36,649 nucleotides of DNA from Gemmatimonadales bacterium (GTDB lineage Bacteria; Gemmatimonadota; Gemmatimonadetes; Longimicrobiales; Gaopeijiaceae). The notes under the pieces are model-generated. The model was not told the DNA's origin and did not search any database. It saw only the letters and a list, made by a program, of their open reading frames with translations. The translations under genes were made by a program, and so were the position numbers. This document shows, piece after piece, positions 1 through 36,649 of the stretch; positions within the stretch are counted from its first letter, which is position 1, and every line of letters starts with the position of its first letter. The stretch spans positions 1-36,649 of the forward strand of contig REEG01000160.1 of the NCBI GenBank assembly GCA_007695195.1, read 5' to 3'.

Positions 1-35
1 TGGCCGCCCTTCTGACAGACCGGTTGAGGGAGCAA

Positions 36-917
36 CTACACCCCGAAGAGCAGCAAGGCCACGACGGCGAGGGCGAGTCCGCCCCGCTGCAGGCGGCTGG
101 TGGGCTCTCGCCAGAACCCCATCCCCAGGAGAAGCGCCAGGAGAACCACCGCCACATTGTTCACGGGAAAGGCCACGGTTCCAGGCACCTCCCGCAGGGC
201 GGCCAGCATGAAGGCGGCGGATCCGTAGTTCACCAGCCCCAACACGACGCCCCACCCCACATCCCGCCCCCCGGGTCCGGGGCGCCCCCGCCGGATGTCC
301 CGGAGGAGAAGGGTGCCCCCGGCGACGAAGGCGAAGGCGAAGACCATGAGGAGGAAGAGGGCCCGGCTGTTCTCCTCTGCAAATCCCTCCTCGAAGAGCT
401 TGAAGGACGTGTCCACCACGCCTCCCACCACGAAGAGAAGGCCCAGGAGGATGGAAGCCAGAAGAGGCCGGGTCGGCGACTCGGGCGGAGGGGACGGCGA
501 CTCGGCCGGAGGGGGACTCGAGATGAGGAGGAAGGCGAGGCCCGCCAGCACCAGACCGGCCCCCTGCCCCGGCGTGGGCACCTCTCCCCAGATCAACCAC
601 GATGCCAGAAAGGGGATGGCCACGGACAGGCGCATGGTGGCGGTGGCCAGGGAGAGCCCGGCCTCCCGGATCGCCCGCCCCAGGAGGACGAACCCGGCCA
701 CGAAGAGAAGCCCGACCCCGGCGCCCAGCGCCAGGAGAGCGGGGCTCGGGGTGAGCCCCCCGTCAGGTGGGTCCAGGGGGAGGAGGGCCAGACCTGCCAG
801 GACCGCCGCCCCGTAGTTCACCGTCACCAGGGAGAGGGGGTCGGTGCGGGGGCCCGCCAGCTTGAACACCACCACGATGGCGGTGCTGCAGAGGATGGCC
901 AGGGCGAGGAAGATCAT
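36..917 (-). CDS. EamA/DMT-family inner-membrane transporter
   Basis: The 293-residue protein is almost entirely hydrophobic, with about ten membrane segments in two halves separated near residue 140-150 by a Pro/Ser/Glu-rich loop. This is the duplicated EamA layout of the drug/metabolite transporter superfamily, and the length is typical. Members move small metabolites across the inner membrane; the substrate cannot be read from sequence. The ATG at 917 lies in an ATGA overlap with the stop of the upstream lipoprotein gene, so it is the last gene of a translationally coupled operon that begins with a TonB-dependent receptor. A permease ending such an operon suggests it carries the same compound across the inner membrane, which is inference. 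The family call is firm and the role is not. Confidence 0.85.
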   Translation of the reverse strand: MIFLALAILCSTAIVVVFKLAGPRTDPLSLVTVNYGAAVLAGLALLPLDPPDGGLTPSPALLALGAGVGLLFVAGFVLLGRAIREAGLSLATATMRLSVAIPFLASWLIWGEVPTPGQGAGLVLAGLAFLLISSPPPAESPSPPPESPTRPLLASILLGLLFVVGGVVDTSFKLFEEGFAEENSRALFLLMVFAFAFVAGGTLLLRDIRRGRPGPGGRDVGWGVVLGLVNYGSAAFMLAALREVPGTVAFPVNNVAVVLLALLLGMGFWREPTSRLQRGGLALAVVALLLFGV

Positions 918-1936
918 GGGCGACCCGGGTCAACCCCACCTCCCCCGTCTTCGAACCATGCCCGGAGCATCTCCACCGCCCTCAGGGTCCCATCGTCGTT
1001 CTCGAAGCGGGGACGCCACGCTCGGTAGACCTCAAGGATGCGGGCGGCCTCGGACCGGATCGCCTCATCCTCCGGGAGGGGCTCGTGGCCCGGGGGAACG
1101 GCATAGACGAACCGGCCCGACTCCGAGCTGTGCACCGGGATCTGGAAGAAGTCCCGATCCACGAATTCACCTGTCTCCTGCATCTCCCGGCCCGCCTCCG
1201 TGAAGAAGGTCACCGCATGCTCCGGGTACCCGAAGAGGTAGCCGTACCCCCGGAACCGGTCCAGCGGCGCCTCGAACTCCACCACTGTCCCCACCGTATG
1301 AGGGCTGGCCCCAGGCACCAGCCCCCACTGGCCCCAGAAGGGAAGATCCCGCTCCAGCACCTGATCCATCCGCCCACGGTGCACCACCGTCACCTGCACG
1401 GACCGGGTCGAGTCCTGGGTGGCCCGGTAGGGGATCACCGTCAGGGTCAGCGCCCCGCAGTGGAGGTGGCGAACCACCTCCTGGAGTTCCCGGAGCGCCT
1501 CCAGGTCCGGATGATCCGCCGACACCTGATCCCGGTCACCTTCCCGGGCACCGACCCGTGCCAGCGACGTCCGTTGCAGGTGGACCGAACTCATGGGCTT
1601 GAGGGGCTCCCAGAGAGTGAAGAGCGCCTCGTTGTCCAGGGCCCGGGCCAGGACCGTATCCGCCCGGGCCTGAAGGGGAGCCGGGAGGCGATCCACCGGA
1701 AAGCAGTGGGCGTCTTCCGTCCCGGGGAGGGCACCCCACGACGGACCCGCCAGCTCCCCCACCCTCGGGGCACCCACCTCGTGGCCCGCAGGATCCACTC
1801 CAGCCGGGGACGCGGGTGGCACGGACGAGGCGCCCTCACCGGACGCGCCCATCCCGCTGGTCCCACACCCCGCGGCCACCATGGAGGCCAGAGCGACTGC
1901 GAAGAGGAAGGGTCGCACAGAAAAGGAATTCATCAT
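914..1936 (-). CDS. Unrecognised lipoprotein of the TonB-receptor operon
   Basis: This 340-residue protein starts with a signal peptide and a lipobox (VAAGC, Cys24), followed by a Gly/Ser/Pro-rich tether to about residue 65, so it should be a lipid-anchored periplasmic or surface protein. The mature part is a single globular-looking domain with no motif I can name. Visible landmarks are LKPMSSVHLQRTSLARVG near 110-130, RGYGYLFGYPEHAVTFFTEAG near 230-250 and a charged C-terminal helix. Two cysteines outside the lipobox (in EDAHCF and HLHCGA) could form a disulfide. It overlaps both neighbours by 4 bases. Its place between a DUF6850 barrel and a permease suggests a part in the same uptake pathway, perhaps as a binding protein, but nothing in the sequence proves that. 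Confidence 0.8.
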   Translation of the reverse strand: MMNSFSVRPFLFAVALASMVAAGCGTSGMGASGEGASSVPPASPAGVDPAGHEVGAPRVGELAGPSWGALPGTEDAHCFPVDRLPAPLQARADTVLARALDNEALFTLWEPLKPMSSVHLQRTSLARVGAREGDRDQVSADHPDLEALRELQEVVRHLHCGALTLTVIPYRATQDSTRSVQVTVVHRGRMDQVLERDLPFWGQWGLVPGASPHTVGTVVEFEAPLDRFRGYGYLFGYPEHAVTFFTEAGREMQETGEFVDRDFFQIPVHSSESGRFVYAVPPGHEPLPEDEAIRSEAARILEVYRAWRPRFENDDGTLRAVEMLRAWFEDGGGGVDPGRP

Positions 1937-3711
1937 GGCCGTCGCTGAAGTTCAAGTCCCAGTGTGACCCGAAGGCGAGAGCCCCCGGGGTCCGAGGGCG
2001 CCGGGGCCGCACCCGCCGGGACGGACCCTGCGGAAACGGGCATCCCCTCCCCCCTCCCCTGTACCGCATCCAGCCGCGACCAGACCACGAGCCTCCCGCC
2101 ACCGGTCCCGGCGACCTGATCGGCGAGGGTGGCGTACCCGTGAAGGCCGCCCCAGACGTACGAAGCCCGATTCCATCCGTGGCCCGGAGTCACCAGGAGC
2201 TGCGTCATGAGGGTGGGACGCCCCACCTCCATCCGGTCATGGAGCACCTGACGGCGCCCCACCTCCGCTCCCGCGCCCCATGGACCAGGGAAGTGGGCTC
2301 CGGGACTGGCTGCGGATCCCCCACCTCCGCCCACCAGGGCCACACCCAATCCAACCCATGCGGCCCCCACTTCCAGCTCCGTGGCCGCCGCCCGATCTTC
2401 CCGGCGATCCCACTCCCCTCCCGCCGCCACGTGAGACGCCAGGCCAACCGACGCCCCGGCCTGCCGAAGGCGAGGCCCTACCACGGGGGCCTCCCCGGAC
2501 CACCGGATCCCTCCACTGACACGGTCGGTCCAGACGTTCACGGCCCGGAACACCGGATCTTCTCCCTGGAGGCGGGCCAGGTGCAACTCACCGGCCACCT
2601 GGGAGGAAGGTCCGTCGCCGACGCGCCCCCCTCGGGCCATGTGCACGGTGAGCATCTGCGCCTCCGTGCCACCGGCGAACTCAGGGGTAGCGATCCCCTG
2701 CCGTGTGGAGTCGGACACGAGTCCAACCTCCACCCCCACGGCCCAGGGCATCTGGCCCTGTGAACGCCCCACCTGGATGCCGGCGCCCAGGTGCCGCCCG
2801 GTCTGCTCCCGCTCGGCCCGGACCAACTGGGTCCGGTCAAAGGTCCCGTAGCCCCGCAAACGATAGACAAACGGATCCCGCGAGGCGAAGCCCCCGATGT
2901 CCGACTCCTCCAGAAGGAGGCCCACCCGGAGGTGGCCGGCCAGCGTCACCCGGGGAGCATCGGGGGGGCCCCACTCGCGGGAGACGCCGGGGGTGAACCA
3001 GAGATCCCGGGTCCGCACCAGGGGACGGGGATCGTTCTCCCGGGCCCCCTGGCCCCAGCTCCCGTGCACCGCTCCCCCCAGCCGCCACCCGCCGCCGAGG
3101 CGCGGCGACCCCACCGCCCCGTGGACCATGGCCCGGGTCCGGTCCCATGCGCCGCCCGTGGAGTCGGCCCAGACGTAGGGGGTGGGGCCCTGGGGGTCGT
3201 CCACCGCACTCCAGAGCTGGTCCTGGTCCCACCGGAGCCCGTAGTGGAAGGCGCCGTACAGCGTCCACCGCTCGGGCCCTTCGCTCCGGCTCCCCTCCAT
3301 CCCCAGGTGGAGCCCCTGGCTGGACCTCGGCGACTGGGGGTGCCGGTACGCGCCGTCCACATGGCCCCACACCGCCTGGAAACGCTCTCCGCCCGGGAGA
3401 TCTGCCGTGGCCAGGCCGGCGGGATTGCCTCCCTGGGCCCAGGGCCCCGGAAACGACCACCCCCCTCGCCATTCCCGGGAGAGTCCCGGGAGCGGCAGCC
3501 CTCCCCCAGGCACCAGGAGGGGCCCCCGCACCACCGATACCCCGGCGGCGGACCGATCCGGCTCGGGCAGCGGCGCACGCCATCCGTCCTGACCGGCGAC
3601 GCCGCTCGCCCCCGGCCCGAGCCAGAAGGCGAGGACGACGGCAGAGAACGCCGCCGCCCCCCGGGCCCTGTGCCGTGGTCGTTCCCATCTCACGGCTCGC
3701 TGGCTGGTCAC
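1933..3711 (-). CDS. DUF6850-family outer-membrane beta-barrel protein
   Basis: The 592-residue protein has a basic, then hydrophobic N terminus ending in GVAGQ near residue 40, a Sec signal peptide. The rest is made of alternating short amphipathic strands and Gly/Asp-rich turns, ending in a strand-like LRVTLGLELQRRP, as in outer-membrane barrels. Segments such as TPYVWADSTGGAWDR and ARENDPRPLVRT, together with GYGTFDRTQLVRAEREQTGR, match what I remember of DUF6850 proteins in Bacteroidota, which sit beside DUF4876 and a TonB-dependent receptor, as here. The start overlaps the DUF4876 stop by 4 bases. No function is established for the family. It could be a second barrel serving the same substrate or a partner of the receptor. 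The call rests on memory of the family and needs a profile search. Confidence 0.75.
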   Translation of the reverse strand: MTSQRAVRWERPRHRARGAAAFSAVVLAFWLGPGASGVAGQDGWRAPLPEPDRSAAGVSVVRGPLLVPGGGLPLPGLSREWRGGWSFPGPWAQGGNPAGLATADLPGGERFQAVWGHVDGAYRHPQSPRSSQGLHLGMEGSRSEGPERWTLYGAFHYGLRWDQDQLWSAVDDPQGPTPYVWADSTGGAWDRTRAMVHGAVGSPRLGGGWRLGGAVHGSWGQGARENDPRPLVRTRDLWFTPGVSREWGPPDAPRVTLAGHLRVGLLLEESDIGGFASRDPFVYRLRGYGTFDRTQLVRAEREQTGRHLGAGIQVGRSQGQMPWAVGVEVGLVSDSTRQGIATPEFAGGTEAQMLTVHMARGGRVGDGPSSQVAGELHLARLQGEDPVFRAVNVWTDRVSGGIRWSGEAPVVGPRLRQAGASVGLASHVAAGGEWDRREDRAAATELEVGAAWVGLGVALVGGGGGSAASPGAHFPGPWGAGAEVGRRQVLHDRMEVGRPTLMTQLLVTPGHGWNRASYVWGGLHGYATLADQVAGTGGGRLVVWSRLDAVQGRGEGMPVSAGSVPAGAAPAPSDPGGSRLRVTLGLELQRRP

Positions 3712-4943
3712 GGCGCCGCGATGGAGGGGGTGGAGAGGACCTCGAAGTCGTTGGACGAGTTGTTGGTGTCCTGCAGGACAACCCTGTCGCCGATGGTCCG
3801 GGCCACCCGCCGCCGGACACTCTCCGCCGTATAGGTCCCGCCGGCAAAGGTGAAACCCGCATCCAGCGCCACCGGAAGCCGCTTGAAGCCGCTGGACTGG
3901 GCATTCTGGAGGGCCTCCACCCCGTCCAGGACATTGGCCACCGGGATCCGGATCACCGGGGGGAAGGTCTCAGGCGCATCGGGCACCGCCACCTCCTGGA
4001 AGGTGCTCGGATCCCCTTCCACCAGCACCATGGAGGGTCCGAACACCGGCACCAGGGCGAAGAACCCGAACCGCCGATGGACGATTTCCATGTTGGGGAC
4101 CTGGGGGTTGTCGATGTCCCGGGAATCGGGGACGTCCACATACATCTCGAAGTCCGCGCCACCCAGGTTCACCGGCGAATTGGGGTTCCCGTTGGGGTCG
4201 TCGCGGTGATCCAGCCCCTGCTGGGCGATGATGAGCCCCTCTCCCGGGGCCACCGGTACGTCGGTGGGTCCGCCGGGGATCCGCCAGATGGCGTCGGCAT
4301 AGACGTGGTCCTGATCATCCTGGAACGGCGTGGGCTGACTGCTGGGATTGATCTGCCCCGACACCCCGAAGATGGGCGCCAGCATGAGGCCCCCGGCGTA
4401 GAGGGTGTCGGTGGAGTTGTTGTAGATCTCGAAGAACTGATCGAAGAAGTAGTTGCCGCCCGCCGGGGTCCGGGACCCGGTGTAGTACATCTCGCTGATC
4501 ACCCACCCCCCCACCGGGGAGCCGGTGAGCTGGAGGGAGAAGGCGGCGCCCGACGTTCCCGAAGCCAGGTTCTGGCCGGAGAGGACGGCATTCAGCTCCA
4601 CCGTGGCCCGATTTCCGGTGAGCTCGAAGGTCCGGTCTTCATCCAGACTGATGGCGGCGCTCAGGTCGTAGGCCCCGGGAATCACATCCTGGAACCGGGC
4701 CGTGCCGGCGGCGTCGGTGGTGGCCGTCTCCTCGTCGCCGCGCTCGAGGCTCCGGAGGACGACCCGGGCCCCCTGCGCCGCCTCCACGGCGTAGGCCTCG
4801 GGGAAGAGGACTTCCACGGTGACGTCCAGCGTCTCGACGGAGGTGGAATCGGAGTCGCAGGCCGCAAGGCCCAGGGTCAGGAAGGCGCCCAGCGCCAGGG
4901 CGCCGGGAACGGAGAGTCGGAAGGAGTTGGTCATGGGATACAT
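3708..4943 (-). CDS. DUF4876-family surface lipoprotein
   Basis: The 411-residue product begins with a signal peptide and lipobox (LAAC, Cys29). Residues about 35-150 look like a beta-sandwich with a carboxypeptidase-regulatory-like pattern (GTARFQDVIPGAYDL). After that comes the DUF4876 core: ISEMYYTGSRTPAGGNYFFD near 185, EIYNNSTDTLYAGGL near 210, DPNGNPNSPVNLGGADFEMY near 280, and a C-terminal ESVRRRV...QDTNNSSNDFE block near 375-400. These signatures agree with DUF4876 proteins recalled from Bacteroidota. It lies 56 bases behind the receptor and overlaps the DUF6850 gene by 4 bases. The core resembles lamin-tail-like sandwich folds, so a surface binding role is plausible. A second ATG three codons in is an alternative start; neither has a clear ribosome binding site. 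Confidence 0.85.
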   Translation of the reverse strand: MYPMTNSFRLSVPGALALGAFLTLGLAACDSDSTSVETLDVTVEVLFPEAYAVEAAQGARVVLRSLERGDEETATTDAAGTARFQDVIPGAYDLSAAISLDEDRTFELTGNRATVELNAVLSGQNLASGTSGAAFSLQLTGSPVGGWVISEMYYTGSRTPAGGNYFFDQFFEIYNNSTDTLYAGGLMLAPIFGVSGQINPSSQPTPFQDDQDHVYADAIWRIPGGPTDVPVAPGEGLIIAQQGLDHRDDPNGNPNSPVNLGGADFEMYVDVPDSRDIDNPQVPNMEIVHRRFGFFALVPVFGPSMVLVEGDPSTFQEVAVPDAPETFPPVIRIPVANVLDGVEALQNAQSSGFKRLPVALDAGFTFAGGTYTAESVRRRVARTIGDRVVLQDTNNSSNDFEVLSTPSIAAP

Positions 4944-4999
4944 GGGTTGGGTAGATGCGCCGGCTCAGGCCGGCGGGGATTTGTCCTGGTCGTGCCCCT

Positions 5000-7804
5000 T
5001 CAGCGCCATCCCCCCACGCGACCGGTCACCTCGGCCCCGAAGAAGAGGGGAGGATTCCGGCGCTCGAACCCCGTCCCGCGACGGCGCTCGTGGAGCGGGC
5101 GATGGGACAGCGCGTTGTTCAGGAAGAAGGACAGCTCGAGGCCGGCGGGAAGTGCCTTGGATAGCCTCAGGTTCATCATGGGGAGGGGTGGACGGCGTTC
5201 CTCCACCCCGGCGGTCTCCGGGAGGGTGCGCCGCAGGTCACGGAAGGCCTCGGAGCGGGCCTCTTCGGGGGTGAGCGAGGTGACCCGGGCCGCCCGGTCC
5301 ACGAAGCCCTCCGGGTACGGAGTGATCCCGGTGGCCCGGTCCCGGTCCCACCAGACGGTCTGGATGGAGCCGGTTACCACCAGCCCCACCTCCGGAACCC
5401 GGTGGATGAGGTGGAGTGTGGTGGTGGCCCGTTCCCGCCGCGTTCCGCTGGAGGGGTAGACCCCGGCCCGCTCCGGCGGCCGGGAACTCCCCACAAAGGC
5501 CCAGGTGTCCACGGTAGGCGCTTCGTTCCGGGCGCGGCTCCGGAACCACCCTCCGGTGAGGGAGAGGCTGGTACGGGCCGCCGTCCACTCCGGAAGATCC
5601 AGGGTCAGTTCCAGGCCCCGGGTCCCGTACGCCCAGGTGGGGGCCGGCACATCGTAGGCGGTGAAGAAGGTGTCCACCCGAGCCGGGTCCGGGGCCACCA
5701 CCGGCGGCTGTCCCGCCGGGGTCTCCAGGACCTGGAAGCGCTGCACCGGGAACGACACCAGCGCCCGGTCCCACCCGTAGGCGCCCCGTGTCCGTTCGTG
5801 GAAGAGGGTGAGGTGGGCATCCACACCCCGAAGCGGGTGCCCCACCGGGCTCCGGGCGCCCCGCCAGGAGAGCCCTCCTTCCACCTTCCGGGTGGTGAAG
5901 GACCGCGCCCCCTCGTTGGAGGGGTCCACCACCCGGGTGGTGAGGATCAGGAGGCGCTGCGCCGGGTCGGGGTGGTAGTAGTTGAGGTTCACCAGGTCGA
6001 AGTACCGCGGGCCCGGGAAGAGGTAGGCCAGCGGCGGGGCCTTGGCGAGGCGTCCCGCTCCGAAACGAAGAGCCAGTGCCGGGAGGGCGTCCGGGGCCGG
6101 GATGACCTGCAGGTTGGCCCGGGGCTGGAGTTCGGTGCCGAACTGCCCCGACAGGAGCCCACGGGGGTTCACATTGTCGAACCGGAGCCCCGCCTCCAGC
6201 TCCACCTCCCTTCCCAGGAGCGACCCAGTGGTCCGGTCCTCCACGTACGCCGACAGGATCCGGAGCGCCGGCACATCGCTGTAGGCCCGGGGCCGATCGC
6301 CCACCGAGTAGTTCTGCCGAGGGGGTGTGGCCAGATCGAAGCGTCGACCATCTCCCCGGTTCTCGTCGTGGCGGAACTCCAGGCCGGCACGGAGGCGGTG
6401 ACGCCAGCCGCCCAATCCGCCCCGGGCCTCGCCTTCGGCCCGGGCGTAGCCGTGGATGGGCCGGCCGTGGACGGTGGTGCGGTTCAGGTACTCCGACGGG
6501 CCGTACTCCGCCACCACGGTGGTGTCGGAAAATGCCGTGGCGATGGGCGAGATACTCCGGTTCACCAGGCTCTGGTAGAAGCCTTCCTGGTCTTCCACCG
6601 ACCCGGACGCGGTCCAGGAGAATCGCATCCGGCCGTCCAGGGGCGCCGGCTCCCACTCGCCGGAAAGGGTGGCGCGCACGCCCCGGTCCAGTGCCCGACG
6701 CTCCCGCTGCTGACGGAAGTCATCGGGATCCCGGCGCCGCTCGTCCAGCGTCCGGAAGGCCTGGAGCCGCAGACTGCTTCGAAGGGTGCCTCCTGCCAGC
6801 TCCGGGCTCCGCCAGGCCAGATTCAGCGTCCCCCGGTCGTACCCCTCCACCGGCTGGCGCGGATCGTCCTGGGAGGCGGTGTAGACCACGGTGGCGGACC
6901 AGCCGCTCCGCTCCACCCCATCGCCCCACCCCGCCGTGCCGGAAATGTCGAAAAGGGTAGGGTTGAGACGCGTCCGGATCTCCGGCTCCCGGGCCCCGAT
7001 GCGGGTCCGCAGGAGGATGGCCCCGGCAGTCACCTCGCCGTGGCGCACCGACGGGACCCCGCGGATGACCTCCAGCGACTCGATCTCATCGGGAGAGATG
7101 CGCCGGAGGTCGGGGGCGCCCCCTGCCGTGGAAGAGAAGGGGGGCGGTGATTCAGGCCCCGCGTTGAGGATGGTGAGATCCGTCTGGAGGTTGGCGGCGT
7201 TGGACAGGGGGGCGCCGTCCACCACCAGCGCCGTCCCCAGCGCCGCGGCACGACCGGCGGCGGCCGTTGTGGGAAGCTGCCGGAGGAGAGGCTGGCGCAC
7301 CCCGGCCAGGGAGGGATTGGACGAGATCTGTCCCGGCAGGAGTTGGAAGAGGTCGGCCAGGCTCGAGGCCTGGAGGTGCTCGATGGCGGCCCGGTCGATG
7401 CGGGACGTGGATCCGGAGCTTCCCCCGCCCCGCCCTTCTTCCGCCAGAACCTGGATCCCCGGGAGCTCCAGCGCCCGTCGGGCCAGCCTCAGCTCCACCT
7501 CCGGGACGGGTCCCTCCGCCGGGATCTGAATGCTCCGCTCCAGCGGAGCGAAGCCCATGGTCTCGACCCGGAGTCGGTGCTCCCCCGCCTGGCGGGACGG
7601 GAGACAGAAGCGCCCCTGGGCGTCGGTGAGGACTCCGCCCTCCTGGTCCGCCCATCGGACGAAGACCCCCTGAAGGAAGGCTCCTTCGTCTCCGTCCCGC
7701 ACCAGGCCACAGACGGAACCCTCCTCCAGGGGGGTCGCTGCCAGGATCCCCGGGGCCAGAAGGAGGAAGAGGCAGGGCAGCAGGAAGCGTACTGTGACCC
7801 CCAC
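5000..7804 (-). CDS. TonB-dependent receptor with N-terminal carboxypeptidase-regulatory-like domain
   Basis: I start this gene at the GTG at 7804 (934 residues). It gives a clean signal peptide (GVTVRFLLPCLFLLLAPG) and has GAGG 9 bases upstream; the open frame runs on to 8014, but that stretch is repeat-encoded Pro/Glu sequence and probably leader. After the signal comes a CarboxypepD_reg-like sandwich (about 28-110; GVFVRWADQEGG, GRFCLPSRQAGEHRLRVETM), then a plug (about 135-270; STSRIDRAAIEHLQASSLADLF, LEVIRGVPSVRHGEVTAGAI) and a barrel of roughly 650 residues. No TonB box is obvious. Such receptors import siderophores, metals, cobalamin or glycans using TonB energy. It heads a five-gene operon. 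A Fur-like dyad about 230 bases upstream weakly favours a metal-related substrate. Confidence 0.92.
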   Translation of the reverse strand: MGVTVRFLLPCLFLLLAPGILAATPLEEGSVCGLVRDGDEGAFLQGVFVRWADQEGGVLTDAQGRFCLPSRQAGEHRLRVETMGFAPLERSIQIPAEGPVPEVELRLARRALELPGIQVLAEEGRGGGSSGSTSRIDRAAIEHLQASSLADLFQLLPGQISSNPSLAGVRQPLLRQLPTTAAAGRAAALGTALVVDGAPLSNAANLQTDLTILNAGPESPPPFSSTAGGAPDLRRISPDEIESLEVIRGVPSVRHGEVTAGAILLRTRIGAREPEIRTRLNPTLFDISGTAGWGDGVERSGWSATVVYTASQDDPRQPVEGYDRGTLNLAWRSPELAGGTLRSSLRLQAFRTLDERRRDPDDFRQQRERRALDRGVRATLSGEWEPAPLDGRMRFSWTASGSVEDQEGFYQSLVNRSISPIATAFSDTTVVAEYGPSEYLNRTTVHGRPIHGYARAEGEARGGLGGWRHRLRAGLEFRHDENRGDGRRFDLATPPRQNYSVGDRPRAYSDVPALRILSAYVEDRTTGSLLGREVELEAGLRFDNVNPRGLLSGQFGTELQPRANLQVIPAPDALPALALRFGAGRLAKAPPLAYLFPGPRYFDLVNLNYYHPDPAQRLLILTTRVVDPSNEGARSFTTRKVEGGLSWRGARSPVGHPLRGVDAHLTLFHERTRGAYGWDRALVSFPVQRFQVLETPAGQPPVVAPDPARVDTFFTAYDVPAPTWAYGTRGLELTLDLPEWTAARTSLSLTGGWFRSRARNEAPTVDTWAFVGSSRPPERAGVYPSSGTRRERATTTLHLIHRVPEVGLVVTGSIQTVWWDRDRATGITPYPEGFVDRAARVTSLTPEEARSEAFRDLRRTLPETAGVEERRPPLPMMNLRLSKALPAGLELSFFLNNALSHRPLHERRRGTGFERRNPPLFFGAEVTGRVGGWR

Positions 7805-7839
7805 CGCCGAGGTCCTCGACCGCGCCCTGTCTGCGCACG

Positions 7840-7935
7840 GGGCTCCCGCAGGGAGCGGTTCCGGAGCCGGGGTTCCTGCAGGATGTATCGGTTCCGGGAC
7901 CGGGGTTCCTGCACCAAATAGCGATTCTGGAGCCC
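7840..7935. repeat. Three imperfect 30-33-base tandem repeats in the receptor leader
   Basis: Three consecutive units at 7840-7869, 7870-7902 and 7903-7935 each start gggttcctgc (gggctcccgc in the first) and share a second block ggttccgg.a.ccg. Unit lengths are 30, 33 and 33. The receptor frame stays open through them and would read as repeated Ala-Gly-Thr-Pro-x-Pro-Glu-Pro, but they lie upstream of the better GTG start. They may be regulator sites in the leader or a slippage-prone tract. Confidence 0.75.
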
Positions 7936-8016
7936 GGATAGAGAGGGCTGGATGGCAGGCCACGGGAACCGGGAGGTTGAATCTTGAGGGGGCAAAGGCT
8001 GAGTGGGCGTGCAAAC

Positions 8017-8029
8017 GCCGGTCACCGGC
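8017..8029. promoter_or_regulatory. 13-base perfect dyad upstream of the receptor gene
   Basis: GCCGGT and ACCGGC flank a single central base, giving a perfect inverted repeat with no room for a hairpin loop. That is the form of a dimeric repressor site. It sits about 215 bases upstream of the receptor start and only 7 bases from the Fur-like dyad. Function is inferred from symmetry and position only. Confidence 0.4.
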
Positions 8030-8035
8030 CTTTTC

Positions 8036-8058
8036 GATGATGAGTTACGATTATCATC
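8036..8058. promoter_or_regulatory. Fur-box-like AT-rich dyad
   Basis: This 23-base stretch is strikingly AT-rich for the region. It has GATGAT and ATCATC at its ends and contains TGATAAT on the minus strand, which resembles half of a classic Fur box. It lies in the 270-base gap upstream of the TonB-dependent receptor. Only the outer six bases of each arm match perfectly, so a different metal regulator or no regulator is possible. Confidence 0.35.
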
Positions 8059-8074
8059 TCAGGGCCCCAAGAGA

Positions 8075-9007
8075 TCAACCCCGGATGGGCAACCCCTTCC
8101 TCCGGGCCTCGCGGAGGTTCCGGGCCGCCAGATCGGTGGCCGGGTGACCGGCCCCCTCCCGCGATTCCTGACCCGTCTCCAGGTTGGGGTTCACAATGCA
8201 CCCCAGCCCCGATTCCACCGCCGAACGAAATCCGACGGCTACGGTTTCGATCCCCTCCCGGACCGCCTCCACGAACCAGGCCCGGGGGGCCTCGGGGCGC
8301 AGGAATCCGGCCAGGGCGTCCCGGCGGTTCTGTGTGCGGGTGACCCTCCCCAGGAAGGTGCTGGGTGGAGGAGCCCCGGGCGGGAGGCTCGGATGCAGGG
8401 GAAGGAGCGAGAGGGTCCGGGGCCACCAACGGGTGAGGCGGGTGGCGCGGACGTGGTGCTGGGTGAGGGAAGAGGGATCCCACTCCAGATCGTAGGTCTC
8501 GGCCAGGGCCCGGATCAGATGCCGGACCCGGCCACCCACCGGGAAGAAGGGCCGTCCGGGGGGGCGCGGAAGATCCTCCTCCAGGCGGAGGACGGCCACA
8601 TCCACGCCCACCTCCAGGCTCACGTGGGTCCCCACGTCTTCCATGGCGTCCACCCGGCGGCTCCGGTCGCCGTAGAGCCGCTCACCCACCGCTCGCCCCA
8701 CCACAGGGTGGATCTCCACATCGGCCAGGAGATGGCAGGCCCACCCCCAGGCGAAGGCTTCTTCCTGGGCGCTTCCGGCGGTCCGGAGGAGGGCTCGGGC
8801 CAGGTCGCCGGGTTGAACGTAGTGGGCCAACTCCGAGACCAGGCGATGGGTCCCGGGGATGAAGCCCACGTCGGGAGCCATGGCGCCATGGAGGAAGGCC
8901 TCCTCCACCCCGGGACGGGCGAGGCTCACAGGGGCCCGGGCGGGGGTATCCCGCCAATCCCTCAGGACGCGGCCGGCGACGGCCATGTGGACGGTGGCGC
9001 AGGGCAT
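8075..9007 (-). CDS. Zinc-dependent phospholipase C-like protein
   Basis: I choose the ATG at 9007 (310 residues). It has GGAGA 7 bases upstream and starts the conserved core MPCATVHMAVAGRVL; the longer frame to 9235 would run through the dyads of the acnA promoter region. Metal-ligand-like residues typical of the Zn_dep_PLPC fold are visible: His7, His40 and Asp46 (FLHGAMAPDVGF), His62 (ELAHY), then His92, Asp96 and His100 in the helix CHLLADVEIH. There is no signal peptide, so unlike secreted phospholipase C enzymes it is probably cytoplasmic or exported another way. Substrate is unknown; many family members in soil and marine bacteria are uncharacterised. The C-terminal third (from about 170) lacks recognisable motifs. 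Confidence 0.75.
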   Translation of the reverse strand: MPCATVHMAVAGRVLRDWRDTPARAPVSLARPGVEEAFLHGAMAPDVGFIPGTHRLVSELAHYVQPGDLARALLRTAGSAQEEAFAWGWACHLLADVEIHPVVGRAVGERLYGDRSRRVDAMEDVGTHVSLEVGVDVAVLRLEEDLPRPPGRPFFPVGGRVRHLIRALAETYDLEWDPSSLTQHHVRATRLTRWWPRTLSLLPLHPSLPPGAPPPSTFLGRVTRTQNRRDALAGFLRPEAPRAWFVEAVREGIETVAVGFRSAVESGLGCIVNPNLETGQESREGAGHPATDLAARNLREARRKGLPIRG

Positions 9008-9098
9008 GGGTTTCTCCAGGGCTGTGGAACCCCGACGGAAAGCCCGGGATCCAGGGTGTCCACCTTCTCCCGGATTCCTTAGTTTAAATGGCTGAAGG

Positions 9099-9125
9099 CT
9101 TAAGGGATGACCACCCTCCCTTAAG
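9099..9125. promoter_or_regulatory. Inverted repeat CTTAAGGGA-n9-TCCCTTAAG between divergent genes
   Basis: Two perfect 9-base arms (9099-9107 and 9117-9125) face each other across a 9-base spacer, and the right arm is part of the palindrome CCCTTAAGGG (9118-9127). It lies midway between the divergent phospholipase-like gene and acnA. That suggests an operator for either or both promoters. No clear -35/-10 pair was found around it. Confidence 0.55.
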
Positions 9126-9136
9126 GGATTCTTTGT

Positions 9137-9153
9137 AGCGCGCCTGGCGCGCT
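9137..9153. promoter_or_regulatory. 17-base perfect GC dyad upstream of acnA
   Basis: AGCGCGCC and GGCGCGCT flank one base, 45 bases before the acnA start. With a one-base centre it is better read as a protein-binding palindrome than as a hairpin. It could serve as an operator in the acnA leader; this is inference from symmetry and position. Confidence 0.45.
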
Positions 9154-9197
9154 CAACGCAACGCATCGACCCACCGCATCGACGAAGGGGAACGCCC

Positions 9198-12068
9198 GTG
9201 GCCCACAAGAGAAAAGATCCGTTCGGCGCCCTCATGTCCCTGGACCTCCCCGAGGGCCGGACCTCGCTCTACCGCCTGGCCCGCCTGGAGGAAGAAGGGA
9301 TCGCCTCCATCGACCGGTTGCCCTTCTCCATCCGGATTCTCCTGGAGAATGTGCTCCGCAACGCCGGTGAAGGCTACGTCACCGCCGAAGATGTGGAGCG
9401 AGTGGCGGCGTGGAGCCCAACCAACGCTGGAGCCAACATCCCCTTCCTGCCCAGCCGCGTCGTCCTCCAGGACTTCACCGGCGTCCCGGCGGTGGTGGAT
9501 CTGGCGGCCATGCGGGCCGGCCTCCACGAGATGGGCGGCGACCCGGCCCGCATCAACCCGCAGGTCCCCGCCGACATGGTCATCGACCACTCGGTGCAGG
9601 TGGACTACTTCGGATCCGCCGACGCCTACCGGCTGAATGTGGAACGGGAGATGGAGCGGAATCGGGAGCGGTACGAGCTCCTGCGCTGGGGTCAGCACGC
9701 CTTCGAGGACTTCCGGGTGGTCCCGCCGGGAACGGGGATCGTCCACCAGGTGAACCTGGAGTATCTGGCCCAGGTGGTGCACCGGCGGTCCGAGGGAGGG
9801 CTGGATCTGGCCTACCCCGACACCCTGGTGGGCACCGACTCCCACACCACCATGATCAACGGGCTGGGCGTGGTGGGCTGGGGGGTTGGCGGCATCGAGG
9901 CGGAGGCCGTCCTCCTGGGACAGCCCTACTACATGCTCCTCCCGGAGGTGGTGGGCGTGAAGATCTCCGGCGCCCTTCCGGAGGGTGCCACCGCCACGGA
10001 CCTGGTACTCCGGGTCACCGAGATGCTTCGGGCCCACGGGGTGGTGGGACGGTTCGTGGAATTCTACGGAACCGGCCTCTCCTCCCTTCCCCTCCCGGAC
10101 CGGGCCACCATTGCCAACATGTCGCCGGAGTACGGGGCCACCATCGGGTTCTTCCCGGTGGATGCCGAGGCCCTGCACTATCTGGAGGGAACGGGCCGGC
10201 CACCGGAGCTGGTGAAGCGGGTGGAAGAGGTCTCCCGGGCGCTGGGTCTCTTCCGCACCGACGAGACTCCGGACCCCGAGTACACGGTGGCTCTGGAGCT
10301 GGACCTGGGGAGCATCGAGCCCTCGGTGGCGGGCCCCCGGCGTCCCCAGGACCGCATCACCCTGGCGAACCTCAAGCCCTCCTTCGGTCGGGACCTTCCC
10401 GGACTCCTGCCCCAGGGCTTCTCCCTTCCCTCTCCCGATGAGACCGAGAGCGGCCGCACCGGGGATTCATGGATGGGCGAGGGAGGCGGAAGCCCTCTGG
10501 TCACGGCGGAAGGGGGCTCGGCGCCGGAGCCGGCCACGGCCACCGGAGGATCCGTGCACTCGGCCGTGCTGGCCGGTGGTGCCATGGAGGGTCCCCGGAC
10601 GGCTCAGATCGAGATGGACGGCCAGGCCACGTCCATTACCGACGGGAGCATCGTCATTGCCGCCATCACCTCCTGCACCAACACCTCGAACCCCTCGGTC
10701 ATGGTGGGGGCGGGACTCCTGGCCCAGCGGGCGGTGGAGCGGGGCCTCCAGGTGCAGCCCTGGGTCAAGACCTCCATGGCGCCGGGCTCCAAGGTGGTGA
10801 CGGATTACCTGGAGGCCTCCGGCGTCCTTCCGTACCTGGAGAAGCTCCACTTCGATGTGGTGGGCTACGGGTGCACCACCTGCATCGGCAACTCCGGGCC
10901 CCTCCCCGAGCCCATTGCCGAGGCGATCCAGGAGAAGGGGCTTGTGGTCTCGTCCATCCTCTCCGGAAACCGGAACTTCGAGGCCCGCATCCACCCCCTG
11001 GTCCGGGCCAACTACCTGGCCTCGCCCATGCTGGTGGTGGCCTTCGCCCTGGTGGGACGCATCGATGTGGACCTGGACACCGAGCCCCTGGGTGTGGGCT
11101 CGGACGGCGAACCGGTGTACCTGCGGGACATCTGGCCCAGCCAGAAGGAGATCCGCGACACCATCCGGACCTCCCTGAACCCGGATATGTACCGGGAGCG
11201 CTACGCCGAGGTCTTCGAGGGCGATGAGCTGTGGAAGGCCCTCCCCCTCCCCGAGGGCGACGCCTCCCTCTTCGAGTGGAAGGAGGATTCCACCTACGTC
11301 CGGAATCCCCCCTTCTTCCAGGGGATGGATCTGGAACTCCCCGAGCCGTCCGACGTCCGGGGCGCACGGGTGCTGCTGCTCCTGGGCGACAGCGTGACCA
11401 CCGACCACATCTCACCGGCCGGCGCCATCCCCAAGAACGAGCCGGCGGGGCGCTACCTGCAGGAACACGGCATCAAGCCCTGGGAGTTCAACACCTTCGG
11501 CTCACGCCGGGGGAACCACGAGGTCATGATGCGGGGGACCTTCGGAAATGTCCGTATCCGGAACCTCATCCTGGAGGGGAAGGAAGGCGGGTATACGAAG
11601 CGCTTCCCCGACGGCGAGGTCATGCCCATCTACGACGCGTCCATGGCCTATCAGGCCGAGGGCACGCCCCTGGTGGTGCTGGCCGGCGCCGAGTACGGTG
11701 CCGGTTCGTCCCGGGACTGGGCGGCCAAGGGGACGTCGCTTCTGGGGGTGAAGGCGGTCATCGCCACGTCCTACGAGCGGATCCACCGCTCCAACCTGGT
11801 GGGGATGGGCGTGCTCCCCCTCCAGTTCCCGGAAGGGGAGAGCGCGGCGTCGCTGGGGCTCGACGGGTCGGAGGTGTTCGACATCGACGGGATCGCCCAG
11901 GGGCTGGCCCCCAACGGCACCGTCACGGTGCGGGCCACCCGGGACTCCGGTGAGGTGGTGGAGTTCCAGGCCGCCGTCCGCCTGGATTCGGATGTGGATC
12001 TGGAGTACTACCGGAACGGGGGGATCCTCCACACGGTGCTCAGGAAGATGGGGAAGGGCGAGATGTAA
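9198..12068 (+). CDS. acnA: Aconitate hydratase A
   Basis: This 956-residue enzyme interconverts citrate and isocitrate through cis-aconitate in the TCA cycle, using a [4Fe-4S] cluster in the cytoplasm. The cluster ligands are Cys493 (TSCTNTSNPS) and Cys559/Cys562 (GYGCTTCIGNSG). Other AcnA signatures are DSHTTMINGLGVVGWGVGG (214-232), GDSVTTDHISPAGAIP, FNTFGSRRGNHEVMMRGTF and the swivelling-domain AEYGAGSSRDWAAKG. The start is a GTG with AAGGGG 7 bases upstream. It is about 60 residues longer than typical AcnA because of a Gly/Ser/Glu-rich insert at about 405-468, just before the first cluster cysteine. It stands alone, divergent from the phospholipase-like gene, and is followed by a bidirectional hairpin. 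Confidence 0.98.
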   Translation: MAHKRKDPFGALMSLDLPEGRTSLYRLARLEEEGIASIDRLPFSIRILLENVLRNAGEGYVTAEDVERVAAWSPTNAGANIPFLPSRVVLQDFTGVPAVVDLAAMRAGLHEMGGDPARINPQVPADMVIDHSVQVDYFGSADAYRLNVEREMERNRERYELLRWGQHAFEDFRVVPPGTGIVHQVNLEYLAQVVHRRSEGGLDLAYPDTLVGTDSHTTMINGLGVVGWGVGGIEAEAVLLGQPYYMLLPEVVGVKISGALPEGATATDLVLRVTEMLRAHGVVGRFVEFYGTGLSSLPLPDRATIANMSPEYGATIGFFPVDAEALHYLEGTGRPPELVKRVEEVSRALGLFRTDETPDPEYTVALELDLGSIEPSVAGPRRPQDRITLANLKPSFGRDLPGLLPQGFSLPSPDETESGRTGDSWMGEGGGSPLVTAEGGSAPEPATATGGSVHSAVLAGGAMEGPRTAQIEMDGQATSITDGSIVIAAITSCTNTSNPSVMVGAGLLAQRAVERGLQVQPWVKTSMAPGSKVVTDYLEASGVLPYLEKLHFDVVGYGCTTCIGNSGPLPEPIAEAIQEKGLVVSSILSGNRNFEARIHPLVRANYLASPMLVVAFALVGRIDVDLDTEPLGVGSDGEPVYLRDIWPSQKEIRDTIRTSLNPDMYRERYAEVFEGDELWKALPLPEGDASLFEWKEDSTYVRNPPFFQGMDLELPEPSDVRGARVLLLLGDSVTTDHISPAGAIPKNEPAGRYLQEHGIKPWEFNTFGSRRGNHEVMMRGTFGNVRIRNLILEGKEGGYTKRFPDGEVMPIYDASMAYQAEGTPLVVLAGAEYGAGSSRDWAAKGTSLLGVKAVIATSYERIHRSNLVGMGVLPLQFPEGESAASLGLDGSEVFDIDGIAQGLAPNGTVTVRATRDSGEVVEFQAAVRLDSDVDLEYYRNGGILHTVLRKMGKGEM

Positions 12069-12126
12069 GAGCCCCCACCTCCCCGGGGTGCATCCCTGCC
12101 CACCGGTGGGGAGTGCGACCCGTCCA

Positions 12127-12160
12127 CGGCCCCGGTCCGCCATGAGGTGGGCCGGGGCCG
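12127..12160. terminator. Hairpin between convergent acnA and the DUF6544-like gene
   Basis: The arms CGGCCCCGG (12127-12135) and CCGGGGCCG (12152-12160) form a perfect 9-base stem with a 16-base loop in the 113-base gap between convergent genes. There is no long T run, but position and strength fit a bidirectional terminator. Confidence 0.55.
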
Positions 12161-12181
12161 ACTTGGTTGGAGGGCGGCCGT

Positions 12182-13051
12182 TCACCGAAACAGGGCCCGC
12201 TCCAGTTCGGCCTGGAAGAAGCGGAATTCGTCGTCCGCCCCCAGGCGCCATCCGGCCTCCATGAAGGCCGGCAGGGTGTAGCCGTCGGCAACGAAGTCCC
12301 CGGCCATCTCCACCGCGAAGAGTTCGTAGCCCGGGGTGCGTCCCTCTTCGGCGTCCTCGGCCCAGCGCAGCGCTTCGACGCGGAGGGGCCGGCCCTCGCC
12401 GTCCACCTCCAGGACGGCTTCCACCACCTCCGTTCCCACGGGGAAGTGGAAGCGGGCCCGGTGCTCGTCCACCGCCTCCCAACGCAGGCCTTCGGGGGCG
12501 AAGGGCGACCCGGGGATGAGGGTGGCGGGCACCAGCACCGCCTCCATTCCCAGCCGGCCGGCTGCCGAGCGCGTCACCCCCTCGCCTTCGGCCCGGACCA
12601 CCGGCACGAACCCGAACAACTCCCAGCGCATCTCACCGGTCCCGTCGCTGTACCGGTCGAAGCCCCGGATCCGGGCCAGTCCACCCCCGGCCACGGCCAG
12701 CCAGATGAAGCCGTGGGGGGGCGCCAGGATCTGCCGGGCATCCAGGGACAGGGGCTCGTCGTCGGGAACCAGGGTCAGCGATCCGGTCATGTCCAACTCC
12801 ACCGCCCCCGCCAGCGGCGTTCCCGGTGCGATGGCGTGGAGGAAGAAGCGCCGGGCCGGCTCCGGCAGGTCGGCCACCATGGCCGCGTCGAACCGGACTT
12901 CGGGGACACCGCTCCCCACCTCCTGGAGCGCCAGCCAGGCCCGGTCGAGCTCGGCGTCGCCTCCACCGCAGGCAACGGGCAGGAGAAGGGGGAGGACGAG
13001 GAGGGGAAGCCGAGCAGATCGAGGCAGTCGAAGAAACGAGGGAAAGGACAT
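12182..13051 (-). CDS. DUF6544/DUF6920-like lipoprotein
   Basis: The start at the ATG at 13051 gives 289 residues with a compact signal peptide and lipobox (LLPVAC, Cys28). The open frame continues upstream to 13702 but is then antisense to the hydrolase-barrel gene, so it is not coding. The mature protein contains VADLPEPARRFFLHAIAPGT near 62-82, GSLTLVPDDEPLSLDARQIL and the WLAVAGGGLARIRGFDRYSDGTG region, ending with FQAELERALFR. This pattern resembles proteins annotated DUF6544 or DUF6920, in which a conserved LPEPVRRY motif precedes a beta-rich domain; the function is unknown. It is divergent from the hydrolase-barrel fusion, with a 156-base gap, so the two may share control. Confidence 0.75.
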   Translation of the reverse strand: MSFPSFLRLPRSARLPLLVLPLLLPVACGGGDAELDRAWLALQEVGSGVPEVRFDAAMVADLPEPARRFFLHAIAPGTPLAGAVELDMTGSLTLVPDDEPLSLDARQILAPPHGFIWLAVAGGGLARIRGFDRYSDGTGEMRWELFGFVPVVRAEGEGVTRSAAGRLGMEAVLVPATLIPGSPFAPEGLRWEAVDEHRARFHFPVGTEVVEAVLEVDGEGRPLRVEALRWAEDAEEGRTPGYELFAVEMAGDFVADGYTLPAFMEAGWRLGADDEFRFFQAELERALFR

Positions 13052-13207
13052 GGGCGGTGTGAAAAGCCGTGAGTTATGGAAGGCCGGATCGTATCTTGAT
13101 ATCGATGAGGGTAGGAGGGCGCTCTCCGGCGATGGCCCGTTCGGGGCTCCGCCCTTCCCTTCCACCACCAACAAGATAGCCGGACCCGGCTCGCGGAGGA
13201 CCCGGCC

Positions 13208-15385
13208 ATGCACCTCCCCCTGCTCTTCGTCCTGACCCCTTTCTCTTCCCGCCGGCCACGAGTGCGGGGGCGGGCAGCGCTGGCCTCCCTTCCCCCGGCG
13301 CTGATCCTGGGACTCGCCACCGGCTGCCTGGCCCACACCCCGCCCATGAGCCTTCCTGACGGCCGACCCGATCCGGAGGGTATCGCCACCCTGGAAGCGG
13401 TGGAGATCGGCGGCGTGGAGCAGTGGCTCCTCATCCGGGGGCGACGCGCGGACGCCCCCCTCCTCCTCCGCCTCCATGGGGGGCCCGGAGCGGCGGACAT
13501 GCCCGTGACCCGTCACTTCAACGGAGCGCTGGAAGATCACTTCGTGGTGGTGAGTTGGGATCAGCGGGGCGCCGGGAAGTCCAACCCCCGGAGCTTTGAT
13601 CCCACAACCATGACCTTCGAGCGCTTCGTGGAGGATGGCCACGAACTGACCCGCTACCTGAAAGAGCGGTTCGGGCGCGACCGCATCTTCCTCATGGGTC
13701 ACTCATGGGGGACCCAACTGGGCCTCCGGCTCATCCACCGGTATCCGGACGATTACGCCGGCTACATCGGAGTCAGCCAATCGGTGGACCAGCGGCGGGC
13801 GGTGGTGCTGGCGCACCGGTGGCTCTCCGGGCGCATCGCCGAGGCAGGAGACGAGACCACGGGCCGGGAGCTGGCGGCGCTGGGCACCCCTCCCTACCGG
13901 GACCACGGTGACTTCGTCGCCTTTGTGGGGCTTCTGGACCGGTACGGAGCCAACATGGATGTGGGGTTCGGCACCCTGGCGTGGGTGGCGGTGACCGCCC
14001 CGGAGTACTCGGCGCGGGATCTCCTTCGGTGGCTTCGGGGAGCTCGCCGCGGAAGCGGCCCCATGTGGGACGAGCCCGCGTACCGGGACTTCGATGCCCT
14101 GACGGGCCTGGCGGAGCTCAGTGTCCCGAGCCACTTCTTCATGGGGGCCCGGGACCTGAACACCCCTCTCGCGCTGGCGCAGGAGTACGCGGATTCACTG
14201 GAGGATCCAGGGATGGCCCGGGTCGTGACCTTCGAGGAATCGGGGCACGTCCCCTTCATGGCCGAGCCGGAGCGGTTTCACCGGGAGGTGGTGGAGGCGC
14301 TCCTGGAGCCGAGCCTGGAACCGCGCATGGAGCCGAGCCTGGAGCCGAGCCTGGAACCGGAACCCGGCGCTCTCCATGACCCCCGGCCCCCTCGTGGGCT
14401 GAGCTGGGCCGCCCTGCCATACGTCTTCTACTCACCCGACACCCGGTTCGGCGGCGGCGTGTACGGCGGACTCTATCGCCCTCTGGCCCCGGACCTCCCC
14501 GCGTCCTCCGCCGAGGCGGCCTTCACCGTCACGGCCCGGCAGCAGTACATCGTCGAGACCTACCCGTCTCTTCACCTTCCCGGGGGACTCCGCGCCGATG
14601 CCACGGTGCAGGCCCGGGAGTATCCCAATCGGTTCTACGGTGTGGGGCCGAGGGTGGACGGATCGGCGGAGGATTTCACAACCCGCACCCTGGCGGCCCG
14701 CACTCGTCTCCAGTGGGAGGTCCTGCCCGGGTTCAGGGTCGGGCCGCAGGCGTCCCTTCGGTGGGAACGGCTCACCGACGCCGAGCCGGGGAGCTTCATG
14801 GAGGACGGACTCCTGGCCGGCATCCGACCCGACGTCCGGTCCGGGCGGTGGGTGGGGCTCGGTGTGCTGGCCACCCAGGACTCCAGGAACCACCTCCTGA
14901 ATCCCCGGTCGGGCCAGTATGTGGAGCTCTCCTTCGTCGGACGGCCCACATTCCTGGGGAGCACCACCGAATACGGCATCTTCACGGCGGAGGTGCGACG
15001 GTTCCACCCTGTGGGATCCGGGTCCACCGTGGGGGTGCAGGCGTTCGTGGCTCGGGCCACCGGTGAGGTGCCGCCCCTGCTCCTCCCTGCCCTGGGCGGC
15101 CGGGCCCAACTGCGAGGGTATCCGGATGGGGGCCTCAGGGACCGGGCCCTGGCAGCGGCCCAGGTGGAGTGGCGAGTGCCGCTTCGTAGACGCCTCAACG
15201 GCGCCCTCTTCGCGGAGGTGGGTCAGGTGGCCCCGGGGCTGAGCCATCTGGATTGGGGAGATGCCGCGGTTTCGGCGGGAGGGGGCCTTCGGTTCATCCT
15301 GGGCGCCGGAGCGCCCATCCGCGTCGATCTGGCTCACGGCCGGCGCGGTACCGGCCTCTACATGACCATCGGCCACCCGTTCTGA
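13208..15385 (+). CDS. Alpha/beta-hydrolase fused to an Omp85/BamA-type outer-membrane barrel
   Basis: This 725-residue open frame joins two complete domains. Residues 1-40 are a signal sequence with a lipobox-like LATGC (Cys40). Residues about 55-365 are a proline-iminopeptidase-like alpha/beta-hydrolase with oxyanion loop HGGPG (90-94), nucleophile GHSWG (Ser166), Asp316 (GARDLNTP) and His347 (SGHVPF); the triad is intact. Residues 366-385 are a LEPS-type repeat linker. Residues about 395-725 are a barrel with the Omp85 loop-6 signature LRGY (635-638), WRVPL and FAEVGQV, and a C-terminal Phe. No POTRA domain is visible. The ATG has GGAGGA 7 bases upstream. The layout parallels PlpD-like type Vd autotransporters with the patatin replaced, so a surface-displayed or secreted esterase or peptidase is inferred. 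A sequencing artefact joining two genes is the main alternative. Confidence 0.9.
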   Translation: MHLPLLFVLTPFSSRRPRVRGRAALASLPPALILGLATGCLAHTPPMSLPDGRPDPEGIATLEAVEIGGVEQWLLIRGRRADAPLLLRLHGGPGAADMPVTRHFNGALEDHFVVVSWDQRGAGKSNPRSFDPTTMTFERFVEDGHELTRYLKERFGRDRIFLMGHSWGTQLGLRLIHRYPDDYAGYIGVSQSVDQRRAVVLAHRWLSGRIAEAGDETTGRELAALGTPPYRDHGDFVAFVGLLDRYGANMDVGFGTLAWVAVTAPEYSARDLLRWLRGARRGSGPMWDEPAYRDFDALTGLAELSVPSHFFMGARDLNTPLALAQEYADSLEDPGMARVVTFEESGHVPFMAEPERFHREVVEALLEPSLEPRMEPSLEPSLEPEPGALHDPRPPRGLSWAALPYVFYSPDTRFGGGVYGGLYRPLAPDLPASSAEAAFTVTARQQYIVETYPSLHLPGGLRADATVQAREYPNRFYGVGPRVDGSAEDFTTRTLAARTRLQWEVLPGFRVGPQASLRWERLTDAEPGSFMEDGLLAGIRPDVRSGRWVGLGVLATQDSRNHLLNPRSGQYVELSFVGRPTFLGSTTEYGIFTAEVRRFHPVGSGSTVGVQAFVARATGEVPPLLLPALGGRAQLRGYPDGGLRDRALAAAQVEWRVPLRRRLNGALFAEVGQVAPGLSHLDWGDAAVSAGGGLRFILGAGAPIRVDLAHGRRGTGLYMTIGHPF
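14303..14362 (+). repeat. Five-copy 12-base coding repeat in the hydrolase-barrel linker
   Basis: Five in-frame copies of ctggagccgagc (with minor changes) occur back to back and encode LEPS-LEPR-MEPS-LEPS-LEPE at residues 366-385, exactly between the hydrolase and barrel domains. Being a multiple of three, copy-number change would lengthen or shorten the linker without a frameshift. Confidence 0.9.
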
Positions 15386-15399
15386 CCGCCGCCCTTCCC

Positions 15400-15425
15400 G
15401 GCCGCCGCCGACCCGACGGGCGGCC
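15400..15425. terminator. Hairpin between convergent genes
   Basis: GGCCGCC (15400-15406) and GGCGGCC (15419-15425) form a 7-base stem with a 12-base loop, 14 bases after the stop of the hydrolase-barrel gene and before the convergent gene ending at 15467. A smaller stem CTGCGC/GCGCAG with a gttttcg loop follows. There is no T tract, so this is a modest call. Confidence 0.4.
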
Positions 15426-15466
15426 ACCGGGTTCCTGCGCGTTTTCGGCGCAGAGGCGAGATCTCG

Positions 15467-16318
15467 TCAGCGCAGGGGTCCGATCTCATCCCGGAGCGCC
15501 ATGGGACGGTCCAGCACTTCCTTCAGCACCACGGCCTTTCGCAAGTCGTCCACGCTTCCGGTCTCCAGAAGCCGCGTGTAGGGCGTTCCCGCTCCTCCAC
15601 GAACCCGTCCACGCGGCAGCAGACTGTCCTCGTCATCGCCCATGGATAGAGGTGACGAAACCTCAGTGAGATCCCCCTTGGAGATATCCTCCAGCTTACC
15701 CCAGGGCTCTTCCAGCTGGCGGTAGACCTCGGCCTCTCCGGCCTCCACCGCAGCCGTCCAACGATCCGACACCTCCCGTTCCTCGATCCCTTCCATCCAG
15801 CGGGATGAGCGTCGAGTGGCCGCCTCCGGCTCCTCCACGGCTGCAGGAGGCTGGCCCTCCAGGGTGGACCGGGACATGCGGTCGCCTGGAGTCGGCGCCG
15901 GGATCCGGGGGCCCGGATCCGGGTGCGGGGCCGATCCCTCCGGTGTCTGACCCGTGAGAATCGCCCAGAGGTCCGCCGGCACCATGCTCTCGGCGCTCTC
16001 CCGGTCCCGGTCCTGCCCGCGGGCCGGATCGGGGGCCGCAGGCGTCACATCCGGCTCGGAGGTGTCCATGCGCCGGTAGCGCTCCATATCGGACTCTCCT
16101 CCAGCCGAGGCCCGCCGGTAACGGTCAGTGCCGTCCTCCACCGCCACCGGCGGGCCACCACGACCCTGCTGGCCCTCCTGCGCCCACTCGTCCCCCGCGT
16201 CCTCGGCCTCCATCTCGTCCATACGGCGCTGCCGCTTCTTCTTCCGTCCCACGGCGTCGATGACCGACGCCGCCATGAACAGGAGGATGAAGAGGATGGT
16301 TACGAAGCCTTCTTCCAC
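15467..16318 (-). CDS. Membrane-anchored disordered protein of the nfeD-floA group
   Basis: The 283-residue protein has one N-terminal membrane segment (residues about 4-23) followed by a basic cluster (GRKKKRQRR), so the bulk should face the cytoplasm. The middle, roughly 30-230, is charged and Pro-rich with no recognisable fold. The end is ordered-looking: TRLLETGSVDDLRKAVVLKE continuing with VLDRPMALR. A similar short tail (x-LSEILGPPxALR) occurs in many otherwise unrelated membrane-anchored bacterial proteins, as far as I recall. It lies 13 bases behind floA, so it is almost certainly in the same operon and may be a FloA partner or cargo. No function is known to me. Confidence 0.75.
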   Translation of the reverse strand: MEEGFVTILFILLFMAASVIDAVGRKKKRQRRMDEMEAEDAGDEWAQEGQQGRGGPPVAVEDGTDRYRRASAGGESDMERYRRMDTSEPDVTPAAPDPARGQDRDRESAESMVPADLWAILTGQTPEGSAPHPDPGPRIPAPTPGDRMSRSTLEGQPPAAVEEPEAATRRSSRWMEGIEEREVSDRWTAAVEAGEAEVYRQLEEPWGKLEDISKGDLTEVSSPLSMGDDEDSLLPRGRVRGGAGTPYTRLLETGSVDDLRKAVVLKEVLDRPMALRDEIGPLR

Positions 16319-16331
16319 GGGTCAGTCCTCC

Positions 16332-17348
16332 TTACGAGCGCGGCCGCTGGCCGCCACCCGGCTGGGACGACGGCTGATCGTCGGATCCGGCGATGGCCTC
16401 GCGCATGGTGGTGTCGGACTGGATGTTCCGGTACTTCATGTAGTCCATGATCCCCAGGTTGCCGGACTGGAAGGCCCCGGCGATGGCCCGGGGCACCTCG
16501 GCTTCGGCCTCCACCAGACGGGCCCGCATCTCCTGCACCTTGGCGCGGTTCTCCTGCTCCAACGCCACGGCCATGGCCCGCCGTTCCTCGGCCCGAGCCT
16601 GCGCCACGCGCTTGTCGGCCTCGGCCTGGTCGGTCTGGAGTTCGGCGCCGATGTTCTTCCCCACATCCACGTCGGCGATGTCGATGGAGAGGATCTCGAA
16701 CGCCGTCCCCGAGTCGAGCCCACGGGAGAGCACCGTCTTGGAGATGGAGTCGGGGTTCTCCAGCACGGCCTTGTGGGAGTCCGACGAACCGATGGACGAC
16801 ACGATACCCTCACCCACACGGGCCAGGATCGTCTCCTCGCCGGCACCACCCACCAGCCGGTTGATGTTGGCACGCACCGTGACCCGGGCGATGGCGATGA
16901 GCTGGATGCCGTCCCGGGCCATGGCGGCCACCCGGGGGGTGGCGATGACCTTGGGGTTCACCGACACCTGCACCGCTTCGAAGACGTTTCGGCCCGCCAG
17001 GTCGATGGCCGCGGCCTGCTGGAACGAGAGGTCGATGTTGGCCTTGTCCGCCGAGATGAGAGCCCGCACCACCCGGTCCACCTGCCCACCGGCCAGGTAG
17101 TGGGCTTCCAGGTCGCCCACCTTGATGTCCAGGCCACCCTTGGTGGCCCAGATGAGGGGACGGACCACGGCCGGCGGATTGACCTTCCGCAGGCGCATTC
17201 CGATGAGGTAGCCGATCCCGACCCGGGCTCCGGCGGAGATGGCCTCGATCCAGAGGCGGATCGGGATAACCCACAAGATGATGATGAGCAGGACGAGAAG
17301 TCCCACCAGCGCCAGTGTGGTCGTTCCAACCAGGAGATCGTCAGCCAT
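16332..17348 (-). CDS. floA: Flotillin-like protein FloA
   Basis: The 338-residue protein has a single N-terminal hydrophobic hairpin (about 8-30) and then the full FloA/UPF0365 sequence: [80 protein letters not shown] and the Glu/Ala/Arg-rich helix [22 protein letters not shown]-terminal Ser/Gln/Gly tail is poorly conserved. FloA forms membrane microdomain scaffolds and partners with NfeD proteins, which matches the gene order here. GAAGGAG lies about 10 bases upstream of the ATG. A 150-base gap separates it from the upstream nfeD gene, with a small GTCCGG/CCGGAC hairpin inside, so an internal promoter or attenuator is possible. Confidence 0.97.
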
Positions 17349-17498
17349 CCGATGTTCACTCCTTCACAGGGAGTTCAGGTGTTGGGGCAGACCCCGGGAG
17401 AGGGTCGCACCCATCCGTCTGTACATGCCGTCTGAAACCGGGAGCAACGTCCGGTCTGAACCGCCGGACCCACCCCGCACACTCCAGAGCCCTCCTGT

Positions 17499-18974
17499 CT
17501 ACCCGGCCTCCGGTTCAGGGTGCCCTGGAGAGATCTCCCGGTCCGGGGCCACGCGAACCACGTGCCGGTACCCCTCCGAGGCCACGATCTCGATGGGCGT
17601 TCCCGCCTCGATCCAGGCCTGCTCCGAAACCACATCCAGGCGCTCTTCGCCGAACAGTCCCGAGCCGGCGGGGCGGAGGTCGGTGATGGCCACCCCGCGG
17701 CGGCCCCGGAGTTCATCCCGACGCACCGAGGAGGTGTATCCGGTGTCGCGATGCGTCTCTTCGCCCAGGAAGATGCCGAGGCGCGTCAGCCGGCGGTTGG
17801 ACGGCATGCGGCGCACCAGGAACCATGAGCTGGCCATCACCAGCGTGATGGTCATGGCCAGCGTCATGGCGGCCCGGCTGTAGTCGGTGACCGTGGGGAT
17901 GTCGCCGATGAGGGACATGTAGATGCCTGCCAGGATGGCGAGCCCTCCCAGGATCCCGAAGACCCCAAGCCCCGGAAGCACCAACGCTTCCACCAGGACG
18001 AAGACGACCCCTACGCCGAAGAGGATAAGGCCTTCCATCCCGGCGAGCCCGATGATGAGGTGGGAACCGAAGAAGAGTGCCAGAGCCAGCACCCCTGCCC
18101 CACCCGCCAGTCCGATCCCCGGTGACTTGATCTCCACCAGGAGCCCGAGGAATCCCAGCGAGAGCAGGAAGGGGGCCACAACGGGATGGGTGAGGAAGCG
18201 AACCGTGCGCTCGGCCCAATTCGCCGTCTGATCCACCACCTCCCGGTCCGTGGTCCCCAGCGCCTCCATCAGCGCGTCCCAGTCCGCCACCTCGGTGGCG
18301 TACCCGAGCCCCGCCGCTTCCGAGTAGGTGAGGGTGAGGAGCTGACCCGCCGCCACCACGCCCTCGATCTCGATCTCCGGGTCCACCATGGCCTCGGCCA
18401 CGGCGGGATCCAGGCCCCGCGCCTCCGCGAGGGACCGCATGGTGCTCCGCATGACCGAGACGATCTTCTCGGGCGCGGTCTGACCCGTTCCGTCCACCGG
18501 GGTGGCGCCGCCGATCCGGGAACCGGGCCGCATGTAGATCCCGTCGGCGGCCAGGGAGATGAGCGCCCCGGCCGAGATGGCGGCCCGATTCACGTAGGCG
18601 TAGACCGGAACTTCCGAGTCGGCGATGGCGGCGGCAATGCGCTCTGCCGCGTCTACCCGGCCCCCGGGCGTATCCACGTCCAGCACCACGGCAGCCGCTT
18701 CGGCGGCCGCCGCCTCCTGCAGGCTCCGCTCGACGAAGGGCGCCAGACCCAGTTCGATGACCCCCTGGATGGGAACCCTGAAGACGGGACCTTCGCCTCG
18801 GGCAAGGTCCTGGACGTCTGCTACCAGGGTGTCCCCTGTCGATGTCGATGCCGCCACAGCGGAAACCGACCCGACGCCCATGGCGGACCCGGCGAAGGCC
18901 GCTGTAGGAAGCGCCAAAAGCACAACGGGAATGATTGCCCGCAAGCCACTCCGTACTGACGAACTATTCTTCAT
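17499..18974 (-). CDS. nfeD: NfeD-family ClpP-type membrane serine protease
   Basis: I start at the ATG at 18974, with GGAGG 5 bases upstream, giving 491 residues and a good signal peptide (VVLLALPTAAFAG). Residues about 65-240 form the ClpP/SppA-like protease: VVLDVDTPGGRVDAAERIA (97-115), nucleophile Ser134 in AAISAGA, and Lys170 (APEK) as the likely general base of a Ser-Lys dyad. Residues about 262-390 hold four to six membrane segments. Residues about 415-478 are the NfeD OB-fold, facing the cytosol. The family cleaves hydrophobic peptides such as those of stomatin partners, and NfeD genes sit beside stomatin or flotillin genes, as here with floA. The longer frame to 19151 lacks a signal sequence and is rejected. 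Confidence 0.93.
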   Translation of the reverse strand: MKNSSSVRSGLRAIIPVVLLALPTAAFAGSAMGVGSVSAVAASTSTGDTLVADVQDLARGEGPVFRVPIQGVIELGLAPFVERSLQEAAAAEAAAVVLDVDTPGGRVDAAERIAAAIADSEVPVYAYVNRAAISAGALISLAADGIYMRPGSRIGGATPVDGTGQTAPEKIVSVMRSTMRSLAEARGLDPAVAEAMVDPEIEIEGVVAAGQLLTLTYSEAAGLGYATEVADWDALMEALGTTDREVVDQTANWAERTVRFLTHPVVAPFLLSLGFLGLLVEIKSPGIGLAGGAGVLALALFFGSHLIIGLAGMEGLILFGVGVVFVLVEALVLPGLGVFGILGGLAILAGIYMSLIGDIPTVTDYSRAAMTLAMTITLVMASSWFLVRRMPSNRRLTRLGIFLGEETHRDTGYTSSVRRDELRGRRGVAITDLRPAGSGLFGEERLDVVSEQAWIEAGTPIEIVASEGYRHVVRVAPDREISPGHPEPEAG

Positions 18975-19056
18975 GATCCCTCCATGACTCGAGGTCCCAA
19001 CCGACCGCGAGAAGCGTCGAAGCAGGCCCGCGGGATATCGAGATGGGTCCGCGGGA

Positions 19057-19932
19057 TCAGGGCGAAGAGGCCTCATCCATGAGCCGGAGCGAGTACCAGG
19101 CCCGTTGGAGAGCCAGGACCGGATCTCCACCATCCAGTGCCGTGCGGGCACCCACCAGGAGCCGCTCGGCCCTCAGCCTCTCTTCTTCCGGATACGAAAC
19201 AACCCCCGAAACCCTTCGAAAGGTTTCCTCGGCCTCCGTCACCAACTCCAAGGCCAACGTTTCCGGGGTGGTGGCCCGGAGGTGGTCGGCCGCTCCCAAC
19301 AGGTGGAGGATGGATCGCTCCACATCCTCATCCGCCAGCGCCGCCTCGGCTTGTTCCTGATGGCTCCGGGCGGCGGCGAGCGTGGGAGCCAGATGAAGCG
19401 GAAACTCGCCGCCCAGAAGTTCATCGATGCGCCGGAAGGTCCGCTCCAACTCCCGGATCGGTGCCACCAGATCCTGGCGCTCAAGGCGCGAGGCCAGGAG
19501 GGGAGCAGCGGCGCGTCGGACCTCGGATCGCAGCGGCTCCCCTTCGGACCGGGGCAACTCCCAAGAGGCTTCCCAACTCTCGATGAGGCGGGCGAACTCC
19601 CGGCCCCGGCTGGACCAACGCAGGATCCGGGGAAGCGTGGGCAGGTCCGTATGGTACCGGAGCGTGGGAAAGCTCTCTTCGGCCGTAACCTCCACGGGCT
19701 CGGGAGCGAGCAGATCGCCGCAGCCGGTCAGGAGGAGCACGACGAAGATGGAAACCAACCAACCGGATCGGCGTCTGGAGTTGGGGGGGCTTGGCAACGA
19801 AGGACGACCGGGGTCAGGGGGTCGGAAGCGTGGAACATGGATCTCCCAGCGCCAACCTATTGTACTCGGTTTGCGGTGGCCAGGGTCCAGACCCTTGGCT
19901 TTCTGCGCGTCTACCGTTGAACCACCGCCCAC
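19057..19932 (-). CDS. Unrecognised helical lipoprotein
   Basis: The frame is open from 19932, but the true start is probably further in. A signal peptide with lipobox (VVLLLTGC, Cys71 of the long form) begins near residue 55, and a TTG at 19758 or 19797 could start it. A TACAAT hexamer at 19864-19859 on this strand would also place the start downstream. The mature part is mostly alpha-helical and Glu/Arg/Leu-rich, with TPR-like helices (AEAALADEDVERSILHLLGA, ARTALDGGDPVLALQRAWYS), suggesting a helical-repeat or coiled periplasmic protein. I do not recognise a family. It ends 82 bases ahead of nfeD and may be co-transcribed with it. Confidence 0.7.
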   Translation of the reverse strand: MGGGSTVDAQKAKGLDPGHRKPSTIGWRWEIHVPRFRPPDPGRPSLPSPPNSRRRSGWLVSIFVVLLLTGCGDLLAPEPVEVTAEESFPTLRYHTDLPTLPRILRWSSRGREFARLIESWEASWELPRSEGEPLRSEVRRAAAPLLASRLERQDLVAPIRELERTFRRIDELLGGEFPLHLAPTLAAARSHQEQAEAALADEDVERSILHLLGAADHLRATTPETLALELVTEAEETFRRVSGVVSYPEEERLRAERLLVGARTALDGGDPVLALQRAWYSLRLMDEASSP

Positions 19933-20015
19933 GCCATCTTCTTCCCTTCCCGTTTACGCCGGCCCGCTGCACGGCTGCGTTCAGACCTCCTCATTCACGA
20001 CCCATTCCGAGTCCC

Positions 20016-20828
20016 TTGAGTCTCCGTTCCCGCATCGACACCTGGGTCGAATCGACCCCGGTCCAGGCCACCGTCGTGACCCTCATCGTCATCAACGCCG
20101 TGATCCTCGGCCTTGAGACGTCGGAAACAGCCATGGCCCGCTGGGGGCACGTTCTGCTCCCCGCCGACAAGGCGATCCTGGCCATCTTCGTGGTGGAGAT
20201 CACCCTCAAGATCTTCGCCCGGGGGTGGCGGTTCTTCCGGAACGGATGGGACGTCTTCGACTTCGTGGTGGTGGGCATTGCCCTGGTACCGGCGGCGGGG
20301 CCCTTCGCCGTGCTCCGTGCCCTACGGGTGCTCCGGGTCCTGCGGCTCCTTTCCATGGTCCCACAACTCCGCTTCGTGGTGGATGCTCTCCTGAAGGCCA
20401 TCCCGGGGATCAGCTCCATCTTCGCCCTCATGGGGGTCCTCTTCTACGTCTTCGCCGTCATCGCCACCGGCCTGTTCGGGTCCAGCTTCGATGAATGGTT
20501 CGGAACGATTCCGGCTTCCCTGTACTCCCTCTTCCAGATCATGACGCTGGAGAGTTGGTCCATGGGGATCGTGCGCCCGGTCATGGAGGTGTACCCCTAT
20601 GCCTGGGTCTTCTTTGTGCCCTTCATCCTCATCGCCACCTTCACCATGTTGAACCTGTTCATCGGGATCATCGTGGACACCATGCAGACCCTCCACGACG
20701 CCGGAATGGAAGAGGGGAAGGACATCCTGGAGGAGGCGCTGGGCCAGGAAGAGACCCGGATCCGGGAAGAGATCGATGGCCTCCGGCGGGAGATGCAGGC
20801 GCTCCGCCGGGTTCTGGAAACCCGTTGA
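20016..20828 (+). CDS. NavAb-like voltage-gated sodium channel (BacNav)
   Basis: I start at the TTG at 20016, giving 270 residues, the usual BacNav size; the frame reaches 19791 but that part is Pro-rich and unlike any channel. One six-helix unit is present: S1-S3 (about 15-92), S4 with Arg101, 104, 107 and 110 at every third position (LRALRVLRVLRLLSM), S5 (133-155), the selectivity filter TLESWSM (177-183), identical to that of NavAb, then S6 (about 197-222). A Glu/Arg-rich coiled coil (about 233-268) should hold the tetramer together. It conducts Na+ into the cell on depolarisation. No clear ribosome binding site precedes the TTG. No obvious functional partner flanks it. Confidence 0.93.
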   Translation: MSLRSRIDTWVESTPVQATVVTLIVINAVILGLETSETAMARWGHVLLPADKAILAIFVVEITLKIFARGWRFFRNGWDVFDFVVVGIALVPAAGPFAVLRALRVLRVLRLLSMVPQLRFVVDALLKAIPGISSIFALMGVLFYVFAVIATGLFGSSFDEWFGTIPASLYSLFQIMTLESWSMGIVRPVMEVYPYAWVFFVPFILIATFTMLNLFIGIIVDTMQTLHDAGMEEGKDILEEALGQEETRIREEIDGLRREMQALRRVLETR

Positions 20829-20902
20829 TCCCGGGTCCAACCTCACGGGATACGCCGGTGGCCAGGTCCCCATCGATGTGACCCGTTGCTTCTCTCCCCC
20901 CA

Positions 20903-20919
20903 CCTCCGGCTTCCGGAGG
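20903..20919 (+). terminator. Tight hairpin after the sodium channel gene
   Basis: CCTCCGG and CCGGAGG form a perfect 7-base stem with a 3-base loop about 75 bases after the channel stop. There is no T tract. The rest of the 225-base gap to the DUF2237 gene holds no gene I can support. Confidence 0.4.
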
Positions 20920-21053
20920 CGTGGCGGCACCTTGGCGCCGGGAAGTCCGCCAGCGCTGGACACGGGCTCGTCGGCGGGCCAATGTGAATGGGAGCCTGAG
21001 ACATCGTACTGTTCGTCGCTCCCCAACCTCCTCCCCAGAGCCCCTTCGGACCC

Positions 21054-21440
21054 ATGGCCAACAACATCTTCGGCACTCCCCTGGACCCTTGCGGCACCGA
21101 CCCCCTTACAGGCTTCTACCGGGATGGATGCTGCCACACCGGGCCCGAGGACCTCGGCGTCCATACGGTCTGCGTCATTGCCACCGAGGAATTTCTCGCC
21201 TTCAGCCGGGAGCAAGGGAATGATCTCAGTACGCCCCGCCCCGAGTTTCGCTTCCCCGGACTCCGGCCCGGCGATCGCTGGTGCGTGTGCGCGGCCCGGT
21301 GGAAGGAGGCGTGGCAGGCGGGCAAGGCGCCGCCCATCGTCCCCACCGCCACCCATGAGGCGAGCCTGGAATACATCCCTCTCAAGGTCCTGGTGAAGTT
21401 CGCGCATCGGGAAGCTGATCCGGAGGAGGCATCCCGGTGA
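21054..21440 (+). CDS. DUF2237 family protein
   Basis: The 128-residue protein matches DUF2237 (PF09996) along almost its whole length: MANNIFGTPLDPCGTDPLTG at the start, then FYRDGCCHTGPEDLGVHTVC, GNDLSTPRPEFRFPGLRPGD, RWCVCAARWKEAWQAGKAPP, and THEASLEYIPLKVL. Conserved cysteines at about 13, 26, 27, 40, 77 and 79 could bind metal or form a redox site, but no function is established. It is cytoplasmic, with no signal. Its stop overlaps the GTG of the chorismate mutase gene by 4 bases, so the two are translated together. Confidence 0.93.
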   Translation: MANNIFGTPLDPCGTDPLTGFYRDGCCHTGPEDLGVHTVCVIATEEFLAFSREQGNDLSTPRPEFRFPGLRPGDRWCVCAARWKEAWQAGKAPPIVPTATHEASLEYIPLKVLVKFAHREADPEEASR

Positions 21441-21808
21441 CGGAGGGTGGAGTTGGGGAGGGATGGGCCGGAAACGACGATTTCGGACCGGAGGGGGATC
21501 GAGCTCCGGGCCACGACGAGCCGTCGACGGCAGAGTTGGACGCGCTCCGGGACCGGATCTCCCAGGTAGACGATGAACTCATCCGCCTGCTGGGCGAACG
21601 CCGGGAGTTGGTGGTTCGGATCGGGCGAGAAAAGGCCCGGATGGGACTGCCCGTCATGGACCCCGGACGGGAGGCGGCGGTGGTGCGGAAGGTGGCTCGG
21701 CGCGCCCGGGAGTCCAACGTCGATGAAGAGCTGGTCCGGGATGTCATCTGGCGAATCATCGCGTCCGCCCGAGCCGAGCAGGAGCATCGGCCCCTGGGGT
21801 GGCCCTGA
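21437..21808 (+). CDS. AroQ-class chorismate mutase
   Basis: This 123-residue protein converts chorismate to prephenate, the entry to phenylalanine and tyrosine synthesis. After a disordered acidic extension of about 30 residues it has the three-helix AroQ core. The active-site set known from the E. coli enzyme is all present: Arg38 (LRDRI), Arg55 (GERREL), Lys66 (IGREKA), Asp75, Arg78 and Glu79 (MDPGRE) and Gln115. There is no signal peptide and no fused dehydratase or DAHP synthase domain. It begins with GTG in a 4-base overlap with the DUF2237 stop. It could also be a regulatory-type stand-alone mutase, but the full residue set argues for activity. Confidence 0.9.
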   Translation: MTEGGVGEGWAGNDDFGPEGDRAPGHDEPSTAELDALRDRISQVDDELIRLLGERRELVVRIGREKARMGLPVMDPGREAAVVRKVARRARESNVDEELVRDVIWRIIASARAEQEHRPLGWP

Positions 21809-21831
21809 GGCGCTGAAGCCGGCCCCGGGGT

Positions 21832-21847
21832 CCCGGGTCGACCCGGG
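21832..21847. terminator. 16-base perfect palindrome between convergent genes
   Basis: CCCGGGTCGACCCGGG is a perfect palindrome that can fold as a 6-base stem with a TCGA loop, and its right half is repeated directly (cccgggtcga twice). It lies in the 63-base gap between the convergent chorismate mutase and lytic transglycosylase genes. It probably works as a bidirectional terminator; a protein-binding site is the alternative. Confidence 0.45.
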
Positions 21848-21871
21848 TCGACGGACGCCCCCGGCCGTGGA

Positions 21872-22822
21872 TCAGCGCCGGGGATTTCTCGCCAGGGCCG
21901 CGACCACGGCCTGCGACGTCCCCATGGGAACGCGCACCATGAAGGATCGATCCGGGGGGGTCTGCCCGCGAATCAGGTGGGGGTTCAACTCCGTCATGAG
22001 CGACGGGGACACCTCCAGGATCTCGGCCACACGGCGTAGAGGTGTCGACGGCGGGACCAGCACCTGGTCGAAGAGGTAGGGGAGCGAGCGCTCCACCTCG
22101 AATCCGAAGTGCTCCGGTTCCTCGGCCAGGAGGGCAGCCGCCAGCAGCTTGGGAACGTAGCTGCGGGTCTCCCGTGGGAGATGCTCGATGATCTGCCAGT
22201 AGATCTGCTCATCCCCACCTCCGTCCACACCGGACCGGCGGAGAGCCTGCTTCACCCGACCGGCCCCGGCGTTGTAGGCGGCGGCAGCCAGGTACCAGGA
22301 TCCGAACTCGCCGTGGAGTTCCTGCAGGTAGTCCAGCGCGGCGTCCGTGGCTCGCACGGGGTCCCGCCGCTCATCGACCCAGGAATCCACCGTGAGCCCG
22401 TAGGCCCGAGCCGTGGGTCCCATGAACTGCCAGACACCGGAGGCCGCCATGGGTGAGGTGGCCGTTGGGGAAAACCCCGACTCGATCATGGCGAGATAGA
22501 GCAGCTGCTCCGGCATTCCCCGCTGCCGCAGCCGGTCGCGGATCATGCCGCCATACAGGCCCTCTCGCACCAGGTACTCCTCGAAGGTGACCCGATCACG
22601 GCCAAGGAAGCGCCGAACCCAACGTTCCACCCGGTCATTCACCTCCATGGGAAGCCGGGTATCCATGAGGGCCTCGGTGGCGTCGGCCACCGGAAACGGC
22701 AACTCGTCCTGCACGCCCCGATTGGATTCGGTCAGCGCCGCAGCGGTCACCACCGACCCGATGGTCAGAGGCAGCGCCACCAGTACAAGGCGGCGGATGG
22801 GGATGGTTCGGGGTGTGCTCAA
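21872..22822 (-). CDS. MltD-like lytic transglycosylase
   Basis: The 316-residue protein cleaves the MurNAc-GlcNAc bond of peptidoglycan in the periplasm, leaving a 1,6-anhydro end. It starts with a signal or anchor sequence (about 9-30, RLVLVALPLTIGSVVTAAAL). The SLT domain (about 100-235) shows the catalytic Glu114 (AMIESGFSPTATSPMAASGV), WQFM and AYNAGAGRV. Residues about 253-305 look like a degenerate LysM-type peptidoglycan-binding tail (TPLRRVAEILEVSPSLMTEL). It starts with TTG, with GGAGG 6 bases upstream. It is separated from the ribosomal protein genes by an intrinsic terminator, so it should have its own promoter, which I could not identify. Confidence 0.9.
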   Translation of the reverse strand: MSTPRTIPIRRLVLVALPLTIGSVVTAAALTESNRGVQDELPFPVADATEALMDTRLPMEVNDRVERWVRRFLGRDRVTFEEYLVREGLYGGMIRDRLRQRGMPEQLLYLAMIESGFSPTATSPMAASGVWQFMGPTARAYGLTVDSWVDERRDPVRATDAALDYLQELHGEFGSWYLAAAAYNAGAGRVKQALRRSGVDGGGDEQIYWQIIEHLPRETRSYVPKLLAAALLAEEPEHFGFEVERSLPYLFDQVLVPPSTPLRRVAEILEVSPSLMTELNPHLIRGQTPPDRSFMVRVPMGTSQAVVAALARNPRR

Positions 22823-22915
22823 GGCTCACCTCCTTCAGGTACAAGGCAACGGCCGAATGGGGCGTACCGGAACCCGGTGCGCCCTCGAGGGCCAAGCGTT
22901 CTTGTATGGTAGAGT

Positions 22916-22956
22916 AAGAAAAAGGATCCCCGACGCCGGGTAGGCGCCGGGGATCC
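22916..22956 (-). terminator. Intrinsic terminator of the rplU-rpmA transcript
   Basis: A 14-base stem with one mismatch (22924-22937 paired with 22943-22956, 5-base loop) is followed on the minus strand by TTTTTCTTACTC. This is the textbook rho-independent form and lies 23 bases after the rpmA stop. Confidence 0.9.
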
Positions 22957-22978
22957 GGACCCTGCAATGTGTGGCCGA

Positions 22979-23233
22979 TCAGCCGGCAGGATACACCGAT
23001 ACCGAGGGGCGCCGACGGATACGCTCAAACTTCACCACTCCGTCCGAAGTGGCGAACAGCGTGTCGTCGTTCCCACGCCGGACGTTGAGGCCGGGGTGGA
23101 ACCGGGTTCCGCGCTGGCGCACGAGGATGCCCCCGGCCCTCACCTCCTGACCGCCGTACCGCTTGACACCCAGACGCTTCGGGTTGCTGTCGCGGCCATT
23201 CCGGCTGGATCCTACGCCTTTCTTGTGTGCCAT
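22979..23233 (-). CDS. rpmA: 50S ribosomal protein L27
   Basis: The 84-residue protein is L27, whose N-terminal tail reaches the peptidyl transferase centre. [20 protein letters not shown] followed by [20 protein letters not shown] is diagnostic. It begins directly with MAHKKG, so no N-terminal propeptide needs to be removed as in Firmicutes. GGAGGA lies 6 bases upstream of the ATG. It follows rplU by 56 bases and is closed by a strong terminator. Confidence 0.98.
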
Positions 23234-23289
23234 GGGTTCCTCCTCTCCCTCATGCTGCGTTCGTTCGACCGCCGGAACAAGTCCGACGA

Positions 23290-23622
23290 CTATTGATCCA
23301 GGGGAGCCCGTCCCAGACTGATGTCCTGGACCCGGACCTCCGTGAAGCCCTGACGGTGCCCCTGCTTCCGGCGGTAGCCCTTCCGGCGCTTCCGCTTGAA
23401 GACAATGACCTTCTTGTCCCGACCGTGGCCCAGGACCTCGGCCCTGACCTCGGCTCCCTCGACCTTCGGCGTGCCGACGGTCACGTCGTCGCCGTTGGAG
23501 GCCAGGAGGACATCGTCGAAGGTGACGGTGTCGCCGGCTTCCGCGTCCAGGGACGGGATTCGAATCATTGCGCCGGGCTCGGCCCGGAACTGTTTACCAC
23601 CTGATCTGAAGACCGCGTACAT
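23290..23622 (-). CDS. rplU: 50S ribosomal protein L21
   Basis: I choose the ATG at 23622 (110 residues): [12 protein letters not shown] is the usual L21 start, and GAGG lies 5 bases upstream. An in-frame ATG at 23643 would add seven residues, and the open frame to 23736 crosses the promoter, so longer starts are unlikely. The C-terminal signature [20 protein letters not shown], with a following TEVRVQDI, is present. L21 binds 23S rRNA with L20. It is transcribed with rpmA. Confidence 0.98.
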
Positions 23623-23689
23623 CGGAACCTCGTTCCGGTTCATGTCTCGTGCGACTCTCAGGGTCGACGGGCGACCCGGTAGCCAGAAA

Positions 23690-23717
23690 AGATTACGTCC
23701 TTTCGCCGCCGGGTCAA
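23690..23717 (-). promoter_or_regulatory. Sigma70-type promoter of rplU-rpmA
   Basis: On the minus strand TTGACC (23717-23712) and TAATCT (23695-23690) are separated by 16 bases, close to the vegetative consensus. It lies in the 167-base gap after rng and would give a leader of about 60 bases before the rplU ATG, which also supports the short L21 start. Confidence 0.7.
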
Positions 23718-23789
23718 CCCTCGGACCCAACGTCATGTGTACTCATCCTTCGGGGGCACCCCGCCGCCGGTTCGCCGCAGGCATCCCGG

Positions 23790-25367
23790 TCACCTCAGAG
23801 GGCGGGTCTGCTGTCGGGTCACGTAGCGTTCCGTGACGTCCGTTTCGGCCGGGCCCGACAGGAGCCGGAATTCGTCTTCGCGAAGCAGGGGATCGTCCTG
23901 GATCTCCAGCTTCAGGGCAACCCGGTCCCGCAGTCGACTGAGGAAGTCCGATTCCTCTTCCATGATGTGAAGCGCCACCTCCGGGTGCATACGGATGACG
24001 AACTGTCGTTCATCGCCCGATGCCGCCGCCCGTTTGAGGCTCCGTTCCACCCTCCTCGCCACGGTGGGGGGTGTGAAGATCCGTCCGCTTCCACCGCACT
24101 GCTCGCAGCTGCGGGTAAGGGTCTGGAAGAGCGGCGGCCGCACCCGCTGCCGGGTCATCTCCACAAGACCGAGCTCGGACACGGCGAACGCCTTGGTCCG
24201 TGCCCGATCCCGACCCAGGTGCGTCCGGAGCTCCTGCAGGACCCGATCGCGATTCTCCTGCGACTCCATGTCGATGAAGTCGGCCACCACGATCCCCCCC
24301 ACGTCCCGGAGGCGGAGTTGGCGTGCAATCTCCTGGGCCGCATCGAGGTTTGTCCGCAGGATCGTCTCCTCCGGATCCTTTCGACCCTTCCCGGTGAAGC
24401 GTCCCGTGTTCACATCGATGGCCACCAACGCCTCGGTGGTTTCCACGATGATGTAGCCACCGGATGGGAGATTGACCCGCCGACCGAAGGCCTCGGAAAT
24501 CTCCTCCTCGATATCGTATCGATCGAAGAGCGGTGTGGAATCCCGGTAGAGTTGGACCCGATCCAGAAGATCGGGATCCATGTTCTCCACGTACTCCACC
24601 ACCTCGGCATGGACCTGTGGATTGTCCACGATAAGGGCGTCGAAACGGTCCGAGAAGAGGTCACGCAGCACTCCTGAGATCAGGCGGGCCTCGCTGTGGA
24701 GAAGGGCCGGCGCCTCTACACGGGCGCTCTTGGCCGTGATCTCTCCCCAGATCTCATGGAGTCGATTGAACTCCCGCTCGAACTTCTTGCGATTCAGCTC
24801 CTCGCCCACGGTCCGGATGATGAGTCCCACCGGTTCATCCGGGAGGATCTCCCGCGCCAACTCCCGGAGCCGGACGCGCTCGTCGCGCTGGTCGATCTTC
24901 CGGCTCACCCCGATATGGGACGAGTGGGGCATATAGACCAGGAAGCGACCGGGGAGCGAGACCTGAGCCGTAAGCCGGGGCCCCTTGGTCCCGATGGGCT
25001 CCTTGGTGACCTGCACGATGATGCTGTCGCCTCGAGCCAGATGATCCTGGATCGCCGACACGCGGCGCCGGCGACGACGACGCCCGCCGTTTCCATCGCC
25101 CTCGTCATCGTCATCGTCCGAATCGACCTCGCCCTCGTCGTCGGCCACCAGGTCGGACACATGAAGAAAGCCGGCCTTATCGGTCCCGATATCCACGAAG
25201 GCAGCCTGGATCCCCGGAAGAACGGCTTCCACCCTGCCAAGATGGACGTCTCCCACCAGACGACCCTGATCGGGACGATCCAGCATGAGCTCGACCAGCC
25301 GGTCGTCTTCCATGAGCGCCACCCACGTTTCCTGTGGTGTGGCGCTGATCAGTATTTCGCGTTTCAA
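23790..25367 (-). CDS. rng: Ribonuclease G/E
   Basis: This 525-residue endoribonuclease cuts single-stranded A/U-rich RNA in mRNA decay and rRNA processing. An S1 domain (about 35-125) is interrupted by a charged insert at 76-102, first Asp/Glu-rich and then a run of seven arginines. The catalytic DNase I-like domain holds Asp318 (IDVNTGRF) and Asp363 (ADFIDME), and the Zn-link CEQCGG (Cys421, Cys424) joins subunits in a tetramer. There is no long RNase E-type scaffold tail, so it is of the RNase G length class. The start appears to be a TTG at 25367 giving MKREILISATPQET; the nearest GA-rich sequence is 12-13 bases upstream. It lies directly ahead of rplU-rpmA, a widespread arrangement. Confidence 0.96.
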   Translation of the reverse strand: MKREILISATPQETWVALMEDDRLVELMLDRPDQGRLVGDVHLGRVEAVLPGIQAAFVDIGTDKAGFLHVSDLVADDEGEVDSDDDDDEGDGNGGRRRRRRRVSAIQDHLARGDSIIVQVTKEPIGTKGPRLTAQVSLPGRFLVYMPHSSHIGVSRKIDQRDERVRLRELAREILPDEPVGLIIRTVGEELNRKKFEREFNRLHEIWGEITAKSARVEAPALLHSEARLISGVLRDLFSDRFDALIVDNPQVHAEVVEYVENMDPDLLDRVQLYRDSTPLFDRYDIEEEISEAFGRRVNLPSGGYIIVETTEALVAIDVNTGRFTGKGRKDPEETILRTNLDAAQEIARQLRLRDVGGIVVADFIDMESQENRDRVLQELRTHLGRDRARTKAFAVSELGLVEMTRQRVRPPLFQTLTRSCEQCGGSGRIFTPPTVARRVERSLKRAAASGDERQFVIRMHPEVALHIMEEESDFLSRLRDRVALKLEIQDDPLLREDEFRLLSGPAETDVTERYVTRQQTRPLR

Positions 25368-25562
25368 GTAGTTTCGGACTCTCCTCGGGGGTACCGATGG
25401 ATGGAAGGTGGGCTTTGAATTCCGTCACCCACGGACTGCGCCTCGACCGTGGGCCAAGTGGCCGCTCCGTCGAGGGAGCCTGTCCCGGGAGACCGACTTC
25501 CGATCCTACCTCATCTTCACCTCACCCCGCGATGCGCCCGACCCGCCGAAGCGGATCGGAAT

Positions 25563-26780
25563 CTATGCGGTACCGAACGCCTCGTTCACCAGATGGCGAC
25601 CGATGACGATCTTCTGAATTTCACTGGTTCCCTCGCCGATCTCACAGACCTTGGCGTCCCGGAGAATCCGCTCCACCGGATACCGGTCCGTGTAGCCGGC
25701 GCCTCCCATGACCTGGATGGCCTCAAGGGCGGCCTTCACACTCAACTCCGAGGCAAACAACTTGGCCATGGCCGCTTCCTTTGAGAAGGGACGGCCCTTC
25801 TCCATGAGCCAAGCCGCGTGGTAGGTCAGGTGCTTGGCAGCCTGTACCTCGGTGGCCAGATCGGCCAGCCGGAACTGCACCGGCTGGAAATCGAAAATCT
25901 TCTTGCCGTACTGGGTCCTCCGGTTCGTATACTCCACCGCGGCCTCCAGGGCTCCCTCGGCAAGTCCGATGGAGAGCGCCGCAATGCCGATCCGTCCCGA
26001 ATCCAGCGTCTTCATGAAGTTTCGGAACCCCTGCCCCTCGTCGCCGAGACGGTTCGCGTCGGGGACCAGAGCGTCTTCCAGGAGGAGCTCCCGGGTGTCG
26101 GAGGCTCGCCACCCCATCTTGTCTTCCTTCTTCCCGGCCCGGACGCCGTCGATGTAGGCAGAGGCATCCAGGCGACCCATCCCCGCCTGAGCGGCCGCCT
26201 CCGGATCCACCGTAGGCTTCGCCACGACAAAGCTGGAAATCCCTCGGGATCCCTGCTCCGGGTCCGTCACTGCCGTCACAGTAAAGACCTCCCCCACACC
26301 GGCGTGGGTGATGAAGATCTTGGAGCCGTTCAGCCTCCACCCCCCATTCTCCCGCACCGCTCGGGTCCGGGAGCCGGAAGCGTCGGAGCCGGCACCGGGC
26401 TCGGTGAGCCCGAATCCACCCAGGATCTCACCCCGGGCCAACTGGGGCACCCAGCGCTCCTGTTGCTCGGGGGTCCCGAAGCGGAGGATGGGGGTGGTCC
26501 CCAGTGTGGTATGGGCCGACACGGTGATGGCATGGCTGGCATCGACGCGGGCCAGTTCCTGCACCACCAGCAGGTAGCTGAGATTGTCCCTGCCCTGACC
26601 GCCCAGCTCCTTGGGAATGGGAAAGCCCAGCAGCCCCTTTTCGGCCATGGCCCGGACATTTTCCCAGGGAAAGCGGGACTCCCGGTCCAGTTCCGTGGCC
26701 ACCGGAGCGATGACCTCCGCCGCGAACCCCCGGATCTCCCGGATCAGGGCCTCATGTTCATCGTTGAAATATGGCTTCAT
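25563..26780 (-). CDS. Acyl-CoA dehydrogenase
   Basis: The 405-residue flavoenzyme introduces a C2=C3 double bond into an acyl-CoA and passes electrons to ETF. It is full length, with FGLTEPGAGSDASGS in the FAD-binding middle domain, YGKKIFDFQPVQFRLADLAT in the C-terminal domain, and IQVMGGAGYTDRYPVERILR followed by EIGEGTSEIQ with catalytic-base Glu383. Chain-length specificity cannot be read, but the ERILRDAKVCEIGEGTSEIQ block fits the short/branched-chain group. It is the last gene of the long minus-strand run that includes enoyl-CoA hydratase and acyl-CoA carboxylase genes, so branched acyl-CoA breakdown is a reasonable inference, although recQ lies between. Confidence 0.95.
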   Translation of the reverse strand: MKPYFNDEHEALIREIRGFAAEVIAPVATELDRESRFPWENVRAMAEKGLLGFPIPKELGGQGRDNLSYLLVVQELARVDASHAITVSAHTTLGTTPILRFGTPEQQERWVPQLARGEILGGFGLTEPGAGSDASGSRTRAVRENGGWRLNGSKIFITHAGVGEVFTVTAVTDPEQGSRGISSFVVAKPTVDPEAAAQAGMGRLDASAYIDGVRAGKKEDKMGWRASDTRELLLEDALVPDANRLGDEGQGFRNFMKTLDSGRIGIAALSIGLAEGALEAAVEYTNRRTQYGKKIFDFQPVQFRLADLATEVQAAKHLTYHAAWLMEKGRPFSKEAAMAKLFASELSVKAALEAIQVMGGAGYTDRYPVERILRDAKVCEIGEGTSEIQKIVIGRHLVNEAFGTA

Positions 26781-26876
26781 GACGTGATGGATCGTGTGTC
26801 GCGGGGCCTGCCCCGGCGCGGCCCCGTGCCTTCGGGACGGAACGAACCGGACAGGATGGACTCCAGCCCTTGAAAG

Positions 26877-28169
26877 CTATCGGGAACCGATGGCCCCTAA
26901 AACCCCGGGCCATCCCGAACAGCGGTCACACCTCGTACACCGCCCGGTCCACTTCTCTCCGAACCACCCCAGAAGCGCAGCCCGTCGGCATCCCCGGGTC
27001 TCGGCGTAGCGACCTACGGCCCGGATCTTGGCCAGTTGGGCACGCCGTCGCTCCAGACGTCGCCCCAGCCCTCCCTCGCGCCAGAGTCGGGCCATCTCCC
27101 CCGGTGTCCGCACCGGCGGATGGGTCCGGTCCAGGAAGGCACGGTGGACGCCTCCGTCTCCCGGTCCCCGGAGGCCGACACAGAGGGCCACCTCCCCGTC
27201 CCGTCCGGCCCTTCCGGCCTCCTGGTAGTAGTCCTCCAGGCTGCCGGACAGCTGGTCATGTACCACCAGCCGCACATCGGACCGGTCTATGCCCATGCCG
27301 AAGGCGTTGGTGGCCACCACCACCGGTCCCGTGGCCTCCATGAAGAACGCCTGGACCCGGGTGCGCTCCGCCTCCGGCAGCCCGGCATGATAGGCCTCGA
27401 CGCGGAGACCTCGCCGGGCCAGGAAGGCCCGGATCCGCTCCACCCGCTTCCGGGTGGCGGCGTAGATGAGCCGCGCGCCGGGGGCCCGCCGGACCAGGGT
27501 GTACAGGATCCGGTTGCGCTCCGCGGGCGAGCGGGCTGTTCGAACGGCCCAGAGGAGGTTATCCCGGTCGAAGGAGCCCACGACCCGCACCGGCCGTCGG
27601 AACTCCAGGATCTCCTCGATCTCGGACCGGACCCGGGGTGTGGCGGTGGCGGTGAGGGCCTGAACCGGCGCGCCCAGGCGCCGCCGAATGCGCCCCAACT
27701 CCCGGTACGCCGGGCGGAAATCATGCCCCCAGCAGGAGATGCAGTGCGCCTCGTCAATGACCAGCAGGGAGACCTTAAGGTGGGGAAGAAGGGGCTCAAA
27801 GGACGGCGCCAGGAGACGTTCCGGAGCCAGGAGGAGGAGCTCCACCTCGCCGGCCACGGCGGCTCGTGCCACCGCTTCCCGGCGCTCCGGGGAAAGCCCC
27901 GAGTGGATGGCTTCGGCTCGGATCTCGGCTTCCCGTGCCCGCCGGAGCTGATCGGCCATGAGGGAGATGAGGGGGCTCACCACTACCGTCAGACCCGGAA
28001 GCGCGATGCACGGGACCTGGAAACAGAGGCTCTTGCCGCCCCCGGTGGGGAGCACTCCAAGGGCGTCGCGGCCGGCCAGGGCCGCGTCCACCAGCTCCCG
28101 CTGTCCCGTGCGGAAGGCGGGGAAGCCGAAACGGTGGCGAAGGATCTGCAGAGGATCGGGGGTGGCCAT
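26877..28169 (-). CDS. Short RecQ-family ATP-dependent DNA helicase
   Basis: This 430-residue helicase has all superfamily 2 motifs: Walker A PTGGGKSLCF (41-50), DEAH at 139-142 with the RecQ aromatic loop CISCWGHDFRP, TATAT in motif III and QEAGRAGRDG in motif VI. The zinc part of the RQC region is kept, with Cys394, 411, 414 and 417. The protein then ends, so the winged helix and HRDC domains of the 609-residue E. coli RecQ are missing. RecQ unwinds 3'-tailed duplexes in recombination repair. It sits inside a catabolic gene run, 96 bases ahead of the dehydrogenase. I give no symbol because several RecQ paralogues can exist in one genome. Confidence 0.93.
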   Translation of the reverse strand: MATPDPLQILRHRFGFPAFRTGQRELVDAALAGRDALGVLPTGGGKSLCFQVPCIALPGLTVVVSPLISLMADQLRRAREAEIRAEAIHSGLSPERREAVARAAVAGEVELLLLAPERLLAPSFEPLLPHLKVSLLVIDEAHCISCWGHDFRPAYRELGRIRRRLGAPVQALTATATPRVRSEIEEILEFRRPVRVVGSFDRDNLLWAVRTARSPAERNRILYTLVRRAPGARLIYAATRKRVERIRAFLARRGLRVEAYHAGLPEAERTRVQAFFMEATGPVVVATNAFGMGIDRSDVRLVVHDQLSGSLEDYYQEAGRAGRDGEVALCVGLRGPGDGGVHRAFLDRTHPPVRTPGEMARLWREGGLGRRLERRRAQLAKIRAVGRYAETRGCRRAALLGWFGEKWTGRCTRCDRCSGWPGVLGAIGSR

Positions 28170-28215
28170 TCCCTACCATGGCGCCGCCGGGTGGGCGACC
28201 GAATGGCCCCATGGG

Positions 28216-28506
28216 TCAGCCGGGCCTTCCCTCTCCCCTCTCCTCCCCGTCTCCTTCCCACTCCTCGTCCCACTCGTCCGCCTCGTCCCACTCGTCCTCG
28301 GCCTCCGGTCGGACGCCGCGCCCCCCAGGGAGGAAGCGAACCAGGAACCCGGCCACCAGGAAGACGATGCCGATCCAGATGATCCAATCCCGCTCCAGCA
28401 CCATCCCGCCCACGGAAAGCGACGCCCCGATGACGAAGAGGCGTACCTTCCATTCCAGGAACGGGTAGTGGTCGGCTCTCCGGCTGCGGTCCACGAAGAT
28501 CAGCAT
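28216..28506 (-). CDS. Small two-helix membrane protein with acidic tail
   Basis: The 96-residue protein has two membrane segments (about 21-37 and 41-60) joined by a very short turn, then a tail in which Glu, Asp and Trp repeat (DEWDEADEWDEEWEGDGEE). The N-terminal 20 residues are basic and aromatic (DRSRRADHYPFLEWK). It begins 10 bases after the enoyl-CoA hydratase stop, with GGAG only 2 bases from the ATG, so translation probably depends on coupling. I do not recognise it. Confidence 0.65.
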   Translation of the reverse strand: MLIFVDRSRRADHYPFLEWKVRLFVIGASLSVGGMVLERDWIIWIGIVFLVAGFLVRFLPGGRGVRPEAEDEWDEADEWDEEWEGDGEERGEGRPG

Positions 28507-28516
28507 GGCTCCAGGG

Positions 28517-29314
28517 TCAGGTCGTGCCGCCGGAGCGGCTGAGGAAGGCCCGCACCCCGGCCTGACAGGCCTCGGTGGAACGTGCCAGTGTGTTCACCTC
28601 GGCCCCCCGGGCGATCCCCTCGTCCACCGATACGCCGTCGAGTCCGTAGAGGAGCCGCTTGGTGAGTTCCAGGGCGGAGGCGGGCCGAGCGGCCAGTTCC
28701 CCTACGAACGATGCCACCTCCACCTGGAAGAATTCGGCAGGGAGCACCCGGTTCACGAGCCCGATCCGGTGGGCTTCGGCGGCGTCGATCCGGTGGCCCA
28801 GGGTGACCAGTTCGAAGGCCCGCCCCTCCACCACCTTCCGACGCAGAAGCGTCATGACCATGGCGGGCACGAACCCCAGATGGACTTCGGGGAAGCCGAA
28901 GCGGGCATCGTCCCGGGCCAGGATCAGGTCGCAGGCCGTAGCCAGACCGCACCCTCCGGCCAGGGCCCGGCCATGGACCGCCGCCACGATGGGGCGGGGG
29001 AAGCGCCTCATGGCAGTGAAGAGGCGCCCCATCCGGTCCGCGTCGGCCAGGGAGCGCTCGGGTCCCATTCCCGCAAGGGCTTCCAGTTCGGCCAGGTCGG
29101 CGCCGGAGCAGAAGTCCGGACCGTTGCCCCGGAGCACCACGACCCGGACGGCTTCATCGGTGGCCGCATGGGCCAGGGCCTCCGACAGGGCTTCCACCAG
29201 GGCACCGCTCAGGGCGTTGCGCTTCTCGGGGCGATCCAGCGTCAGGGTCAGGACCCCCTCCGCTGGACCATCCACCTGCAGGACGCCGCCCTGGACCGCC
29301 TGGCCACCGGTCAC
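28517..29314 (-). CDS. Enoyl-CoA hydratase/isomerase (methylglutaconyl-/AtuE-like)
   Basis: The 265-residue crotonase-fold enzyme has the oxyanion-hole segments FCSGADL (68-74) and GRALAGGCGL (115-124) and the catalytic Glu143 in FGFPEVHLGFVPA. The first glutamate of the classical pair (position 144 in rat crotonase) is replaced by Gly. That pattern, with a following FxPA segment, is seen in LiuC and AtuE-type hydratases of leucine and citronellol catabolism. It starts with GTG in a 4-base overlap with the upstream AtuA C-terminal-domain gene. The context with AtuA and a carboxyltransferase supports hydration of a branched glutaconyl-type CoA ester, but the exact substrate is inferred. Confidence 0.9.
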   Translation of the reverse strand: MTGGQAVQGGVLQVDGPAEGVLTLTLDRPEKRNALSGALVEALSEALAHAATDEAVRVVVLRGNGPDFCSGADLAELEALAGMGPERSLADADRMGRLFTAMRRFPRPIVAAVHGRALAGGCGLATACDLILARDDARFGFPEVHLGFVPAMVMTLLRRKVVEGRAFELVTLGHRIDAAEAHRIGLVNRVLPAEFFQVEVASFVGELAARPASALELTKRLLYGLDGVSVDEGIARGAEVNTLARSTEACQAGVRAFLSRSGGTT

Positions 29315-29739
29315 CAGCTCTCCCCGGCAGGCATCCGTCCGCGACCCCGGGCCCGCCTGGCCACCTCCGCCGGGACCTCCACCTCCATCCGGAGCAGGGC
29401 GGTGGAGAAGACCTTCCCCTGGGCGTCGGTCATGAGGGATACGGTGCCGCCCCCGCCCAACGCTCCGTGGAGGAGGAAGTTGAGGGCCCCGAGATTGGGG
29501 AGTTCGAAGCGCTCCACCCTTCCCTTCACCATGGGTCCGAAGTGGGCCTTCACCCGTTCGGCGGTGAGAAGCTCCCGGAGGAGGGGGTAGTCGGCGGGAT
29601 CATAGGCGATGACGCCCACATTGGCGGTGTCGCCCTTGTCGCCGGAGCGGGCATGGGCCAGGTCCACGAGCTGGATCCGCGTCGTGTCGCCGTCGGAAGC
29701 GGGGGTCGGATGGGCCGAGTCGGGCGTCGTCATGCTCAT
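29311..29739 (-). CDS. AtuA C-terminal-domain-like protein
   Basis: This 142-residue protein starts at the ATG at 29739, in an ATGA overlap with the atuA-like gene; the open frame extends upstream, but only as a shadow of that gene. Its core (LVDLAHARSGDKGDTANVGV at about 24-43, ending with FLLHGALGGGGTVSLMTDAQ and GKVFSTALL) is the domain found at the C terminus of full-length AtuA proteins. Here it is a separate polypeptide, and an overlap at its own 3' end leads into the enoyl-CoA hydratase. It very likely works with the preceding protein as a two-chain AtuA. Its biochemical role is not known. Confidence 0.9.
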   Translation of the reverse strand: MSMTTPDSAHPTPASDGDTTRIQLVDLAHARSGDKGDTANVGVIAYDPADYPLLRELLTAERVKAHFGPMVKGRVERFELPNLGALNFLLHGALGGGGTVSLMTDAQGKVFSTALLRMEVEVPAEVARRARGRGRMPAGESW

Positions 29740-31154
29740 ACCTCCAGGATCCGGACGTCCAGGTTGGGCTCCACCGCCTCCTTGCGGATCAGCGCGGGCC
29801 AGTAGGCCATGATCTCCTGCACCCGGGGGCGTCCGCCGGCAAAGCCGGTGACCGAGGGCGGCCCGGTGAGGACCAGGGGCGCGATCTCCCGGGTGAAGCG
29901 CTCCACCGGCGCCGCCTCCCGGGCACGCACCGCCACCCGGAGCTGCACCTCGGGAATATCCGGCGGCGGCGGGCCCGCGAGATGTCCGTGGGTGGCGTCC
30001 CATCCCACCAGCTCGATCCGGACCTCGTCGAAGGCGAGTCCGAGGCGATCCAGGCGCGCCCGGAGGATGCGGGCGGCGCTCCGGGCCTTGGCGGCGGCGT
30101 CGGGCCAGGCGTACACCAGGGTGCCCACCGCCTTGTAGCCGTCGGCGTAGGCGATGGAGACCTTGAGGAAGTCGGTGGCGGCCCGCCCCCGGGCTCCGCT
30201 CACCCGCACCCGATTCGTCCCCACCTCTTCCAGGGAGATCCCGGTGAAGTCGGCCACCACGTCAGGCGTGATGTACTCCGACGGGTCGCCCATCTCGTAC
30301 AGGAGCTGCTCGGTCACCACGGGGCGGGAGACACGGCCGCCCGTATCCGGGTGCTTGGTCACCACGAAGGAGCCGTCGGCCCGGGCTTCCACAATGGGGA
30401 ATCCCACCGATTCCATGTTGGGCATGGTCCACCAGTCCACCAGGGCGTTGCCTCCGCTGGCCTGGGCCCCGCACTCGTTGATGTGCCCGGCCACCACCCC
30501 CTGGGCCAGCCGGTCGTGGTCGCCCCGGCTCCAGCCGAACTCGTGCATGAGGGGACCGTAGGTGAGGGCCGTGTCCGTGGAGCGTCCGGTGAGGACCACA
30601 TGGGCGCCCTGGCGGAGGGCCTCCACGATGGGAACGGCGCCGATGTAGGCGTTTGCGCTCTCCACCCGGTCCCGGACTGCGCTGAGGGGTTCGTCCGTCT
30701 CCATGTGCCGGAGTTCGTGGCCCTGGGCCAGGAGGTCGTCCAGGCGCTCCATGAGGTCATCGCCGGTGACCACACCCACCCGGGCCTGCCCGGCGAGGCC
30801 GGCGGATCGTCCCGCCTCCACCACCGCCTCGCCACACCCCAGGGGGTTCACCCCGCCGGCGTTGGTCACCACCCGCACGCCCTTCTCCAGACAGGTGGGG
30901 AAGATCCGTTCCATGAGCGGCGGAAAGTCCCGGGCAAACCCGGCCTCGGGGCGCCGGCTCCGCTGCTTCTGCATGATGGACATGGTGACCTCGGCCAGGT
31001 AGTCCATCATGAGGTAGTCCAGGGGACCTCCCTCCACCTGCCGGACCGGGGCCTCCAGATCATCGCCCCAGAAGCCCTGCCCACTCCCGATCCGGACCAC
31101 GTCCCGGGGGGTGGATTCGGCGCCGGAGGGGTCGTTCTTTGAATGGGAGCTCAT
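29736..31154 (-). CDS. AtuA-family (DUF1446) protein of acyclic terpene utilization
   Basis: The 472-residue protein matches the DUF1446/AtuA family: RIGSGQGFWGDDLEAPVRQV (21-40), DYLMMDYLAEVTMSI, VVTNAGGVNPLGC, then VLTGRSTDTALTYGPLMHEF. AtuA is needed for growth on citronellol and related acyclic terpenes in Pseudomonas, but its reaction is unresolved. The usual C-terminal domain of about 100 residues is absent here and encoded by the next gene. The start lies in an ATGA overlap with the carboxyltransferase stop. In the same coupled block are an acyl-CoA carboxylase beta subunit and a hydratase, the core steps of geranyl- or methylcrotonyl-CoA-type catabolism. Confidence 0.93.
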   Translation of the reverse strand: MSSHSKNDPSGAESTPRDVVRIGSGQGFWGDDLEAPVRQVEGGPLDYLMMDYLAEVTMSIMQKQRSRRPEAGFARDFPPLMERIFPTCLEKGVRVVTNAGGVNPLGCGEAVVEAGRSAGLAGQARVGVVTGDDLMERLDDLLAQGHELRHMETDEPLSAVRDRVESANAYIGAVPIVEALRQGAHVVLTGRSTDTALTYGPLMHEFGWSRGDHDRLAQGVVAGHINECGAQASGGNALVDWWTMPNMESVGFPIVEARADGSFVVTKHPDTGGRVSRPVVTEQLLYEMGDPSEYITPDVVADFTGISLEEVGTNRVRVSGARGRAATDFLKVSIAYADGYKAVGTLVYAWPDAAAKARSAARILRARLDRLGLAFDEVRIELVGWDATHGHLAGPPPPDIPEVQLRVAVRAREAAPVERFTREIAPLVLTGPPSVTGFAGGRPRVQEIMAYWPALIRKEAVEPNLDVRILEV

Positions 31155-32779
31155 GGCGTCGAGGGCAGGGTGAAGGGACCGAGGTGCGGTCCCGGGTTGT
31201 TGAGGGTGGTGCGGAGAAGGAGGGAAAGCGCGCCTCGGAGCTCTTCCGGGAGCACCACCTCGTCCACGAATCCGCGGGCACCGGCGAACCGTGCGTCGAG
31301 CTGCTCCTCGTATTCCCGGCGAACCTCATCCATGCGGGTGGTGAGATCCTCGTCCGGCACCTGGCCCGTCTCCTTGAGCTGTTCCAACTGCCGGGAGAAG
31401 AGGGCCATGATGGCGCTCTCCCCTTCCATGACGCCCATGCGTCCGGTGGGGAGGGAGAGGATGAAGTCCGGGTCGAAGCCCTGCCCGGCCATGGCGTAGT
31501 AGCCCGCTCCCGAGGCGTGATTCACCGTGAGCACCAGTCGAGGCACCGTGGCGGAAGCCATGGCCTCCACGAAGCGGGCTCCGGCGCGGATGATCCCCGA
31601 GTGCTCGGCTTCCGGTCCCACCATGAACCCGGACACATCCTGGACGAAGAGGAGGGGCCGCCCCTGGCGGTTCATGGTCTCGATGAAGTAGGCCACCTTC
31701 TCGGCGCTCTCCGTGTAGACGATGCCGCCGAAGGTGGGCTTCCCGCCCCGAGGATCCCGGATGAGTCCCCGGGCATTGGCGATGAGACCGACGGGGACGC
31801 CGTCGATGAGACCGGTCCCGCAGATCATCTCCCGCGCCCGGTCGCCCTGGAACTCGTGGAGCTCTCCGCCGTCCAGGATGCACTCCAGGAGCGCCTGCGC
31901 ATCGTAGACCTGGCGATGGTCGTTGGGGAGAAGGTCGTAGATCTCGGTGGGATCCCGAGCGGGGGGCTCACCCGCCGGGGGCACATCCAGGGAGAGGGGT
32001 GTCCGGGGGAGATCCCGCACCAGATCCCGGAGGAGCACCAGGCAGGCCTCGTCGTCGTCGACCCGGTAGTGGGCCACGCCGCTCACCTCGGTGTGGACCC
32101 GGGCGCCGCCCAGCTCTTCCGACTCCACCACCTGGCCCGTGGCTCCCTTCACCAGATTCGGTCCCCCGAGCCCCATGAAGCTCGTTCCCTCTACCATGAC
32201 GATGCTGTCGGAGAGGGCGGGAAGGTAGGCACCGCCGGCGATGCAGGGTCCCATGACGGCGGAGAGCTGCGGCACCTTCAGGTACCGCCGCATGAGGGAG
32301 TTGTAGTAGAAGATCCGAGCCGCGCCGTACTGCCCCGGGAAGACGCCTCCCTGGTACGGGAGATTCACCCCGGCCGAGTCCACCAGATAGAGGATGGGGA
32401 CCCGACTTCGCATGGCGATCTCCTGGGCCCGGAGGATCTTGGTGATGGTCTCAGGCCACCACGAGCCCGCCTTCACCGTGGCATCGTTGGCCACCACCAC
32501 CACCTCACGCCCGTGGATCCGTCCCACGGTGGTCACCACCCCGGCGGCGGGTGCCTGGCCGTCGTAGCGGTCGTGGGCCACCAGGAGGCCTACTTCAACC
32601 GTGGGCTCGCCCGGATCCAGCAGCCGTTCGATGCGCTCCCGGGCCGTGAGCTTCCCCTGATCGTGCTGGCGCTGGATGCGGCCGGGGCCGCCTCCGATAC
32701 GAAGGCGCTTCCGGAGTTCGGTCAGTTCGGTGGCCAGCTCGCCCAGTCGACCGGAGGTAGGGGGGGCAGAGGCAGCCAT
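31151..32779 (-). CDS. Acyl-CoA carboxylase carboxyltransferase (beta) subunit
   Basis: The 542-residue protein (ATG at 32779) is the biotin-dependent carboxyltransferase subunit that moves CO2 from carboxybiotin to an acyl-CoA. Both crotonase-like halves are present: LYLVDSAGVNLPYQGGVFPG and MGPCIAGGAYLPALSDSIVM in the N domain, then GTGLIDGVPVGLIANARG and VNHASGAGYYAMAGQGFDPD in the C domain. It is closest by eye to the methylcrotonyl-/geranyl-CoA carboxylase group (LiuB/AtuC) rather than propionyl-CoA carboxylase. No biotin carboxylase/BCCP alpha subunit is encoded in this window, so the partner must be elsewhere. It starts in a one-base TGATG overlap with the B12-domain gene. Confidence 0.93.
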   Translation of the reverse strand: MAASAPPTSGRLGELATELTELRKRLRIGGGPGRIQRQHDQGKLTARERIERLLDPGEPTVEVGLLVAHDRYDGQAPAAGVVTTVGRIHGREVVVVANDATVKAGSWWPETITKILRAQEIAMRSRVPILYLVDSAGVNLPYQGGVFPGQYGAARIFYYNSLMRRYLKVPQLSAVMGPCIAGGAYLPALSDSIVMVEGTSFMGLGGPNLVKGATGQVVESEELGGARVHTEVSGVAHYRVDDDEACLVLLRDLVRDLPRTPLSLDVPPAGEPPARDPTEIYDLLPNDHRQVYDAQALLECILDGGELHEFQGDRAREMICGTGLIDGVPVGLIANARGLIRDPRGGKPTFGGIVYTESAEKVAYFIETMNRQGRPLLFVQDVSGFMVGPEAEHSGIIRAGARFVEAMASATVPRLVLTVNHASGAGYYAMAGQGFDPDFILSLPTGRMGVMEGESAIMALFSRQLEQLKETGQVPDEDLTTRMDEVRREYEEQLDARFAGARGFVDEVVLPEELRGALSLLLRTTLNNPGPHLGPFTLPSTP

Positions 32780-33204
32780 CAGACCCCTTCGGGCTGTCGG
32801 TCCGTCCCGAACCACTCGCGGATGTACGCCACCGCGTCGGTGGTGGGCGTCCCCGGGCCGAAGAGGCGACCGATCCCCAGGGTCTCCAGCTCCTTCATGT
32901 CCTCCTCGGGGATGATGCCGCCCCCGGTGAGGAGGATGTGATGGGCGCCCTCTGCCTTCAGGAGTTCGCGGACCCTGGGGAAGAGGGTCATGTGGGCGCC
33001 GGACAGGACCGACATGGCCACCACATCCACGTCTTCCTGCACGGCGGCGGCCACGATCATCTCCGGAGTCTGATGGAGACCGGTGTAGACCACCTCGAAG
33101 CCGGCGTCCCGGAAGACGCTGGCGATGACCTTGGCGCCCCGATCATGCCCGTCCAGCCCGGGCTTGGCCACCAGCACCCGGATCCTCCGTTCTCCTTCAC
33201 TCAT
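32779..33204 (-). CDS. Stand-alone B12-binding subunit of a methylmalonyl-CoA mutase-type enzyme
   Basis: I start at the ATG at 33204 (141 residues), with GGAG 8 bases upstream; a GTG at 33222 would add six residues. It is a single Rossmann-like cobalamin-binding domain with the base-off signature DGHDRG (Asp18, His20, Gly23), [11 protein letters not shown] and [10 protein letters not shown]. It matches the small chain of split acyl-CoA mutases (mcmA2, hcmB, icmB-like). The large catalytic subunit is not in the window. It is the first gene of the coupled block and overlaps the carboxyltransferase gene by one base. It probably serves methylmalonyl-CoA mutase encoded elsewhere, or a different acyl-CoA mutase suited to this pathway. 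Confidence 0.92.
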
Positions 33205-33278
33205 GGATTCAGCTCCGTGCACCGAGTTGTCCTGTAGAACCTTCAGCCTCCTAAGCTAAAAACGACGAAGGGGTGGGG

Positions 33279-33989
33279 CTACCGCCCCTGGAAATAGTCC
33301 GGCAGATCCCGGACTGCCGCCACCCGGTCCACGGGAAACTCGAGCCGGCCCGCCGGATCCAGGAGGATGGCGGACATGTCGGCGCCCCATGCACCCACTA
33401 CGTCCACCGGGTAGAGGTCGCCCACATAGAGGCAGTCTTCGGGGGGGAGGTCCAGACGACGGGCCCCTTCCCGGAAGATGCGCGGGTCCGGCTTCTCGAT
33501 GCCCACCTTCTCCGAGTCGATGACGAATTCAACCAATTCCCGGAGGCCGGTGCGGATCAGGACATCTTCCATGCGGCCGTCGGCGTTGGAGATGACCCCG
33601 AGGCGGTAACCCTGCCGTGCCAGCACTTCCAGCGCATCGCCCGTCCCCTCTTCCACATGGGTCCAGAGGTGGTCCCGGGCGTGCTCTTCCCGGAGAAGAT
33701 GTCCCACCTCGTCCATGGCGTCTTCCGGGACACCGGAGAGGGAGAAGATGGTGATGAAGTAGTCGCGCCAGAGGTGGGGCTCGGTGCCCACGTGCCCTTC
33801 GGATACCCGGCGGGCCAGCTCCTCACGGGCCGCGAGCTCGGCCGACACGAAGCGGTCCGCCTCCCACCCGACGCCGGCGGATCGGTAGATCTGGGCCATG
33901 CGGACGCGGTCGGCGAAGACCAGGGTGTTGCCGGCATCGAAGAGGATGGCGCGCGGGGCGGGGACGGTGGGGGGCGGAACGAGCGTCAC
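33279..33989 (-). CDS. HAD-superfamily hydrolase with altered motif I
   Basis: Starting at the GTG at 33989 (GGAG 9 bases upstream) the protein has 236 residues. HAD motifs are clear: motif I FDAGNTL with nucleophile Asp18, motif II VISNADG, motif III Lys in GIEKPDPRIF and motif IV YVGDLYPVD. An alpha-helical C1 cap lies between motifs I and II. In motif I the second Asp of the usual DxD, the general acid/base, is replaced by Gly (DAG). This is seen in a sub-group related to HDHD3 and may reduce phosphatase activity or change the reaction. It is probably a cytoplasmic small-molecule phosphatase or haloacid-type hydrolase. The longer frame to 34082 is low-complexity and rejected. Confidence 0.85.
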   Translation of the reverse strand: MTLVPPPTVPAPRAILFDAGNTLVFADRVRMAQIYRSAGVGWEADRFVSAELAAREELARRVSEGHVGTEPHLWRDYFITIFSLSGVPEDAMDEVGHLLREEHARDHLWTHVEEGTGDALEVLARQGYRLGVISNADGRMEDVLIRTGLRELVEFVIDSEKVGIEKPDPRIFREGARRLDLPPEDCLYVGDLYPVDVVGAWGADMSAILLDPAGRLEFPVDRVAAVRDLPDYFQGR

Positions 33990-34109
33990 CGGCGGCACTC
34001 CAGGTGGCAAGGGAGGATTGAGGGGAGCGTAACGGCAGGGGCTACCCTGGCCCCGGGGTGGAGGTTCGCCGAGCCGCCCCACCCTTCCACCGGACCTCGC
34101 CGAGCCGCC

Positions 34110-34628
34110 CTACCCGTCGTCCACGGGACCTCGGGGGGGCGGTCCCTCCTCCTCGATCCGGGCCACCTCCTCCTCGGTGAAGAGGCGCGAGTGGATGAAG
34201 AAGCGGACGCCTTCGGGCGCCTCCAGCGAGAATCCGCTCCCCCGGCCCTCCACCACATCCAGCGTCAGGTGGGTATGGGCCCAGTACTCGTATTGCTTCC
34301 CGCCGATGTAGTAGGGGGTCCCCGCGAGGTCACCCAGATAGACGTCCCGCTGCCCGACCTGGAATTCCCGCCGAGGATAGCACATGGGCGAACTGCCGTC
34401 GCAGCACCCGCCCGACTGATGGAGAAGGAGGGGGCCGTGGACCTCTTCCAGCGAGGTGAGAAGATCCACAGCGGCCTGGGTGGCCGAGGCCCGGAGCCCC
34501 TCCACAACCACGGGTACGGACTCCACCGCGGCATCGGCGGAGGGAGGGGTGGCCTCGGGGGAAGGTCCCGCCGCGGCGGCAGCGGGATGTGTGCCTGCGG
34601 AGCTGAAATCCGACTCAGCGGTGTTCAC
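34110..34628 (-). CDS. DUF779 family protein
   Basis: I start at the GTG at 34628, with GAGGAGG 9 bases upstream (172 residues). The first 40 residues are Ala/Pro-rich. The rest is the DUF779 domain (PF05610): HQSGGCCDGSSPMCYPRREF, then QRDVYLGDLAGTPYYIGGKQ, YEYWAHTHLTLDVVEGRGSG and FSLEAPEGVRFFIHSRLFTE. The Cys-Cys and Met-Cys residues suggest a metal or redox site. The family is usually encoded beside ExaC-type aldehyde dehydrogenase genes, as here, but its role is unknown. Confidence 0.92.
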   Translation of the reverse strand: MNTAESDFSSAGTHPAAAAAGPSPEATPPSADAAVESVPVVVEGLRASATQAAVDLLTSLEEVHGPLLLHQSGGCCDGSSPMCYPRREFQVGQRDVYLGDLAGTPYYIGGKQYEYWAHTHLTLDVVEGRGSGFSLEAPEGVRFFIHSRLFTEEEVARIEEEGPPPRGPVDDG

Positions 34629-34740
34629 GGGTTTGATCCTCCTCGGGTCGGGGGGAAGGGTCGGATGGGATGATTCCACGGAACCAGGGCGACTGCGGGA
34701 GACCTTCCCCGGAGGCGCCCCATGGCCATCCGCCCACGGA

Positions 34741-34763
34741 CACCGGACAACGGTAGTCCGGTG
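34741..34763 (-). terminator. Hairpin after the aldehyde dehydrogenase gene
   Basis: CACCGGAC and GTCCGGTG form a perfect 8-base stem with a 7-base loop 35 bases after the dehydrogenase stop and before the DUF779 gene. It has no T tract. It may terminate or attenuate transcription between the two. Confidence 0.45.
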
Positions 34764-34797
34764 CCCGCGGGACGTGGCCTTGCGCCCATGGGAGCGT

Positions 34798-36348
34798 CTA
34801 GAAGAAGCCCAGCTTCCGGGGCGAGTAGCTCACCAGGAGGTTCTTGGTGTGCTGGTAATGGGACAGGCTCATGAGGTGATTCTCACGGCCGATCCCCGAC
34901 TGCTTGTAGCCGCCGAAGGCCGCATGGGCCGGATACGCGTGGTAGCAGTTCACCCAGACCCGTCCAGCCTGGATTCCCCGCCCCATGCGGTAGGCGTCGT
35001 TCTGGTTGCGGGTCCACACACCGGCGCCCAGCCCATACAGCGTGTCATTGCCGATTTCCAGCGCATCGTCAAAGTCCTTGAAGCTGGTCACCGCCACCAC
35101 CGGTCCGAAGATCTCCTCCTGGAAGACCCGCATCCGATTGTGCCCCTCGAAGATGGTGGGCTTGATGTAGAAGCCTTCCTCCAGCTCCCCTTCATGGACC
35201 CGGCGGCCCCCTCCGGAGAGCACCTTGGCCCCCTCCAGCTTCCCGATGTCGATGTACCGGAGGATCTTCTGGAGCTGATCCCGGGAGGCCTGGGCACCCA
35301 GCATGGTCTCGGGGTTCAGGGGGTTGCCCTCCACGATGGCCTCGGTCCTTGCGATGGCCCGCTCCATGAACTGGTCGTAGATGGACTCGTGGACCAGCGC
35401 CCGGGACGGGCAGGTGCAGACCTCTCCCTGATTCAGGGCGAACATGGCGAAGCCTTCGAGGCACTTATCGAAGAAGTCGTCGTCTGCGTCCATGATGTCG
35501 GGGAAGAAGATGTTGGGCGACTTCCCGCCCAGCTCCAGCGTCACCGGAATCAGGTTCTCCGAGGCGTACTGCATGATGAGCCGACCCGTCGTGGTCTCAC
35601 CGGTGAAGGCGATCTTGGCGATGCGGTCGCTGGAGGCCAGGGGCTTTCCGGCCTCCACCCCGAAGCCCTGGACCACATTTACCACCCCGCTGGGAAGGAT
35701 GTCCGCCACCAGCTCCATGAAGGCCAGGATTGAGACCGGGGTCTGCTCCGCCGGCTTGATCACCACGCAGTTCCCCGCCGCCAGCGCCGGCGCCAGCTTC
35801 CACACGGCCATGAGGAGAGGGAAGTTCCAGGGGATGATCTGCCCCACCACCCCCAGGGGCTCGTAGTAGTGGTAGGCCACCGTGTCGGCGTCCAGTTCGG
35901 ATATCCGCCCTTCCTGGGCCCGGATCGCCCCGGCGAAATAGCGAAGATGATCCACCGCCAGCGGGAGGTCGGCGTGGGTGGTTTCCCGGATGGGCTTTCC
36001 GTTGTCCAGGGTCTCCACCAGGGCCATGGCGTCCAGGTTCTCTTCCAGCCGGTCCGCCATTCGGTTCAGGACCACGGCCCGCTCGGCGGCCGATGTCCGT
36101 CCCCAGGAAATGGCTGCTGCGTGGGCTGCGTCCAACGCCATTTCGATGTCCCGGTGATCGGACCGAGCCACCTCGCAGAGAGGCTGCCCGGTGATGGGCG
36201 TCGGGTTCATGAAGTACTTCCCACCCACCGGGGCTCGGTACTCCCCTCCGATCCAGTTTTCGTACCTGGGCCGGACGGGGATGCTCATCTGCTCGGAATC
36301 AACCGACGAGGGAAGGGTCGGTGGGGGCGTGGGAGTGGTGGTTGCCAT
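34798..36348 (-). CDS. NAD(P)-dependent aldehyde dehydrogenase (ExaC-like)
   Basis: The start at the ATG at 36348 has GGAGAG 6-7 bases upstream and gives 516 residues. This cytoplasmic enzyme oxidises aldehydes to acids. Key residues are Asn175 (PWNFPLL), Glu272 (LELGGKS) and the catalytic Cys311 (GEVCTC); EIFGPVV and [13 protein letters not shown] in the C-terminal part are also typical. The sequence [19 protein letters not shown] and the paired CTC cysteines fit the ExaC/AldB acetaldehyde dehydrogenase group. It leaves about 170 bases before the DUF779 gene, which is the expected neighbour of this group. The first 20 residues are a low-complexity Thr/Pro extension; an ATG 20 codons in is an alternative start. 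Confidence 0.96.
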
Positions 36349-36649
36349 GGGGATCTCTCCTGGGCTGAACGGAACGAAGGCTGCCAAGGGCCGCCGGTCT
36401 CCAGGGCGGCTCGGGGAAGCGGCGATGTGGATTGCACCCGCGGAGCACGGGCACGTCTACAAACTCCACACTTAACAGGAAGATCCTGACAACGCCGCGA
36501 TATTGCAAATCCCGCCGCGCCGCCATGCAGCGGCTGCGGCCCAATCGAACTCGTCTCTCCCGCCCCTGCCCCTGCACTTCGGTCCGCCCACCAAATCAGG
36601 GCTGACTCTCCGTCCCGCCCCCGGCCGCCCCGGCCCGCCCACGGCCCAC
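36349..36649. other. Non-coding end of window upstream of the aldehyde dehydrogenase gene
   Basis: This 301-base stretch has no supportable gene; the open frames in it are low-complexity shadows. It includes the Shine-Dalgarno region of the dehydrogenase and an AT-richer patch at about 36460-36512 where a minus-strand promoter would be expected. TTGTCA (36492-36487) could be a -35, but no matching -10 was found at 16-18 bases. Confidence 0.5.

Follow-up and report, generated by a model that had tools for sequence, protein, structure and literature searches.

A single open reading frame on the forward strand of the window (the whole stretch of DNA analysed, 36,649 nucleotides of a Gemmatimonadales contig) encodes a serine hydrolase of the alpha/beta fold followed by an outer-membrane barrel of the Omp85 type without POTRA domains. 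Enzyme-Omp85 fusions are already known, and it is the combination with an alpha/beta hydrolase in a POTRA-less protein that is new among the literature searched. As the first-pass annotation of this DNA had supposed, no family with a proline-iminopeptidase-like passenger and no POTRA surfaced in the open-access literature searched, nor was a description of any alpha/beta hydrolase-Omp85 fusion found in it. On present evidence the protein is probably a periplasmic serine hydrolase that is held on the inner face of the outer membrane by both of its ends.

An alpha/beta hydrolase and a POTRA-less Omp85 barrel in one frame

The gene had been read as a one-frame fusion of signal sequence, hydrolase, linker and barrel, and this reading was confirmed at the same coordinates, with both Pfam domains present (Table 1). 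The length of the frame alone is little proof, because the DNA is GC-rich and the strand opposite the gene contains spurious frames as long as 506 aa. The ATG at 13208 was preferred as the start, as it is preceded by a GGAGG sequence and the other candidate start, GTG 13262, is not. A search of 12900-15700 for promoter-like sites gave no hit. The divergent neighbour (12182-13057, reverse strand), whose start lies ~150 nt from the fusion gene, codes for a DUF6544/DUF6920 protein with a lipoprotein-like signal. The signal sequence is present as first annotated, but the conserved lipobox at its end had been overlooked. Residues C40, A42, H43, T44 and P45 are invariant across the aligned fusions, and the lipobox reads VSGC (canonical) and SASGC in the orthologous fusions L004 and L003, respectively, and TSGC in the hydrolase-less copy L008 (all described below), thus overall [VAT][ST]GC. 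Position -3 of the lipobox, where Leu is the commonest residue, holds A (twice), V or T.

Table 1. Features of the fusion gene and of its product (positions in the window)
Feature	Position	Strand	Remarks
GGAGG ribosome-binding-like site	13195..13199	+	8 nt 5' of ATG 13208
Whole fusion gene	13208..15385	+	Single open frame, 725 aa; Abhydrolase_1 and Omp85 Pfam matches
Signal peptide, residues 1-39	13208..13324	+	R-rich n-region, hydrophobic stretch; read from sequence
Putative lipobox Cys40 (LATG/C)	13325..13327	+	GC-[LF]-A-H-T-P kept in fusions
Alpha/beta hydrolase domain, residues ~58-368	13379..14311	+	Profile, sequence and fold matches
HGGPG oxyanion loop, residues 90-94	13475..13489	+	Invariant in fusions and two Myxococcota relatives
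Catalytic Ser166 in GHSWG	13703..13705	+	Invariant in aligned relatives
Catalytic Asp316	14153..14155	+	Invariant in aligned relatives
Catalytic His347	14246..14248	+	Invariant in aligned relatives
12-nt tandem array (EPSLEP repeat)	14302-14359	+	Missing from orthologous fusions
Linker, residues 369-402	14312..14413	+	34 residues; most of the 12-nt tandem array inside
POTRA-less Omp85 barrel, residues ~403-725	14414..15382	+	Profile matches, phylum-wide alignment
LRGY loop-6 motif, residues 635-638	15110..15121	+	R636, G637 invariant in 31 barrels
C-terminal Phe725 of beta-signal	15380..15382	+	Invariant in 31 barrels

The N-terminal domain matches Abhydrolase_1 (PF00561, residues 84-353, E 8.7e-16) with 58.7 bits against a gathering score of 25.8, and this score, the Ser-Asp-His triad, the oxyanion loop and the fold place it in the alpha/beta hydrolase superfamily. 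The complete triad and the HGGPG loop noted at first reading were found to be invariant in the three fusions, and Ser166, Asp316 and His347 are also conserved in two free-standing relatives from Myxococcota. A model of residues 58-370 matched solved alpha/beta hydrolases with Z scores of 19-21, the best match being 1j1i (Z 20.9, rmsd 3.4, 235 residues aligned). The phospholipase 6i8w (Z 19.9, rmsd 3.2, 240 aligned) and the proline iminopeptidase-related 2yys (Z 19.4, rmsd 4.0, 263 aligned) were among the other matches; proline iminopeptidases are thus nearly tied with many alpha/beta hydrolases, so that the fold is uninformative on the substrate. By sequence, the nearest solved structures are the proline iminopeptidases 2yys and 3wmr, and a protein annotated as ybaC is 32% identical to the hydrolase. 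The fused enzyme has the same fold, HGGPG loop and triad as proline iminopeptidases (S33) and B. subtilis YbaC-type hydrolases, but differs from them in being fused to a barrel and apparently tethered to the membrane. The earlier description of the passenger as proline-iminopeptidase-like is supported, but the cut-off of the proline iminopeptidase-family profile TIGR01250 was not reached (74.6 versus 167.65 bits). Since, in addition, the cap region aligns poorly, iminopeptidase specificity is not supported.

The C-terminal domain matches the Omp85 profile (PF01103, residues 551-710, E 6.8e-15) with 55.8 bits against a curated cut-off of 24. The orthologous fusions score 52.3 (L003) and 47.8 bits (L004), and all 14 barrel relatives matched the same profile, which assigns the domain to the Omp85 superfamily. 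The cut-off of 200 bits of the NCBIfam model NF047779 (Omp85_fam) was reached neither by the whole protein (69.6 bits) nor by the barrel alone (73.5 bits). The LRGY loop-6 signature and the terminal Phe that had been pointed out earlier held in an alignment of 31 barrels from across the phylum, in which R636, G637 and F725 are invariant. A profile built from 14 barrels matched the solved 16-stranded barrel of TamA (8us4, E 2.5e-5; 4n74, E 1.4e-4) as well as the POTRA protein 9ccg (E 1.3e-15). Both the length of ~323 residues and the way in which the profile aligns to TamA are compatible with 16 strands, the predicted structures of the barrel (pLDDT ~22-45; 31.6 for the barrel alone, with no usable barrel) being too poor to count them.

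The absence of POTRA domains, also claimed by the first-pass annotation, was borne out, as none was found among the Pfam or NCBIfam matches at E<=1. Only ~34 residues separate the end of the hydrolase (~368) from the position at which free-standing barrels start (~402), which leaves no room for a cryptic POTRA; the latter was ruled out by the missing profile match and by this short gap. A conserved Y-x-P-[ED]-T sequence (~408-412) marks the start of the free-standing barrels and coincides with the end of the linker.

A sequencing frameshift, a missed stop codon or a chimeric contig might have joined two genes artificially: the genomes are draft assemblies, a 12-nt tandem array sits in the linker of the window, and two draft copies, L008 and L071, have internal deletions. 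Such an artefact is nevertheless highly improbable and has largely been refuted already, as the same in-frame junction, with different linkers, occurs in three independent assemblies from three genera, both halves are constrained and the codon-phase GC shows no break across the linker. A frame error or missed stop in the linker was excluded because the linkers of L003 and L004 lack the repeat and yet are read through in frame. The repeat linker described earlier is thus present in the window, but the EPSLEP repeat is confined to this genome, and linker identity between the fusions is 19-41%.

Relatives of the fusion and of its halves

A search of related genomes returned the same fusion, whole and in one frame, in two of them, G013 (L003, 1477-3561, 694 aa) and G027 (L004, 1483-3558, 691 aa), which represent two further genera of the family (53% identity). 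Cys40 with the adjacent AHTP, the HGGPG loop, the triad, LRGY and Phe725 align in all three fusions. Between L003 and L004, dN/dS is 0.19 in the hydrolase, 0.80 in the linker and 0.26 in the barrel, and hence both halves are under purifying selection and the linker is without constraint. The full fusion was detected in 3 of the 121 genomes of the family, all three drafts, and in none of the other genomes among 395 sampled across the phylum; these surveys scored few candidates per genome, so that rare copies may be missed. A plasmid survey gave hydrolase-only matches among the matches listed, none of them covering 80% of the query, and scans of viral contigs yielded no barrel relatives. A distant relative of the hydrolase was seen at 4785-5681 of L108, an IMG/VR contig classed as viral.

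Both halves also exist as separate genes. At E<=1e-14 the barrel family was found in 44 of the 395 genomes of the phylum, fusions included, and most of the relatives inspected consist of a signal peptide only, followed by the barrel. The hydrolase family is widespread. Of its nearest free-standing copies, L005, L007, L032 and L033 have a membrane segment at the N-terminus and L071, from G108, has a lipobox; in most of them a similar TP motif and a GG-[VML]-[ED]-Q stretch come after the anchor. As these closest kin have a membrane segment or a lipobox, tethering to the membrane is probably ancestral for the enzyme. Among free-standing hydrolases, L071 (G108, contig C202, 1327-2151) is the closest to the fused enzyme, and the separate barrel gene of the same genome, L039, has its own signal peptide and lies on another contig. 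L071 is without ~75 residues, including the HGGPG loop, which may have been lost from the genome itself or only in a collapsed assembly. The first-pass annotation had held that orthologues present as two genes would speak against the fusion; the halves are indeed separate in some relatives, such as G108, but they occupy unlinked loci and are not a split copy of the fusion gene.

A further copy, L008 (1312-2520, 402 aa), comes from the draft genome G002, which is assigned to the genus of the window. Its hydrolase is missing and its barrel intact, the lipobox and the first ~30 residues being followed directly by the barrel, the constraint on which is not looser (w 0.19-0.21 versus L003 and L004). 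A fault in the assembly might account for the deletion, but the divergence of the N-terminal stretch that was kept speaks for an old event.

In barrel trees, the fused barrels form one group with the G002 remnant and a fragment at a contig end in G025, this grouping (86/63) not being strongly supported. In the hydrolase tree, the fused hydrolases group with the lipobox-bearing free-standing copy of G108 (97/96), and a topology that unites the three fusions in one clade was not rejected (p-AU 0.24). A gene for a membrane-tethered periplasmic hydrolase may have been joined to a free-standing gene for a POTRA-less barrel in one bacterial family. The simplest, though not a proven, scenario is that this happened once and that losses followed. 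The window barrel is 49% identical to that of G002, which in turn is ~70% identical to those of G013 and G027, so that the window copy is the more distant from G002 despite the shared genus, which suggests transfer or an old duplication.

Location of the enzyme and known enzyme-barrel systems

The most probable layout can be outlined as follows. The fusion protein would be exported by Sec, signal peptidase II would cleave before Cys40, the cysteine would be lipidated and the BAM machinery would insert the C-terminal Omp85-type barrel, while the hydrolase would stay folded in the periplasm directly beneath the barrel, where it might cleave an ester or amide located in the inner leaflet or at its surface. 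Such a layout would be comparable to that of PlpD in its 2024 re-description, although the hydrolase is unrelated and a POTRA is missing. A position of the enzyme under the membrane is favoured because the lipobox is conserved, because the free-standing kin of the hydrolase appear to be membrane-tethered, because G002 keeps a constrained barrel without passenger and because the enzyme domain of PlpD resides in the periplasm (PMC11116518). Points against it are the -3 residues of the lipobox, none of which is Leu, and the linker, whose ~34 residues could in principle span the lumen of a barrel.

Some autotransporters that carry enzymes at the surface are lipidated, such as NalP and SphB1. The hydrolase could likewise be passed to the surface by the barrel or by a barrel-BAM intermediate and stay attached there, perhaps by its lipid, in line with an enzyme-linker-barrel order like that of classical autotransporters, with a flexible and unconstrained linker and with a weak match to the classical (type Va) autotransporter beta-domain, PF03797 (residues 447-523, E 0.01), that lies below the cut-off (16.1 versus 26 bits). 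We consider this quite unlikely, as the barrel is of the Omp85 type and PlpD, the model for such passengers, keeps its enzyme domain in the periplasm, the authors of the PlpD study having argued that a small pore is an unfavourable route for an enzyme domain that is already folded (PMC11116518). Moreover, the G002 barrel is kept without passenger under a constraint that is not looser, and the free-standing kin of the enzyme seem to be tethered to membranes. The specific proposal of the first-pass annotation, a type Vd-like autotransporter displaying the enzyme at the surface, was not supported: no patatin family was found among the Pfam and NCBIfam matches at E<=1, the POTRA is absent as well, and the reported periplasmic location of the PlpD enzyme domain has overturned the type Vd topology for its own prototype (PMC11116518), so that transport of the enzyme domain to the surface or medium is disputed even there. 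PlpD and FplA nevertheless resemble the present protein, in that a single chain carries an N-terminal serine hydrolase of alpha/beta fold and a C-terminal Omp85 barrel. They differ in having a patatin with a Ser-Asp dyad instead of a classical Ser-Asp-His alpha/beta hydrolase, and one POTRA where the fusion has none. The lipobox of the fusion does not feature in the description of PlpD (PMC11116518), the comparison being with that description and not a direct one.

Other known systems share single elements with the fusion. Enzyme-Omp85 fusions and POTRA-less barrels were already catalogued by Heinz and Lithgow in 2014, and an alpha/beta hydrolase fusion is not among their ten subfamilies (PMC4104836). 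Their non-POTRA architectures include the 'Metallo' Omp85 proteins (PF00149 plus barrel), in which an enzyme domain likewise accompanies the barrel but is a different enzyme. The 'Metallo' barrel is close to that of the 'noNterm' group, which was proposed as a possible ancestor that gained the metallo enzyme (PMC4104836). The barrel of the fusion groups with such 'noNterm' proteins, which have only a signal peptide ahead of the barrel; the whole protein differs from them in that a putatively lipidated hydrolase (58-368) precedes it. TamL and the 'Lipo' Omp85 proteins of Bacteroidota also combine an N-terminal lipid anchor with an Omp85 barrel (PMC12045153; PMC4104836), but have three POTRAs and no enzyme, whereas the fusion has an enzyme and no POTRA.

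As Omp85 subfamilies act mostly in assembly or translocation (PMC4104836), the barrel could itself be an assembly or transport protein, BamA/TamA-like or lipid-handling, to which the hydrolase was added for processing or regulating the substrate of the barrel. Members of the barrel family stand alone across the phylum and the hydrolase-less barrel of G002 is still conserved, as expected from such a role. We nevertheless regard this role as unlikely, since POTRAs, the substrate binders of characterised Omp85 proteins, are absent and the free-standing POTRA-less barrels are without assigned function; it is partly compatible with a tethered hydrolase and not fully exclusive of it.

Tentatively, and with less assurance than for the periplasmic position of the enzyme, the fusion may represent an undescribed Omp85 subfamily, in which a lipidated alpha/beta hydrolase is anchored at both ends and the POTRA-less barrel feeds or exposes its substrate, such barrels being scaffolds for envelope enzymes and not secretion or assembly machines. 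The move of PlpD to the periplasm raised the question of whether enzyme-Omp85 fusions are a general class of envelope enzymes tethered to the outer membrane. The fusion is an independent example, in which the hydrolase is unrelated, the POTRA is missing and a lipid anchor is probable. Hydrolase and barrel each encoded separately, the two joined in one chain, and a barrel that has lost its enzyme together form a natural comparison set. With it, direct tests become feasible of what POTRA-less Omp85 barrels do, for which no function was known at the time of the 2014 catalogue.

Gene neighbourhoods and further Omp85-barrel proteins

Hydrolase genes adjoin some of the barrels (in G002, G027, G108 and G199), and as the remaining neighbourhoods are mixed, no enrichment is claimed. 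On contig C401 of G002 (L111), a gene for an N-terminally membrane-anchored alpha/beta hydrolase begins at the stop codon of the barrel, and on contig C325 of G108 (L114), a POTRA-less barrel is followed, 145 nt downstream on the same strand, by a gene for a lipoprotein X-Pro dipeptidyl-peptidase (S15). At L123 (G398), L126 (G242) and L151 (G247), genes for POTRA-less Omp85 barrels follow one another in tandem, in twos or threes. Finally, L050, L054 and L059, and similarly L042, L043, L046 and L047, encode Omp85-barrel proteins of ~750-960 aa in the same bacterial family; their N-terminal part, of ~450 residues, is without Pfam match, and GD(W/R)DR and RDRD motifs are conserved in several of them.
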